This document shows positions 1 to 61,173 of a DNA stretch of 61,173 bases, piece by piece. Origin of the DNA: an uncultured Fidelibacterota bacterium (lineage in GTDB: Bacteria > Fidelibacterota > UBA8477 > JABMPR01); the NCBI GenBank assembly GCA_937888365.1, contig CALBFA010000076.1:1-61173 (forward strand), given 5' to 3'. The position numbers and the translations under genes were made by a program. The notes beneath the pieces are model-generated. The model saw only the letters and a list, made by a program, of their open reading frames with translations, was not told the origin of the DNA and made no database searches. Positions within the stretch are counted from its first letter, which is position 1. Each line of letters starts with the position of its first letter.

Positions 1-85
1 ATTATAATCATCAATCAATCGCCCATTCTTAACTTGCTTTTAAACACAGTACCTCGTATTATTGAAAGGATAGTTGTATAATAAT

Positions 86-952
86 ATGAAAACAAAGCCT
101 TACAAATTTCACATAGCAAGCTCTCTCATTTTTCTTTTAAGTGTTTTGCCGATGGCTTTTGCAACAGAATCGTCACGCTATGAATGGCTGCCCTCGGGGC
201 GATTTTTTCAACCCATTATCCTTGACCGAGCCGTCGCTACAACAAATGCCAGCATGCTCTCTTATAATGTAAAAGGAAGTGATGCCGAAAAGCTCTACAG
301 TCCCGTAAATATAGGCATCCAAAAAATGATTTTGCGAAGCCATAAAAACACCAACGAAGCTTATGAATTTGGGGTCGAATTTGGTGTGCATTCTCAATTT
401 ACAATTGTCGATTCAGGCGAAACGCTCATGGGTGGATTACAAAATGCCGACTATCGTATTGGAGCCGTTTTTAATTATAAGTATTTCGACTCTGTTTTTC
501 GCATTTCATTGTTTCATCAATCGTCTCACCTCGGTGATGACTACATGTTGCGTAATGATTATCTCGTCCCGAATACGCGGATTTTAAATTATGAGCAAAT
601 TGATGTGACCCACTCAATTCAAAAGGGTCACGCTCGAGTTTACTATGGAATTGGCTATAATTTTAGTCCCAATACAGCCCGAAAACGTCTCGCACTTCAA
701 GGTGGTTATTTCTACTCCAAGCCATTTTTAAAAAACAATAATATTGGATGGCTTTATGGCGTTGATGTCAAGATTTATGAACAAAATGAATATGAACCGA
801 ATTTTAATGCTGGTCTCGGGTTGGAATTTGGAAGAAACGCTGAAAATCCATTTATGATTATTTTAGAATACTACAAAGGGCATTTACCCTTCAGCACATT
901 GGAATATCAAGAAGTCCAGCTCTTTGGATTAGGGCTCCACTTTCATTTCTAA
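86..952 (+). CDS. DUF1207 family outer-membrane beta-barrel protein
   Basis: A 288-residue exported protein. It begins with a typical signal peptide (charged start, then a hydrophobic run ending near AFATES), and the rest alternates aromatic and polar residues like a beta-barrel, ending in phenylalanine as outer-membrane proteins do. The stretches EWLPSGRFFQPIILD near the mature N-terminus and SLFHQSSHLGDDY in the middle are hallmarks I associate with DUF1207, a family without a known function. The ATG at 86 is preferred over an in-frame TTG at 74; an AAAGGA ribosome site lies at 65-70. It stands alone, convergent with the DhaL-DegV gene. Family call fairly sure; role unknown. Confidence 0.75.
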   Translation: MKTKPYKFHIASSLIFLLSVLPMAFATESSRYEWLPSGRFFQPIILDRAVATTNASMLSYNVKGSDAEKLYSPVNIGIQKMILRSHKNTNEAYEFGVEFGVHSQFTIVDSGETLMGGLQNADYRIGAVFNYKYFDSVFRISLFHQSSHLGDDYMLRNDYLVPNTRILNYEQIDVTHSIQKGHARVYYGIGYNFSPNTARKRLALQGGYFYSKPFLKNNNIGWLYGVDVKIYEQNEYEPNFNAGLGLEFGRNAENPFMIILEYYKGHLPFSTLEYQEVQLFGLGLHFHF

Positions 953-1015
953 TACGTAACTTTTCAGATAAAAAATAATGACGGAAATTATGTCAAGTCA
1001 CTTGGCTATAAATCC

Positions 1016-2815
1016 CTAATTTTCATCAAACATAATCCCAACGCCTATAACGCCTCGCCCATTATGGACACCAAGTGCCGGCGAAATATCCTCGATAAAA
1101 AGTGGCGGCCTGCCTGTAAGTTGCGTCAGTTTGCTTGCATATTCTTCGGCTCTATCGACAGCCTCGCCGTGGACAATAGCATAATTCCAAAGCTTTTTCT
1201 CTTGGGATAATTTTGCAATTCGATCCAATATTTTTTTCTGATTTCCATTTCGTGTTACGGACGCGCCACTGCTTTTTACGCTGCCATCATCGGCTAAAGA
1301 AATAATGGGTTTCAAATTTAAAAGATTTGCAACGCGTCCTTTCATGGGGCTCACGCGCCCACTTCGAACTAAATATTTCATAGTTACGACATCGACAAAT
1401 AAATGGCTATTCGCCTTCAACGCCTCGACAGTTGCGATGATGTCTTCAACGGATTTCCCATCTAAAATTTGTTGCTGAATTTTACAAACAACCAAGGCTT
1501 GAGAGGCGGAAATATTGAAACTATCAATAACGTGGACATTATCAAACTCTTCGGATGCAATTTTAGCTTGCTGGTACATGCCGCTCAATTTTCCAGCTAA
1601 ATGAACACTTATCACCGTCTCGTAATGTGTACTTAAAAAAGCAAATAGGTTCTTCACATTGGCCAAACTCGCTTGAGATGTTGTTGGATGCATCGGCGCA
1701 TTATCCATCATTTGATAAAATTGTTTCGCCGTCATCGTTATTTTATCGAGATAATTATTATCTCCGAAAATAATATTAACAGGGATTACATGTATTTGAT
1801 GCTCATTAATGAATTCAGGCGGTAAATCACCAGCGGAGTCCGTTACTAACGCAATTTTATATTTTGCCTCGTGACTCGCCTGGTACTGACGAAGCATATC
1901 GTCGGCTTTAATTTGTCGAAGCGTCGCCTTTTCTTGTAAATATTCAAACAACAAAGCAGGTTCATTCGTATGCATATGCAGTCTCAATCTCTCAGGCGAA
2001 CCTGCAACGACAACGCTATCACCATATTGTTTTGCGTTATTTTTTAATTCTATAAAATCAATGCTGCAATTTTCCAATAACGCTTCCGTGCAATAACGAT
2101 ATTTTATGTCATCACCTTTTAAGAATTCGTGGCTCCCGACTTGCGGTGTCGGTAGGTCATAATGACTCACATTTCTTAAATTTCCATTTTGAATAAAGGA
2201 CTGCATCCCTTCAAGAATATCAACAAATCCTTTTGCACCACTGTCCACAACATTAGCGTCTTTCAACACTTTTAATTGGTTGGGTGTATTCTTTAATGCC
2301 TCCAAGGCGGCGTCATAACTATGCCTCAAAACCTCTACAAAATCATCGCTTTTATGGATTTCATGTGTCAATGCTTCGCCCCATTTTTTCATGACTGAAA
2401 TAATGGTGCCTTCAACAGGGTTCATTAATGAGGTATAAACATGATGAATACTTTCGTTTACAGCGTGAGCAAACTCGTGAATATTGACCTTCTCTTTGCC
2501 TTTAAACGATTTGCTCAATCCATAAATAAATTGAGATAATATGATGCCCGAATTACCTCGACTTCCTGTCAGTGCTGCCTCTGAAGCGCCTTTTAAAACT
2601 TTGTCTAAATCACTATCGTTTGGAATTTCAGCCGATATAGCTTGTACGGTTGAAGTGAGATTTGTCCCCGTATCTGAGTCTGGTACAGGGAAAACATTAA
2701 TTTTATTTAGGTAAGCCTGGTCGGCGATAACGGCATCTGCACCCGCTAGAAATGCTACGCGAAATCTTTTTCCATCCAGATATTGAATTTTTTGTTGCTC
2801 GCTTTGAATCGTCAT
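1016..2815 (-). CDS. DhaL-DegV fusion (fatty acid kinase FakA/FakB-like)
   Basis: 599 residues joining two proteins that are separate in Firmicutes. Residues 1 to about 210 form a DhaL (DAK2) kinase domain: PVPDSDTGTNL at 43-53 carries the Asp residues that bind Mg-ATP, followed by GSRGNSG at 84-90 and DANVVDSGAKGF. A linker follows, then from about residue 317 a DegV/FakB domain with ALVTDSAGDLPPEF, PTTSQAS, HLAGKLSGMYQQA and YLVRSGRVSPMKG, the pattern that binds a fatty acid and presents it for phosphorylation. Likely role: phosphorylation of exogenous or recycled fatty acids for phospholipid synthesis. A GGGAGAAAG ribosome site precedes the ATG. Single gene on its strand. Confidence 0.85.
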   Translation of the reverse strand: MTIQSEQQKIQYLDGKRFRVAFLAGADAVIADQAYLNKINVFPVPDSDTGTNLTSTVQAISAEIPNDSDLDKVLKGASEAALTGSRGNSGIILSQFIYGLSKSFKGKEKVNIHEFAHAVNESIHHVYTSLMNPVEGTIISVMKKWGEALTHEIHKSDDFVEVLRHSYDAALEALKNTPNQLKVLKDANVVDSGAKGFVDILEGMQSFIQNGNLRNVSHYDLPTPQVGSHEFLKGDDIKYRYCTEALLENCSIDFIELKNNAKQYGDSVVVAGSPERLRLHMHTNEPALLFEYLQEKATLRQIKADDMLRQYQASHEAKYKIALVTDSAGDLPPEFINEHQIHVIPVNIIFGDNNYLDKITMTAKQFYQMMDNAPMHPTTSQASLANVKNLFAFLSTHYETVISVHLAGKLSGMYQQAKIASEEFDNVHVIDSFNISASQALVVCKIQQQILDGKSVEDIIATVEALKANSHLFVDVVTMKYLVRSGRVSPMKGRVANLLNLKPIISLADDGSVKSSGASVTRNGNQKKILDRIAKLSQEKKLWNYAIVHGEAVDRAEEYASKLTQLTGRPPLFIEDISPALGVHNGRGVIGVGIMFDEN

Positions 2816-2969
2816 ATCAAGCTTTCTCCCATCTTTTTTGATTGGTCAAAATAATTTACTTTTCACGAAAAGATAGATTTTTATCATTTGACTATCGTCC
2901 TCAAAAATAACCTCTGATGAAACATTTTGTCATTCTTTATTCTCCTTTGTCATTCAAAAGCCATTTATG

Positions 2970-3179
2970 TCAACAACTGCAATCACTACTGTCCTGCTTA
3001 GATGGGCATTTGACAGTACCATAACTGCAATAGACACAACAGTCATCAATCTTTGGTTTTAGAACCGTTTTACAGTTCTCGCATTCATAGAAAAACTGAC
3101 AGGCATTTATGGGCATTTCTTCGTCCTTCTTAAAACCACAAGATGGGCACGTAATCACTGAATTTGTAATCAATGTCAT
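2970..3179 (-). CDS. small Cys-rich protein of the GDCCVxC family
   Basis: 69 residues with CPSC near residue 11, CENC near 33 and the block DDCCVYCSYGTVKCP, which matches the small GDCCVxC-domain family (some members are selenoproteins; here all positions are Cys codons). The first residue of the usual GDCC motif is Asp instead of Gly. The paired Cys motifs suggest metal binding or a redox role, but the family has no established function. ATG start at 3179. No operon partner: the gap to the DhaL-DegV gene is about 150 bases. Confidence 0.7.
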   Translation of the reverse strand: MTLITNSVITCPSCGFKKDEEMPINACQFFYECENCKTVLKPKIDDCCVYCSYGTVKCPSKQDSSDCSC

Positions 3180-3769
3180 TTAGGAACTCTCTTTCATTTA
3201 GATTTTTTGGAGGAGGCGTGATTGTAACACCATTTACATAAACCTCGAAAAAAAATTAAACTCTGTCAAAACATGGGCATGAAGCTTGTAAATATGAAGA
3301 TTGTCTTTGCTACTTGCCTTTCCATATCAGCTAACATAACACCTTGCAAACTTTTCTCAAGTGAAACGAGCGAATTTGTCATATTCACGTCATTTTCAAG
3401 CAAATAGTAAATATAAAAAGAGTCTCGCGAGTCTTGTCGATCTAAGGTCGTACATATTCAATCTAATCTCCTAACCGAAAATAAATCATCAAAATATAAA
3501 GCTCTTGCATCGAAATATTACATGATTAAATTTATCACTATTGGGAAGTATGCATATGCGACTCAGGAGGAGATTAAGTTGTCAAAACGTTTAAAATCAA
3601 TATTTCTATTGCGGCAGAGAAGTGATTTGTCTTGTTTGGGGAAACACTGGTAACTTTGGGTTATTCGAAATTGATATCAATTTAAAATGCAAAAGTGGAG
3701 ACCAGCAACCACACTAAAAACAGGACAATATCGAAAAGTCCTATGAATAGCGTAAAAAGGGGAAATTAA
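3180..3769. other. 590-base intergenic region
   Basis: No gene recognised. It should hold promoters for the small Cys-rich gene (minus) and the cupredoxin gene (plus). A minus-strand frame stays open from 3457 to a stop at 3266 with an ordinary-looking amino-acid composition but no upstream Met (see findings). An AGGAGGAG ribosome-site-like run near 3566 is followed only by a short frame starting with TTG. Confidence 0.5.
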
Positions 3770-4423
3770 ATGAAAAATATAATGTTAATATCACTTCTAC
3801 TGCTGTCATCACATTTGACAGGGTTAAGTACGGTTTGGACCATTAATAATTCTGGATTTACATTTACACCAGCAACAATCACAATAGAATTGGGTGATAC
3901 CGTTAGTTTTGTTATCGCATCGCCGCACGCTGCAAGAGAGGTTAGCCAAGCAAGTTGGGATGCAAATAACAATACAGCTCTTCCAAATGGATTCGAAACG
4001 GCTTTTGGAGGCGGAATCGTTTTATCCGCAAATCTAAAAGTAGGGACCCACTATTATGTATGTATCCCTCACGCATCGAGCGGTATGAAAGGGACTATTA
4101 TCGTCCAAAATTCTACTGGCGCTGAAGATCGTAAAATCCTCATTTCAAACTATTCATTGGCGCAAAACTATCCCAATCCATTTAATCCAAGCACAACAAT
4201 CAGCTATGACTTAGGAGAACAATCTATGGTCACATTAAGTATTTTTGATATTCGGGGTCAAGAAGTTGCGACCCTTCAAAAGGGTACTCAACAAGCGGGA
4301 ACTTATAATGTCCAGTGGTCGGGGATAAATGGAGACGGCAACCTTGTGAGCACTGGCATGTATTTTTGCCGATTTTCAACGGGTTCATTTAGCAAAACTA
4401 TTAAAATGATATTTCTAAAATAA
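3770..4423 (+). CDS. secreted cupredoxin with type IX-like C-terminal sorting domain
   Basis: 217 residues: signal peptide (1-20), a plastocyanin/amicyanin-like cupredoxin domain (about 22-114) and a C-terminal sorting domain (about 130-217). The type 1 copper ligands are all visible: His53, Cys98, His101 and Met106, in the classic C-x2-H-x4-M spacing. The C-terminal part carries NYPNPFNPSTTISYDL and ends in KTIKMIFLK, the FlgD-like/Por-type sorting domain common in Marinimicrobia, Ignavibacteria and Calditrichaeota, so the protein is probably exported to the cell surface or outside. Likely an electron-transfer or copper-handling protein. Strong ribosome site AAGGGGAA before ATG 3770. Stands alone; terminator follows at 4444. 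Confidence 0.85.
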   Translation: MKNIMLISLLLLSSHLTGLSTVWTINNSGFTFTPATITIELGDTVSFVIASPHAAREVSQASWDANNNTALPNGFETAFGGGIVLSANLKVGTHYYVCIPHASSGMKGTIIVQNSTGAEDRKILISNYSLAQNYPNPFNPSTTISYDLGEQSMVTLSIFDIRGQEVATLQKGTQQAGTYNVQWSGINGDGNLVSTGMYFCRFSTGSFSKTIKMIFLK

Positions 4424-4443
4424 ACGTAAACTTTATTCGCAAA

Positions 4444-4480
4444 AAAAGCCTCTACTTGTCAATGACCTAGAGGCTTTTCT
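4444..4480. terminator. bidirectional intrinsic terminator
   Basis: Perfect 11-bp arms AAAAGCCTCTA and TAGAGGCTTTT around a 13-base loop, with A and T runs on the outer sides so it can act in both directions. It lies between the convergent cupredoxin and nitroreductase genes. Confidence 0.85.
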
Positions 4481-4554
4481 ATATCAACCGTCTCTGTTAA
4501 AAGAGTGCTATTATTTGATTCCTTTGACGTGGGCTCTACAACCAAGTCTATCTC

Positions 4555-5304
4555 TTACCGTATTTTGAATCCCATCTCCTCAAGTGTACGAAGTAATTCA
4601 GGCCTTAACGTTTTAGACAAACCCCGAGCTAACGGTCCCGACCAAGAAGCTCCGCTTTGCCCTTTATCCTTACGTCCATAATATTCGCTCAATTGAGCAT
4701 CATACTCCTGAATGCCAGCTTCAAATCCACTGGCATCATAACGTTCACTATGGACCACAAGATTTTCAGGAAGTCTGGGTTTCTGAGTTGGAAATTGCTC
4801 TGTATCTGGCCAACCTATTGCCATCCCAAAAACCACATAGACACCCGTTGGCAAAGCCAATAAATCGCCAACCTCTTTAGGATGATTCCGAACAGCGCCA
4901 ATCATGACGCCGCCTAAGCCCAATGATTCAGCAGCCGTCATGGCGTTCATCCCGACAAGCGCAGCATCGACGGTGGATATAACGAAGGTCTCCAGACTCG
5001 ATTGGAGGACTTGATTGTTGAGAGCGGTCGCAACACCAAGCCGATTTAAATCGGCACAGAATGCAAGAAATACAGGCGCCTGAGCGACATGTTTCTGATG
5101 GCCCGTCAATTCTGACAATCGCAAACGCGTATTTTCGTCTCTCACAACAATAATACTGTAAGCCTGCATATTGCTGCTAGTGGGAGCCCGCCGAGCTCCA
5201 TCTATAATCTGTTGAAGCATGTCATCTGAAACTTCACGATCCAGAAATGAGCGTACGCTTACATGTTTCAATTGTGTATCTAAAACCGAAGGTTGTGTTT
5301 TCAC
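4555..5304 (-). CDS. NfsA/FRP-type FMN nitroreductase (NADPH-dependent oxidoreductase)
   Basis: 249 residues. The N-terminus has SVRSFLDREVSDDMLQQI and ARRAPTSSNMQAYSIIVV, the FMN-binding pattern of the NfsA/flavin-reductase branch; LGLGGVMIGAVRN and VFGMAIGWP lie in the second half, and the basic C-terminal segment is typical of the NfsA branch. It would reduce nitro compounds, quinones or flavins with NAD(P)H; substrate unknown. The start is GTG at 5304, with GGAG five bases upstream. It is a single gene, shares the 4444-4480 terminator with the cupredoxin and lies just downstream of phoU on the same strand with a 126-base gap, so operon membership is unlikely. Confidence 0.85.
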   Translation of the reverse strand: MKTQPSVLDTQLKHVSVRSFLDREVSDDMLQQIIDGARRAPTSSNMQAYSIIVVRDENTRLRLSELTGHQKHVAQAPVFLAFCADLNRLGVATALNNQVLQSSLETFVISTVDAALVGMNAMTAAESLGLGGVMIGAVRNHPKEVGDLLALPTGVYVVFGMAIGWPDTEQFPTQKPRLPENLVVHSERYDASGFEAGIQEYDAQLSEYYGRKDKGQSGASWSGPLARGLSKTLRPELLRTLEEMGFKIR

Positions 5305-5419
5305 TTTAACTCCATTTTGTTTGTGTTCTTTATCTAAGCTTTCATATATATTTTCATTTCAGGTCAATCTAAATGAAAAAACGACATAAATCCTCCTTAA
5401 AGACGAACTTAATTAACTA

Positions 5420-5439
5420 AAATCATAATATTATGATTT
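5420..5439. repeat. 20-bp perfect palindrome overlapping the phoU stop codon
   Basis: Arms AAATCATAAT and ATTATGATTT with no spacer. It spans the phoU stop codon (5431-5433). On the minus strand only a short T-rich stretch follows, so it is at best a weak terminator or an mRNA 3'-end stabiliser. Confidence 0.5.
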
Positions 5440-6090
5440 ATTCTGATGCCTATGTATGTGGCCGCTCAACATATATTCGACATCTTCGCAGATATTTGTA
5501 CAATGATCCGCAATTCGCTCTAAATATCGAGAAATCGCCAACACTTCTAACCAGGATTCAACACTATCAGGCTGCTCTTTAATTCTGTCTGCAATCATTT
5601 GAAACATGGCGAAATGCTTGGCATCAACTTCATCATCCATTTCTAAAACATCGGCAGCTTTTTTCCCGTCGAGATCAATGATGGCTTCAATACTATTTTT
5701 AAGCATTTTCTGAACAATTGTTGATATTTTCGGAATTGTATCAGGAATCGTAATACTCTTTTGACGCGATAATGATGCGGCTCGTGCAGCAATATTTGAT
5801 GCTAGATCGCCGATTCTTTCTAAATCATTATTTAATTTTAAAAACGCTACGAGATATCTTAAATCAACAGCGACAGGTTGATAAAGTGCGAAGATTTTCA
5901 AACATTCTTCTTCAAGTTCAACTTCTTTGATATCAATCGCATCATCGCGTGCAATAATATCATTCGCCAATTCTTCGTCTTTAATGATAAGTGCTAAAAT
6001 ACTATCACGAAGATTGTCTTCAACCATCGTCGCTTCGTGAATAATGTGTTTCTTCAATAATTCAATTTCTCTATGTAAATGAAGTACCAT
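5431..6090 (-). CDS. phoU: phosphate signalling protein PhoU
   Basis: 219 residues, all helical, with the two repeated three-helix PhoU halves: DLRYLVAFLKLNNDLERIGDLASNIA near residues 75-100 and VLAISRYLERIADHCTNICEDVEYML near 170-210. The E-R-IGD and E-R-IADH motifs are the metal-binding signatures of PhoU. It links the Pst transporter to the PhoR kinase and damps the Pho response when phosphate is plentiful. Last gene of the pst operon, 14 bases after pstB, with an AGGAGAT ribosome site before the ATG. Confidence 0.95.
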   Translation of the reverse strand: MVLHLHREIELLKKHIIHEATMVEDNLRDSILALIIKDEELANDIIARDDAIDIKEVELEEECLKIFALYQPVAVDLRYLVAFLKLNNDLERIGDLASNIAARAASLSRQKSITIPDTIPKISTIVQKMLKNSIEAIIDLDGKKAADVLEMDDEVDAKHFAMFQMIADRIKEQPDSVESWLEVLAISRYLERIADHCTNICEDVEYMLSGHIHRHQNKS

Positions 6091-6104
6091 TTTTAATCTC
6101 CTGG

Positions 6105-6872
6105 TTAACCAAATCTTCCTGTAACATAATCTTCGGTTTTTTGTTCATGAGGGTTCATAAATATTTGCGTTGTTTCGCCTTGTTCAATCAAATTGCCTTC
6201 GTAAAAAAATGCAGTATAATCAGACACGCGAGCCGCTTGTTGCATATTATGAGTGACGATCATAATCGTATATTTCTCACGAAGCTCTCCGATAAGTTCC
6301 TCAATATGAGCAGTCGATTTTGGATCTAATGCCGAAGCAGGTTCGTCCATTAATAAAACCTGAGGTTCAACGGCTAACGCTCTTGCAATACATAGGCGCT
6401 GCTGTTGCCCTCCCGAAAGTCCCATGGCACTTTCATGAAGTCGATCCTTTACTTCGTCCCAAAGCGCAGCCCCTTTAAGACTTTTCTCAACAATTTCTTC
6501 AAGCTTTTTCTTGTTTTTTAAACCATGAATATTCGGCCCATAGGTGATATTATCAAAAATAGATTTTGGGAATGGATTCGATTTTTGAAAAACCATACCA
6601 ACCTGTTGTCTCAATTTCACCACATCTGTATTGGCACTGTAAATATCATCGTCTTCAAATAGAATTCTCCCAGTATGATGCGTGCCGGGAATAATATCAT
6701 TCATGCGATTGAACATCCGCAAAAATGTCGATTTCCCGCATCCAGAAGGTCCAATCAAAGCCGTCACGCTATTTTCAGGGATTTTCATTTGGATATCAAA
6801 TAAGGCTTGATTCGACCCATAAAAAAAATCGACATGTTCGGAGGCTAGTTTGGTTTTGACATTATTTACCAT
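6105..6872 (-). CDS. pstB: phosphate ABC transporter ATP-binding protein PstB
   Basis: 255 residues. Walker [10 protein letters not shown] at 41-49, the PstB-typical [14 protein letters not shown] just after it, Q-loop [12 protein letters not shown], signature [16 protein letters not shown] and Walker [14 protein letters not shown]. It hydrolyses ATP to drive phosphate import through PstC and PstA at the inner membrane. Its ATG overlaps the end of pstA by 7 bases (ATGGTAA), showing translational coupling. Confidence 0.97.
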
Positions 6873-7717
6873 TGAATCTTCTTTCTAAAATGATTTCTCA
6901 AAATTATAGCCGTCAAATTAAAGAAGACCACAATAACAATTAAAACCAATGCTGTTCCGTATTGCATTGGAAGCACTTTTTGGGCATCAGGATGTTGAGT
7001 TGCTAAAACATATAAATGATAGGGCAAAGCCATCACTTGATCAAAAATCGAATTGGGAAGCCGAGGAAGAAAAAAGGCGGCGACGGTTAATAGAATAGGC
7101 GCTGTCTCACCTGCCGCTCTGCCAATGCCTAAGATTGAACCTGTAAACATCCCGGGTAAAGCATAAGGCAAAACATTTTTATAAACTGTTTGCCACATCG
7201 TTGCTCCTAAGGCGAGGCTGCCCTCTCGCAAACCTTTTGGAACAGCCTGCAAGGCTTCCTCACTTGAGACAATAATGGTGGGTAATATCATAAAAGCCAG
7301 CGTCAGACTCCCGGATAATATGGATGCACCAAATCCAAAAAATAATACAAAGAGTCCCAATCCAAACAATCCAAAAACGACTGAAGGGACACCCGCGAGA
7401 GTGATAATTGCTAACCTAACGTAGCGATTAAATCGTCCTTGAAACGCATATTCTGACAAATAAATCGCAGAAGCCATTCCTAGGGGCAATGCGAAAATCA
7501 TGGACCCTAAAACGAGATAAATCGTTCCCACAATTGCAGGCAATATGCCTCCTTCAGCGCCACTATGACGGGGTAAATCAAATATGAAACTCCAGCTAAT
7601 TGTCGGTAATCCTTTGACAATAATATCGAATAAAAGATATCCAACGACCATTACGATAAAATAGGTGGAAAGTCGTAAAGCCCAGATGATGACCTTACTT
7701 TGATGATTTTTTTTCAT
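6866..7717 (-). CDS. pstA: phosphate ABC transporter permease PstA
   Basis: Inner-membrane permease of about 283 residues with six membrane segments and the binding-protein-dependent transport signature [25 protein letters not shown] (the coupling-helix EAA loop). The frame is open upstream to a TTG at 7798, but the ATG at 7717 is the better start: it overlaps the pstC stop as ATGA and gives the usual family length. Works with PstC as the phosphate channel. Confidence 0.95.
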
Positions 7718-8583
7718 CGCATTTGATACTTTCGTAAAACGCGTTGCGCCATAAGATTTAAGAGGAATGTCATAATTAAGAGAAATATTCCAATCCAAAA
7801 TAAGGCTTGATAATGATGGCTTCCAAAGGCGACTTCCCCCATTTCGGCAGCGATTGTAGCCGTCATCGTACGAACAGAATCGAAAGGATTAAGTGTTATT
7901 TTGGCGGCGTTCCCTGTCACCATTAATACAGCCATTGTTTCGCCTATAACGCGACCCACTCCCAACATAATCGCCGCTATTATTCCTGGCAAAGCGGCAG
8001 GGACAATAATTCGAAATATAGTTTGAAGTTGATTTGCGCCCAAGGCAAGAGAGGCTTCGCGAAATGCTCTTGGCACGCTCTGAATCGCATCTTCGCTTAC
8101 GGTAAGAACCGTAGGAATTGCCATAAAGGCCAGGAGAATGGCTCCTGTTAAGGCCGTTAAACCTGTGTTCAAGCCAAATAAATGTTTAATGATTGGGCTT
8201 AAAACAACGAGTCCAAAAAAGCCAATAACAACAGATGGGACACCTGCAAGTATTTCAATAAATGGTTTCAAAATTTGTCGTTCGCTATCACTTGCCAATT
8301 CGGCAACATAAATGGCACCCAATACACCGAAAGGAATCATCAAAAGCGTCGCAAGAGCCGTCACAAGCAACGTTCCCGTCATCAAGGGAAGAATCCCAAA
8401 TATTTCTTTTTTAAAAGATACTGGAATCCATTTTGTGTGCCACAGCTCTGAAAACCCAGGATCCCAGATAAAGCTAAAGGCCTCTTTACCAAGAAAAACA
8501 AAGATGAGCACTACGATTAAAATACTGGTAGAAGCGGATCCTACCAGTATGATGTAAATTAGTTTATCTCGCCAAGAATTCAT
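7714..8583 (-). CDS. pstC: phosphate ABC transporter permease PstC
   Basis: 289 residues with six hydrophobic segments. Characteristic stretches are [21 protein letters not shown], the EAA-loop REASLALGANQLQTIFRIIVPAALPG and a conserved GRVIGETMAVLMVTGN. It forms the phosphate channel with PstA. It follows pstS after nine bases and overlaps pstA by four bases (ATGA). Confidence 0.95.
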   Translation of the reverse strand: MNSWRDKLIYIILVGSASTSILIVVLIFVFLGKEAFSFIWDPGFSELWHTKWIPVSFKKEIFGILPLMTGTLLVTALATLLMIPFGVLGAIYVAELASDSERQILKPFIEILAGVPSVVIGFFGLVVLSPIIKHLFGLNTGLTALTGAILLAFMAIPTVLTVSEDAIQSVPRAFREASLALGANQLQTIFRIIVPAALPGIIAAIMLGVGRVIGETMAVLMVTGNAAKITLNPFDSVRTMTATIAAEMGEVAFGSHHYQALFWIGIFLLIMTFLLNLMAQRVLRKYQMR

Positions 8584-8592
8584 TTAGAATAC

Positions 8593-9462
8593 TTAGTCAA
8601 CAGGGACGTAGCCCGATTCTAAAACAATTTTTTGACCCTCTTTTGATAAAACAAACTCTACAAATTCTTTTGCTGCACCATTTAATGCACCATTTGTGTA
8701 AAAATGTAAAGGTCTCGCAAGGCTGTAGCTGTCATTTTGAACGGATGCGACAGAAGGACTAATTTCTGGTGAATTGGCTTGATCTTTAATATGCAACATT
8801 TTGACTTTGTCCTGAGCTTTCACACCGTATCCGAGCCCAACATACCCAATAGCCCACTTATCTTGCGTTACGCTTTGAATGATGGCTGATGTCGATGGCA
8901 TAAGCATGGCGTCTTGCGTATAGTCTTTTTTCTTCATGGCTTTCTCTTGGAAAAACACATAGGTCCCCGAGCTCGACTCACGCGATAAAACAATAATTTG
9001 TTGATCAGGACCGCCGACATCTTGCCAGTTTTTATAAGCCCCCGTATAGATTTTTCCAATTTGTTCAATACTCAGTACTTTAATAGGATTCTCAGGATTT
9101 ACAACTACAGCAATCCCATCACGTGACGTAACGATTTCATTTGGCGAAATCCCTTTTTCTGATGCTAATTTGATTTCTTTATTTTTAATTTTACGTGATG
9201 CGATGCAAATATCCGTTGTGCCATTCAACAATGCTGCGATGCCTGTACCAGAACCACCCCCGGTTACAGAGATTTCAATATTGGGATGTGTTTTCATAAA
9301 AGTTTCAGCCCAGTCACTTGCAAGGTGAACCATTGTATCAGAACCTTTGATCGTTAAATATTGTACGGTTTCGGTTTTTTCACCATTTTTAGGACTACAT
9401 CCTACTATAAAGAAGGACGCTAAAAAGATAATTGCACTCAATTTACTTAATTTATTTAACAT
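8593..9462 (-). CDS. pstS: phosphate-binding lipoprotein PstS
   Basis: About 289 residues. The ATG at 9462 is chosen over one at 9486 because AAAGGAAAAT stands just upstream of it. A lipobox (FFIVGC) ends the signal peptide, so the protein is likely lipid-anchored. Phosphate-contact motifs are visible: IKGSDTMVHLA near the start, GGGSGTGIAALLNGTTDI, and SRESSSGTYVFFQE in the middle. It captures phosphate and hands it to PstCA. It follows the porin gene closely (porin stop 9489), so both are probably transcribed from the promoter at 10487-10520. Confidence 0.95.
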   Translation of the reverse strand: MLNKLSKLSAIIFLASFFIVGCSPKNGEKTETVQYLTIKGSDTMVHLASDWAETFMKTHPNIEISVTGGGSGTGIAALLNGTTDICIASRKIKNKEIKLASEKGISPNEIVTSRDGIAVVVNPENPIKVLSIEQIGKIYTGAYKNWQDVGGPDQQIIVLSRESSSGTYVFFQEKAMKKKDYTQDAMLMPSTSAIIQSVTQDKWAIGYVGLGYGVKAQDKVKMLHIKDQANSPEISPSVASVQNDSYSLARPLHFYTNGALNGAAKEFVEFVLSKEGQKIVLESGYVPVD

Positions 9463-9488
9463 AATATTTTCCTTTATTTGTTTCATAT

Positions 9489-10442
9489 TTAAAACGAAAG
9501 TCTAAAATTTAAACGATATACGAGAGACGTGTCTTCATTCTCTTTCGTCAAGATTGCGATATTGGGGGCAATATGAAGTTGTTTTTCGGGTTGATAATTC
9601 AAGCCAGCAACCACATACAGTTCTCCATTTCCCGAAACATCCGTGCTATAGGCATCCACACGACCAAAGACGGAGAGATTATTTCCTAAGGGGTAATTCG
9701 TATAAACTGAAAGTAACGTTTTTGAATAGCTTGATGCATTCGTAGAAGTCATTCGATTGAATTCTCCGCCCACTCTCAATGATCCAAGTAGAGCACCACC
9801 GAAACCTCCAACGACAATCGTATGACCTTTTGCGATGCTTGTATCGGATGCACTAATATTTTCATAATCATTGGCTTCATAAGTTGAAATAAGTCCGACA
9901 TTAAAACCTTTTTTAAGTTTGCTTTCACCATATAAAAGACGAAAAGAAACTTTTTTATGTGCGTCATCTTCTTTTTTCTTATATCCTGTTCCGTTAGAAA
10001 CAATCAAACTGCTCGTAATGGAACTCAGCTTTTTTTCAAAACCAAGGCCAATATCTGCCGAACTTGCAAACTTTTTCCGATCCATTGCTGACTTTTCTAT
10101 AAATCGATATCCCCATGTACTTTCCTGCACACCAAATGTATTCAATCCCTGCAATCCCAAAGTCATGAGGCCTAATTCTGTTTTCCAATCTAATTTGGCA
10201 TTTTTCAAATAGACCGTAAAATCGGATGGACTACCTGAACCTACATCTGTTTGAAATTTGAAAGATAAATTATCACTTAAGTTGCTTTGGACCGTGAAAT
10301 AGGCTCTTGAAATAGCAAAATCGCTTTCATCAGCGCTTTTTAAATTGTAACCAAAATGAGTGTCACCGCTTATTTTCGTATCTCCACCCATCAATGCGAT
10401 TCCGAAAAGCATACCCATCGAAATCAAAAGTACTTTCTTCAT
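9489..10442 (-). CDS. outer-membrane porin-like protein of the pst operon
   Basis: 317 residues. A signal peptide ends near GIALMGGDTKISG; the rest is a beta-barrel with alternating hydrophobic strands and a C-terminal LNFRLSF. The DFAISRAYFTVQSNLSDNLSFKFQTDVG segment resembles the N-terminal strands of phosphate-selective porins (OprO/OprP-like) and related FCB porins. First gene of the operon that continues with pstS, about 26 bases upstream of the chosen pstS ATG, so a phosphate-uptake channel is the natural inference. No selectivity residues can be assigned. Confidence 0.75.
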   Translation of the reverse strand: MKKVLLISMGMLFGIALMGGDTKISGDTHFGYNLKSADESDFAISRAYFTVQSNLSDNLSFKFQTDVGSGSPSDFTVYLKNAKLDWKTELGLMTLGLQGLNTFGVQESTWGYRFIEKSAMDRKKFASSADIGLGFEKKLSSITSSLIVSNGTGYKKKEDDAHKKVSFRLLYGESKLKKGFNVGLISTYEANDYENISASDTSIAKGHTIVVGGFGGALLGSLRVGGEFNRMTSTNASSYSKTLLSVYTNYPLGNNLSVFGRVDAYSTDVSGNGELYVVAGLNYQPEKQLHIAPNIAILTKENEDTSLVYRLNFRLSF

Positions 10443-10486
10443 TGTTTTTTTCTTTCTTTTATTGTGCGTTTTATTTTCATCGCACT

Positions 10487-10520
10487 ATTATGCATTTGAA
10501 TTGTGAGGATATCATGAGGA
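10487..10520 (-). promoter_or_regulatory. Pho-box-like promoter of the porin-pst operon
   Basis: Reading on the minus strand, TCCTCA is repeated with an exact 11-base period (10515-10520 and 10504-10509), then 11 bases, then CATAAT (10487-10492) as -10. Direct repeats with 11-bp period ending about 10-11 bases from -10 are the known layout of PhoB-activated promoters. Predicted start is near 10480, leaving a leader of about 38 bases before the porin ATG. The hexamer differs from the E. coli consensus. Confidence 0.6.
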
Positions 10521-10532
10521 AACGATTAGTTT

Positions 10533-10556
10533 TTTATTTGAACGCATTCAAATAAA
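10533..10556. promoter_or_regulatory. perfect inverted repeat upstream of the porin-pst Pho box
   Basis: Ten-base arms TTTATTTGAA and TTCAAATAAA with a 4-base spacer CGCA. It lies just upstream of the Pho-box-like repeat. A shorter copy of the same arms (ATTTGAA / TTCAAAT) lies upstream of phoB, at 13170-13188. It is not followed by a T-run, so it does not look like a phoR terminator. Confidence 0.5.
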
Positions 10557-10644
10557 TCGCAAGAGAATATTTGTTATCTTATAATTATTAAGTGTTTAGG
10601 GATATGATTATTAGGACATTGAAAACAAATTAATCGAAATAATT

Positions 10645-12402
10645 CTAAAATACTAGTCTAAAAGTGCTGCCCATTCCAAGCTCACTTTCGACCTCGATTT
10701 TAGCATGATGGAGTCGTGCGATATGTTTGACAATGGATAGTCCAAGTCCTGTTCCACCAACGTCACGGCTTCTTCCTTTATCAACGCGATAGAAACGTTC
10801 AAAGATGCGATCAATGTGAACGTTTTCGATACCAAGGCCTTGATCTACAACTTCTATTATTGTATTCATGCCCAATCTGAATCCTCGCAATATGATATTT
10901 GTATCCTGATTCGAGTATTTCAATGCATTATCGAGTAAGTTCCCCAAGGCGTGAATCATCATTTTTATGTTTACATCAATCTTAATGTCTTCATCAACGT
11001 CAACAACAATTCGAATATTCTTTTGATCAATGAGTGATTGATAATCCATCACTAATTTTTCGAATAGGGTCTTGACATAAACCGATTCTATATATTTTTC
11101 ATCATTTTTCGAAATTTCTTCAATTCTTGAAAGTTCGAGCAAATCGTCAATAATTTCGCTTAATCGGTCCGTGTGTCGCGAGATAATCTCAAGAAAATGA
11201 GCTGCGTTTTCTTTATCGTCTAACGCTCCATCTTGAAGTGTCTCCACATACCCTTTGATGGATGTAATGGGCGTTTTTAATTCATGCGAGACATTCGCGA
11301 CAAAGTCTCGGCGGACTCTTTCAAGCTTGTGAATTTGTGTTAAATCAGAGAGCACGATTACGATGCCTGTCTCATTCCCTTTTTTTGATGGCATAACGCT
11401 ACCGATGACATTCAATAGTCGTCGTTCTGCACCAAATACGGATAACTGGCGAAATAAAGTTTCTTGTTTTTCGAGGATCGAGGCGATAAATGTATTTAAC
11501 TCGGCATGTCTAATAATCTCATACAATTTCTGCCCAATTATCTTTTTATGCTTTACATCAAACATTTCAGCGGCTGCTGTATTTAATGAAAGTACAACGC
11601 CATCTGCATCCAGTGCAATAACGCCTTCAGTCATGCTACTTAGAATAGCAATCTGTTCATTTTTGTGTTGTGTTATCGCCTTAATTCGTTCGTATAATTG
11701 ATCAGCCATTTCATTTAATGATCGCGCTAAACTTGCGAGTTCACTGATATTCGATTCAGGAATCTTTAACTTAAGTTTACCAGCAGCAAAACGCTTGGCT
11801 CCTTCTTCCATCACATCAATGGGGCGAGTAATAGAGCGGGATAAATACCAATTTAGCGCTGAAAAAAGTAAAATTACTAAAATTCCAATAATAAGAAGAT
11901 CAACTTTTATTGAGTTTAATGCATCATCCAAATCTTTTGTAGAAAAAGATACACGAATTATCAAATTTTCAATTTGTGACGATAGTTTTTTCGCTAGATA
12001 TAGATGCTCCTGCTCTAATGTGAAGCTGTATCGTCTGCTCAATCCTTCTTCGTTTTGTATGGCTTCAATGACTTCGGGACGGTCTCCATGATTATCCATT
12101 TTTTGAGGATCTTCTTCTGAGTCAGCTAAAACTTTCCCCGCATTATTAATGAGAGTAATGCGCGTTTGTGTTGCATTGCCAATACGTCGACACGATTCTT
12201 GTAATTGATTTGAATCCTGCAACCCAGACATCAACACACATTCTTTTACAAATTCAGCTCGAGCCCGAAGGTCACTAATCTTTTGATCAAAATAGAATTT
12301 TTCAATGGCCTTTGAGGAGAAAAATATGAGCAAAAAAATGGCGCTAATTGCGAGAACAATGTACGAAATAAAAAGTCGCGTTATAAGCCTTTGCTTCTTC
12401 AT
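10645..12402 (-). CDS. phoR: phosphate-regulon sensor histidine kinase PhoR
   Basis: 585 residues. Membrane segment near 10-30, an extracytoplasmic region to about 165, a second membrane segment (LLIIGILVILLFSALNWYL), a HAMP domain (SRSITRPIDVMEEGAKRFAAG), a PAS domain (about 250-360), the H-box FVANVSHELKTPITSIKGYV with the phospho-accepting His, and a C-terminal ATPase domain with the N-box and GGTGLGLSIVKHIARLHHA. The extracytoplasmic-loop plus PAS layout is the PhoR type. It follows phoB after eight bases and phosphorylates PhoB under phosphate limitation. Confidence 0.93.
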   Translation of the reverse strand: MKKQRLITRLFISYIVLAISAIFLLIFFSSKAIEKFYFDQKISDLRARAEFVKECVLMSGLQDSNQLQESCRRIGNATQTRITLINNAGKVLADSEEDPQKMDNHGDRPEVIEAIQNEEGLSRRYSFTLEQEHLYLAKKLSSQIENLIIRVSFSTKDLDDALNSIKVDLLIIGILVILLFSALNWYLSRSITRPIDVMEEGAKRFAAGKLKLKIPESNISELASLARSLNEMADQLYERIKAITQHKNEQIAILSSMTEGVIALDADGVVLSLNTAAAEMFDVKHKKIIGQKLYEIIRHAELNTFIASILEKQETLFRQLSVFGAERRLLNVIGSVMPSKKGNETGIVIVLSDLTQIHKLERVRRDFVANVSHELKTPITSIKGYVETLQDGALDDKENAAHFLEIISRHTDRLSEIIDDLLELSRIEEISKNDEKYIESVYVKTLFEKLVMDYQSLIDQKNIRIVVDVDEDIKIDVNIKMMIHALGNLLDNALKYSNQDTNIILRGFRLGMNTIIEVVDQGLGIENVHIDRIFERFYRVDKGRSRDVGGTGLGLSIVKHIARLHHAKIEVESELGMGSTFRLVF

Positions 12403-12410
12403 TTTTTATT

Positions 12411-13118
12411 CTATTGTGTGTCCAAATCATCGATAAAACGATAGCCTACACTGCGAACCGTTTTGATAAAATCTCCGACTTTTCCCATTTTTTTTCGCAA
12501 TCCCATAATTTGAAAATCAACAGATCGATCCGTAACAGGATAGTTATCGCCGCGAATCGCATCAATAATTTTTGCCCGCGTAAAGACCCAATTCGGATTG
12601 GACGCCAATAGGTACAAAATCAAGAATTCGGTATTGGTTAAGATGATGGGTTCTCCATCGATTAGGGTTTCTCGGCGACCTTTATGGATATATAAATTTG
12701 TGTATTCAATAACACCTTCAAGCGTTTTTGAGCTCGAATTTCGGCGAATATTTGCTTTTACGCGCGCCATGAGAATGCTTGGACTAAAAGGTTTTGTGAC
12801 GTAGTCGTCAGCACCGACCTCAAGACCACGGACTATTTCTGCTTCTGCACCTTTTGCTGTAAGCATAATAATGCAAATGTGTCGTGTCTTGGAATCGTCC
12901 TTTAAAATTCTACAAACGTCGAGGCCATCAATACCTGGGAGCATAATATCAAGAATGATGAGTGTCGGTTTTTTTTCACGTGCCTGTTTGATTGCATCCT
13001 CGCCATTACTGGCTCCAATACTTTTATATCCCAATTTTTCTAAATTGTATTGAATTAGTTCGCGGATGTCAGCTTCATCATCAACAACTAGAATCAAATG
13101 ATCATTTTCTTTATACAT
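12411..13118 (-). CDS. phoB: phosphate-regulon response regulator PhoB
   Basis: 235 residues: receiver domain (1 to about 120) with VVDDEADIRE, phospho-acceptor Asp57 in LIILDIMLPGIDG, Thr in MLTAKGAEAEIVRG and Lys in YVTKPFSPSILMARVKA, then an OmpR/PhoB winged-helix domain (about 135-232) with TNTEFLILYLLASNPNWVFTR and the recognition region DRSVDFQIMGLRKKMG. Heads the phoB-phoR operon. No Shine-Dalgarno sequence precedes its ATG; a TATATT lies seven bases before it, suggesting a leaderless transcript from the Pho-box-like promoter. Confidence 0.94.
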   Translation of the reverse strand: MYKENDHLILVVDDEADIRELIQYNLEKLGYKSIGASNGEDAIKQAREKKPTLIILDIMLPGIDGLDVCRILKDDSKTRHICIIMLTAKGAEAEIVRGLEVGADDYVTKPFSPSILMARVKANIRRNSSSKTLEGVIEYTNLYIHKGRRETLIDGEPIILTNTEFLILYLLASNPNWVFTRAKIIDAIRGDNYPVTDRSVDFQIMGLRKKMGKVGDFIKTVRSVGYRFIDDLDTQ

Positions 13119-13125
13119 AGGCTGG

Positions 13126-13158
13126 AATATATAAACGATTATGAGATTTTGATGAGGA
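13126..13158 (-). promoter_or_regulatory. Pho-box-like promoter of phoB-phoR
   Basis: On the minus strand TCCTCA (13153-13158) is followed 11 bases later by ATCTCA (13142-13147), then 10 bases, then TATATT (13126-13131) as -10. The layout matches the promoter at 10487-10520. With a start about seven bases after the -10, transcription would begin at or next to the phoB ATG at 13118. This implies autoregulation by PhoB. Confidence 0.55.
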
Positions 13159-13169
13159 AATTGTTAAGT

Positions 13170-13188
13170 ATTTGAAGGAAATTCAAAT
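13170..13188. promoter_or_regulatory. inverted repeat upstream of the phoB Pho box
   Basis: Perfect 7-base arms ATTTGAA and TTCAAAT with spacer GGAAA. The same arms, extended to 10 bases and with a 4-base spacer, lie upstream of the porin-pst Pho box. Possible binding site for a second regulator. Confidence 0.45.
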
Positions 13189-13342
13189 GCCTATCCCTAT
13201 TTCCTCACTTGTTTTTCGAGTTTTTACCTCGTCATTTATTTTCAACGAGAAATTATAGTGATACGCAAAGCGTTGGTCAATCTTCTCAAATTAGGAAAAT
13301 AGCGCTTATTAAGTAATTCTTGCTATAAATAAAGACATTTAC

Positions 13343-13376
13343 AAAGACCTTTGAAATTCCTTAAAAGTCTTTTTTT
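13343..13376 (+). terminator. intrinsic terminator with no upstream plus-strand gene
   Basis: Arms AAAGACCTTT and AAAAGTCTTT (one C/A mismatch) around a 10-base loop, followed by four further T (a seven-T run in all). The sequence closely resembles the terminators at 14626 and 15628. On the plus strand there is no gene between phoB's start region and this hairpin, so it may end a small RNA or a leader. Confidence 0.55.
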
Positions 13377-13498
13377 ATTTACAGCCAATCGAATTATTCA
13401 TTCTAATTACATCCAACTCATTAGAACCATCAATCTTAGTTAAAATTTTTATATTGCTTTATATTAGCAATTATTTATTATTGCAGTCAATCAACCCG

Positions 13499-13517
13499 AC
13501 GCTATTTTTTATAGCGT
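13499..13517 (+). promoter_or_regulatory. leader stem-loop before the 13534 gene
   Basis: Seven-base arms ACGCTAT and ATAGCGT around a TTTTT loop, ending six bases before the AGGAGGT ribosome site. It could stabilise the mRNA 5' end or influence ribosome access. Confidence 0.45.
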
Positions 13518-13533
13518 TCTAACAGGAGGTAGT

Positions 13534-14535
13534 ATGAGAGTTTTACATGTGTTTTTTGCACTCGTCGTATCCGTGACTTTGGTTTACGCGCAAAGTCAGC
13601 TTCCAAAGTTCGTTGCTAAGCCTGATAAGGTTTACAAAGGTATCAAGTACGATGTACCTAGAGATTATAAAATGCCCCTAAAGAAAATGAAAGAGGGTCC
13701 AAAACGCGTTGCCTTAGTTTCGTTTTTTACATTCGATCCAGGATTTACACAAACGTATGCTTACTCAAATGTATCGGGTTATAAAAAACGGAGTTCTGGT
13801 GAAGGCGCTTCGGATCTTGCAGTCGCCTTTTACGAAAATGGCATCAATGATCTTGTTAAAACGTTTGCCGATTATGGGATGGAATTACTTACTCCCGATC
13901 AATTTCTTACAAGCGAAGAGATGACAGCCGCTTATCAAGCTTTCGAAGTTAGAAAAGCAAAGCATAATGTTGCCAATTGGTTACAAGATAAAAGTGCAGA
14001 AGGGCACAATACAGCCTGGGGTTATCCAGATGGATATATCGTTACGGATATCGTAGTGGAACCCTATGTTAATTATACTGCACATGGTGGTGTGATGTCA
14101 AAATTCAAAGCCATGAAATACACCCCTAAAGCAGCAGATAAACAAATATTTATGGCGTTCAATGATGTTCAAGTACCGACCTCTTTAGGCGAAGAATTGT
14201 CGAAGATGCTTAATGTTGACGCTGTTTTAGTTATTTATTCAACTATTTATTGTCCGAGTGAGAAAGAGATATTTTTGCAAAATGTCAATATGCAAATGTA
14301 TGGACCCAACCCAAAGAATTTGGAGCCTGGCAACGAAACAAAAGAATCAGGACGTTTTTATAGTAGAGGTTTGTATTATCCCGGAACCCGTTGCACGATA
14401 AGGCTTCCGATATTAAGTATTAATAAAAAGGAACCCGAAACAGCAAATATTGATGCTACTGGTTATGCGATTATTTTGACTCAATTGGCTAAAAAAATGG
14501 GTGATCAAATCAAAAAAGATCTGAATAAGAAATAA
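13534..14535 (+). CDS. exported protein of unknown function
   Basis: 333 residues with a clear Sec signal peptide (MRVLHVFFALVVSVTLVYAQS, cleavage after YAQ likely) and an excellent AGGAGGT ribosome site. I do not recognise a family. Visible features are a charged N-terminal stretch (KPDKVYKGIKYDVPRDYKMPLKKMKEG), a central segment GYPDGYIVTDIVVEPYVNYTAHGG, a hydrophobic VDAVLVIYSTIYC strand, and a Lys-rich helical C-terminus. Its alternating strands and the GYAIILTQLAKKMGDQIKKDL end suggest a soluble alpha/beta exported protein, not a barrel. It stands alone between phoB and a terminator; phosphate control cannot be claimed. Confidence 0.7.
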   Translation: MRVLHVFFALVVSVTLVYAQSQLPKFVAKPDKVYKGIKYDVPRDYKMPLKKMKEGPKRVALVSFFTFDPGFTQTYAYSNVSGYKKRSSGEGASDLAVAFYENGINDLVKTFADYGMELLTPDQFLTSEEMTAAYQAFEVRKAKHNVANWLQDKSAEGHNTAWGYPDGYIVTDIVVEPYVNYTAHGGVMSKFKAMKYTPKAADKQIFMAFNDVQVPTSLGEELSKMLNVDAVLVIYSTIYCPSEKEIFLQNVNMQMYGPNPKNLEPGNETKESGRFYSRGLYYPGTRCTIRLPILSINKKEPETANIDATGYAIILTQLAKKMGDQIKKDLNKK

Positions 14536-14904
14536 TGGATACTTTGAGAGAATTCGATTTGAACTAATCTTGTAATTGAATGCACAGCAATTCGCATTGA
14601 ACGGTTGGCGCATAAAGAATAATCAAAAAGACCCTTGAAAAGTCAAGGGTCTTTTTTTACGGATAATATTATAGTTTTACTATATTCACATATTTCACGA
14701 ATAATCATTGAAAAATGAAAGGTATTAGTACTCAAGAAACATTATCCTATATTGTTTTGGAAGGATGAGACGGTATCGTCCTCACGCTATTTTTCGCATG
14801 TGGAACAAGATTCTACAGTGCTTGCGAATCAAGCGAAACCCAAAAAATGATTAGGACATGTTATTCTAGATATTCAACAGAAACAAATTCAATTCAATTC
14901 GGCG
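14536..14904. other. 369-base intergenic region
   Basis: After the terminator at 14626-14658 I see no gene. An isolated CTATATTG box near 14750 resembles the -10 elements used elsewhere in the window. No ribosome site directly precedes the next ATG at 14905. Confidence 0.5.
14626..14658 (+). terminator. intrinsic terminator
   Basis: Perfect arms GACCCTTGA and TCAAGGGTC with loop AAAG, extended by A-T pairs and followed by seven T. Terminates the gene ending at 14535. Confidence 0.88.
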
Positions 14905-15582
14905 ATGCACCGATATACAACTCACAAATTTTACAGTTGGTTCAATCGATTTATTTCGACTTTAAATTTCTCAATGCAAATTATTTTAATCGGCTTCATC
15001 ATTGATATCCCCATTTCGATTCCTCTTCAATTCCTCGCTTTTATCATAGCCTATTTACTGACTGATTTTATCAATGGATTCATCCACATGGTTATGGACA
15101 ACACGGATAATTATACGTCCATTTTTGGCCCTTTTATTGCGAATTTTCATCGGCATCACCAGACGCCCATGTACACAAAAAGACCCATTCCAATTGTATA
15201 TTTCAATGAATCAGGTGCAAAAATCTGGCTCGTACCGTATCTAATTTTCGTCATTGTACTTTTGCTTGGTTTTAATATGAGTCCAATGCTTCTTCACGCT
15301 CTCGTTTACATCGGTATTCTATCTTCTGTCGCTGAAATATCGCATTATCTATGTCATACATCAAATTCAAAAATTGTTAGATTTCTAGGACGATATAGAA
15401 TATTACTCTCACGACAACATCATGAGCTGCATCACCAATGCGACAATATGCATTATGCCTTTTTAAATGGCGTCAGCGATTCAATTTTAAACTGGATTGC
15501 GAAACGCATCTATCCAGGATATAAAAAGACAACGGATTTACATTTTGCCCACTATTCCCCTGATGACACGTTAAAACGATAA
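14905..15582 (+). CDS. CarF/TMEM189-type lipid desaturase-like membrane protein
   Basis: 225 residues with about four membrane segments and a set of histidine motifs on the loops: DFINGFIHMVMDN near residue 53, FHRHHQTPMY near 82, SHYLCHTS near 150 and SRQHHELHHQCDNMHYAFLNGVSD near 172-195. This matches the lipid desaturase domain (Pfam PF10520), whose characterised members, human TMEM189/PEDS1 and Myxococcus CarF, introduce the vinyl-ether bond of plasmalogens with a di-iron centre. Substrate in this organism is unknown; it may act on ether or acyl lipids. Single gene with a terminator after it. No ribosome site is obvious before the ATG. Confidence 0.75.
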   Translation: MHRYTTHKFYSWFNRFISTLNFSMQIILIGFIIDIPISIPLQFLAFIIAYLLTDFINGFIHMVMDNTDNYTSIFGPFIANFHRHHQTPMYTKRPIPIVYFNESGAKIWLVPYLIFVIVLLLGFNMSPMLLHALVYIGILSSVAEISHYLCHTSNSKIVRFLGRYRILLSRQHHELHHQCDNMHYAFLNGVSDSILNWIAKRIYPGYKKTTDLHFAHYSPDDTLKR

Positions 15583-15627
15583 TATGTATTAGCATCCTCA
15601 TTCAATAATATATTTTTAGTGAAATTG

Positions 15628-15660
15628 AAAAGACTCTTGAAATTACCCAAGGGTCTTTTT
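15628..15660 (+). terminator. intrinsic terminator
   Basis: Arms AAAAGACTCTTG and CAAGGGTCTTTT (one G-T pair) around an 8-base loop with a T-run that reaches the stop codon of the convergent gene at 15661. Core sequence similar to the terminators at 14626 and 13343. Confidence 0.82.
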
Positions 15661-16524
15661 TTAAGGGAACATTACACTATGTAATTTAGGGAGTTTTAAT
15701 GAATGGCGACGATAGCTCAGACTTATGCCGTATTGAGGATCCGCTAAACCATATTGGTTTTCAGTAATCCATAAAGTGATTCCTATTTGATCAAGGTAAA
15801 CGATACCTAGTTGTAGTGCGACAACGGGTCCATGAGCGAAGTGAGATTCCATTAAACCAGCAGAATTTAAATAATGTGCATATCCAATGCGAAAGAGTGA
15901 TGTTGCACGAATGGGTAAATTTGTACTTTTATAATTCTTATTAAATTCTAGACCCACTCTCATATTACTCGGCCCTGTTCCAATTCTCAATGTACTCGTT
16001 GCATAGGGTTGAATTGTTATATAGCGTGATTTGAGAATACTGTAGGCTGTTCTAAAATAGAGTAATCCACCAAAATAAGAACGGTTGATATAATCAAGTT
16101 TAAGTTGAGAATATCCATTTAATGCGTGAAATTTATTTTGAATCCATCCACCTCCAAAATTTCCACACACCAATGCACCTGTTCCAACTTTGAAAAACCA
16201 ATCCTCTTTTGAAAACTCTTTATAATAGCGAACTGAGAGTAAATCGAATCTATTTTTATCAATTCTGTTCGTAAAAATGGCAAAATAGAGTTCGACGCCA
16301 TCCCACATTTTTGCATCACCTGTACCGATGTCCAAACGCCAACTCGCCGTCATAAAATCATCATCACCCAGGGGAAGGAGTCCTTTTATCTGACGTTGAA
16401 AACCAACATTATCATTCCAATAGCTGAAATTTACTTGTCGATTGTATAGATTTAATGAATCAGTACAAAACGCTGTAGAAAAAAGAAGCCCCAAAAATAC
16501 GAATCGTGAAATTATTTTGGGCAT
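15661..16524 (-). CDS. outer-membrane beta-barrel protein, possibly LpxR-like
   Basis: 287 residues with a signal peptide (FLGLLFSTAFC) and strand-rich sequence throughout. Segments such as NFSYWNDNVGFQRQ, GDDDFMTASWRLDIGTG and WFFKVGTGALVCGNFGGGWIQNKFHALNGYSQ loosely recall LpxR-type lipid A 3'-O-deacylases, but I cannot confirm catalytic residues and the match is weak. Third gene of a tight cluster (14 bases after the previous one) of surface proteins. The residue before the stop is Pro, unlike a usual barrel end. Function unknown. Confidence 0.6.
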   Translation of the reverse strand: MPKIISRFVFLGLLFSTAFCTDSLNLYNRQVNFSYWNDNVGFQRQIKGLLPLGDDDFMTASWRLDIGTGDAKMWDGVELYFAIFTNRIDKNRFDLLSVRYYKEFSKEDWFFKVGTGALVCGNFGGGWIQNKFHALNGYSQLKLDYINRSYFGGLLYFRTAYSILKSRYITIQPYATSTLRIGTGPSNMRVGLEFNKNYKSTNLPIRATSLFRIGYAHYLNSAGLMESHFAHGPVVALQLGIVYLDQIGITLWITENQYGLADPQYGISLSYRRHSLKLPKLHSVMFP

Positions 16525-16538
16525 TGAATAATCTAATA

Positions 16539-17378
16539 TTAAAAAATGACTTGTAAGCCAAGAGAGCCTAGGTATTGTTCGTTATCAGGAGAAAAAGTAT
16601 CGTAAAAATTGTAAGCATAATAAAATCCAGCAAAGTTTTTTAAGCCTTTCCGGAACATATTTAGGCGTACAATACCTTTTGCTTCCCAATCTCCATTTTG
16701 ACGCTTCCATCCTGTTCCATCGGTGCCGACGAAATAAGCCCATTTATTAAACGACCCAATTTGAAACCGTAGACGTCCGCCAATTTTCATCTTATAATCA
16801 TGATTTCGAGAGGTCCAAATCGTTTCATTTCCATGGCGATAAAATTCAATAAACGAGCGTCCGTCGATATGATTCAGAAATTTATTTTTGTTATTCTTAT
16901 ATTCTTCCCAAATGTATAAATAATTCGAGCCTTTACTCCCAATCGTAAATTGTATTCCATTCATCCAAATGGTTCTTCCAAGCGTTGCATTACTCACGGA
17001 ATGAAGAGATTCATGAAGGTAACCTAAACGCATCATCCACTTTTTAAATTCATATCTTAAATCTGGGCTTAGTGTATAAAATAGTTGATCCAAGCCAAAC
17101 CCACCTACTTCGGGTGAATTTTTGATAAGCGTTTTATTGGATGTTAAAAAACTGAAATAAAGATTATCCCATCGAACAATATCTGTTAAGGCTGTTAACT
17201 CAACGCGATAGCCAGGATTTTTGCTCGTTGTGGTTTTATATCCATGAATATGAGGAGCAAAGAGCAAATAACCTTGAGTCTCCATAATAAGTTCTACGTC
17301 CGCTTTTAAGTTAGATATGGAAAATGCAGCAATGCTTAGAATGACGAGTATTGAGTGTTTCATTGATTTCATAGTCAT
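16539..17378 (-). CDS. outer-membrane barrel protein, paralogue of its upstream neighbour
   Basis: 279 residues with signal peptide and alternating strands. The C-terminus FAGFYYAYNFYDTFSPDNEQYLGSLGLQVIF aligns with the end of the upstream gene's product (YAGIYYEYHFYDSYSKDLEDGLGSIGFRILF), and both share a central HIDGRSFIEFYRHGNETI / SFDGRVGMAAYRKPGNTI region and a HHD/HES motif near residue 115. The two are therefore tandem paralogues. No family recognised; a terminal Phe supports an outer-membrane location. Six bases separate the genes, so they are co-transcribed. Confidence 0.65.
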   Translation of the reverse strand: MTMKSMKHSILVILSIAAFSISNLKADVELIMETQGYLLFAPHIHGYKTTTSKNPGYRVELTALTDIVRWDNLYFSFLTSNKTLIKNSPEVGGFGLDQLFYTLSPDLRYEFKKWMMRLGYLHESLHSVSNATLGRTIWMNGIQFTIGSKGSNYLYIWEEYKNNKNKFLNHIDGRSFIEFYRHGNETIWTSRNHDYKMKIGGRLRFQIGSFNKWAYFVGTDGTGWKRQNGDWEAKGIVRLNMFRKGLKNFAGFYYAYNFYDTFSPDNEQYLGSLGLQVIF

Positions 17379-17384
17379 ATTTAA

Positions 17385-18245
17385 TTAGAAAAGGATTCGA
17401 AATCCAATTGAACCAAGGCCATCTTCCAAATCTTTGGAGTAGCTATCATAAAAATGATATTCGTAATAAATTCCAGCATAATTTGATCTTCCTCGCATCA
17501 TCAAATTAAATGTCACTTCTCCTTTATATTCTTGTTTTTGATCCCAGGTAATCCATAGACGTTGATTGAGATCGATGAAAGAAATAAATTTATGCGCCCC
17601 AGCAATATGATATCGAACGAGGTTGCTAAATTCATATTTATAATTGTGATTTTTGCCATCAGCTATTGTATTACCAGGTTTTCGATAGGCTGCCATACCG
17701 ACTCGGCCATCAAAAGATTTAAAGAAACCATTACGGTCTTCACCATATCCTTCGGGTAAGTATAAATAAAACGCACCTGGCGTACCGATACGCACTAAAT
17801 AAGCGTTCCACCACGTAGAACCTGATATTTCAGGGCGATTAATGAGATGAATACAATCATGATGATAATCTCCTCGAATAACGATGCCACCTAAATCAAG
17901 TCTCCCACCATAAGTATAGGTATAAATAATCCTATCCATAAAATAAGAATTATCAGGATTTTTCGAAATGTCAGTTGTATTTCCTAAGAGAAACGTAAAC
18001 GTAAATGCTTTGTAGCGAAAGACATCAACAATGCCTGTAAATTCTGAACGTTGACTTCTGTTTAAATCTTTTTGTGGATGTTGTCCATGCTGGTACGATT
18101 CAAGCGTCACCCACCCATGAGAATGCAAGGTAATTTCACCACGAATTTCTTCACTTACAAACATGATTAACAGGACAACTACAAAGTTGTAGATTTTAGG
18201 GCAACGACGCGTTTTAATATGATGTAATTTGTTCAGCGCTAACAT
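17385..18245 (-). CDS. outer-membrane barrel protein, paralogue of its downstream neighbour
   Basis: 286 residues. A hydrophobic segment FVVVLLIMFVSEEIRG acts as signal peptide after a basic N-terminus; the mature part is strand-rich and ends in IGFRILF. It is homologous to the next gene (see there). Motifs with clustered His (RGDYHHDCIHLI) recall metal or active-site residues but cannot be assigned. First gene of the three-gene surface-protein cluster; a GGAGGAAAG ribosome site stands about 14 bases before the ATG. Function unknown. Confidence 0.65.
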   Translation of the reverse strand: MLALNKLHHIKTRRCPKIYNFVVVLLIMFVSEEIRGEITLHSHGWVTLESYQHGQHPQKDLNRSQRSEFTGIVDVFRYKAFTFTFLLGNTTDISKNPDNSYFMDRIIYTYTYGGRLDLGGIVIRGDYHHDCIHLINRPEISGSTWWNAYLVRIGTPGAFYLYLPEGYGEDRNGFFKSFDGRVGMAAYRKPGNTIADGKNHNYKYEFSNLVRYHIAGAHKFISFIDLNQRLWITWDQKQEYKGEVTFNLMMRGRSNYAGIYYEYHFYDSYSKDLEDGLGSIGFRILF

Positions 18246-18508
18246 GTTTTAAATAACTTTCCTCCATCCGCATTCTCAAACAAAATCGTCCGAATGTAAC
18301 GTCAACATAATAGTGATTATCTTTTTTCCAATAATAAAACACGTCAATTATGATTGAGTAAAAGTGGACTTTTTTATTAAATCAACGTTAGAGAAAACTT
18401 TTTAATTATTTCTTTTTAGAAACAGAATTTAATTAATTCTAAAGGATTCTATTATTTTACATCATCCAATTTTAGATGAATGATATCCAGCCAAATTTCT
18501 GTTAAATA

Positions 18509-19219
18509 TTACTTATTAACTTTATTTATAAGCCATCGGAATAAGTCGAGACCAACGGTGTCATTCTCTTCCATTTCTGGATGCCATTGGACAGCCAAAA
18601 GTGGACGTGACGAATCTTTTGGCTCCAGTGCCTCAATAATCCCATCCCAGGCAGATGCAGTGATTATTAAATCTGATGCAACCGTTCGTATGGCTTGATG
18701 ATGTCCGCTATTGACATTGGCTTTATCCGCTCCGATAATCTCTCGAATGAGACAATTTGATTCCAGATGTATATCGTGGCGAGCATTGTACCAATCCCCA
18801 ATACAATGCACTTTTTTATTTTCGAGTTGCGATGGTATATCCTGCCATAAATCACCTCCAAGAAATACATTCGCTTCCTGCATTCCCAAACATACAGCAA
18901 GTATCGGTAATTTTTTGGTCCAAGCATATTCAAACATACCCATATCGTTTGCCTTTCTTCTAGGGCTTTGGACGATCGTTTTTTCATGTTTTTCTTCGCC
19001 ATAAAGTACCGGGTCAATATCATAACCGCCACTCAAAACCAATCCATCTACTAAATCCAAAAGTTGAATCAAATTGCCAACTTGCATTTGTGGAGGAATT
19101 ATAATAGGGATGCCTCCAGCCTTTTGAATTTTGTCAGTGTAAGAACTTGCAATAACACTTCGATCTAGGTTTTGAATCTCATAAAAAGAAGGAGACACTG
19201 CAATAATGGGAGTTTTCAT
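18509..19219 (-). CDS. gamma-glutamyl-gamma-aminobutyrate hydrolase family (peptidase C26, PuuD-like)
   Basis: 236 residues of a class I glutamine-amidotransferase fold. Nucleophile Cys sits in LPILAVCLGMQEANVFLGG, preceded by DGLVLSGGYDIDPVLYGE, and the catalytic His-Glu in AVQWHPEMEEND near the C-terminus. The family hydrolyses gamma-glutamyl amides such as gamma-Glu-GABA in polyamine breakdown. It follows the amidohydrolase gene after one base, so the two act as one unit, probably in degrading an amide or a gamma-glutamyl compound. Exact substrate not known. Confidence 0.85.
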   Translation of the reverse strand: MKTPIIAVSPSFYEIQNLDRSVIASSYTDKIQKAGGIPIIIPPQMQVGNLIQLLDLVDGLVLSGGYDIDPVLYGEEKHEKTIVQSPRRKANDMGMFEYAWTKKLPILAVCLGMQEANVFLGGDLWQDIPSQLENKKVHCIGDWYNARHDIHLESNCLIREIIGADKANVNSGHHQAIRTVASDLIITASAWDGIIEALEPKDSSRPLLAVQWHPEMEENDTVGLDLFRWLINKVNK

Positions 19220-19220
19220 T

Positions 19221-20795
19221 TTAATCCTTTATATCCTTATTAATTTGATAGTTACCATCTGTCATAACAGCAACAATATGGTCTTTTTTAGTCTTATATT
19301 TATTTTGAATATCTAAAAAGCTGGGTTCTGTAATAACCAAATCCGCATTTGCTTCAGGTTTGATTACACCCATTCTATGTTCTTGGAAACCTGCCCACGA
19401 TGCCATTTGCGTATGCGCTTTCAAACTCGTTTTCAAATCAAGAGCCTCGTTCATATGCCAATTATTTCGATGTATAGCAGAATGTAAGGTCTTGTTTGGA
19501 TTTAGTTCTGCAACGGGCCAATCCGAACCAAAAATAAGCGGGATATCTAATTTTTGAAGTGTATGAAATGGATAGGCATAGCTGGACCTTTCGCCTAATA
19601 ATCCATCAATCCAAAGCGAGTCATCAACACAATGCGTTGGCTGTACCGACGCAACAATATCAAGCTCCTTAAACCTTATTTGATCAACAGGATGAATGTG
19701 TTGCGCGTGCTCAATACGAAATCGGCGATCTCTTTTCCCATTTTGAAAAATAAGCCATTTCGCCAGGTCCAAAACCATTCGAACAGCTCCGTCTCCAATC
19801 GCGTGCACGGCCATTTGTAGTCCAAGCGTATCCGCTTCTTCAATGATGGCTTTTAGTGCTGTTTCATCTTCAAAATCGGAATGGATGAGTCCACAATGAT
19901 TTTCCTTATTTTCATAAGCTTCGAGCATCAACGCTGTTTCAGAGCCTAAACTTCCGTCTGAAAATATTTTCAACCCAGCAAGAGCAAACCATGGCGATTG
20001 TTGAATACCGTCCATTAACATGGATTTAATGTTTGCCCATTGCAAGGCTGGCGCATACGTCAAAACGCGCGTTTTAAGCCAATCATTTTGGATGGCTTTT
20101 TCGTAGAATTTTATTCTATCGGCATCAAAAAGCATATCATGAACAGCCGTTACACCGTTGCTGAGTGCCAAGTTTTGAGCCAAATCCAAATATTTTTTAA
20201 GCAAATCATCATTCGGGTGGGCCTGATGTTTTAGAACTAAATCCATCGCCCCATCTTTTAAAATACCTGTCGGATACCCATGAGAATCGTGTTCAATTTC
20301 TCCTCCAGGTGGATTAGGCGTGTCCCTCGTTATACCAGCGAGTTGCAATGTTTTGGTATTGCATAGAATCATATGTCCGTCATGGCGATAAAGCGCAAAA
20401 TATTGATTTTTTGAAACATCATCAAGCCATCGACGATGTGGTAACACTTTATCAGTGAAATTTTGATGATCCCAGTTCCCACCGACAATCCATTCCTTCG
20501 TATCGTTTGCATCAATATATTGCTTTAATTTTGTATTGAAATCAGATCGGTTTTTTGCATCACGAAGTTGGACAGAATCTAGGTTAGACCCTCCATCCAA
20601 ATAGTGAACATGTGCATCAATAAAGCCAGGGAGAACGACTCGACCCTTTAGGTCAACAACATCATAACCTGAATCTGTACTTAAATTTTCACCGATTTGA
20701 ACTATTTTCCCATCCGATATTTTAAGCTCAGAAACTTCTTCAAGTCTAGACCATTGCGTCAAAATTCGTCCGTTTTTAAAATGTATTTTTTTCAT
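19221..20795 (-). CDS. amidohydrolase family 3 protein (YtcJ-like)
   Basis: 524 residues. Metal-binding HxH in GFIDAHVHYLDGG near residue 60, then GGNWDHQNF, DSHGYPTGILKDGAMDLV, AVHAIGDGAVRMVLD, RIEHAQHIHP and the late GSDWPVAELNP, which together are the pattern of the YtcJ/NfdA branch of metal-dependent hydrolases. It has no signal peptide, so it acts in the cytoplasm. The substrate is unknown (formamide or other amide bonds are typical). It leads the two-gene unit with the C26 peptidase. Confidence 0.88.
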   Translation of the reverse strand: MKKIHFKNGRILTQWSRLEEVSELKISDGKIVQIGENLSTDSGYDVVDLKGRVVLPGFIDAHVHYLDGGSNLDSVQLRDAKNRSDFNTKLKQYIDANDTKEWIVGGNWDHQNFTDKVLPHRRWLDDVSKNQYFALYRHDGHMILCNTKTLQLAGITRDTPNPPGGEIEHDSHGYPTGILKDGAMDLVLKHQAHPNDDLLKKYLDLAQNLALSNGVTAVHDMLFDADRIKFYEKAIQNDWLKTRVLTYAPALQWANIKSMLMDGIQQSPWFALAGLKIFSDGSLGSETALMLEAYENKENHCGLIHSDFEDETALKAIIEEADTLGLQMAVHAIGDGAVRMVLDLAKWLIFQNGKRDRRFRIEHAQHIHPVDQIRFKELDIVASVQPTHCVDDSLWIDGLLGERSSYAYPFHTLQKLDIPLIFGSDWPVAELNPNKTLHSAIHRNNWHMNEALDLKTSLKAHTQMASWAGFQEHRMGVIKPEANADLVITEPSFLDIQNKYKTKKDHIVAVMTDGNYQINKDIKD

Positions 20796-20879
20796 GATAA
20801 AAACTACATAAGAGGGATATTAATGCAATGAAAGACTTCCATAATATTTATTACGAACATCATGAATTACGCTTAGAAA

Positions 20880-21830
20880 TCATGCCTTAATATTAAATTT
20901 TTTCCCTTGCCAAGAGTCTCTTCTTTTAAATTCTAAGTCCAATAAATGCTGCAATTTGGGAGCATTTAGCTTCCAATTTGGAGCAATAAGTAATGTTGGC
21001 GGTGTATCGCCAAAAACACGTTGAACAACAATTTCTGGATCTAATTTCTCCAAAATATCAACAAGTAAATCTACATATTCATCTGGGTCAAAAAGACGCC
21101 AAGGATTTTCTTTATATTTTTTTGCCAGTACTGTATTCGCAACGATATGAAGCTGATGAAATTTAATAAAATCAAGGTTCAATTCATTCGCAATAAGTCC
21201 CGTTTCAATCATCATTTCTCGTGTTTCCACAGGAAATCCCATAATAACGTGGCCACCAACGTGAAGACCATATTTTTGCGTCATCTCAACAACTGAAACG
21301 AGATTTGCAAAATCGTGCCCTCGATTCATCCACTCAAGCGTTTTATCATGGATCGATTCAATACCGTATTCCAATGTTACAGGAACTTTTTCATTTAGTT
21401 TGGCAAGATATTCCAATAATTTCTCATCGACACAATCCGAACGCGTACCAATGTCTAAACCAACAATCCCTGGATAATTTATGGCCGATTCATAAAGTGT
21501 TTTTAATCGCTCTAATTCACCGTAGGTATTGCTATAGGCTTGAAAATAGGCGATATATTTTTCAACTCCGTACCGGTCTCTAAAGAACGGAATCGACGCT
21601 TCCATTTGTTCCGCAATGTCCATTTCAGGTGAAATATATTTCGGGACAAAACTGTCATTATTGCAGTAAATACAGCCACCATATCCCTTTGCGCCATCTC
21701 GATTTGGGCAGGTAAAATTGCCATGAAGTGAAATTTTATATACAGGTTCGCCGAATCGTTTTCTTAAACTGTGATTATAGTTATGGTAGCGTTTCCTTCC
21801 GTGCCACAATCGCGGTTCGATGCTATTCAA
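20880..21830 (-). CDS. TIGR01212-family radical SAM protein (YhcC-like)
   Basis: 316 residues. The family signature GNFTCPNRDGAKGYGGCIYC near residues 36-55 supplies the three cysteines of the 4Fe-4S cluster, following RYHNYNHSLRKRFGEPVYKISL. GLDIGTRSDCVDE and EYGIESIHDKTLEWMNRGHD lie in the barrel. The biochemical reaction is unknown. No ATG is available before the cluster motif; the start is most likely TTG at 21830, in the sequence TTGAATAG that overlaps the stop of the HD-domain gene and follows GGGAG, implying translational coupling. Confidence 0.87.
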   Translation of the reverse strand: MNSIEPRLWHGRKRYHNYNHSLRKRFGEPVYKISLHGNFTCPNRDGAKGYGGCIYCNNDSFVPKYISPEMDIAEQMEASIPFFRDRYGVEKYIAYFQAYSNTYGELERLKTLYESAINYPGIVGLDIGTRSDCVDEKLLEYLAKLNEKVPVTLEYGIESIHDKTLEWMNRGHDFANLVSVVEMTQKYGLHVGGHVIMGFPVETREMMIETGLIANELNLDFIKFHQLHIVANTVLAKKYKENPWRLFDPDEYVDLLVDILEKLDPEIVVQRVFGDTPPTLLIAPNWKLNAPKLQHLLDLEFKRRDSWQGKKFNIKA

Positions 21831-22392
21831 CTCCCGCTAATCCAAGGGTTTCGGCCTTACCTTTCAAAGCATCAATTACGAATTGAAAATGAACATCCAT
21901 CTCTAAATTCAATTCTTCCAAACCCAACAAGATGTCTTCTCGACTTACACTGGCAGCAAAGGATTTTTGCTTAAATTTTTTCTTTACCGATTTTGCTGAA
22001 ACTTCCATAATAGAACGACTTGGACGGACATACGTTACGGCAAATACAAGACCTATAAGTTCGTCTACAGCGAACAATGATTTGGCCATGAGTGAATCTC
22101 TCGCTACATTCGTGTACTCTGCGTGGCCCATAATAGCCTCGCAAATGTCATCCGCCCAACCGAACTCTTTTAATATTTGATTGCCTTTATAAGGATGTTC
22201 TTCGGCGGTAGGAAATGCCTCGTAGTCAAAATCATGGAGCAATCCCGTAATGCCCCATTTTTCAACATCCTCATTATATTTTTCCGCCATCGCTCTCATG
22301 ACTTGCTCTACACCTAAGCCATGCTTCAGCAGCGATTCTGATTTTGTGTATTTAACAAGCAAATTCCAAGCGTCTTCCCGCGTATGTGTCAT
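21823..22392 (-). CDS. HD (HDIG) domain hydrolase-like protein
   Basis: 189 residues with the HD phosphohydrolase pattern: H in LLKHGLGVEQVMRAMA, HD in GITGLLHDFDYEAFPT, and H in ICEAIMGHAEYTNV. Such small HD proteins often accompany YhcC-like radical SAM genes, but their substrate is not known. ATG start with AAGGA upstream. Its stop overlaps the start of the radical SAM gene by eight bases. Confidence 0.8.
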   Translation of the reverse strand: MTHTREDAWNLLVKYTKSESLLKHGLGVEQVMRAMAEKYNEDVEKWGITGLLHDFDYEAFPTAEEHPYKGNQILKEFGWADDICEAIMGHAEYTNVARDSLMAKSLFAVDELIGLVFAVTYVRPSRSIMEVSAKSVKKKFKQKSFAASVSREDILLGLEELNLEMDVHFQFVIDALKGKAETLGLAGVE

Positions 22393-22469
22393 ATTTTATA
22401 TTCCTTTTTTGATGTCTTGATTCATGGGTATTAAGCTAATAATTCCGTTTTAGAATTCAATTCATCCTC

Positions 22470-23273
22470 TCAATTTTTCGCCAGAGTTACATGCATCCAC
22501 AATTTTACTGTTTCGTTCTTGGACATTGACGGTTTTGATTGCTGATTTCCCTGATGGTTTCCATCACGACCTCCCGAACTCATTCCAGAACCACCTCTGC
22601 CACCACCACGTTCACCTTCATTTCCACGCATTTCAGATGAGTCATCTGGACGCATCGTTGGACGTTCCATAGACCCAATTTCTATACCAACACCAATCCC
22701 TTGTTCTTTTTTAAGTACTAATTCGGGTAAACGCATGGGAAGCTTTAATTCATAGAGAAACTCACCTTTTTCCAATGTAGCTTGTATCTCAATACCATTT
22801 GCGTTATTCATTGGATATTTGGTTTTGATATCCTCATTATTTTCCACAATCTCATATTGATTTTGAAATTCGAGCATCTGAACTAATTGACGGTCAAATT
22901 CATCGAAATCAACTCGTCGTAATTGCATCAAGCTTTTAAGGACTCGACGTTGTTGTAATGGATAGCGAATACCCCACGTCTTTTTAGGCTTGCCCTTTGG
23001 ATCGATAAATATAGTAAATCCATTCCCAAGAATCTGCATCACTAAATTCGGATCAGCCGTGCGAAAGGAAATATAAATATCCGTCGAATCATTCATAATA
23101 CCAAACGCATAATGCTGCCCCTTGGGAACAAGTTGACTTCCCCGCCATTCCTGTTCATTTCCATCAATAATGACAACCGAATCGTTCCATTTGCTATTAA
23201 TTTTAAGATTTGTGCATTGTACGAACGACAATATTATCAAGGATATAACAGCGATTACACATTTATTTTTCAT
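22470..23273 (-). CDS. lipoprotein with an RG-rich tail, possible CBM9/DOMON-like fold
   Basis: 267 residues. A signal peptide ends in a lipobox (ILSFVQC), so it is lipid-anchored. Residues 25-140 (VIIDGNEQEWRGSQLVPKGQHYAFGIMNDSTDIYISF) read like the strand-rich domains that bind sugars or haem in CBM9/DOMON-like proteins. Between about 210 and 250 it is low-complexity and rich in Gly, Arg, Ser and Asn. It follows the LytTR regulator gene by about 55 bases on the same strand, so it may be a target or accessory of that two-component system. Function unknown. Confidence 0.55.
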   Translation of the reverse strand: MKNKCVIAVISLIILSFVQCTNLKINSKWNDSVVIIDGNEQEWRGSQLVPKGQHYAFGIMNDSTDIYISFRTADPNLVMQILGNGFTIFIDPKGKPKKTWGIRYPLQQRRVLKSLMQLRRVDFDEFDRQLVQMLEFQNQYEIVENNEDIKTKYPMNNANGIEIQATLEKGEFLYELKLPMRLPELVLKKEQGIGVGIEIGSMERPTMRPDDSSEMRGNEGERGGGRGGSGMSSGGRDGNHQGNQQSKPSMSKNETVKLWMHVTLAKN

Positions 23274-23328
23274 ATTCTGTTTCTTTCATTTAAAGCTCTA
23301 ATTTATCTACATTTTGTATTATAATTCA

Positions 23329-24045
23329 TTAGGATTTTTTGATTAAACTCAAAAATGTACTTCTGTAATTTTGCCCAATTGGCAATTTTTTTTCACCTAA
23401 AAAAACCCGATTCCCTTCAATCGAAGTAACGTTGGATAGATTGACAATATAGGATTTATGAATTCGGCAAAATGCATCACTCGGCAATAATATTTCCATC
23501 TTTTTCATTGACATATAAGTGATGCGATTTTTTTGTTTTGTCGCGATTTTAACATAATCACCAACGGCTTCTATGTGGTTAATGTCTATTAAATCAATCC
23601 GATGCATTTTCCGATCTTCTTTAATAAAAATAAAGGATTCAGGCGAATCACCTGCTTTGTATTCGGAATTTTTACCAAGAAGGACAACATCGACTTTTTC
23701 CAGTGCGATTAACATTCTATCGAAGGAAAAAGGTTTATGCAAATAATCGATGACATTCAGCTCAAAGCCTTCGAAAGCATGCTCTCTATAAGCCGTTGTT
23801 ACGACAACAAGAGGCGGATTTTTCAAGGTTCGAAGCATTTCCAAGCCCGAAATCTTTGGCATATTAATGTCTAAGAATATTAAATCAGGCGATAGTTCCA
23901 AAATTGATTTCTGGGCTTCAATGGCATTTTTGCATTGCGCTAAAATCTTATAGCCAGAAATATCCGTTAAATATTTTTCGATAACACGTCGTGCCGGTGC
24001 TTCATCGTCAATAATTAAACATTTTATAATTTTATTGGATAGCAC
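23329..24045 (-). CDS. LytTR-family response regulator
   Basis: 238 residues: a receiver domain (1 to about 120) with CLIIDDEAPARRVIEKYL, phospho-Asp in LIFLDINMPKISGLEML and KPFSFDRML, then a LytTR DNA-binding domain (about 138-236) with HIEAVGDYVKI, FCRIHKSYIVNLSNV and LPIGQNYRSTFL. It is the partner of the histidine kinase immediately upstream (13 bases). The start appears to be GTG at 24045. Confidence 0.92.
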   Translation of the reverse strand: MLSNKIIKCLIIDDEAPARRVIEKYLTDISGYKILAQCKNAIEAQKSILELSPDLIFLDINMPKISGLEMLRTLKNPPLVVVTTAYREHAFEGFELNVIDYLHKPFSFDRMLIALEKVDVVLLGKNSEYKAGDSPESFIFIKEDRKMHRIDLIDINHIEAVGDYVKIATKQKNRITYMSMKKMEILLPSDAFCRIHKSYIVNLSNVTSIEGNRVFLGEKKLPIGQNYRSTFLSLIKKS

Positions 24046-24057
24046 CCGTAAATTCCA

Positions 24058-25128
24058 TCAATTAGGAACAATTCTTTCGGACAAATCGAGTTTGAGCTCC
24101 ACGTTAAAGACACCATTCTCTTCCTTAATTTTTAAATCATGTTTTTGAGGATAAACTAACTGTAAACGCTTTCGAATATTTTCTAATCCTATGCCGTGGC
24201 TTGTTTTGTTTCGCTCATTTGCTGGGTTTGCGGAATAGAGATTGATGCAACGAAATGTCAGCATATCTAAGGTGTCAATACCAAGTTCAACGCGAATGAA
24301 GGCATCCTTCTCCGCGACGGAATTTCCATGCTTAAAAGCATTTTCGAGAAATGGTATAAATATTAGTGGTGAAATAAAATAGGGGATTATCGGCTTTTGA
24401 ATATCGATTTGGATATCAAGTGTTTCGCCTACACGGACTTCCTCTAAATCGATATAATTCTGAATAAATTCTAACTCTTTTTCCAGCAAAACTTCTTCGT
24501 CTTTACAATCATATATTATGTAATGCATCAGCTCTGAAAGTTTAAGAATCATTTCAGGAGATTTGTCCGATTTAAACAGGCTAAAAGAGTAAATATTATT
24601 CAATGTGTTAAATAAGAAATGAGGATTAATTTGGGCTTTGAGGGATTCTAGCTCCGCTTTTAATTGGTGACTTTGGATCTCTTGAAACGCTAACGCTTCT
24701 TCTTTGAGCTGGAAATTCTCCTTTAAAAAATGGAAAAGCGATGTCATCCCCACCATAAAAATTTGAACCATGGCAAAACCGATATAAAAACGGTTTGATG
24801 GTGGGTGTTTTGGGTGCCAATAGTCGGGGCTAATGCTCATGAAATATTCATGAACTTCCATGACGAGATGTGCGTTGATAGTGATCATCAATAATAAAAG
24901 TGGCAAATAGATGTGGATTTTTTTCGTTACGAGGTATCGTGGTAATAAAACGAGTAGATTAATATAAACAATCGTCATCAACGCTAAAGTATGCACAATA
25001 TCGAAACCGAGACTTGGTAGCGCTAATGTTCGTTCCTGACGCATCGCATTGAGTGTTATCATTAAAACAAAATAACCCAACCAAAAAAGGATATGTTGAA
25101 AAAGCCGTTGTTGCAGGAATCTCTTCAT
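24058..25128 (-). CDS. LytS/YehU-type sensor histidine kinase
   Basis: 356 residues. Four membrane segments in the first 150 residues, then a coiled stretch and the His_kinase (PF06580) motif LKAQINPHFLFNTLNNIY with the phospho-accepting His, followed by an ATPase region (FIPFLENAFKHGNS and GIGLENIRKRLQLVYP). It pairs with the downstream LytTR regulator. The ligand is unknown; there is no periplasmic sensor domain, so it likely senses a membrane state or a small hydrophobic signal. Confidence 0.9.
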   Translation of the reverse strand: MKRFLQQRLFQHILFWLGYFVLMITLNAMRQERTLALPSLGFDIVHTLALMTIVYINLLVLLPRYLVTKKIHIYLPLLLLMITINAHLVMEVHEYFMSISPDYWHPKHPPSNRFYIGFAMVQIFMVGMTSLFHFLKENFQLKEEALAFQEIQSHQLKAELESLKAQINPHFLFNTLNNIYSFSLFKSDKSPEMILKLSELMHYIIYDCKDEEVLLEKELEFIQNYIDLEEVRVGETLDIQIDIQKPIIPYFISPLIFIPFLENAFKHGNSVAEKDAFIRVELGIDTLDMLTFRCINLYSANPANERNKTSHGIGLENIRKRLQLVYPQKHDLKIKEENGVFNVELKLDLSERIVPN

Positions 25129-25329
25129 TGGCGGTAAATCTAACCAAGAACACTTCGGGAATTGAGCTTTTTCGAGGAAATGATGATTTTCTAAGATAAC
25201 TCTTAAATTTTATGCCATAAGAATCTAATATTCTACGAATTATCCACGTTTTATCTGATTAAAACTTTGCATGCCTGAATCATCAATTCATTGGCTCTGA
25301 AAACCAGATCAATCTTTTATCTATTCCGG

Positions 25330-25785
25330 CTATTTTTTATATCGCTTCTCATACATGTCAATCCAATTTTGGACACTCATTTTTTTCATCAGTTCAGCGA
25401 TAAGGTCAAATGGAATTTGATCCATTTTTTTAAAGCGTACACAACTTTTTCCCATGTCTAATTTTCGGGAGGTAAATTGAGCATACTCGTCTTTAAACCA
25501 CATCAATAATGCGTCATCAGCATATAAACCCATGTGATAAAGTGCTATAAAATGTTTTTGAGATGCAATATACGCGAAGGGTAATGGCAACTTAGGATCT
25601 GTATGATAACCCGGAGGGTAAAGGTCATGTGGGACGACAAATCCAATCATACCATAACTCACTTCTTCTCGAAATCCAGATGGAATGTTTCTTAAAATCG
25701 TCTCTCGTAAAGTATTAAATGCCACTTTTCGATCCGTTGGAATGGCGTCTAAATAATCTTGAACACTCTTTGCTTCAGAAATCAT
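25330..25785 (-). CDS. DUF1801 (YdhG-like) domain protein
   Basis: 151 residues. SVQDYLDAIPTDRKVAFNTLRETILRNIPSGFREEVSYGMIGF and FIALYHMGLYADD, followed by KSCVRFKKMDQIPFDLIAELM, follow the DUF1801 pattern. Function not established; some relatives bind iron-sulfur scaffold or metal-related partners. Its ATG lies three bases after the end of the broken SRPBCC reading frame, so the two were probably one operon. Confidence 0.8.
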   Translation of the reverse strand: MISEAKSVQDYLDAIPTDRKVAFNTLRETILRNIPSGFREEVSYGMIGFVVPHDLYPPGYHTDPKLPLPFAYIASQKHFIALYHMGLYADDALLMWFKDEYAQFTSRKLDMGKSCVRFKKMDQIPFDLIAELMKKMSVQNWIDMYEKRYKK

Positions 25786-25788
25786 AAT

Positions 25789-26328
25789 TTATTTTTCAAG
25801 AACAATTTTCAATTTTTCAAGACCCTTTTCAAGATCAGGACCCAACATTTTATCCATATCCATAAACAGAAGCATCAAATTCATTGGATAAGCCATCCTA
25901 CCATTAAAGCCCCATTTTACGAGAGTTCAATTGGTGTCAAGCCCTTGGAAATCCATATAAGCTAAATCCGTCGCTTTAAAGGGTTTTATAAAACGAAGCT
26001 CAAAATCTATCCGTTTCCCGTCATAAATTGCCGTAATTTCTTGTTCGCCTTTGCCGACCTCTTCGTTATCACTGTCCCACGCGGATACAAAACCAACGGT
26101 GCCGTCAACACCACGATATTCTTTTTTCATATTGGAATCTTGGGTTGCCCAGACACTATAGTTATCTTGATTTTTCAAATATTTTGCGTACTCAAATACT
26201 ACATCTTTTGATGCCTTAATTTCGACCTGACGCTCAATTTCATACGTATCCTTTACAACGAGCCCAAGCAATAATACAAACACAATGACAATACCTACGC
26301 CTGCTAAACTCTTTTTTAAAATATCCAT
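25789..26328 (-). pseudogene. SRPBCC (polyketide cyclase/START-like) gene with in-frame TGA
   Basis: The first part (26328 down to a TGA at 25927-25929) has one membrane helix (LAGVGIVIVFVLLLGLVV) and an SRPBCC domain (ERQVEIKASKDVVFEYAKYL, QDNYSVWATQDSNMKK, DGTVGFVSAWDSDNEEVG). The same frame continues beyond the TGA without a shift for 45 codons (TLVKWGFNGRMAYPMNLMLL ... EKGLEKLKIVLEK) to a TAA at 25789, giving the normal end of the family. So one stop codon interrupts an otherwise complete gene of about 180 codons. Start at ATG 26328, preceded by GAGGAGA. Either a nonsense mutation, a sequencing error or read-through. Confidence 0.8.
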
Positions 26329-26436
26329 ACTATAAATTCTCCTCAATTATAATTCTTAGTATAAAATAACCTATATTTACATGCATGGTACAAAATACAT
26401 TCCTTTTTAATATTGGGTCAATACGTTTAAGCTCCT

Positions 26437-26892
26437 CTATTCTTTCAGTTCTTTATCCATTTTACGTTTGCCTAAAAATGAAAAAAGCGTAAAGAAAAGT
26501 ACAATGAGTCCGCTGACTGCAAATATGATAATGAGCTTATCAAATAATGCTAGAATCGAAAGATTTTGCCCAAGGAAAATATTGTATTTTGCATACGTAA
26601 AAAGACTGCCCAAAACAACAATTAAACCGTAGAAACCAAGAATAACCTTCACCTTTATTTTTTGGAATGGTATCGCCCCAAAATAGAGTAATGCTGTAAT
26701 TAAAAAGAGCGAATTTATGGTAAGGATGATGGCAAAATCTTGAAAATCGTAGATTGATTGTTTTAAAATGAGCTGTCTATAAATACTAACACCTTGCATC
26801 GAAATAATCGTTAAAAAATACATCACGGCTATAATCTTTCCTGCTATCCCTTTACTCCGTTCATCCATGTTTAAAAAGGGTTTCGTACTCAT
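26437..26892 (-). CDS. four-helix membrane protein paired with an HTH regulator
   Basis: 151 residues with four hydrophobic segments (IIAVMYFLTIISMQGVSIY, FAIILTINSLFLITALLYFG, VILGFYGLIVVLGSLFTY and LIIIFAVSGLIVLFFTLFSF) and a Lys-rich tail. No family recognised with confidence; it resembles the small membrane proteins commonly encoded next to YozG-like regulators. It overlaps the regulator gene by four bases (ATGA), so they are translated together. Confidence 0.7.
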   Translation of the reverse strand: MSTKPFLNMDERSKGIAGKIIAVMYFLTIISMQGVSIYRQLILKQSIYDFQDFAIILTINSLFLITALLYFGAIPFQKIKVKVILGFYGLIVVLGSLFTYAKYNIFLGQNLSILALFDKLIIIFAVSGLIVLFFTLFSFLGKRKMDKELKE

Positions 26893-27086
26893 AATTCCTC
26901 CCCAAAAAGGTCATTAAGTGTTCGATTTAAATTTTTGGTAATTTTTAAACAGAGACTCAATGTGGGATTATATTTTCCTTTTTCAATGAGTCCAATTGTT
27001 TGACGTGTCGCACCTACTAAATCTGCAAGATTTTGCTGAGATAAGCCTTTTTGGACACGAGCGAGTTTCATTTTTAAATTTTCCAT
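26889..27086 (-). CDS. small HTH (Xre/YozG-like) transcriptional regulator
   Basis: 65 residues, essentially one helix-turn-helix: KLARVQKGLSQQNLADLVGATRQTIGLIEKGKYNPTLSLCLKI, as in the YozG/Cro group that controls a linked membrane protein. A perfect 24-bp palindrome covers its probable -35 box, suggesting autoregulation. No Shine-Dalgarno sequence precedes the ATG; a TACAAT lies six bases before it. Confidence 0.88.
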   Translation of the reverse strand: MENLKMKLARVQKGLSQQNLADLVGATRQTIGLIEKGKYNPTLSLCLKITKNLNRTLNDLFGEEL

Positions 27087-27092
27087 AGGGAT

Positions 27093-27120
27093 ATTGTAAT
27101 ATATATTTACCTATATGCAA
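27093..27120 (-). promoter_or_regulatory. promoter of the HTH gene, probably leaderless
   Basis: On the minus strand TTGCAT (27115-27120), 16 bases, TACAAT (27093-27098), then six bases to the ATG at 27086. The -35 lies inside the 24-bp palindrome. Confidence 0.55.
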
Positions 27121-27136
27121 TATATATATTGCATAT
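27113..27136. promoter_or_regulatory. 24-bp palindrome, probable operator of the HTH regulator
   Basis: Perfect palindrome with half-site ATATGCAATATA and no spacer. It overlaps the -35 of the HTH gene, the usual place for an autorepressor of this type. Confidence 0.6.
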
Positions 27137-27204
27137 TTTTTAAAATTAGGGTTTTATTTTGATCGAGGGATTGTCATTAAAATGTTTCATCATGCTTAAT
27201 CGAA

Positions 27205-27220
27205 ACTTTATCGATAAAGT
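27205..27220. promoter_or_regulatory. 16-bp palindrome upstream of the TonB receptor gene
   Basis: Perfect palindrome with half-site ACTTTATC, 84 bases before the TonB-receptor ATG. A TTTATATTC box lies between. Possible regulator site; no family assigned. Confidence 0.35.
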
Positions 27221-27303
27221 ATTTTATTAACGTTTATTTAGTTCACATTCATCGCAGTATGCAATTATTTTATATTCGACATTTATTATCTAGAAAGGCA
27301 TAA

Positions 27304-29655
27304 ATGAAATTCTTAATCCATTCAATAATAATCATATTTTTACCAACAAGTTTACTTCTAGCAGGCAATATTCACGGCTTTTTACGAGATGCTGATACTG
27401 GCGAACCCTTAATGTATGCTAATGTGGTTTTACTCGGTACAAATGTCGGCACGGCTTCTGATAACTCAGGGCACTATGTTTTAACGAATATCGCTCCTGG
27501 GAATTATACAATAAAAGTGATGACAATGGGATTTACCTCCGAGACAATAGACATCGCGGTTACGTCACAAAGTGACATGTCATACTCATTTCAATTAAAA
27601 GCAACTTCAATTATGGGTGATGAGGTCGTTGTTTCTGCTGAACGCCAACGATTTGAGAAAAAAGTCGAAGTCGGTCGCGTAAATCTATCGCTTCGAGACA
27701 TTAAAACAGCACCCGCATTTGTTGAAGCGGATATTTTTAGAACCTTACAGCTTTTACCTGGTGTTACATCTGCGAATGATTTTTCGTCGGCCCTCGTTGT
27801 GCGAGGCGGTAGTCCCGATGAAAACCTCATTCCCCTTGATGGCATCGAAGTGTACAATCCGTCCCATCTTGGAGGCGTATTCTCAACTTTCAATACGGAC
27901 GCAATCTCCGACGCCGAATTTTTAAATGGTGGATTTCCAGCCCAATACGGAAACCGAATTTCCTCCGTTTTAAACATTACGACGAAGGAAGGGAACTCAA
28001 AAGATCACAAACTTTTTGATGAAAAAGGATTCGGTAAATATTGGGATGTCAGCCAATTGGGCGGTGAGATTGGCCTTCTCTCAACAAAGTTACTTGCCGA
28101 AGGGCCCTTATATAATGGCTCATGGATGTGGACCGTCCGACGCACTTATTTTGATCAATTAGCACGTATTTACTATTGGTCAAAAGATGAACCAATGGAC
28201 TGGAAATACTATTTTTGGGATACACAAGGTAAGATTCTTTATAATATTAATCAAAAAAGCAGACTCGCCTTTTCGTCATTTTACGGACGTGACGCTATTA
28301 ATTTTTATTTTGATAGTGGACAAAAAGCCTCTGTCGATTTTGGATGGGATTGGGGCAACGCTACTAATAGTCTAACCTGGCGATATGTACCCAATTCTAA
28401 ATTTCTTTCAACCATGTCTTTAGCCAATACGAATTATCAATTTGATTTAGATGTCGATTTTAGAACTGAAGATGATAATGGTAACGAGACAACTCTAAAC
28501 ATTATTGTTTTTAATGAGATTAACGATTGGACACTTAAAGAAAAATTGGATTATTACGCAACTCAAAGTCATACGCTCAGCGCAGGTTTCGAATTAAAAC
28601 AACTCGGGATGACCTTTATTCAATCCGTCGGCGACCAAACCTTTTTAGATCAAAATCAAAAACCCAAAGTCGCATCGGTTTTCCTACAAGATCGCTGGCA
28701 AATTGGTGCTCTTCTCACCTTACAAGCAGGACTTCGAGTTTCAAAATACAGTCTCCACGACCAATATTATATCGAACCTCGTTTTGGGTTGAAATATCTC
28801 ATCAATAAAGATTTGGCTTTTAAAGCCGCTTGGGGTAAATATGATCAATTCCTTTTTATTATTAATGATGAAAATTCCATCCTGAATATTGTGGATTTTT
28901 GGCAACCCATCACAAAAGACAATCATGCAAAATCACTTAATCAATACATTATGGGATTGGAGCAATGGATTGGGAATGGCTGGTATGCAAATTTGGAAGC
29001 ATATTACAAACCCTACGACAATACCTTAACAACGAATCCAGATAACGATCCTTCTATTGATTCAGATGACTATATCGAAGGAACTGGTGTCGTTTATGGT
29101 GCAGAATTCCTCCTTAAGAAAAGCTCTGGAAAACTAAATGGGTGGATCGGTTATTCTTACACTAAAAGTGAAAAATTTTTTGATTTTAATAGCGATGGCA
29201 GGGTAATAACCAGTCAAGGAGAAGTCTATACACCAAAATACGACCAACCTCATACACTTAATATTGTAGCGTCTTATACACCAAAAGAAAAAAATACTTA
29301 TTCTGTGACTATATCCACAAATTCGGGCATGCCATACACGCCTGTTTTGGGTTATACCTATACGCAAAATTCAGGACTCGGTGGGACATCAAGTTTTTTT
29401 CAACCTTATAACAATCTCGTTCAAATTAATGGGAACCGTTATTCTGCACGTTATCCAGCCTATTTTCGTATGGATGTTGGATGGAATCACCGTTTCAACA
29501 TTAAAGGACATCCGGCTGTTTTTAAATTTCAATTGGTCAATGCGACAAACCATTTTAACACTTTCTTTTACAACTGGAATTTAGAAGAAAAAATCGTAAC
29601 CGCCGTTGGGATGTTTCCTTTCCTCCCCACATTCGGTTTAGAATTCAAGTTTTAG
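27304..29655 (+). CDS. TonB-dependent outer-membrane receptor with CarboxypepD_reg-like domain
   Basis: 783 residues. Signal peptide, then a carboxypeptidase-regulatory-like domain (about 20-105: IHGFLRDADTGEPLMYANVVLLGTNVGTASDNSGHYVL), a plug domain (about 120-230: RTLQLLPGVTSANDFSSALV, DGIEVYNPSHLGGVFSTF, FPAQYGNRISSVLNI) and a 22-strand-type barrel ending in FGLEFKF. Such receptors import metal chelates, vitamins or glycans with TonB-ExbBD energy. The substrate is unknown. The lipoprotein gene that follows after a few bases is probably its surface partner. Confidence 0.9.
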   Translation: MKFLIHSIIIIFLPTSLLLAGNIHGFLRDADTGEPLMYANVVLLGTNVGTASDNSGHYVLTNIAPGNYTIKVMTMGFTSETIDIAVTSQSDMSYSFQLKATSIMGDEVVVSAERQRFEKKVEVGRVNLSLRDIKTAPAFVEADIFRTLQLLPGVTSANDFSSALVVRGGSPDENLIPLDGIEVYNPSHLGGVFSTFNTDAISDAEFLNGGFPAQYGNRISSVLNITTKEGNSKDHKLFDEKGFGKYWDVSQLGGEIGLLSTKLLAEGPLYNGSWMWTVRRTYFDQLARIYYWSKDEPMDWKYYFWDTQGKILYNINQKSRLAFSSFYGRDAINFYFDSGQKASVDFGWDWGNATNSLTWRYVPNSKFLSTMSLANTNYQFDLDVDFRTEDDNGNETTLNIIVFNEINDWTLKEKLDYYATQSHTLSAGFELKQLGMTFIQSVGDQTFLDQNQKPKVASVFLQDRWQIGALLTLQAGLRVSKYSLHDQYYIEPRFGLKYLINKDLAFKAAWGKYDQFLFIINDENSILNIVDFWQPITKDNHAKSLNQYIMGLEQWIGNGWYANLEAYYKPYDNTLTTNPDNDPSIDSDDYIEGTGVVYGAEFLLKKSSGKLNGWIGYSYTKSEKFFDFNSDGRVITSQGEVYTPKYDQPHTLNIVASYTPKEKNTYSVTISTNSGMPYTPVLGYTYTQNSGLGGTSSFFQPYNNLVQINGNRYSARYPAYFRMDVGWNHRFNIKGHPAVFKFQLVNATNHFNTFFYNWNLEEKIVTAVGMFPFLPTFGLEFKF

Positions 29656-29665
29656 GACAATGACA

Positions 29666-30763
29666 ATGCAAAAATTAATCATATTTATATTGATGGCTTT
29701 TATCCTTGCCTCATGTAACAAAGAACTAAGTATTTCTGACTTTGAAGACGACTTTAAAGAATACAAATCAGAAATACGCGTCGAAGCTATTTTAAACGCC
29801 AGCAACTTCGAAAAATCAATTATTCGAGTGGACAAAACACTCTTGGTTACCGACACTTCATACTTTAACGGTATCGATGATAATGGTGACTGGGTAAGCT
29901 TTTCTGACGACAATAATAACGGAATTTGGGACGAAGGTGAAGCACTCAACGACGATGTTGGCGTACTCACTCCAAGCTTAGGGGGACCCATTTGGGTCGG
30001 ACGCGGTAATGGGATCCCAGATGCTGGCGAACCTCATATTGACGACTTTGCCGAAATATTGCCTCGCATTCACGATTCAACCCTTGTGTCCGTTGAATTA
30101 CACGAAAAAATCAGTGGAAATCTAGTCGCTGAATTTGAGTGGAAATCAGTCGCTGATTCATTCGAAGTAAAGCAACGCGGATCTCACGCTGATAATGAAA
30201 TACCCCAAGTCTATGTCTATACTTATGGTGCTTATATGCCAAAAAGCGAATATGCAAATGTATCCATACAATTCGGTACTGAATATGAATTTAAGTTTGA
30301 GACAGTTTCCAATGATATTATCCACGGCAGCACAGTCCCCTTTCCCCCCGCAAGCGAGTTATCAGGCGATTCTACCTTTTGGCGTGATGACACTCTTGTT
30401 ATTCCTCAAAATTCTGATGGACTTATTCAATGGACAACCGTTCCAGAATGCAATGTCAATGCCGTTACAATCGATAACATCACTAAAATCGATTCCATTG
30501 AGAATATTGGCGAAGTCAATTTCCCCTCGATAGAGCTTAATGACGACGGACGTTCTCTTTACAAATTCTATACGATTCTCATGGAACCCGGACTTTATCG
30601 TATGGAAATCTATACTTTGGATGAACATTATGCGACGTATTCAACGTCGGCTTTGGAGCTAAATGATGTTGAAATGTCGAATCTTCGAAACCAAGATGAA
30701 AAAGTAATTTTGGGATTCGCTGGTTCTGTCTCTTACACGAACTATTATTTTCGAATTGAATAA
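29666..30763 (+). CDS. lipoprotein partner of the TonB receptor (DUF4249-like)
   Basis: About 365 residues with a lipobox (MAFILASC). The segment SEIRVEAILNASNFEKSIIRVDKTL recalls DUF4249 lipoproteins that sit beside TonB receptors in Bacteroidetes, but the match is not certain. Residues 70-115 hold two Asp/Asn-rich loops (DDNNNGIWDEGEALNDDVG and GRGNGIPDAGEPHIDD) of the calcium-binding DxNxNGxxDxGE kind seen in FCB proteins. ATG 29666 is preferred over 29660 because of its distance to AGGA. It directly follows the receptor and likely binds substrate at the cell surface. Confidence 0.6.
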   Translation: MQKLIIFILMAFILASCNKELSISDFEDDFKEYKSEIRVEAILNASNFEKSIIRVDKTLLVTDTSYFNGIDDNGDWVSFSDDNNNGIWDEGEALNDDVGVLTPSLGGPIWVGRGNGIPDAGEPHIDDFAEILPRIHDSTLVSVELHEKISGNLVAEFEWKSVADSFEVKQRGSHADNEIPQVYVYTYGAYMPKSEYANVSIQFGTEYEFKFETVSNDIIHGSTVPFPPASELSGDSTFWRDDTLVIPQNSDGLIQWTTVPECNVNAVTIDNITKIDSIENIGEVNFPSIELNDDGRSLYKFYTILMEPGLYRMEIYTLDEHYATYSTSALELNDVEMSNLRNQDEKVILGFAGSVSYTNYYFRIE

Positions 30764-30850
30764 ATTTTTAGACAGAAATATTAATTAGTTAAAATTATAA
30801 TTCAACCGTTTTAGCGACTATATTGCATCAATGTAGCTTAAGGAATAAAA

Positions 30851-31435
30851 ATGTTCAAACAACCAAACAACATAATATTCGATTTACCAAAATGGATAAT
30901 TGAATATGTTAATAATAGAACCATTTTTACAAACGATAGTGATAAAATGGCATTTGTTATTAAAGCTTCACAGCGCAATGTTGATGCAGGAACAGGTGGG
31001 CCGTTTGCCGCTGCTATTTTCAATAGTGAAACAGACGAATTAATCTCTTTAGGTGTCAATCTCGTGACGACGCAAGGGATGTCGATACTCCATGCTGAAA
31101 TGGTCGCAATCTCTCTAGCTCAACGAAAACTGGGAAGTTACGATTTAGGTGCTGAAGGCTTGCCAATGCTTGAGCTTGCCACAACGACGGAACCTTGTGC
31201 TATGTGTTTTGGGGCGATACCTTGGTCCGGCGTTCAACGAGTTGTCGCTGGTGCTCGCGACGAAGATGCTCGCCATATTGGTTTTGACGAAGGTCCAAAA
31301 CTCAAAGATTGGGTCGCTGCATTACGAGAGCGAAATATTGCCGTCTCTGTTGATGTGAAACGCGACGAGGCAAAAAGTGTATTGGAAAATTATCTTAAAG
31401 CCTCTGGACGTATTTATAATTCTCGAGAATCATAA
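30851..31435 (+). CDS. nucleoside/guanine deaminase-like cytidine deaminase-fold protein
   Basis: 194 residues with the zinc-dependent deaminase motifs: HAEMVAI near residue 81 (proton-shuttle Glu) and TTEPCAMCFGAIPWSG near 113 (two Cys zinc ligands). The arrangement, with TGGPFAAAIFNSETDELISLG before the HAE and DARHIGFDEGPKLKDW after the zinc site, resembles guanine deaminases and other free-base deaminases more than tRNA-specific TadA. An AAGGA ribosome site and an upstream TATATTGC box (30819) suggest its own promoter. Confidence 0.8.
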   Translation: MFKQPNNIIFDLPKWIIEYVNNRTIFTNDSDKMAFVIKASQRNVDAGTGGPFAAAIFNSETDELISLGVNLVTTQGMSILHAEMVAISLAQRKLGSYDLGAEGLPMLELATTTEPCAMCFGAIPWSGVQRVVAGARDEDARHIGFDEGPKLKDWVAALRERNIAVSVDVKRDEAKSVLENYLKASGRIYNSRES

Positions 31436-31603
31436 ATACGTTAATTTTACCACCTTTATTGCCCACTTATTCAATTAGCAAATCAATATTTTAATATATT
31501 TAACACTTAATTTCCTTGCTTTTCCTACTATATTTGCCATCGCTTTTTTAGCGACTTGAGAATCAACCTCAATCCAATGATTTATTGGATAAAAAGGGCA
31601 AAA

Positions 31604-32629
31604 ATGACCGAACTTGTACAACCCGAATTACTAATAGAAGACCAAGATTTAGACCGTGCCCTTCGGCCAAAACGTCTTGAAGACTTCGTCGGGCAAAAAA
31701 AGACGATTGACCAGCTTCGCATCTTTATCGAAGCGACACGCAAACGTGGAGAAGCCTTGGATCATGTCTTACTTTTCGGTCCTCCAGGACTTGGCAAGAC
31801 AACATTAGCATATCTTATTTCCAATGAGTTGGGGACCAATATTAAAACTTCCTCAGGTCCTGTGCTTGATAAAGCCGCTGATTTAGCAGGGATTTTGACC
31901 AATTTAATGGAAAAAGACGTTCTTTTTATTGATGAAATTCATCGACTTAATCATGTTGTCGAAGAATATCTTTATTCTGCTATGGAAGATTACCATATCG
32001 ATATCATGATTGATAAAGGACCCAGCGCTCGCAGTGTTCAATTATCGCTGGATCCATTTACGCTCGTTGGTGCAACAACCCGCGCTGGACTCCTCACACC
32101 ACCCATGCGCGCTCGATTTGGTATTGTTTTACGATTAGATTATTATTCCAATGAGGATCTAACTCTCATTGTTAAACGCTCCGCTAAGATTCTCCAAGTT
32201 CCAATCGACGACGAAGGCGCCTACGAAATTGCACGGAGAAGTCGTGGAACGCCCAGAATCGCCAATCGTCTCCTGCGCCGAACACGCGATTTTGCCGAAG
32301 TTAAAGGTGATGGTAAGATTACTGCCAAATTAGCCGATGACTCCCTAGCCATCCTAAATGTGGATCGTTATGGCTTAGATGATATGGATATGCGCATTCT
32401 AAAAGCACTTATTGCTAAATTTGAGGGCGGTCCCGTGGGTCTGAGTTCCCTCGCTGTGGCTATTGGTGAAGAAGCCAACACCTTAGAAGAAGTTTACGAA
32501 CCTTTCCTTATTATGGAAGGATTTTTAGTACGAACCCCTCGTGGCCGTCAAGCGACTCGACTCGCCTACGAACATTTGGGATACGCATTAAAAAATCCAA
32601 CCTCCCAAGAAACCTTATTTAACTCTTGA
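31604..32629 (+). CDS. ruvB: Holliday junction branch-migration ATPase RuvB
   Basis: About 341 residues. [15 protein letters not shown] near the start, Walker [12 protein letters not shown], Walker [11 protein letters not shown], sensor [21 protein letters not shown], Arg finger region and the C-terminal winged helix ([25 protein letters not shown]). The hexamer drives branch migration with RuvA and RuvC. ATG 31604 gives the normal length and beginning, rather than an upstream alternative at 31556. Leads a run of plus-strand housekeeping genes. Confidence 0.96.
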
Positions 32630-32642
32630 AAGACTCTACTTT

Positions 32643-33701
32643 ATGATTTTTGATACTACAAAATCGCTATCTTTATCTGATTTCGATTATGAAATTCCCG
32701 AAGAACTCATTGCGCAATATCCCGCAGAAAAACGGGAAAATTCACGCCTTTTGGTGATGAATCGCCGAACGGGCTCTTTGGAACACAGCCATTTTTCAAA
32801 TATTGGCGAATTCCTTCGCGATGATGATGTTCTCGTTGTCAATAAAACTAAAGTTTTTCCCTCTCGTGTCTTTGCCATTAAAGAAAAAACGGATCATGAA
32901 ATTGAGATTTTTCTTCTTCGTTCACTCGGCAATAATCTTTGGGAATCTCTTGTTAAACCAGCTCGCAAAGTTCGCGTTGGTAATCGATTAATTTTTAGCA
33001 ATGGCATCTCTGCCGAAGTCATAGACAATACGGTTTCAGGTGGGCGTGTTCTTGAATTTGACCTTAAAAAGGGCGAATCTCTTTACCCTATTTTAGATGA
33101 AATTGGGACATGGCCCTTGCCACCTTATATCAAACGTGAATCAACAAAAATCGATCAAGAACGCTACCAAACGGTCTATGCCGAGACGGTTGGAGCTGTG
33201 GCGGCGCCAACAGCCGGCCTCCATTTTACCAACGAAATATTGACGCAATTAAAAACAAGAGGAATTGATGTGCATTCCGTCCTTCTTCACGTTGGAATCG
33301 GCACATTTCAACCTGTTCGCGTAGAGGACGTCTCGAAGCATCGTATGGCCTCTGAATTTTACGAGGTAACAGAAGAAACCGTTGATGCCATCAAAAAGGC
33401 CAAAGCAAAAAAACGACGTATTATCGCTGTAGGAACAACGTCCGTTCGTGCCCTAGAATCTGCATTTCAGCCACCTCGTGGACTTATTGCAGGTAGCGGC
33501 TGGACCGATAAATATATCCATCCACCTTATGAATTTAATGTTATAGATGGCTTAATTACGAACTTTCACCAACCCAAAAGTACGCTACTCATGCTTGTTT
33601 CAGCATTTTCAAATCGTGAAAATATTATCAGAACCTATAAAACGGCCATCGCTGAAAAATATCATTTTTTCTCCTACGGCGATGCCATGTTTTTGCAGTA
33701 A
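32643..33701 (+). CDS. queA: S-adenosylmethionine:tRNA ribosyltransferase-isomerase QueA
   Basis: 352 residues. [28 protein letters not shown] at the start, then [39 protein letters not shown] and [16 protein letters not shown], all QueA signatures. It makes epoxyqueuosine in tRNA from SAM. Starts 13 bases after ruvB, the common ruvB-queA pairing. Confidence 0.96.
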
Positions 33702-33715
33702 ATAGGGCTTCATTA

Positions 33716-34195
33716 ATGTTTAGAATCGGTAGCGGATACGATGTCCATCAACTCGTGGAAGGGCGCGCCCTAATATTAGGTGGCGTTGAAATCCCTTTCG
33801 AAAAGGGCAGTCTCGGACACTCTGATGGCGATGTCTTGGCTCACGCAATCGCAGACGCTCTTTTAGGCGCAACGGCTTTAGGCGATATAGGGCATCATTT
33901 TCCCGATACGGACCTAAAATACAAAGGAGCCGATTCACTTTCCCTCCTTCATCAACTTGTTTTAGAAATTGAATCCCTTGGTTATAAAATATCCAATGTC
34001 GATTCGACGCTCATTCTCGAAAAACCCAAAATTGCTCCATTTATTCAAGAAATTCGCACAAAGCTCGCCCATGCTTTAAATTGCTCCGTTGACCAAGTTT
34101 CTGTCAAAGCGACCACAACAGAAAAGTTGGGATTTACAGGCAGAGGCGAAGGCGTAGCGGCATCCGCTATTTGTTTGGTTACAAAGAGTCCATGA
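33716..34195 (+). CDS. ispF: 2-C-methyl-D-erythritol 2,4-cyclodiphosphate synthase IspF
   Basis: 159 residues. [23 protein letters not shown] at the start supplies Asp and His metal ligands; [29 protein letters not shown] and [19 protein letters not shown] are all present. It catalyses the cyclising step of the MEP isoprenoid pathway. Overlaps the next gene by four bases (ATGA). Confidence 0.97.
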
Positions 34196-34803
34196 GCCAA
34201 ATTTGGGAAACATTTTTACAATTTATTGACCAAGCCAATCCAGTCATTGTCTTCATCGTCCTTTTTCTCGCATCTTATATCGAAAATATTTTCCCACCCA
34301 TTCCGGGTGATACGATTTTACTTTTTATCGCCTATTTGGTAGGTAAACAAAACCTCTCATTTACCTTCGCTCTCTTTACAACGCTTTCAGGAAGCGTTTT
34401 CGGATTTGCCACATTGTATTTTTTAGGAAATCACTATGGTCGCAATATTATTTTTAACAAAATGCATCGATTTGTTTCTGAAAATAATCTCGAAAAAGCT
34501 GAAAAATATTTTGATACATGGGGAATCTGGATGGTTCTTACCAATCGATTTTTAGCGGGGATGCGAAGCCTCGTAGCGGTCTTTGCAGGTTTAAGTCGTA
34601 TGAATATTGTCTCAGCAATTGCAGCCGCAACTTTTTCAAGTCTTGTTTGGAATGGTGGCCTTCTTTGGCTCGGTGCAACAATCGGCGAAAACTGGGTCCA
34701 AATCCAATACTATTTAAATCAATACAATAAATTTGTTACGATTTTACTGGGCATAATCATTCTATTTTTTATTGTAAAAAATATGTATCACGCCCAAAAT
34801 TAA
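34192..34803 (+). CDS. DedA/SNARE-associated family membrane protein
   Basis: 203 residues. [42 protein letters not shown] and [23 protein letters not shown] are DedA landmarks, with the conserved Arg in the F-x3-R-x2-R-like loop. DedA proteins help recycle lipid carriers (undecaprenyl phosphate or phosphatidylethanolamine flipping) and membrane homeostasis. ATG 34192 overlaps the ispF stop (ATGA). Confidence 0.9.
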
Positions 34804-34843
34804 CGCAATAATAATCATTTAATAAAATTCTAAAGGACCCTCT

Positions 34844-36259
34844 ATGAAAGTAAGATTTGCACCCAGTCCAACCGGTTATCTCCATGTTGGTGGACTCCGA
34901 ACGGCCCTCTTTAATTATTTGTACGCAAAGAAATTAGGCGGCACTTTTCTCCTTCGCATCGAGGACACAGATCAAAGCAGAAAAGTTGATGGTGCTGTTG
35001 AAAATCTCATCAAAAGTCTCCAATGGGCGGGACTCGATTTTGACGAAGGTCCTGGCAAAGATTTGGGAAATGGTCCCTACGCGCAATCCGAGCGTTTAGA
35101 CATCTATCATAATTATATACAACAACTTCTAGATGACGGACATGCTTACAAATGTTTTTGTAGTACGGAGCGTTTAACGCAACTTCGCGAAACCCAAGCG
35201 GCCCAAGGCATGCAAACTCGTTATGATGGTTTATGTCGTCATATGGATAAAGAAGCAGCGGAGAATCGCGCACAAAACGAGGCTTTCGTTGTCCGTATGT
35301 TGACGCCTGAAACAGGAGAATTACGATTTAAAGACGAGGTTCGCGGCACAATTGTTTACCCATTTAAAGAGCTCGATGATCAAGTTATTTTAAAACAAGA
35401 TGGTTTCCCAACTTACCATTTGGCCAACGTTGTTGACGATCATTTAATGGGTGTTGATACGGTCATTCGTGGGGAAGAGTGGCTTCCTTCGACGCCAAAA
35501 CATATTTTGCTCTATCAATATTTTAAATGGGAATTACCCACTTTTGCGCATTTGCCATTGCTCCTTAATCCAGACCGCTCCAAACTCTCAAAACGCCAAG
35601 GCGATGTCGCTGTGGAAGATTATCGCGATAAAGGTTTCTTACCTGACGCGTTGATTAATTTTGTGGCTTTATTAGGATGGAATCCTGGCGATAATCGAGA
35701 AATTTTCACCATGCAAGAATTGAGCGATATTTTCACTTTGAAGCGCGTGAATAAAGCGGGCGCTGTTTTTGATATTGAAAAATTAAATTGGATGAATGGA
35801 CAATACATTCGCGCACTAGAACCAAACATTTATCTAAACGAAGTTCGCCAACATCTACCGAAAAATATCAATGCCGACACATTGAATGATGCTGCATTGA
35901 TGGCGGTTCGTGAGTCTCTTTCCACCTGGAAAGATTTAGAGAAGAATCTTGAACTTTTCGTCACAGACGATTTTACACCCGAAAATGACGAAGCCAAGGA
36001 ATTGGTCAATCTTGACACATCCAAAATAGTATTTAAGGCTTTTATTGATAAACTCAATGACGTAGAGATATTCGATATTGACGGATTTAAATCAACGATG
36101 CAAGCCATCCAAAAAGAGACGGGTGTTAAAGGCAAATTTTTGTGGATGCCCGTTCGTATTGCCATTACTGGACATATTCATGGACCCGAATTACCCCTTA
36201 TTATCGAAGCTTTTGGGAAAGAAAAAATCGAGACACGTTTAAAGGCAGCACTGAAATAG
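34844..36259 (+). CDS. gltX: glutamyl-tRNA synthetase GltX
   Basis: 471 residues. Class I motif FAPSPTGYLHVGGLRTALFN at the start (HVGG in place of HIGH), Cys-rich insertion around CFCSTERLTQLRETQ, KLSKRQGDVAVEDY as the KMSKS loop, and the helical anticodon-binding C-terminus. Loads tRNA-Glu. An unlinked gatC at 46.4 kb suggests the same enzyme may also mischarge tRNA-Gln for the amidotransferase route. TCTAAAGGACC ribosome site. Confidence 0.96.
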   Translation: MKVRFAPSPTGYLHVGGLRTALFNYLYAKKLGGTFLLRIEDTDQSRKVDGAVENLIKSLQWAGLDFDEGPGKDLGNGPYAQSERLDIYHNYIQQLLDDGHAYKCFCSTERLTQLRETQAAQGMQTRYDGLCRHMDKEAAENRAQNEAFVVRMLTPETGELRFKDEVRGTIVYPFKELDDQVILKQDGFPTYHLANVVDDHLMGVDTVIRGEEWLPSTPKHILLYQYFKWELPTFAHLPLLLNPDRSKLSKRQGDVAVEDYRDKGFLPDALINFVALLGWNPGDNREIFTMQELSDIFTLKRVNKAGAVFDIEKLNWMNGQYIRALEPNIYLNEVRQHLPKNINADTLNDAALMAVRESLSTWKDLEKNLELFVTDDFTPENDEAKELVNLDTSKIVFKAFIDKLNDVEIFDIDGFKSTMQAIQKETGVKGKFLWMPVRIAITGHIHGPELPLIIEAFGKEKIETRLKAALK

Positions 36260-36280
36260 CCATCGCAAAAAGGGTCTTAT

Positions 36281-38362
36281 TTAGCTGATCGAAACCATTT
36301 CGACAGTGTCGGAATAGTCTTTTAAAAAATTTTCGCGTAAACGTTGATGATGTTCTTTTCGCAGATGAGGGTCCTGTTTAATCATATCAAACGCGACTTT
36401 TCGTGCTTCAAATAATAAATCTCGATCAAATAAAAGGTTCGCAATTTTGAGTTGAGGCAAGCCATGTTGCTTGGTCCCAAAAATATCGCCGCTTCCCCTT
36501 AGTTTCAAATCTTCCTCGGCAATGACAAAGCCATCAGTCGTTGTCGTCATGACACCAAGGCGAAATTGTGAATCTTCCGTCGGTTTTCGCTCGACTAAAA
36601 CGCAAACACTACGATGCTCACCACGACCAATTCGCCCTCGTAATTGATGCAATTGTGCAAGACCAAATCTCTCGGCATTCTCTATAATCATAAGCGTCGC
36701 ATTAGGAATATCAATGCCGACTTCTATAACCGTCGTACTGACTAAAACTTGAATACGATTTTGCGAGAATAGATTCATGATTTCCTCTTTTTCAATCGCT
36801 GACATTCGGCCATGAAGGAGAACAACTTTATAGGGAGAAAATACATGCGATAATGTGTCAAATCCTTGAGTCGCTGCTTTTAAATCCATCTTTTCTGAAT
36901 CTTCGATGAGGGGATAAACCACAAATACTTGTCGTCCCTTATCCAATTGATCTCGGGCATATCCATAGACTTTATCCAGTGCATTGGGGTCAACTTTTCG
37001 CGTAATGATGGGTTGACGATTCGCAGGTAGTTCATCAATTATAGATGATGATAAATCCCCATATAAGGTCATGGAAAGTGTCCGAGGAATCGGTGTAGCC
37101 GTCATCACTAAAATATCCACATCTTCGCCTTTCTTCAAAAGTGCGCCTCTTTGCATAACACCAAATCGATGTTGCTCATCAATAATGACGAATCGAAGAT
37201 TTTTAAACGTCACCTTGGATTGAATTAATGCGTGAGTCCCAATCGCCAAATGGAAATAACCGTTTTTTAACGCAATATTTGTGTCTCGTTTTTGAGCGGC
37301 TGTCAAAGATCCAGTAATGAGAACAGGGCGAATATCACTCCCCTTAAAAAATTCTATAGCTGATTTATAATGCTGTTCGGCCAATATTTCTGTCGGCGCC
37401 ATCAATGCGGCTTGATATCCGTTGCCGACAACGATGGCAACCGCTAAAAAACTCACGACTGTTTTTCCCGATCCGACATCCCCCTGTAGCAAGCGATTCA
37501 TCGGATGGGGCGATTTTAAATCATCCCATATTTCTCTCACGACGCGCTCTTGAGCATGGGTTAATTTGAACGTAATTCGTTTGTATTGCTGCGCTAATAT
37601 TTCCCCTGTTGATGCATATTGATGCTGCTTTTCTCTATCGGCGAAATGTTGTTTCCGAACGGCGAGTACGAGTTGAAGAAAAAATAACTCGTCAAATTTA
37701 AGTCGTCGTTGAGCGGCTTGAAGTCCCTCTTCTGACTCTGGGAAATGGATGGAATGTATCGCATCATTAAGTGAAATGAGTTGATTTTTTGTTAAAAATT
37801 CGGCTGAAAAATAGTCAACGATTTTGTCAATATTGGCGTCGATTATGGGTTTTAAAATCCGACGAAATCCGCGAGAATCAAAACCCATTTTTTGTAGGGC
37901 ATGTGTACTGGGATAGAGTGGGACGATGATGCCTGTGTTAATGGGATTGCTTGTGTCATCGGAAAGTATATCAAAATCGGGATGAAGAATTTGGAATCCG
38001 CCAAAAAATTCAACCTTCCCTGAAACGGCGATGGTCATGTCCTTTTCGAATCTTTTTTGAAGCCATTGAACACCATGAAACCATCGACACGTCAGAAATC
38101 CTGTTTCGTCGGCGATAACAACATCGAGCCAAGAACGACCTTTACGACCCCGCTTTACTTGGTGACCCGTTACACGCCCAACAATCGTAACGTTTTCGTC
38201 GATGCGAATCTTGGAAATCGTTAAAATATTGGAGCGGTCTAAATAGCGTCTTGGAAAATGGTGCAATAGATTCTCGACTGTCACGATACCAAGTTCATTA
38301 AGAACAGCGCCCCTCTTTTCGCCAATACCTTTGATAAATGAAATCTGCGTGCTTAAATCCAT
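36281..38362 (-). CDS. recG: ATP-dependent DNA helicase RecG
   Basis: 693 residues: OB-fold wedge domain (about 1-220, with FPRRYLDRSNILTI), Walker A LLQGDVGSGKTVVSFLA, DEQHRFGVMQRGALL, TATPIPRTLSMTLYGDL, and motifs V-VI STTVIEVGIDIPNATLMII and QLRGRIGRGEHRS. Remodels stalled forks and recombination intermediates. Convergent with gltX and divergent from hipB. No Shine-Dalgarno sequence precedes its ATG; a TACATT lies seven bases before it. Confidence 0.96.
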   Translation of the reverse strand: MDLSTQISFIKGIGEKRGAVLNELGIVTVENLLHHFPRRYLDRSNILTISKIRIDENVTIVGRVTGHQVKRGRKGRSWLDVVIADETGFLTCRWFHGVQWLQKRFEKDMTIAVSGKVEFFGGFQILHPDFDILSDDTSNPINTGIIVPLYPSTHALQKMGFDSRGFRRILKPIIDANIDKIVDYFSAEFLTKNQLISLNDAIHSIHFPESEEGLQAAQRRLKFDELFFLQLVLAVRKQHFADREKQHQYASTGEILAQQYKRITFKLTHAQERVVREIWDDLKSPHPMNRLLQGDVGSGKTVVSFLAVAIVVGNGYQAALMAPTEILAEQHYKSAIEFFKGSDIRPVLITGSLTAAQKRDTNIALKNGYFHLAIGTHALIQSKVTFKNLRFVIIDEQHRFGVMQRGALLKKGEDVDILVMTATPIPRTLSMTLYGDLSSSIIDELPANRQPIITRKVDPNALDKVYGYARDQLDKGRQVFVVYPLIEDSEKMDLKAATQGFDTLSHVFSPYKVVLLHGRMSAIEKEEIMNLFSQNRIQVLVSTTVIEVGIDIPNATLMIIENAERFGLAQLHQLRGRIGRGEHRSVCVLVERKPTEDSQFRLGVMTTTTDGFVIAEEDLKLRGSGDIFGTKQHGLPQLKIANLLFDRDLLFEARKVAFDMIKQDPHLRKEHHQRLRENFLKDYSDTVEMVSIS

Positions 38363-38369
38363 TGCGAAT

Positions 38370-38399
38370 AATGTAATTGAAAATAATGTTTTTTCCCAA
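38370..38399 (-). promoter_or_regulatory. recG promoter, probably leaderless
   Basis: On the minus strand TTGGGA (38394-38399), 18 bases, TACATT (38370-38375), seven bases to the recG ATG. Confidence 0.4.
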
Positions 38400-38504
38400 A
38401 GAACTTGTCGCTTTGGACATAGGTAAGCAATAAGTGAAGTACAGTGTTCGATTTCTACCGTAGTGCTTATTCAGATACCAATCTCAGTTATAACTCATTA
38501 TTAT

Positions 38505-38520
38505 TACTGCTATAGCGGTA
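38505..38520. promoter_or_regulatory. hipBST operator 1
   Basis: TACTGC-TATA-GCGGTA, an imperfect inverted repeat (TAC/GTA ends with CGC/GCG core). First of three copies 71 and 72 bases apart. Confidence 0.6.
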
Positions 38521-38575
38521 TTTTATCCGATTATCAACTCATTTTGTGGATATACTTATTACATAATGATATTTA

Positions 38576-38591
38576 TACTGCTATAGAAGTA
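38576..38591. promoter_or_regulatory. hipBST operator 2
   Basis: TACTGC-TATA-GAAGTA, 71 bases after operator 1; the left half is identical, the right half is degenerate. Confidence 0.55.
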
Positions 38592-38618
38592 ATTTTTGGT
38601 TGTTTTAACAATTATTGC

Positions 38619-38647
38619 TTGCACAGTCAGTATAATTCAACTATAAT
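38619..38647 (+). promoter_or_regulatory. hipB promoter
   Basis: TTGCAC (38619-38624), 17 bases, TATAAT (38642-38647, perfect -10), seven bases to the hipB ATG at 38655. Operator 3 begins right at the end of the -10, so bound HipB would block initiation. Confidence 0.6.
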
Positions 38648-38663
38648 TACTGCCATGACGGTA
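38648..38663. promoter_or_regulatory. hipBST operator 3
   Basis: TACTGC-CATG-ACGGTA, 72 bases after operator 2. It covers the predicted start of transcription and the hipB start codon, so autorepression would act at initiation. Confidence 0.6.
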
Positions 38664-38888
38664 ATAAACAACATAAATGAAATTGTTTACTTGCATCGCA
38701 AATCCGCAGGATTGAGTCGGAATGATTTGGCAATTTTGGCCAATGTTGGAAAGACCGCTATATACGATCTAGAAAAAGGAAAGCAGACAATGAAATGGTC
38801 AACAATTTTGGCGATTCTGAATGCCCTAAATATTTCCCTTAGTTTTGATAGCCCTCTTATGAAATCTCATGAAAAAAGCTCTCATTAA
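38655..38888 (+). CDS. hipB: HipB antitoxin/repressor (HTH)
   Basis: 77 residues. VYLHRKSAGLSRNDLAILANVGKTAIYDLEKGKQTMKWSTILAIL is a Xre-type helix-turn-helix as in HipB. The ATG at 38655 is chosen, not the long upstream extension, because the extension is low-complexity and runs through the operators and the TATAAT. There is no Shine-Dalgarno sequence; transcript probably leaderless. Overlaps hipS by 20 bases. Represses the operon through the three operators. Confidence 0.88.
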   Translation: MTVINNINEIVYLHRKSAGLSRNDLAILANVGKTAIYDLEKGKQTMKWSTILAILNALNISLSFDSPLMKSHEKSSH

Positions 38889-39180
38889 AATACACAATAT
38901 TGATGCTGGAATATTTTCCCAACATGATGATGGTTCATTTCAATTTGACTATTTGAGTGATTATTCAGGCCCTGAAATTTCTTTGACAATGCCACGTTCT
39001 CAACAATCATATCTATTTGATTCTTTTCCACCATTTTTTGATGGACTATTGCCTGAGGGTAATCAGCTCGAAGGTGTCCTAAAATTTAATAAAATTGATC
39101 GACTCGATTACTTCAGTCAGCTTATAGCTGTTGGACAAGATTTGGTTGGTGCAGTAACGGTTTCAGCCATCCATGAATAA
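38869..39180 (+). CDS. hipS: HipS, N-terminal-subdomain antitoxin of a HipBST system
   Basis: 103 residues equal to the N-terminal subdomain of HipA kinases: GIFSQHDDGSFQFDYLSDYSGPEISLTMP and FPPFFDGLLPEGNQLEGVL, LDYFSQLIAVGQDLVGAVTV (the PEG and GQDLVGAV signatures). In the tripartite HipBST systems this piece is a separate protein that neutralises the HipT kinase. It ends eight bases into hipT (ATGAATAA overlap), which argues for an evolved gene order and not a frameshifted hipA. Confidence 0.85.
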   Translation: MKKALIKIHNIDAGIFSQHDDGSFQFDYLSDYSGPEISLTMPRSQQSYLFDSFPPFFDGLLPEGNQLEGVLKFNKIDRLDYFSQLIAVGQDLVGAVTVSAIHE

Positions 39181-40105
39181 GTGTCCAATAAGTTATGAAT
39201 CATGCGGGGATATGCGATATAGCCTAAAGGGCTTGCATCAATTTTCCCCACACTTGAACGACCTTTCTATTTTAAATTATACAGCACAGGAATTACGACG
39301 CGAAGCTACTTTTAGAGCCACAAAAATGTCCATCCAGGGCGTTCAAGCAAAATTGAGTCTTCGTCTATCGACTCAAAAACAATTGTTCGAAATCGTTGAT
39401 ATGAATGGAACGTTTATTTTAAAGCCCCAAAGTGATATGTATGAGCAATTGCCAGAAAATGAAGATTTGACAATGAAAATGGCTCAAATATTTGGCATAA
39501 ATGTTCCTTCCCATGGGCTTATATATGGTAAAGATGATGAGCTAAATTACATTATTAAACGATTTGATCGTTATGGAAAATCTAAAAAATATCATGTAGA
39601 AGATTTCGCTCAACTCACTCAAAACACACGTGAGACAAAGTATAAAAGTTCGATAGAAAAACTCATCCCCGTGATAGAAAACTATTGTACGTTTCCTATG
39701 TTAGAAAAACTTAAATTGTTTCGTAGAGTTCTTTTTTGCTTTGTGACAGGAAACGAGGACATGCACTTAAAAAACTTTAGTCTTATTATTAAGGATAAAA
39801 AGGTAGAATTAAGTCCTGCTTATGATTTACTCAATACGAGCATCGCCGTAAAAAACCCTCAGGAAGAGCTAGCTTTGCCACTCGCAGGTAAGAGAAACAG
39901 AATAAACTCGGACGTACTTTTTAAATATTTTGCTTCAGAACGTTTAGGACTATCTGAAAAATCTATTCAAAAGGAACAAGAGAATTTGGATAAAAAAAAG
40001 AAAATTATGTCAGAGCTCATCGATATTTCGTTTTTAACAAAAGCACTTAAAAAAGATTATCATGATTTAATGAATGAACGTATCGCTCGCCTCACACACT
40101 CATAA
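39173..40105 (+). CDS. hipT: HipT serine/threonine kinase toxin
   Basis: 310 residues equal to the kinase core of HipA. Gly-rich loop KMSIQGVQAKLSL at 51-63 with Ser53 as likely autophosphorylation site (here S-I-Q where E. coli O127 HipT has S-I-S), Lys84 in FILKPQ, the catalytic Asp196 and Asn201 in NEDMHLKNFSL, and metal-binding Asp218 in LSPAYDLLNTS. Known relatives phosphorylate an aminoacyl-tRNA synthetase (TrpS for HipT, GltX for HipA) and stop growth. gltX lies three kilobases away, only a coincidence as far as can be told. All catalytic residues are intact. Confidence 0.9.
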   Translation: MNKCPISYESCGDMRYSLKGLHQFSPHLNDLSILNYTAQELRREATFRATKMSIQGVQAKLSLRLSTQKQLFEIVDMNGTFILKPQSDMYEQLPENEDLTMKMAQIFGINVPSHGLIYGKDDELNYIIKRFDRYGKSKKYHVEDFAQLTQNTRETKYKSSIEKLIPVIENYCTFPMLEKLKLFRRVLFCFVTGNEDMHLKNFSLIIKDKKVELSPAYDLLNTSIAVKNPQEELALPLAGKRNRINSDVLFKYFASERLGLSEKSIQKEQENLDKKKKIMSELIDISFLTKALKKDYHDLMNERIARLTHS

Positions 40106-40199
40106 TCCAGATGCATTCTAAAATTGATGATATCGGTTACGCGAAAATTACTTTTCACCAATTCTTTTCAATCCCTATAAAAAGTTTAGCTTTTAGGCT

Positions 40200-41168
40200 A
40201 TGAAAACAAAATTAAAAGCGGCTCTTATTGGCGCCGGACACATCGGACGCTTCCATACGCGACATTTGGTACATCATGATTTATGGGATTTTGTTGGGTT
40301 CTATGATATCGACTCGAAAAGAAGTGACGAAATTGCGAATGAATTTTCGGTTGTAGCATTTGACAATGCTCAAGCTGCCATTGATGCAAGTGATGCGGTT
40401 TGGATTACGACACCAACACCTTCCCATTTTTCTTGTGCAAAGATGGCTCTTGAAAATGGCAAACATGTCTTTATCGAGAAACCCATTACGGAGACACAGT
40501 CGCAAGCTCTCGAACTTGTGGCTCTCGCAAAAAAATTAAACCTGAAAATTCAAGTTGGACATATCGAACGATTTAATCCTGCTCTTCAAGTACTGAATAC
40601 GATGGATCTAAAACCACAATTTATTGAATCGCATCGACTTGCGCCTTTTAATGCACGGGGGTCATTATTGCCCGTTATCCATGAAAATATGATTCACGAT
40701 ATTGATATTCTTTTGAGTTTGGTAAACTCCCCTGTAAAACACGTTGATGCAACGGGTGTCGCTGTCGTAACGCAACAACCTGACATGGCAAATGCACGCA
40801 TCACCTTCGAGAATGGTTGTGTTGCCAATATTACGGCCAGTCGAATCAGTTTAAATCAGATGCGTAAAATGCGCATTTTTCAAGCTGAAACATATATTAC
40901 GATTGATTTCATGAAAAAATCGACGGAGCTCTATAATCTTGTTGATGGTTCGAGCCAAATTATAGACAATGCTCGCTATATTGATATTATAGGCAGTGAA
41001 AAAAAGATACGATATCAAAATATTGAATTACCCGATGTCGATGCAATGCTGGCTGAACAAACGTCCTTCGCTGAATCGATTATGAATAATACAACTCCCG
41101 TGGTGAGCGGCGAAGACGGTGCTGAAGCTTTACGGGTTGCTGAATTGATTCTTTCAAAAATAAAATAA
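40200..41168 (+). CDS. Gfo/Idh/MocA family NAD(P)-dependent oxidoreductase
   Basis: 322 residues. Rossmann motif ALIGAGHIGRFHTRHL at 9-24, then EKPITETQSQALELV (the conserved EKP), VGHIERFNPALQVL and HENMIHDIDILLSLV (catalytic His region). The substrate is a sugar or sugar nucleotide. It lies 44 bases before lpxB; in lineages that make GlcN3N lipid A the related enzyme GnnA oxidises UDP-GlcNAc, so a lipid A role is possible, but no GnnB-type aminotransferase is in this window. Confidence 0.85.
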   Translation: MKTKLKAALIGAGHIGRFHTRHLVHHDLWDFVGFYDIDSKRSDEIANEFSVVAFDNAQAAIDASDAVWITTPTPSHFSCAKMALENGKHVFIEKPITETQSQALELVALAKKLNLKIQVGHIERFNPALQVLNTMDLKPQFIESHRLAPFNARGSLLPVIHENMIHDIDILLSLVNSPVKHVDATGVAVVTQQPDMANARITFENGCVANITASRISLNQMRKMRIFQAETYITIDFMKKSTELYNLVDGSSQIIDNARYIDIIGSEKKIRYQNIELPDVDAMLAEQTSFAESIMNNTTPVVSGEDGAEALRVAELILSKIK

Positions 41169-41212
41169 TTGTATTAACCCGATAAAAAATTTGCAGATTT
41201 TCCCAATTAAAA

Positions 41213-42337
41213 ATGCTCGATAAAACCAACTTTCTTATTATTGTAGGTGAACCTTCCGGCGACACCCATGGGGCGCATCTCATGGCATCGCTTCATAAGT
41301 TGAATCCCGAGATTCAATTCTGGGGCACGGGCGGTGACGCCATGATTCGAAATGGACTAGAGGCCAAATATCATGCAAGAACGATGGCCGTTACGGGATT
41401 TGTCGAAGTTATAAAAAGTCTTCATTTCTTTCGGAAAATTTTTAAAAACATTATAAATACGTGTAAGATTGAAAAACCCAACGCCGCTATTTTAATCGAT
41501 TATCCAGGCTTTAATATTCGACTCGGTTTGCAGCTGAAAAAACTTGGCATCCCTGTCTATTATTATATTTCTCCTCAAGTTTGGGCTTGGAAAAAAGGGC
41601 GTGTCAAAACGCTCAAGAAATTCGTAAAGAAGATGTTTATCATTTTTCCTTTTGAAGAAACATTTTACCAAGAAAATCAAATTCCCGTCGCCTACTACGG
41701 TCATCCTTTATTAGATCAAGATATGAAAATAGGAACAAAGGAAGACTTCCTTTCCAAGCACCAACTCGATGCATCGAAGCCAGTCATCGGGTTTTTACCT
41801 GGCAGTCGTATAAATGAAATATCACGCCACAATGCAATTCTGTGCGAATCAATCGACATCCTCTTAATACTTAAACCCGATGTTCAAATTATCGTTGCAG
41901 GCATGAGGCAATTACCTCATCACTTATATGGTGAACTTGATAATCATAAAAACGTAAAAATAATCTGGGACAATCCTTATGAAGTGATGGCTTTTTCTGA
42001 TATGGTTGTCGTTGCATCAGGGACAGCATCGCTTGAAGTTGCGTATTTAGAAACGCCTATGATTGTCATCTATAAAGTTTCGCCCATTTCATATTGGCTG
42101 GCAAAAATAATCATCTCAGTCGAACATCTCGCCATGCCAAATCTAATTCATGGAGATCGTATCATTCCCGAACTAATTCAAGATGAAGCGAATCCAGATT
42201 TAATTGTACGCTGGATTGTCGATCTATTAGAAGATGAAATACTTCGAGATGAAATGATTCAAGGATTAAAACAAATTAAATCAAAATTAGGAAATCCAGG
42301 AGCGACTGACAGAATTGCTTCGGATATCCTCAAATGA
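41213..42337 (+). CDS. lpxB: lipid-A-disaccharide synthase LpxB
   Basis: 374 residues. IVGEPSGDTHGAHLMASL near the N-terminus, DYPGFNIRLGLQLKKLGIPVYYYISPQVWAWKKGRVK in the middle and LPGSRINEISRH plus GTASLEVAYLETPMIVIYKV later, all LpxB hallmarks. It joins UDP-diacylglucosamine and lipid X, showing that the cell makes lipid A and has an outer membrane. Confidence 0.95.
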   Translation: MLDKTNFLIIVGEPSGDTHGAHLMASLHKLNPEIQFWGTGGDAMIRNGLEAKYHARTMAVTGFVEVIKSLHFFRKIFKNIINTCKIEKPNAAILIDYPGFNIRLGLQLKKLGIPVYYYISPQVWAWKKGRVKTLKKFVKKMFIIFPFEETFYQENQIPVAYYGHPLLDQDMKIGTKEDFLSKHQLDASKPVIGFLPGSRINEISRHNAILCESIDILLILKPDVQIIVAGMRQLPHHLYGELDNHKNVKIIWDNPYEVMAFSDMVVVASGTASLEVAYLETPMIVIYKVSPISYWLAKIIISVEHLAMPNLIHGDRIIPELIQDEANPDLIVRWIVDLLEDEILRDEMIQGLKQIKSKLGNPGATDRIASDILK

Positions 42338-42479
42338 TTGTACCAAACGCGGGTTCCTAATACAATCGTTAATCTCAATTCACATTGTATTTAATGAAAT
42401 ATTTTTAAGTCGAAATTCCTAAGAATTGTTGCGCTTTACCCCCATACGATGTACGTTGCGAGAGAGATGAGACGAAGAA

Positions 42480-43202
42480 ATGATTGATACTGCCTTCATA
42501 TTTGCTGCTGGAAAAGGGACTCGACTTGCACCCATTACGCATACAATCCCTAAATGTTTGGTCCCTGTTTTAGGGCAGCCCATGCTCTATCACACGATTA
42601 AAAAAGTAGAAGCATTGGGGATAAAGAATATAGTGATTAATGTGCATCATTTCGCTGATCAAATTATTCAATATCTAGACAGCGGACTCTTTAAGCATCT
42701 TAATATTCGTGTTTCAATCGAGAAAACATTGCTTGAAACTGGCGGCGGTTTGCTCAAAGCAAAATCACTCCTAAAGACTACTTCCCCTTTTATTGTTTTA
42801 AATAGTGATGTCTATTCGGATATCGATTTAGGCCAATTTATTCGTAGTCATGATGCATCAAACCTAGCGAGCCTCGCCATTGCCAAACGCAAATCAAGTC
42901 GCCAATTATTTTTTGATCGAAACAAAATATTGACAGGCTGGATCAACAAAGATACAGGCGAAAAGGACATTATAAACGAGGATGGATTTGAATGGGCGTT
43001 TCAAGGCATCCACATTATTTCTCCTCGAATATTTCCTTTCTTAGAAACATTCGATGGCTCATTTTCACTCATCCCTGCGTATCTAAAAGCGATGCACCGA
43101 GGCGAAATTATGAAAGGTTTTGATACCTGTTCATATTTTTGGTGTGATATCGGGACACCGGAAAAATTGAAAGAACTTAACTTAATATTGGAAAACAGAT
43201 GA
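42480..43202 (+). CDS. sugar-1-phosphate nucleotidyltransferase (MurU-like)
   Basis: 240 residues. AAGKGTRLAPITHTIPKCLVPVLGQPML is the nucleotide-binding signature; VLNSDVYSDIDL gives the Asp metal ligands and GTPEKLKELN ends the protein. Its short length without a C-terminal hexapeptide domain fits MurNAc-1-phosphate uridylyltransferase (MurU) or a mannose-1-phosphate type. Overlaps lpdA by four bases (ATGA). Confidence 0.8.
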   Translation: MIDTAFIFAAGKGTRLAPITHTIPKCLVPVLGQPMLYHTIKKVEALGIKNIVINVHHFADQIIQYLDSGLFKHLNIRVSIEKTLLETGGGLLKAKSLLKTTSPFIVLNSDVYSDIDLGQFIRSHDASNLASLAIAKRKSSRQLFFDRNKILTGWINKDTGEKDIINEDGFEWAFQGIHIISPRIFPFLETFDGSFSLIPAYLKAMHRGEIMKGFDTCSYFWCDIGTPEKLKELNLILENR

Positions 43203-44599
43203 ATACACAAAAAATAAATGTCGATGTCGCTATATTAGGCGCAGGTCCTGGCGGATATGTGGCAGCAATTCGTGCAGCTCAACTTGGGCACAAAACAGTT
43301 ATCATTGAAAAATCAGACCTCGGCGGCGTTTGTTTAAATTGGGGATGCATTCCTACAAAAGCCCTTTTAAAAAGCGCTGAAGTCGCCCGGACGGCAAAGA
43401 AAGCGAAGACCTTTGGAATTAATATCGATTCCTACTCTATTGATTTCCCTTCCGTTATCAATCGCTCCCGACACGTTGCAGGACAACTCTCTCGAGGCGT
43501 TCAATTTTTAATGAAAAAAAATAATATTGACGTGATTGTTGGCGAAGGACGTTTCGTGACATCCGATGAAATTGAAGTGGCTTCGAAGGACTCAAAAACC
43601 ACTATTTCAGCCAAATATTTTATTATTGCAACAGGCGCTCGTCCACGAGAAGTCCCAAATTTTCCCTTTGATAGAGAGACGATACTTACGTCAAAAGAGG
43701 CGATGTCATTAAAAATAATCCCTGATAATATGGCGATTATCGGAGCCGGTGCTATTGGTGTTGAATTCGCTGATTTCTATCAGGCCATGGGTTCGGAAGT
43801 GACGATTATTGAGATGCTACCTCATATTTTACCCCTTGAGGATGATGACATTTCAATAGAATTGGAAAAACAGTTTAAGCGGAAAAAAATCAGAGTTAAA
43901 ACGAATACGCGCGTTGATGCCATTGAAATAGACAATCAGCAAGCCACGCTACATCTCCTAAATAATGACAAAAGCGAGATAATAATCGCTGATAAAGTTT
44001 TGGTGGCCATTGGAGTCCAGGCAAATATAGAAAATATTGGTTTAGAAGAATCTGGTGTCAACATTGAAAATGGATGGATTAAAACGAATGCATTTGGGCT
44101 AACCAATATTCCTCATATTTATGCTATTGGTGATGTCTCAGGACCGCCTCTTCTCGCCCATGTCGCTTCTCACCAGGGTATCATAGCCGTCGAACATCTA
44201 TCAAAACTTGATACGCATCCTATCAAAGAAAACACCGTTCCTGGATGCACTTACTCAACGCCTCAAGTCGCAAGTGTAGGTCTAACAGAACGCGCCGCAA
44301 TTGCGGCGGGCTACGAAGTCAAGATTGGCATTTTTCCATATAAAGCGAGCGGAAGAGCATTGGCTGTCGGCGCAAGTGAAGGGTTTACGAAACTTGTCTT
44401 TGATGCAAAATATAATCAACTCCTCGGTGCACATATTATTGGAAGCGAAGCCACAGAAATGATCGCAGAGGCTGGCTTAGGACTTAATTTAGAAATTACT
44501 GCAGAAGAATTGATTCATACGGTTCATGCACATCCAACGCTTGCCGAAATGATTATGGAAGCCGCTCTCGTCGCGAACGACCAAAGCATTCATATTTAA
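43199..44599 (+). CDS. lpdA: dihydrolipoyl dehydrogenase
   Basis: 466 residues. FAD motif ILGAGPGGYVAAIRAAQLG at 12-30, redox cysteines 45 and 50 in GGVCLNWGCIPTK, NAD motif IIGAGAIGVEFADFYQAMG, YAIGDVSGPPLLAHVA and the C-terminal HTVHAHPTLAEM with the catalytic His. E3 subunit of 2-oxoacid dehydrogenase or glycine cleavage complexes; the other subunits are not in the window. Confidence 0.94.
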   Translation: MNTQKINVDVAILGAGPGGYVAAIRAAQLGHKTVIIEKSDLGGVCLNWGCIPTKALLKSAEVARTAKKAKTFGINIDSYSIDFPSVINRSRHVAGQLSRGVQFLMKKNNIDVIVGEGRFVTSDEIEVASKDSKTTISAKYFIIATGARPREVPNFPFDRETILTSKEAMSLKIIPDNMAIIGAGAIGVEFADFYQAMGSEVTIIEMLPHILPLEDDDISIELEKQFKRKKIRVKTNTRVDAIEIDNQQATLHLLNNDKSEIIIADKVLVAIGVQANIENIGLEESGVNIENGWIKTNAFGLTNIPHIYAIGDVSGPPLLAHVASHQGIIAVEHLSKLDTHPIKENTVPGCTYSTPQVASVGLTERAAIAAGYEVKIGIFPYKASGRALAVGASEGFTKLVFDAKYNQLLGAHIIGSEATEMIAEAGLGLNLEITAEELIHTVHAHPTLAEMIMEAALVANDQSIHI

Positions 44600-44658
44600 T
44601 ATTTTAAAGAATTAAGTATCGCATTTCCCAAAATTTTGCGACTCTACGTATCACGATC

Positions 44659-46305
<1,647 letters not shown>

Positions 46306-46320
46306 CTAGTTTGTTGAAAT

Positions 46321-46347
46321 AAAAAAGCCGCAATGCGTATTGCAGCT
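46321..46347 (-). terminator. intrinsic terminator of gatC
   Basis: On the minus strand arms AGCTGCAAT and ATTGCGGCT (one mismatch) with loop ACGC, followed by a T-run. Lies between gatC and pyrG. Confidence 0.75.
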
Positions 46348-46399
46348 AGTCGTTGGTCGATGATGAGAAGCGAGTATGTTGCCCCTCTTTGGATTCACG

Positions 46400-46693
46400 T
46401 TAGTCTTTGATTACCTGCGGAACTTTAAAATAGGTTCCGTCCGTATCCGGTGCATTTTGGACAGCGCTTTTGACATTTAACGATTTACGATTTGTATCAG
46501 AACGGAGATGATTGACTTGGTCATAAACATGCGTTAAAGGCTGGACGCCATTCGTATCAACTTTCTGTAATTGCTTCACATACCCAAGAATATCGCTCAA
46601 CTGCTCTGAATACGTCTCGACTTCTTGCTCACTCAAATCTAGGCGGGCTAATTTCGCAATATGGAGGACTTCTTCTCGGCTAATTTTCGTCAT
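46400..46693 (-). CDS. gatC: Asp-tRNA(Asn)/Glu-tRNA(Gln) amidotransferase subunit GatC
   Basis: 97 residues: KISREEVLHIAKLARLDLSEQEVETYSEQLSDILGYVKQL then LTHVYDQVNHLRSD and FKVPQVIKD, the full GatC pattern. Stabilises the GatA-GatB complex. gatA and gatB are not next to it, and it has its own TTGACA/TATATT promoter and terminator. Confidence 0.93.
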   Translation of the reverse strand: MTKISREEVLHIAKLARLDLSEQEVETYSEQLSDILGYVKQLQKVDTNGVQPLTHVYDQVNHLRSDTNRKSLNVKSAVQNAPDTDGTYFKVPQVIKD

Positions 46694-46699
46694 GGACGG

Positions 46700-46727
46700 A
46701 ATATATAATCTGAAGGTTGCTTGTCAA
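46700..46727 (-). promoter_or_regulatory. gatC promoter, probably leaderless
   Basis: On the minus strand TTGACA (46722-46727), 16 bases, TATATT (46700-46705), six bases to the gatC ATG. No ribosome site. Confidence 0.65.
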
Positions 46728-46827
46728 ACCATACTCAGTATTCTTTAAACATTAATAAAACGAATAATTCTAAATGCTTTGAAAGATTAACTCCATGCTT
46801 TCTAATTGAGAAACATTAGATTGTACC

Positions 46828-47508
46828 ATGTCTCCAACATGTTCATCGCAAAAACACAAAAATGCAGCTCTCATTCTTGCAGGTGGAAATGGGACACGAT
46901 TTGGATCTGAAACACCTAAACAATTTCTAAAACTAAGAAAAAGAATGATTCTTGATTATTCTTTGCACACTTTTTTGAATCATCCTCAAATTCATCAAGT
47001 CATTCTTGTCGCTCCAGCAACTTGGTTAAAAAAACTAACATTTCTCTATCCAAAAATAACGATTGTAGAAGGTGGAAATACACGTAAAAAGTCATCCATG
47101 AATGGCTTAAACGCGTGCGATAAAGACACACAGACAGTACTTATTCATGATGCCGCGAGACCCTTTGTGAGTGGAGAAATTATCAATCGAGTTTTGGACG
47201 CTCTAAATTCTTATGATGCGATTGCTCCGACTATTGCATCAGCTGATACTATTTATCATGTGGAGGATCGATCCATAATTGATATCCCCCATCGAAACAC
47301 GCTTGCATTAGCTCAAACGCCGCAAGGATTCAATTATCAAATGATATTGAAGGCGCATCAAACAATTGAGGCCGATGCCAGCGATGATATTCGTTTGGCT
47401 CAAATGTTGGGTGTAAAATGTTCAACGGTGGAAGGTGATGGACACAATTTTAAAATCACAAGATCACTCGATATGGCAATGGCCGAAACAATTCTGGACT
47501 CAAGATAA
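46828..47508 (+). CDS. IspD/TarI-family cytidylyltransferase
   Basis: 226 residues. LAGGNGTRFGSETPKQFLKL (CTP site), VLIHDAARPFVS, ALAQTPQGFNYQMILKAH and the Asp-rich DASDDIRLAQMLG complete the IspD fold. It is either the MEP-pathway enzyme IspD or a polyol-phosphate cytidylyltransferase (TarI/TarD/ISPD-like); its position as first gene of the polymer cluster, one base overlapping the TagF-like gene, favours the latter, and no other ispD is in the window. Possible leaderless start (TAGATT five bases before the ATG). Confidence 0.8.
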   Translation: MSPTCSSQKHKNAALILAGGNGTRFGSETPKQFLKLRKRMILDYSLHTFLNHPQIHQVILVAPATWLKKLTFLYPKITIVEGGNTRKKSSMNGLNACDKDTQTVLIHDAARPFVSGEIINRVLDALNSYDAIAPTIASADTIYHVEDRSIIDIPHRNTLALAQTPQGFNYQMILKAHQTIEADASDDIRLAQMLGVKCSTVEGDGHNFKITRSLDMAMAETILDSR

Positions 47509-48584
47509 TGTCCGCTTCCTATACGTCAATTCTTGACTTTATCTATACTTCTGAAAAAGAACGAACGTCTCTTTTACCCTTATTTGAACATTTTCAATCA
47601 CTCGAATTGCCTATTCGAATGGTTAAAATTCATCGGCGGAATCTCTTTAAGCGATATATCCGAGAGCTAGCGCCTCATGTTGTCGTGGCTTATGATTTAG
47701 TCATCCCTCGCATTAAAAAGGCTGGCTGGCGAGGAAAAACAATCTACGTTGATCATGGTTTGAGTCCAGTAAAATACTACGCCTATCGCTATGACACCTT
47801 CCATTCCATTGATTTACTCTTTTATCCTGGACCTGTATTTAAAGACATCATGCACGTCATTAATCCTGCATTTAAGAATGGCCTTTTGGGAGGTTTGTCC
47901 AAAATGGATGATTTTGTCTCGCAGAAAATCAATCGCGATGTCTTTTGCGGTGAACTCGGTTTAGATGCATCGAAACCAATTATACTTTTTGCACCAACTT
48001 GGGGTGGCAAATACAATGCTGATTGGGGAATCGGGAATGCAAAATATTTAGAGGGTTACCCCAATTTAGTGATAAGTCCGCACCCCGCAGATTATCGCGC
48101 TGCGAAGAAATTTAAGGCCATATTGCCTAAGAAACCAGGAAGCACCGATTCACTTATAAAATTAGCTGATGTTGTCATCAGTGATGTTTCGTCTGTCGTT
48201 GGAGAAGCATCGATATTAGGCAAAACAATTATTCAAATTCGACTTCCTAATTATCCTGGTTGTTTTCCTGTCCCCGATAAACGAAAGTCCGGTACTTGGT
48301 TGAGTGATAACCAATTACAGAAGTTTATCAATGTCTCAGATCCCGTTAATCGACCTTTTAAATGTGCGTTTTTAGACAAAGATTGGATTATGGGATATAC
48401 CTGTGAGCCCAAGGATTTAATCCCGACTCTAAACTTCGCTTGTGCCAAATCACAGACTTTCGAAAAAGAACAAACATATTGGAATATGCAAAATTGTTAT
48501 AAACCTGATGGCAATACGAATGGTCGTTTGGCGAAAATGATTCTTAATTTTATAGAAACTGGAGAATTAAAACAGCTTGAGTAA
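47508..48584 (+). CDS. CDP-glycerol/CDP-ribitol phosphotransferase-like protein (TagB/TagF family)
   Basis: 358 residues of the PF04464 family: VAYDLVIPRIKKAGWRGKTIYVDHG, ILFAPTWGGKYNAD, LVISPHPADYRAAKKF with the catalytic His, and VVISDVSSVVGEASILGK, all in the order seen in TagB/TagF teichoic-acid polymerases. Would transfer glycerol- or ribitol-phosphate units from a CDP-activated donor to a membrane-linked acceptor. Such enzymes also occur in Gram-negative capsules. The donor could come from the TarI-SDR enzyme encoded downstream. Confidence 0.8.
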   Translation: MSASYTSILDFIYTSEKERTSLLPLFEHFQSLELPIRMVKIHRRNLFKRYIRELAPHVVVAYDLVIPRIKKAGWRGKTIYVDHGLSPVKYYAYRYDTFHSIDLLFYPGPVFKDIMHVINPAFKNGLLGGLSKMDDFVSQKINRDVFCGELGLDASKPIILFAPTWGGKYNADWGIGNAKYLEGYPNLVISPHPADYRAAKKFKAILPKKPGSTDSLIKLADVVISDVSSVVGEASILGKTIIQIRLPNYPGCFPVPDKRKSGTWLSDNQLQKFINVSDPVNRPFKCAFLDKDWIMGYTCEPKDLIPTLNFACAKSQTFEKEQTYWNMQNCYKPDGNTNGRLAKMILNFIETGELKQLE

Positions 48585-48671
48585 GAGATTTGTGCAACTA
48601 TTTTGAGCGGTGAAATTTGCAAAATTAACCTCAATATTTTCAACTCGAAGAAATTTTAACTGAGACTTTTG

Positions 48672-49967
48672 ATGAACGTCGCAATCATACTGGCTGGTGG
48701 AAAAGGTGAACGTTTCGGGGGTGAAGTTCCAAAGCAATTCGTTGTTCTTCATGGGCATCGCGTTATGGATTATGCTATCAAAGCATTTGAGCAACATCCA
48801 GCAATTGACCAAATAATTATTGTCGTTCCTGCCAATTGGAAATCAGAAATCATTGCCGAATATCCACAACATACCGTCGTCCTTGGGGGAAACACGCGCC
48901 GAGAGTCATCATATAATGGCCTCATCGCTTGTCCTACAAATACAGACAATGTTTTATTTCATGACGCCGCTCGCCCATTTTTAGATTACGACACAATCCA
49001 ACGTGTTATTGATGGCTTAAAAATAGCAAGCGCTGTTGATACAGCGATACCCGCGACGGATACGATTATCGAGGTCAAGGAGAGCAAAATTACGGATATG
49101 CCTATTCGCGATTTTTTATTTCAAGGCCAAACACCTCAAGGTTTTCATTATGATGTTATTCGCAAAGCCCATGAAACAATCTCCGTCGAAACAACGGATG
49201 ATATACGACTCGCAATGGAAATGGGCATTGAATGTATTTCTGTTGCAGGCTCTCAATTCAATTTCAAAATTACGTCTTCAAATGATTTATATATGGCTGA
49301 AAGAGTCACACAAATTAATGCCCGAAAAACCAATAAAATTCCAAATTTTAAAGGAAAAAAAGTGCTCGTTTTTGGTGGAACAGGTGGCATTGGTTCTGCT
49401 TTGGTTAAGCGCTTAATCGAGGACGATGCAATCGTAACATCATTAGGCTCCGAAGTCGATATTAGCCAAAAGTCATTACCCGATAATCTGAATCAAGAAT
49501 GGGATATAATCATTCATTCAGCAGGTCTATTTATAAAAAAACCTTTTGCCGAATTAAGTGTGAACGAATGGGACAATGTGATGTCTATTAATTTCCGGTC
49601 GGCGTTTTTAGTCGCTCAACTTGCACACAAAACCATGAAAGAAGGTGGATGGCTTACATTTATTGGCTCAAGCTCATCGCATCGAGGTCGTACAAGTCAG
49701 TCGGTTTATGCGGCGTCGAAAGCGGCACTCAACAATTTAACGCAATCTCTTGCCGCCGAGTTTTTGGATAATCATATTCGCGTCAATTGCATCAATCCTC
49801 CACGAACTGACACTGCCATGCGTCATAAAGCATTCCCCGGCGAGAATAAAAATTTACTCGCTAACCCCAAAAATGTCGCTGAAGACATCCTTCGTTATTG
49901 CGATGGTGATGAAACAGGTCATATTGTAAATTTAAAATATTCGCATCAATTTCAAGCCAGCCGATGA
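48672..49967 (+). CDS. bifunctional cytidylyltransferase/SDR reductase (Acs1/Bcs1-like, CDP-ribitol)
   Basis: 431 residues. Residues 1 to about 220 are a second IspD/TarI-like domain (LAGGKGERFGGEVPKQFVVL, VLFHDAARPFLD, QGQTPQGFHYDVIRKAH). From about 230 there is an SDR reductase (GKKVLVFGGTGGIGSALVKRL, SSSHRGRTSQSVYAASKAAL with YxxxK). The same fusion in Haemophilus influenzae type b Acs1/Bcs1 reduces ribulose 5-phosphate to ribitol 5-phosphate and activates it as CDP-ribitol. The best start is ATG 48672 (a TTG lies just before it). Overlaps the LicD gene by four bases (ATGA). Confidence 0.85.
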   Translation: MNVAIILAGGKGERFGGEVPKQFVVLHGHRVMDYAIKAFEQHPAIDQIIIVVPANWKSEIIAEYPQHTVVLGGNTRRESSYNGLIACPTNTDNVLFHDAARPFLDYDTIQRVIDGLKIASAVDTAIPATDTIIEVKESKITDMPIRDFLFQGQTPQGFHYDVIRKAHETISVETTDDIRLAMEMGIECISVAGSQFNFKITSSNDLYMAERVTQINARKTNKIPNFKGKKVLVFGGTGGIGSALVKRLIEDDAIVTSLGSEVDISQKSLPDNLNQEWDIIIHSAGLFIKKPFAELSVNEWDNVMSINFRSAFLVAQLAHKTMKEGGWLTFIGSSSSHRGRTSQSVYAASKAALNNLTQSLAAEFLDNHIRVNCINPPRTDTAMRHKAFPGENKNLLANPKNVAEDILRYCDGDETGHIVNLKYSHQFQASR

Positions 49968-51061
49968 TTCAATCCTTAGCAAAAGTTACGAAAGCTATTG
50001 ACCAAGTAGGTTTAGCATATATTGTCGGAGACGAATCTCTGCTAGGCTTATCTGAGAATAATCTCGACCAATATCGCTTTAATCCCGTGCTGTTTCAGCT
50101 CCCCGTTTCCATGGCATGGTTGCGTTATATTGCCCTTGCATTGATGCTTTTTTCCCAAGGCATCATAGTAAAACCTAAAATCGTGTACGGTCAGTTCAGA
50201 CTCAAAATTAGAGCTAAATTAGGACCTCTAAAAAAGGCTCAAAACTTTATTTTCTTAATTCCACTCAAACAATCTGAAGACCAATTCTTTATCAAAGAAA
50301 TTGGACGTTCATGTCATTTCCCAATATCTTCAATACTCCCCCTTGAAACTGTTATGTATCAACATATCCCATTGTGGGTTCCACATAATTTAGATGAATT
50401 CGCTCTGCGCTATCGTAAAGAGTTACTGTCCAACAGCTATAGAAAACACAGCGTTGTATTTGATAAAGAATCAGCCCAAAAAGCAGAATCGATGTTATTT
50501 AAAATCGCTGATATATTGAATCATCAAAATAGTCATTGGTGGTTAGAAGGCGGCACACTTCTTGGTCTTTATCGCGATGGGAAGCTACTTGATTGGGATC
50601 ATGATATTGATTTGGGCCTTCGATTTGAATCAGAAGCTCAAGTTAATGGGCTTTTAAAAGTCTTGAAAAAAACAGAATATTTTATCAAAATTTTAGATTT
50701 TCCTAAGAAAAAAGAACTCTGGAAACCTGGAAAAATACGTCTTTTTAAAATTTTCCCGCGCCGTTTCTATTTCTTCCATACGGATCTATGTGTCGATCTT
50801 TTTATTTTTTACCGCGAAGACCTTTTAGGCATGGATGAACCCGTCTATAAATATGTCGTCCACGAGCGTAATGGGTACCACCCCTCTTCTATTCTTGATG
50901 ACCTTGACGACCTTATGTATCGTGGGCATCGATTGGGTCGTCCAAGAGATGCCGAGGCATTTCTCGCAAGTAAATATGGCGAAAACTGGAAAACACCCGT
51001 AAAAGAATGGCATGTCGCCATCGATGATAAAACCATATTGAATAATATGGAAAATTCTTGA
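49964..51061 (+). CDS. LicD/fukutin-family phosphotransferase
   Basis: 365 residues. The core WWLEGGTLLGLYRDGKLLDWDHDIDLGL at about 192-219 is the LicD/fukutin signature with the DxD catalytic pair; a second conserved DLCVDLFIFYRE and DLMYRGHRLGRPRDAEAFLASKYGENWKTP follow. LicD moves phosphocholine in bacteria; human fukutin and FKRP use CDP-ribitol to add ribitol phosphate. Together with the Acs1-like gene just before it, a ribitol-phosphate transferase is the natural hypothesis. The first 170 residues are not recognised. Confidence 0.82.
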   Translation: MIQSLAKVTKAIDQVGLAYIVGDESLLGLSENNLDQYRFNPVLFQLPVSMAWLRYIALALMLFSQGIIVKPKIVYGQFRLKIRAKLGPLKKAQNFIFLIPLKQSEDQFFIKEIGRSCHFPISSILPLETVMYQHIPLWVPHNLDEFALRYRKELLSNSYRKHSVVFDKESAQKAESMLFKIADILNHQNSHWWLEGGTLLGLYRDGKLLDWDHDIDLGLRFESEAQVNGLLKVLKKTEYFIKILDFPKKKELWKPGKIRLFKIFPRRFYFFHTDLCVDLFIFYREDLLGMDEPVYKYVVHERNGYHPSSILDDLDDLMYRGHRLGRPRDAEAFLASKYGENWKTPVKEWHVAIDDKTILNNMENS

Positions 51062-51065
51062 TTTA

Positions 51066-51704
51066 ATGGTATTTTCTCTTCCTGGTAATTCAGCCGATTT
51101 CTTAAACGAACTCACGTCAAAACGCATCATTATTATCGGAAATGGCCCAAGTGCAATTGGCCAAAATAGAGGTCATGATATCGACACATTTGATACCATT
51201 ATTCGAATTAATAATTTTGTGACGGACGGAATGGAAACTCAAGTTGGCTCACGTACGGACATTTGGGTTAATGGTGCCAATCAAGGGCTCAAGAGACGTT
51301 CAATCATCCCAAAAAATATTCTTGTCATGATTCCACCTAGTGTTTTGGCGCGAAAAGGTGACTCAATCCATAAGCGCATCAAAAATCGTTTATCTACGAA
51401 ACAGTATTATATGCTCCCTATTGACATCATGACGCAGATGGAAGAGGCGTGTGAAATTTCTCGGCCAACGACAGGATTCTTCGCTATATATTTTCATTAT
51501 CTCCTCGGATTTGATATCACTTTACATGGCTTTGATTTCTTTGTCGGCACGCGTAGTCATTACTTTGATTCGCCAATCGTTCAATGGTTTAAAGATAAAG
51601 GCATCATTAAAAAGGCTGAAAAACATGATGTCATGGCGGAAAAATTATTTATTGAAAGCCTTATCAACAAAGGCGATATCAAGTTATTGTCGCAAGATTC
51701 ATAA
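51066..51704 (+). CDS. GT29 sialyltransferase-like glycosyltransferase
   Basis: 212 residues. IIIIGNGPSAIGQNRGHDIDTFDTIIRINN at 21-50 matches the sialyl motif L, RPTTGFFAIYFHYLLGFDITLHGF at 133-156 motif S, SHYFDS near 164-169 motif III and KHDVMAEKLFIESL near 186-199 the very-small motif with His187 and Glu192. GT29 enzymes transfer sialic acid from CMP-sialic acid. It is shorter than animal members and has no membrane segment. neuA and neuB lie 7 kb downstream beyond the nos operon. Actual donor and acceptor are unknown. Confidence 0.72.
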   Translation: MVFSLPGNSADFLNELTSKRIIIIGNGPSAIGQNRGHDIDTFDTIIRINNFVTDGMETQVGSRTDIWVNGANQGLKRRSIIPKNILVMIPPSVLARKGDSIHKRIKNRLSTKQYYMLPIDIMTQMEEACEISRPTTGFFAIYFHYLLGFDITLHGFDFFVGTRSHYFDSPIVQWFKDKGIIKKAEKHDVMAEKLFIESLINKGDIKLLSQDS

Positions 51705-51823
51705 ATCTATCAGATAAATAAGTTTTCTCATGTTTTCCATGACAATTGATTCGATTCATGTTTGGTAATTGATGGCTAAAAGTAGAAAGAATTTTAGAAA
51801 ATCAGGTCGTAAATGTGTTATTC

Positions 51824-51847
51824 ATAATTCAAAATATTTTGAATTAT
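51824..51847. repeat. 24-bp perfect palindrome at the end of nosY
   Basis: Arms ATAATTCAAAAT and ATTTTGAATTAT, no spacer, ending on the first base of the nosY stop codon. Similar in kind to the palindrome at the phoU stop. No T-run follows on the minus strand. Confidence 0.5.
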
Positions 51848-52629
51848 TAAAAATCTTTATGTTTAGAAATAACCTTTATGGCGAGAACAGGAATAATAAT
51901 CCACAGGTTCAATAGTGTAAACGTGAGAATGATCCCCAAATTAGTACCAAAGAAATTTTGGAAAACGGCTCCAGTATAACCAAGCAAGGCTGAGATATCT
52001 AATTTCAGTAATATTAATATTCTGGACAAATCGATGGGATTGAAGAGTGTTGCTCCTAGAGCAAATCGATCTAGAGGATAATCGTTAAAAACCAAAAGCA
52101 GTACTAAAAATATACCATCATAGATTACAGCGAATGATAACCAGGTTAAGATTGCTACACCAAACCCCTTTATTTTGTCATCAAATATTAATGCTAAGTT
52201 AAATGCGAGAGCTACAAATATGAATGTCAACATTGCTCCAATTAGCAATAGGGTCATAAAATTGAAAATTTCGGTAGATTGAAATATACCATATGCGAGA
52301 AATGGTATGCCAAGTCCCAGGACGAGACTTAGGGAAAGAGACAAACTAATTCCGAAGTATTGTCCCCAAAATATATGGCTTCTTTTTATAGGTTGCGCTA
52401 AAAGGAGTTCAGTAAATTCCTTTGAGTTGTAAAAGTAGATAATCCCAAAAAGTGTCCCGATAAGAGGTGTTAAAACTAAAATTATATTTAATAATGTAAT
52501 GACAGCTTTCGAAACATCCCGATTTAAAAACAATAAAATGAGCCCTAAAAGAAGATAAAAAATAAAATATAAGTAGCTCCATCTGCTCCGCATTAAATCA
52601 TAGAAACTGTACTTTAGAATTTTAAACAT
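51847..52629 (-). CDS. nosY: ABC permease NosY
   Basis: 260 residues with six hydrophobic segments (ABC-2-type permease), starting MFKILKYSFYDLMRSRWSYLYFIFY and including NSKEFTELLLAQPIKRSHIFWGQYFG, the usual NosY-type loop. With NosF it forms the exporter that delivers sulfur for the CuZ site of NosZ through NosD. Overlaps nosF by eight bases. Last gene of the nos operon. Confidence 0.88.
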   Translation of the reverse strand: MFKILKYSFYDLMRSRWSYLYFIFYLLLGLILLFLNRDVSKAVITLLNIILVLTPLIGTLFGIIYFYNSKEFTELLLAQPIKRSHIFWGQYFGISLSLSLSLVLGLGIPFLAYGIFQSTEIFNFMTLLLIGAMLTFIFVALAFNLALIFDDKIKGFGVAILTWLSFAVIYDGIFLVLLLVFNDYPLDRFALGATLFNPIDLSRILILLKLDISALLGYTGAVFQNFFGTNLGIILTFTLLNLWIIIPVLAIKVISKHKDF

Positions 52630-53329
52630 TCGTTTTCTCTAAGATGTTTGCGATTGCATTTTCAAGATTTTTTTGATTTGTTTGTTTTTTAAGGGTGTCG
52701 ATTGTACCATTGAAATAAATATTACCATCGAGAATAAATACAATTCTGTCAGAGACTTCCTCGACAAAGCTAATTATGTGGGTTGTAATCAGAATCAATT
52801 TTCCCTTTGATTTCTCGTCTAGGATCAGCTTTTTGAGTCGAATGAGGGAAATTGGATCGAGGCCAACGGTTGGTTCATCCATTAAAATAAGAGGTGAGTC
52901 GAACATCAACGCAATAATGATATTTACCTTTTGAGCTGTTCCTCCAGAAAGATTTCCCAGTTTTTTATTTAAAAAGGGTTTTATTTGAAATAATGAAATC
53001 AATTCTGCTTCTCGTACTGCACCAGGCCTTATATCTTTTAACATATTCAACAATTCTTGTACTTTCAAATTTTGGGGAAAATGGGCGATTTGAGGTAAAT
53101 ACGCTATGTCTTTTCTATATTCCCATTCCCCAAGAATAGGTTTATTATTGAATTCAATTGAGCCATCGTTTGGGATAACCATCCCTAATATTGCCTTCAT
53201 TAAAGTGGTTTTTCCTGAACCGTTGGGACCGAGAATTGTATGAATTCCTGAATCTTCAAAATTAAGATCGATACTTTTCAGGACCTCTAGTTTTCCATAT
53301 TTTTTATGTAATTTTTTAATTGATATCAT
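52622..53329 (-). CDS. nosF: ABC ATPase NosF
   Basis: 235 residues. Walker A LGPNGSGKTTLMKAILGM, signature LSGGTAQKVNIIIALM, Walker B LILMDEPTVGLDP and a His switch in ITTHIISFVEEV. Powers the NosFY exporter. Overlaps nosD by four bases (ATGA) and nosY by eight. Confidence 0.9.
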   Translation of the reverse strand: MISIKKLHKKYGKLEVLKSIDLNFEDSGIHTILGPNGSGKTTLMKAILGMVIPNDGSIEFNNKPILGEWEYRKDIAYLPQIAHFPQNLKVQELLNMLKDIRPGAVREAELISLFQIKPFLNKKLGNLSGGTAQKVNIIIALMFDSPLILMDEPTVGLDPISLIRLKKLILDEKSKGKLILITTHIISFVEEVSDRIVFILDGNIYFNGTIDTLKKQTNQKNLENAIANILEKTNV

Positions 53330-54558
53330 GGGCTTGGGTGCATTAATGGTAGATTATCCTTGAGGTTATCGGGTGTAAAAATGGGCGAAACTTTTTCTGA
53401 ATAATTTAATATGTCAACAAATAAGCTTCGCAATAAAACAATCGTTTCTGGTGTTTGACTGACGACGTAAGAAAATAATTTTACGGGTCTAAAAGGAATA
53501 TCACCAATATTGTCTTTATTTAAATCATATCCCGTATATTCACTCCAATAGTTACCATCGAATTGATTGCCATTAATATTGCCACTGTATGCAATATCAA
53601 ATGCATTGTACATAAAATTATTATGTTGCAATTTATTAGCATAGCAAGCTCCTAGAAACCGAATAGCCCAACCATTATTAACAAAAGTATTTCGTTCAAA
53701 ATTTACACGGTTTGAACCTTCAGCATTAACGCCAATTGTGTTTTTTGAAAATTTATTATCCGTGATTTCAGCATCGTTTATTTCTTTTAGCAATAGACCG
53801 TACGAAGCCGTTCCCCAGTTTAGTTCAAAAATATTGTTCCGCATATAAATTCTTTTTGAAAACATCACGGCGACACCCGCTCCATTATTTTCAAAAATAT
53901 TATCATTATATTCATCATCATTTGAGAACATAAAGTGGAGTCCATATCTCACATTATTTTTACTTATATTCCCATTAACTTTACAGTGCTTCACAAATTC
54001 AAAATAGATACCGTCGCGCATTTGATAAATATTATTATTTACTACTTCAATATTTGATGAATGCCAAAGGTGAATACCATTTCCTGAATTATATTCCACA
54101 ACAGCATTGCCATAAATCGTATTGTTTCGAATAATGCCATTTTTTGATTTCTCGATATGGAAGGCGAAAAAAGGATTATTGAAAGTAATATTTTCAAACA
54201 GAAAATTATTGATTCCGCTGGCATGAATTGCAGCATAATCTTTAGTATAGCTTCTACCGACATTATTTAGTGTCAAACTCAGAATGCTTACCGAATCCGC
54301 CGTAATCTCAAAGATAAAACTTTTTTCTTCGGCATCTATAATGGTTCCTTTTGTCCCAATAATCGTTAGCGGTTTATCGACTCTAATCTCGTTCTCAAAG
54401 AAGGTTCCGCTCTCTACAAAAACTGTGTCTCCAGGTTGAGAATTTAAAATAGTCAAACGGATTGAATGGTTAAACATAACAGTAGAATTAACGTTTCCTG
54501 CTTCAGCAATAGAAACGATTATAAATAATAACATTAATATAATAGATGATCTAGGCAT
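53326..54558 (-). CDS. nosD: NosD copper/sulfur-delivery beta-helix protein
   Basis: 410 residues with a signal peptide and repeated NNxI/NNxF-type rungs (for example NNIYQMRDGIYFEF and NVRYGLHFMFSNDDEYNDNIFENNGAGVAVMFS), the right-handed parallel beta-helix (CASH) of NosD. HFMFSNDDEY and AGVAVMYS-like runs are conserved among NosD proteins. It passes sulfur to NosZ in the periplasm. 78 bases after nosL. Confidence 0.9.
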   Translation of the reverse strand: MPRSSIILMLLFIIVSIAEAGNVNSTVMFNHSIRLTILNSQPGDTVFVESGTFFENEIRVDKPLTIIGTKGTIIDAEEKSFIFEITADSVSILSLTLNNVGRSYTKDYAAIHASGINNFLFENITFNNPFFAFHIEKSKNGIIRNNTIYGNAVVEYNSGNGIHLWHSSNIEVVNNNIYQMRDGIYFEFVKHCKVNGNISKNNVRYGLHFMFSNDDEYNDNIFENNGAGVAVMFSKRIYMRNNIFELNWGTASYGLLLKEINDAEITDNKFSKNTIGVNAEGSNRVNFERNTFVNNGWAIRFLGACYANKLQHNNFMYNAFDIAYSGNINGNQFDGNYWSEYTGYDLNKDNIGDIPFRPVKLFSYVVSQTPETIVLLRSLFVDILNYSEKVSPIFTPDNLKDNLPLMHPSP

Positions 54559-54636
54559 TGATTTTTTTGGGCAATAATTATTACGGGTGTCTATGACACG
54601 CTCAATTTTATGATGAGCATAAATCTATCTGTTTCG

Positions 54637-55080
54637 TCAAAATAGATTCTTTACGGCGTTCCAAGCGTATAGAGTTCCCAATTTTTCTCTCTGTATTTTT
54701 TCGGCGTCACTCAATTTTTCGAAGCCGGTGAGATTAGCGCCCATGGGGCTTTGAAGCTTTTCACTGATGAGAAAAGTTGCTGTTTTCGCCTCAACGAATT
54801 TACCTGGAGCAGCATAGTCGGTGATGAGAAAAAGTGCTACTTCATCTGCATGTCTATTTTTTATATCTCTAATCATGCACTCAATAGCATCATACTTAAA
54901 GACTTTACCTTTTTTTGTAACGATCTCTGCTGCATATTGGCGATCTACAATATTCATCATGCAATATGAACAGGCATCTTTACCATAGTTTATGGGCTCA
55001 GCTTCAATTGAACAAGCAACAAAAATGGCGGAGAAAAGGACAATGATACTAAAACACTTAAGAGCCCCCAAGCGCATCAT
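54637..55080 (-). CDS. nosL: NosL copper chaperone lipoprotein
   Basis: About 147 residues: a lipobox (AIFVACS), then DACSYCMMNIVDRQYAAEIVTKKGKVFKYDAIECMI, with the CxYCxM-type copper-binding motif, and KLQSPMGANLTGFEKLSDAEKIQREKLGTLYAWNAV near the end (the PMG motif). It supplies Cu(I) to NosZ. The start is the ATG at 55080, overlapping the preceding gene by about 23 bases; a longer frame upstream is unlikely. Confidence 0.88.
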   Translation of the reverse strand: MMRLGALKCFSIIVLFSAIFVACSIEAEPINYGKDACSYCMMNIVDRQYAAEIVTKKGKVFKYDAIECMIRDIKNRHADEVALFLITDYAAPGKFVEAKTATFLISEKLQSPMGANLTGFEKLSDAEKIQREKLGTLYAWNAVKNLF

Positions 55081-55663
55081 CCCTATCTTCTTTCCTACTG
55101 ATATAGTATGCAACGATTGAAGAGAACATTCCAAGAAATAATAAATAGCCGCCGACCATTGGATATGAATGGGCCGTAAAGTTCAAAATTGTTTTTGTGC
55201 CAAATAGAGGTGGCTGATACGCCATTGGCTTACCCACTTCATCTACAAATTTAATGGCTGCTTTAGGATTCAAATTGTGTCCATAATCATATTCCCATTG
55301 GTAGAAATCATACATGCCTGCTATACCTAAAACAGACATTAAAACAAACCAAGCTAAGTAAAATTTGGGTTTTGCTTTCCATCCAATAAGCAAACCTAAT
55401 ATGGCCATCGCCATAACAACTGGAGGAAAAATATCGAATTCCTTCATATGCTCGGGGATCTCTCGCATACCCACATAATGATTCATAAGGTTAATATTTT
55501 TAACATCGTTGGGGTTATGATCCGCAATTTTAGTAATCCAAATATCCATACCAAGTGGTTCGGGATATTGTGGAGCTTCCAGTGTTATATTCCAAAGCGG
55601 GAATATAAACAAACTTACAAGCAGTAACGAACCAAGCATCATTATTAGTTTTGATTTTTTCAT
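55058..55663 (-). CDS. NosB-like membrane protein of clade II nos operons
   Basis: 201 residues with four hydrophobic segments (LGSLLLVSLFIFPLWNI, VVMAMAILGLLIGWKA, FYLAWFVLMSVLGIAGMYDFY and VGGYLLFLGMFSSIVAYYI) and an external YDFYQWEYDYGHNLNPKAAIK stretch. A membrane protein of this kind right after nosZ is typical of clade II clusters, where it is called NosB; its function is not established. Position between nosZ and nosL supports the call; the name is by context. Confidence 0.65.
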   Translation of the reverse strand: MKKSKLIMMLGSLLLVSLFIFPLWNITLEAPQYPEPLGMDIWITKIADHNPNDVKNINLMNHYVGMREIPEHMKEFDIFPPVVMAMAILGLLIGWKAKPKFYLAWFVLMSVLGIAGMYDFYQWEYDYGHNLNPKAAIKFVDEVGKPMAYQPPLFGTKTILNFTAHSYPMVGGYLLFLGMFSSIVAYYISRKEDRDDALGGS

Positions 55664-55746
55664 TATTTTAATCCAATTTTAACAATAAGAGTGGATAGTT
55701 TTTCAGCTAGAAAAATCATCCACTCTTATCTATACTTAAAATTTAA

Positions 55747-57714
55747 CTATAAATCTTCACCATCTAATGACCATTTAAGTGGCACATCTGAACCTTTGGG
55801 TGAAACACGTACATATCCTTGCATTTCTTGATGAAGAGCAGAACAGAAATCGGTACAATAGAATGGCCATACGCCAATATTTTTGGGTTCCCAAACAAAT
55901 GTTTCTGTTTGACCTGGCATAATCAGGAGTTCTGATGTCTTTGCACCAATTATACTAATACCATGCGGTACATCATAATCTTGTTCAAGATTGGTAACAT
56001 GGAAATAAACTCTATCACCGGTTTGAACACCTTCAATATTATCGGGGGCAAAATGGCTTCTAATCATGGTCATATAAATATGAACATTATTACCATCGCG
56101 AACAACCTTGGCTTCGTGTTCTGATTTTGTCACATAGGGATGTTTGTTATCTTCCAATTTATATATTTTCTGTGTATATGGATGAATCAACTCAGTGGGA
56201 CAACCCGCGGCATAATGAGGTTCACCAATTGTTGGAAAATCTAATAACAGCTCCATCTTATCACCCGAGATATCATACAATTGAGCTGACTGACAAACTT
56301 CAGGACCCGTTGAAATATAACGATCTTTCGTAATTTTATTCATTGCTAATACATATTTCCCAAATGGTTTTCTAGAGTTTCCTCCTGGAATCATGAGATG
56401 ACCAACTGAATAGTATGTTGGTTTTCTGTCTAGAACTTCCCACGTCCCTAATTTCCATTTTACGATTTCGGAAGAAATAAAGAATGTCGTATAGGCATTG
56501 CCTTTGCCATCAAACTCTGTATGTAATGGTCCTAAACCTGGTTGCTGAACGGTACCTGCCAACGTCGCATCAAAGCTAAGAATAGGAATGCCATAGGCTT
56601 CACCATCAAAGTTTTTCTCTTCGATAGCTTTTATCATTTTTGAAAATGAATGGACAGTCAAAGCGGCGGCTAATTTGCCACTACCCACAATATATTCTCC
56701 TGTTGGATCAACATCACAACCATGAGGAGATTTTGGTGTTGGCATGAAATATACGAGACCTGGTAACGCTGCTGGGTCAAGAATTCTTACTGTTTTTTCC
56801 ATTGTTGAAGTCGCTGAATGGGTAGACTCATCATAAACATTATGAGCATATTTTGTTGGAACAGTTTTAAACTTTCCCGCTTTAATATATTCTTCCGCTT
56901 TCTTCCAATTGATTGCGGCAATGAAATCTTTGTCATTTTGTGAAGCGTTGACTTCTAACAAGGAGTTTGCTTCTTCAGTATTATATGTTGAGAAGAACAT
57001 CCAGCCATGCGATTTTCCTCTTCCAGGATGCGATAAATCATAATTGAAACCAGGCATCAAAATTTGAAATTCAATACTCATGATTCCATCGTCAGGATCT
57101 ACTTTGATGAAGGATAAAGCGCCTTTGAAATTTCCTTTATACTCATCAATTGACATATCTTTTTGAGGTACTGGAATACTAAAGCGTGTACCCGCAACAA
57201 CATATTCAGTGTTTTCAGTAACAAAAGAAGAGCTATGATTTCCAGCACTATTAGGGATTTCAATAATTTCTACTGTTTCAAATGTTTTTAAACTGATACG
57301 AGCAATTCGGGGCGTATTATTTGCATTGATAAAACACCATCTACCATCAATTTCACCGTTCGTTTGAGATAAATCAGGATGGTGAGAGTCATCCCAAGGA
57401 ATAGAGCCGTAGGAGGTTTCTAACATCGGTTTTGTTTCTTCATTGAAACCATATGCTTTTTCGCCATCAACAGAAAATACTGGAATGACTTTAAATAATC
57501 TTCCTGATGGTAAACCATGAACGGCTAATTGTCCGCTAAAACCACCTGAAAGGAATGCGTAATAGTCATCATACTCGCCTGGTGCAACAAAGACTTTTTC
57601 TGCTGTACTCCCCGCTAATGCACCTTTTTGTGATTTGTCTTGAACACAACTCGTTAATCCTACAATCAGGCTAATTGCTAAAAGTAGAAATGCTGTCTTA
57701 TTTATTTTTTTCAT
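55747..57714 (-). CDS. nosZ: nitrous oxide reductase NosZ, clade II lipoprotein form
   Basis: 655 residues. The N-terminus is a lipoprotein-type Sec signal (LIVGLTSC), not a twin-arginine signal, which with the NosB-like neighbour marks clade II. CuZ-site histidines lie in DSHHPDLS, SHGWMFFSTYN, SPHGCDVDPTGEYI, LGPLHTEFDGKGNAY and VGHLMIPGGNS. The C-terminal cupredoxin has the CuA set Cys620, Cys624, His628 and Met631 in FYCTDFCSALHQEMQGY. It reduces N2O to N2 as the last step of denitrification. Third gene of the operon. Confidence 0.97.
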   Translation of the reverse strand: MKKINKTAFLLLAISLIVGLTSCVQDKSQKGALAGSTAEKVFVAPGEYDDYYAFLSGGFSGQLAVHGLPSGRLFKVIPVFSVDGEKAYGFNEETKPMLETSYGSIPWDDSHHPDLSQTNGEIDGRWCFINANNTPRIARISLKTFETVEIIEIPNSAGNHSSSFVTENTEYVVAGTRFSIPVPQKDMSIDEYKGNFKGALSFIKVDPDDGIMSIEFQILMPGFNYDLSHPGRGKSHGWMFFSTYNTEEANSLLEVNASQNDKDFIAAINWKKAEEYIKAGKFKTVPTKYAHNVYDESTHSATSTMEKTVRILDPAALPGLVYFMPTPKSPHGCDVDPTGEYIVGSGKLAAALTVHSFSKMIKAIEEKNFDGEAYGIPILSFDATLAGTVQQPGLGPLHTEFDGKGNAYTTFFISSEIVKWKLGTWEVLDRKPTYYSVGHLMIPGGNSRKPFGKYVLAMNKITKDRYISTGPEVCQSAQLYDISGDKMELLLDFPTIGEPHYAAGCPTELIHPYTQKIYKLEDNKHPYVTKSEHEAKVVRDGNNVHIYMTMIRSHFAPDNIEGVQTGDRVYFHVTNLEQDYDVPHGISIIGAKTSELLIMPGQTETFVWEPKNIGVWPFYCTDFCSALHQEMQGYVRVSPKGSDVPLKWSLDGEDL

Positions 57715-57757
57715 GTCCGTATTCCCTTCTCTTAAAGGTAATAAATTAATTGAATTA

Positions 57758-58324
57758 CTATTTTGCTGGTAAAATTACTTTGTCAACAACGTTGATTATC
57801 CCGTTTGACGTTGCAATTGTAGCTAAAATTTTTGCGCCTGCGACATAGATGTCATCGCCTTTAACGACTACATCAAAATAATCACCCGTCGCTGTATATA
57901 CTTTTCTCTTTTTCTTGGCTTCTTTTTTCAACTGCTTCACGTCATAGGTGCCTGGTGCAGCGTGTCGTGTTAAAATATCCACCAACATCGCTTTATTTTC
58001 AGGTTTAAGTAAATTTTCGACGGTTCCATCTGGTAAAGCGGCAAATGCTGCATTATTAGGAGCAAAAACTGTGATTGGACCAGCGTTAACCAATATGTGC
58101 TCAATTTCAGCAGCTTGGACTGCTGCAACTAATGTAGTATGATCCTTTGACCCAACAGCAACTTGTAATATGTTCTTTGCAGAAACATTGTCCACTACCG
58201 ATGCTTGCCCTTTTGGAGTATTATTTGCAAATGAACTAGGCTCCTGTGTTGATGCCTTTTCGTCTGTGCTGCATGTAAATATCATCATTGCAGCAACGCT
58301 AAAAATAATGAGTTTGTGAATCAT
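57758..58324 (-). CDS. fasciclin-domain lipoprotein in the nos operon
   Basis: 188 residues. A lipobox (AMMIFTCST) anchors it; residues about 45-188 are one fasciclin (FAS1) domain, with AEIEHILVNAGPITVFAPNNAAFAALPDGTVENLL (H1 box) and GIINVVDKVILPA (H2 box). FAS1 domains usually bind partners or surfaces. It lies between the cytochrome c gene and nosZ with about 43-base gaps on each side, so it belongs to the operon; its job there is unknown. Confidence 0.85.
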   Translation of the reverse strand: MIHKLIIFSVAAMMIFTCSTDEKASTQEPSSFANNTPKGQASVVDNVSAKNILQVAVGSKDHTTLVAAVQAAEIEHILVNAGPITVFAPNNAAFAALPDGTVENLLKPENKAMLVDILTRHAAPGTYDVKQLKKEAKKKRKVYTATGDYFDVVVKGDDIYVAGAKILATIATSNGIINVVDKVILPAK

Positions 58325-58368
58325 GTTGTACCTCTCATTTTTTGGTTAAATTAAATAGAGTTTAAATA

Positions 58369-58854
58369 TTATAGCGTTCTAAAATATTCTAAAACGGATC
58401 GCGCTTCATCTTCTGTTAAACTCTGATTCGCCATTGGAACATACATGAATTCTTCAAATAATTTTTTAGCGATATCATCATTTTTCACCATCTCTTCTGG
58501 ATTTAAAATCATATTCATTATCCATTCGGGAGAACGTCTCGTTAACACACCTTGTGGTGCTGGGCCGATATATTTTTTCGTCTCCTTGTGACAGGCTGAA
58601 CATTTTGCTTGGAAAATCTCTTTACCTTTTGCCGCGCGGCCTGGATCAATTTCTCCCAGAGTCACATTTTTAATTGGACCAATACCTTTATTATCCATAG
58701 GATTAACTTCTTTTTTTTCTGTCGATGCATTCTGCGTAGCGGTATTGGCCTTGGCCTCTTCTTTTTTCTCACCGCTACAAGATAAAATCAGAAATGTTGT
58801 TAAAAGTGTCATTACTGCAATAGATAACACGGCTCTCTTTTTCATTATTTTCAC
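58369..58854 (-). CDS. c-type cytochrome lipoprotein leading the nos operon
   Basis: About 161 residues: lipobox (FLILSCS), a charged linker, then one haem-binding CSACH motif (FQAKCSACHKETKKYIGPAPQGVL) and a distal Met in FMYVPMANQSL, class I cytochrome c. Likely donates electrons to NosZ, since nosR and nosGH are absent here. A GTG start at 58854 is preferred because AGGGAG lies seven bases upstream; an ATG at 58845 is the alternative. First gene of the nos operon. Confidence 0.85.
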   Translation of the reverse strand: MKIMKKRAVLSIAVMTLLTTFLILSCSGEKKEEAKANTATQNASTEKKEVNPMDNKGIGPIKNVTLGEIDPGRAAKGKEIFQAKCSACHKETKKYIGPAPQGVLTRRSPEWIMNMILNPEEMVKNDDIAKKLFEEFMYVPMANQSLTEDEARSVLEYFRTL

Positions 58855-59089
58855 TAAAATTCTCCCTAAAATAAACAATTAAATGTAAACATATTGTGTC
58901 AACCGAGACTATTCAATATCATAAACCTACCATGGCTAATAGATAAGAATTTTTCGAGACCAGAACAAGAATAATTATTTTCGGATTTTATAATCGCAAT
59001 GCTTTATATTGCATAGTTAGATCTATTCTTCATTATTTTTAGACCTATTAAAATCTATCTTTTTACATGCTCTGCCACCAGACACCAAC

Positions 59090-59095
59090 TATATT
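59090..59095 (+). promoter_or_regulatory. neuA -10 box, probably leaderless
   Basis: TATATT five bases before the neuA ATG; no Shine-Dalgarno sequence. A TTTACA lies 22 bases upstream, too far for a normal -35, so only the -10 is proposed. Confidence 0.4.
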
Positions 59096-59100
59096 GCGCC

Positions 59101-59799
59101 ATGAATATTTTCGCAATTATTCCAGCACGCGGTGGTTCTAAAGGTGTCCCACGGAAAAATGTATTAGATTTCGATGGGATTCCTCTCATCGCCCATTCTA
59201 TTCTCCAGGCAAAAGCCGTTAATGAAATTGTGGAAGTCTATGTTTCGACGGACAATGACGAAATTGCAGATATTAGCGCCAAGTTTGGCGCGAAAGTTAT
59301 TCAAAGACCCGAAAACATCTCAGGTGATACCGCCACGACGGAGACAGCCGTCTCTCACGCGATTTCTGAATGGGATTCACAAAAGCTTTGTCCCGATGCA
59401 ATTTTACTGCTGCAAGCGACATCGCCGCTCCGTCCCGATTGGGGCATTGCAAAAGCCATCCAAACATTTAAAGAAGGCCATTATGATTCTTTGCTGAGCC
59501 TCTCGCAAACGCATCGCTTCTTTTGGAGCATTGATGGCGATGAAGCGCGGGCCGAATATGATTACGTCAATCGTCCACGACGCCAAGACATGACAGAAAA
59601 AGACATCCGTTATGTTGAAAATGGTAGTCTCTATTTATTTACGAGAGATCATTTTTTAACCCATCAAAATCGATTAGGCGGCAGGATAGGTAGCGTCGTT
59701 TTCCCCGAAGAATACGCAATGGAAATTGATAGCAAAACCGATTTTGAAATACTTGAACATCTCTCAAAAAATTTGAAAAAAAGGACAAATATTAAATGA
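59101..59799 (+). CDS. neuA: acylneuraminate cytidylyltransferase (CMP-nonulosonate synthetase), NeuA-like
   Basis: 232 residues. FAIIPARGGSKGVPRKNVLDFDGIPLIAHSI is the nucleotide-binding signature; VYVSTDNDEIADI, LLLQATSPLRP and NGSLYLFTRDHFL follow in NeuA order. It activates a nonulosonic acid (sialic, legionaminic or pseudaminic type) as a CMP sugar, the donor a GT29-like enzyme would need. Overlaps neuB by four bases (ATGA). Which nonulosonic acid cannot be read from the sequence. Confidence 0.88.
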   Translation: MNIFAIIPARGGSKGVPRKNVLDFDGIPLIAHSILQAKAVNEIVEVYVSTDNDEIADISAKFGAKVIQRPENISGDTATTETAVSHAISEWDSQKLCPDAILLLQATSPLRPDWGIAKAIQTFKEGHYDSLLSLSQTHRFFWSIDGDEARAEYDYVNRPRRQDMTEKDIRYVENGSLYLFTRDHFLTHQNRLGGRIGSVVFPEEYAMEIDSKTDFEILEHLSKNLKKRTNIK

Positions 59800-60845
59800 T
59801 AACGCTTAAACTTGGTTCATCACTTGTAGGTGAAAATCATCCCGTATATATCATTGCAGAAATTGGTATTAATCATCAAGGTGATGTCGATATTGCGAAA
59901 AAATTAATCTTTGAAGCAGCGAAAGCTGGTGCCAATGCTGTAAAATTTCAAAAACGGAAAATCTCTCGCATCCTAACAAGAGAAGGGCTTAATATGCCCT
60001 ATGAGAATAGAAATTCATTTGGCAAAACGTATGGTGAGCACAAAGAAGCGTTGGAATTAGATGAAAATAGCTATCACAGTTTGCATCATTATGCCCAAGA
60101 ACTAAAAGTAGATTTTATCGCCTCGGGGTGGGATGAGGACAGCATTGACTTTTTAAATACACTGGGTGTACCGTTTTTTAAAATGGCTTCGGCTGATTTG
60201 ACAAATCTTCCTCTTTTGGAGCACGCCGCTCGCAAAGGGAAACCAATGATTTTGTCAACAGGAATGGCGAATATGCAAATGGTTCAAAATGCTTTTGATA
60301 CGGTCAAGGCGCATAACAATCAAATTGCGATTCTTCAGTGTACGTCGACGTATCCTTCTGTTTTTAATGAGATTAACTTAAACGTCATTAAAACTTTTAA
60401 AGAAGTATTCCCAAACTCTGTCATCGGTTATTCGGGTCATGAATTGGGGATTTCTATTACGGAAGCAGCCGTCGTTTTAGGTGCAAAAATCGTTGAACGA
60501 CACTTTACGCTTGATAGAACCATGAAAGGCGGCGACCATGCTGCATCACTCGAACCAGGTGGCTTTGCCAAAATGGTGAGAGATATTCGTCATATTGAGC
60601 AAGCCATGGGAAAATCTGAGAAAGAAGTTCAAGAAAGTGAAGCGCCAATTTTTAAGAAATTAGCGAAAAGTATTGTTTCCGCCGTAGCAATTCCAAATGG
60701 CACGATTATCACACAAGCGATGCTCACGACTAAAGGGCCAGGGACGGGGATTTCGCCCTCACGTATCAAAGAAATTTTAGGAAAAATTGCGACACGAAAT
60801 ATTAAAGCCGATGAAATTATTTACGAGAGTGATGTTAAATTTTAG
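59796..60845 (+). CDS. neuB: N-acetylneuraminate synthase family protein, NeuB-like
   Basis: 349 residues: a TIM-barrel synthase with IIAEIGINHQGDVDIAKKLI, NAVKFQKRK, SADLTNLPLLEHAARKGKPMILSTGMANM, QCTSTYPSVFNEINLNVIKTFKEVFPNSVIGYSGHELG and ERHFTLDRTMKGGDHAASLEPG, followed by a C-terminal SAF (antifreeze-like) domain from about 290. Condenses PEP with an acylaminosugar to a nonulosonic acid. The epimerase (NeuC type) that would complete the pathway is not in the window. Confidence 0.88.
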   Translation: MITLKLGSSLVGENHPVYIIAEIGINHQGDVDIAKKLIFEAAKAGANAVKFQKRKISRILTREGLNMPYENRNSFGKTYGEHKEALELDENSYHSLHHYAQELKVDFIASGWDEDSIDFLNTLGVPFFKMASADLTNLPLLEHAARKGKPMILSTGMANMQMVQNAFDTVKAHNNQIAILQCTSTYPSVFNEINLNVIKTFKEVFPNSVIGYSGHELGISITEAAVVLGAKIVERHFTLDRTMKGGDHAASLEPGGFAKMVRDIRHIEQAMGKSEKEVQESEAPIFKKLAKSIVSAVAIPNGTIITQAMLTTKGPGTGISPSRIKEILGKIATRNIKADEIIYESDVKF

Positions 60846-60850
60846 AGAAA

Positions 60851-60963
60851 GAATCGGACACGGAGTCCATGATTGCACGGGTTTGATAGTTGAGAAAAAA
60901 TAAGTATATGACAATCAAATTAAATAGTATCCGTCAAATCCGAAGCATCTGTGTCCTTTAAAA
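60851..60963. repeat. tandem hairpin unit, copy 1
   Basis: 113 bases. The ends GGACACGGA and TCTGTGTCC pair, and an inner pair CGGGTTTG / CAAATCCG is formed in this copy only, where the other copies have CGGATT / AATCCG. Confidence 0.8.
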
Positions 60964-61079
60964 GAATTAGACACGGAGTCCATGATTGCACGGATTGCTT
61001 AATTGAGAGTAAAATAATATATGACAATCAAATTAAATAGTATCTATCTAATCCGAGGCATCTGCGTCCTTAAAAAAAA
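60964..61079. repeat. tandem hairpin unit, copy 2
   Basis: 116 bases, nearly identical to copy 3 apart from a few substitutions. The outer arms are weaker than in copy 1 because TTGG reads TTAG and CACGG faces CTGCG, but the inner CGGATT / AATCCG stem is perfect. Confidence 0.8.
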
Positions 61080-61173
61080 GAATTGGACACGGAGTTTAAG
61101 ATTGCACGGATTGCTTAGTTGAGAGTAAAATAATATATGACAATCAAATTAAATAGTATCTATCTAATCCGAG
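61080..61173. repeat. tandem hairpin unit, copy 3 (cut by window end)
   Basis: First 94 bases of a third unit, ending at ATCCGAG. The sequence GGAGTTTAAGATTGCACGG replaces GGAGTCCATGATTGCACGG. Confidence 0.8.

Follow-up and report, generated by a model that had tools for sequence, protein, structure and literature searches.

Among described systems, the closest to the repeats considered here are the REPINs and their RAYTs, for which mobilisation of non-autonomous units in trans has been proposed (PMC3116915; PMC3733652), together with MITEs and the 23S rRNA intervening sequences that carry an IVP ORF (PMC4990558). A further point of reference is the GxxExxY protein family (TIGR04256/PF13366, PDDEXK_3; PD-(D/E)XK fold), although GxxExxY, TIGR04256, and PF13366 have only incidental mentions, without an assigned function, in the open-access literature, and no description of a GxxExxY-hairpin association was found in the open-access literature searched. 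Here, we compare these systems with a tandem array of hairpin units that follows a neuB gene at the end of a contig. We consider this array to be, with a probability of roughly 0.75, a set of ORF-less, MITE-like tandem copies of a small mobile hairpin element that bears a GxxExxY gene; that is, the neuB hairpins look like the gene-less copies of an apparently undescribed mobile element rather than a conserved RNA.

The window (the whole stretch of DNA that was analysed, 61,173 nt) is a complete contig, C76 of genome G000, from an assembly of 2.53 Mb in 110 contigs. The features at its end are listed below.

59101..59799, + strand: neuA-like cytidylyltransferase gene, upstream in the operon (PF02348, E = 7e-26)
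59796..60845, + strand: neuB, N-acetylneuraminate/nonulosonate synthase, with a 4-nt overlap with neuA (PF03102, E = 9e-83)
60848..61173, + strand: tandem array of hairpin units of ~113-117 nt, cut by the contig end (TRF score 490)
60856..60956, + strand: hairpin unit 1, outer arms GGACACGGA/TCTGTGTCC (fold z = -2.9; arm PWM above all 39,881 genome windows)
60859..60884, + strand: left arm of unit 1, 9-nt periodic repeats CACGGAGTC / (degenerate CATGATTG) / CACGGGTTT (PWM from GxxExxY flanks of other genomes)
60927..60956, - strand: right arm of unit 1, minus-strand reading CACAGATGC / TTCGGATTT / GACGGATAC (PWM)
60969..61069, + strand: hairpin unit 2, arms decayed and fold at shuffle level (z = -0.27; PWM above all genome windows)
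61085..61173, + strand: hairpin unit 3, with ~12 nt of its right end cut off by the contig end (sequence)

The array begins 2 nt past the stop of neuB, a gene whose best NCBIfam match is TIGR03569, under its equivalog cut-off. The initial annotation had described ~115-base tandem units after neuB, in at least three copies that run past the window and have paired ends, and each of these statements held: TRF resolved a 116-nt tandem repeat at 60848-61173 (2.9 copies, 88% matches), GGACACGGA pairs with TCTGTGTCC in copy 1 and in the copy on contig C67, and, the window being the whole contig, it is the start of C67 (L003:1-113) that supplies a further complete unit, just ahead of a KdsC/KDN-9-phosphatase-like gene and then a waaA-like gene. 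Because the array stands at the end of C76, a unit opens C67, and the syntenic order is neuA-neuB-array-kdsC-waaA, the assembly appears to have broken inside the repeat; the array has at least three and probably at least four copies, with the total hidden in the C76-C67 assembly gap.

In each unit, an AT-rich loop lies between two inverted arms built from repeats with a period of ~9 nt (CACGGAGTC, CACGGATTG, CACAGATGC, CTCGGATTA), the left arm reading CACGGAGTC-(CATGATTG)-CACGGATTG with a degenerate middle 9-mer, the right arm reading CACAGATGC-CTCGGATTA-GACGGATAC on the minus strand, and the arm repeat having the consensus CRCRRAKNN. Arms of like style surround the GxxExxY genes of the window's genome and its relatives. 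One such flank, at the Neomarinimicrobiota locus L185, matches the flank at L102 of a relative, and on this ground the phylum is probably Neomarinimicrobiota. An arm PWM was built from GxxExxY flanks only, all from phylum members other than the window's genome (an initial version, too rigid at position 7, was retrained on the phylum). With it, the three complete neuB units each scored higher than any of 39,881 windows drawn from ~400 kb of the window's genome, and 0 of 3000 shuffles attained their scores. The kinship of the array to the GxxExxY hairpin element is well supported, and the array has the element's periodic inverted arms and its tandem units (~60-130 nt in the element as defined here) with AT-rich loop and linker. 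All five GxxExxY genes of the window's genome lie away from the array, and the exact arms of the neuB units recur at none of the genome's genes; nor was a GxxExxY gene found at the window end or at the start of C67, while the gap between C76 and C67 could hide one. With no GxxExxY gene in or beside it, the array is classed as an "orphan" and not as a full element. Two gene-less ~130-nt units also directly follow a GxxExxY gene on contig C53. Separately, a 17-codon frame (ATG ACA ATC AAA ... GTC CTT TAA; MTIKLNSIRLIRGICVL) spans the loop and right arm of array units (L003:62-118; window 60907-60960), and could be an ORF remnant or chance.

The GxxExxY proteins show an invariant pattern (D, ExK, Q..Y), with D67, E77, and K79 among the conserved residues in L185 numbering, and an AlphaFold model (pLDDT 95) was matched by Foldseek to lambda exonuclease and Cas4 SSO0001, the top matches having probabilities of 0.98-1.00 with E-values of only ~2e-3 to 9e-3, while a sequence search of solved structures returned only chance RelE matches. 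As modelled, GxxExxY is a nuclease fold and not a transposase. At four loci (L101, L111, L116, and L104), the GxxExxY ORF enters the right arm, so that the arm repeats encode its final residues (e.g., KIRVEPRGSAV, RKTIRETPRKSA) and C-terminal sequences differ from arm to arm.

The coupling of gene and arms emerges from genome comparison. A GTDB scan covered 80 GxxExxY loci, those most similar to the query and thus no random sample, and by record titles these were mostly from Bacteroidota, with others from Ignavibacteria/Chlorobi, Chloroflexi, Verrucomicrobia, Planctomycetota, Cyanobacteria, Proteobacteria, Acidobacteria, and methanogenic archaea. The IR score, which sets 180 nt upstream against 180 nt downstream, was at least 24 at 53 of 78 GxxExxY loci vs 3 of 262 controls shifted by 0.5-1.4 kb, and at least 28 at 47 of 78 loci vs none of the 262 controls; about a third of the loci had no clear arms. 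Arms matched their own partners best (the own-partner arm ranked in the top 5% against other loci's arms at 34 of 73 loci, with 3.65 expected), so it is within the element family, one lineage at a time, that the inverted arms are preserved or regenerated. Within the phylum, the median number of arm-motif pairs per genome was 6 in the 106 genomes with the gene vs 0 in the 139 without it, and gene and arm pairs correlated with a rho of 0.76 over the 245 genomes, a value uncorrected for relatedness among genomes that are phylogenetically non-independent.

Gene-less units also accompany coding ones. TRF detected tandem hairpin arrays at 14 GxxExxY loci; their units measure 58-222 nt, and every array lies no more than ~130 nt from the gene. 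At L104, from the window's family, four units stand in a row, the gene occupying the loop of the third while the first, second, and fourth are gene-less; the gene-less units retain the ATG start region and the ORF end, their middle missing, and look like internal deletions of the coding unit. A GxxExxY gene is likewise embedded between gene-less units, on both sides, at L138.

Insertion polymorphism, with empty sites, was observed for the array in the neuB-kdsC gap and for the coding form in the coxS-coxM gap. The array fills the former, a gap of 0 to ~120 nt that is free of any array in the relatives examined with neuB (including those of the same family), and this short, array-free state in relatives marks the array as a lineage-specific insertion. 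Searches for the exact unit in 244 other genomes of the phylum and in phages, plasmids, and viral contigs gave nothing meaningful, and BLAST of the array against relatives gave weak chance matches, the best one examined (L004) lying in apparent coding sequence. A lack of other copies in relatives had been put forward as evidence against a maintained hairpin: the exact sequence is indeed confined to 1 of 245 genomes, whereas the arm family does recur in relatives. In one related genus, the coxS-coxM gap holds the coding element in L111, L207, and L210, an internally deleted element in L209 and L214, and a solo scar in L206, and is empty in L208, L211-L213, and L218, these empty sites being too diverged to set the insertion boundary, and with it any target-site duplication, to the base.

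The neuB-kdsC gap of three same-order genomes (L081, L085, and L090) contains an insert of ~0.5 kb, indicating that the gap takes insertions. The one insert tested by profile (L090) carries a gene of the 23S_rRNA_IVP family (PF05635, four-helix bundle) that has short flanking repeats of its own (GAGGAAAGA; GAACGAGTAC in L081). IVP-type small-ORF elements may be a class parallel to the GxxExxY elements.

Several of these observations bear on the alternative that survives best, though we think it unlikely, namely that the units are passive repeats, in which replication slippage and templating by hairpins multiply short CACRGAK repeats wherever a gap tolerates them, the GxxExxY genes being passengers or beneficiaries of this growth. 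Such expansion is consistent with tandem units whose loops are nearly identical while their decay is uneven, and with seven genomes that have at least four motif pairs and no detected GxxExxY gene. However, inverted arms lie on both sides of the gene at most loci across phyla, and the empty, filled, and scar states behave as those of one element.

A second and less probable alternative treats the units as a structured non-coding RNA or as signals for processing, with the array co-transcribed with the operon and its hairpins serving in stability, processing, or attenuation of kdsC-waaA. The array does lie inside the operon on the coding strand, and as RNA the C67 unit forms a hairpin over its full length (-32.8 kcal/mol, z = -5.1), while copy 1 is intermediate (z = -2.9). 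Foldability is the sole positive evidence for an RNA role, yet a hairpin arises from any transcribed inverted repeat, and folding is uneven among the copies, copy 2 being at shuffle level (z = -0.3). Compensatory changes between copies, as claimed in the initial annotation, were not borne out: among the four copies compared, one of 27 pairs showed a two-sided change (T-A to G.T) and 4 of 27 were broken in at least one copy, covariation was equalled by 130 of 500 shuffles, and the inner-stem example (CGGGTTTG/CAAATCCG vs CGGATT/AATCCG) is a G.T wobble against A-T, hence a one-sided change. A hairpin repeat with paired ends therefore stands, but its maintenance by selection, as opposed to neutral decay, is not supported in this array; given uneven decay and between-copy covariation no better than shuffles, selection on individual units is unsupported, and uneven decay of an inverted repeat fits the array better than selection on each unit. 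In addition, the array had no Rfam match up to E = 5, a scan of 60600-61173 revealed no promoter-like site in the array or just upstream and no sense-strand terminator, and the exact units are missing from the other 244 genomes of the phylum.

REP/REPIN-type elements moved by a RAYT (Y1 HUH) transposase would also give intergenic, hairpin-forming, inverted-repeat miniatures, and the genome has three Y1_Tnp genes, but we regard this origin as very improbable. By inspection, 9-nt arms were seen at none of the three Y1 loci, two of which adjoin other palindromes (CTTACCCTGCCCTTTAGGGCAGG; CGTAAGCATCTTGCTTGCG-like), and the arms track GxxExxY genes instead; moreover, the units are ~100 nt with periodic arms vs palindromes of 20-40 nt with a GTAG or CGTC tag. 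A RAYT link was rejected, a GTAG/CGTC-tagged short palindrome being absent from the unit and the arms from the Y1 loci inspected. An artefact of assembly at the contig end is the least probable alternative of all, for while the array sits exactly there with its copy number unresolved, the copies differ from one another (3-17 differences pairwise), the first is joined directly to neuB, and the C67 unit is joined directly to the syntenic next gene.

Other repeats occur in these genomes. The palindromes beside the Y1_Tnp genes at L219 and L221 of the window's genome (CTTACCCTGCCCTTTAGGGCAGG; ACCATCTTGGTTGCG / AGCATCTTGCTTGCG) suggest separate RAYT-REP pairs. Contig C72 of the same genome (G000:C72 6751-7400; L033, L034) holds a tandemly duplicated 358-nt element with outer arms AACCACAGATTACACGGATTGCGCAGATT / CTCTGTGGTCTCTGTGGTT and nested palindromes (CCCCACCTTTTAAGGTGGGG; GGGCTTTAGCCC), and intergenic tandem palindrome arrays are present at L061:13918-14106 (CCCCTCCCAAGAGGGG, 65-nt period) and L066:6636-6964 (CTCCCCTCCTCGATAAGGAGGGGCAGGGG, 126-nt period).

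Under the reading of the array as gene-less copies of a GxxExxY element, the full-length element would carry the nuclease gene in its hairpin loop, and a unit would open with two to four ~9-nt repeats as its left arm, continue with an AT-rich loop or the ORF and with a right arm in which these repeats are inverted, and close with a brief AT-rich linker. The neuB units would then be gene-less miniatures that landed downstream of neuB, ahead of the kdsC-like phosphatase gene, at a spot where insertion breaks no gene, and subsequently multiplied in tandem. One of the genome's five GxxExxY genes may provide, in trans, a nuclease resembling Cas4 and lambda exonuclease that recognises the repeated arms or their single-stranded-DNA hairpin and cleaves or resects there, after which repair or template switching could copy units into new gaps and expand them in tandem. 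From the comparative coupling of gene and arms, we infer that the GxxExxY nuclease mobilises the units; both its part as driver of movement and the copying route are our proposals.

The family is widespread, its gene occurring in 106 of the 245 phylum genomes and being matched in many other phyla, and tying it to a defined repeat element gives GxxExxY a testable role and a candidate substrate, and accounts for a large set of unexplained intergenic repeats. It is possible, at somewhat less than even odds, that these elements form a new class of mobile element found in many phyla, i.e., a hairpin with 9-nt periodic arms that is mobilised by GxxExxY, a lone small Cas4/lambda-exo-like PD-(D/E)XK protein, instead of a transposase, and that sheds ORF-less tandem arrays, the one behind neuB being an example. 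If a lone nuclease does move DNA hairpins without a transposase, this would add a mechanism of DNA mobility.

Set against known systems, the array resembles 23S rRNA intervening sequences with an IVP ORF in that a small ORF lies within an element with pairing ends (PMC4990558), and in same-order relatives the neuB-kdsC gap itself is taken by an IVP-family gene, but the protein is unrelated (PF05635), the flanking repeats are different, and the array lies outside rRNA. As in MITEs, the ORF-less L104 units retain the two termini of the coding unit, the pattern expected of internal-deletion derivatives; unlike MITEs, there is no known DDE transposase parent, and head-to-tail tandem arrays are frequent. 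With the GxxExxY family (TIGR04256/PF13366), the neuB-unit arms match the flanks of the family's genes, while the gene is missing at the array. In mechanism and ALTERNATIVES, this is best read as an orphan array of ORF-less GxxExxY elements that may be mobilised in trans. Like REPINs/RAYTs (PMC3116915; PMC3733652), the units are intergenic inverted-repeat miniatures that form hairpins and clusters and have a single-gene "parent" in the same genome, but that parent is a PD-(D/E)XK (Cas4/lambda-exo-like) GxxExxY protein and not an HUH tyrosine transposase, and the arms are ~9-nt periodic, without a GTAG/CGTC tag, in units of ~100-130 nt. The array is therefore not a member of the REPIN/RAYT system, which is nonetheless its nearest working analogue.
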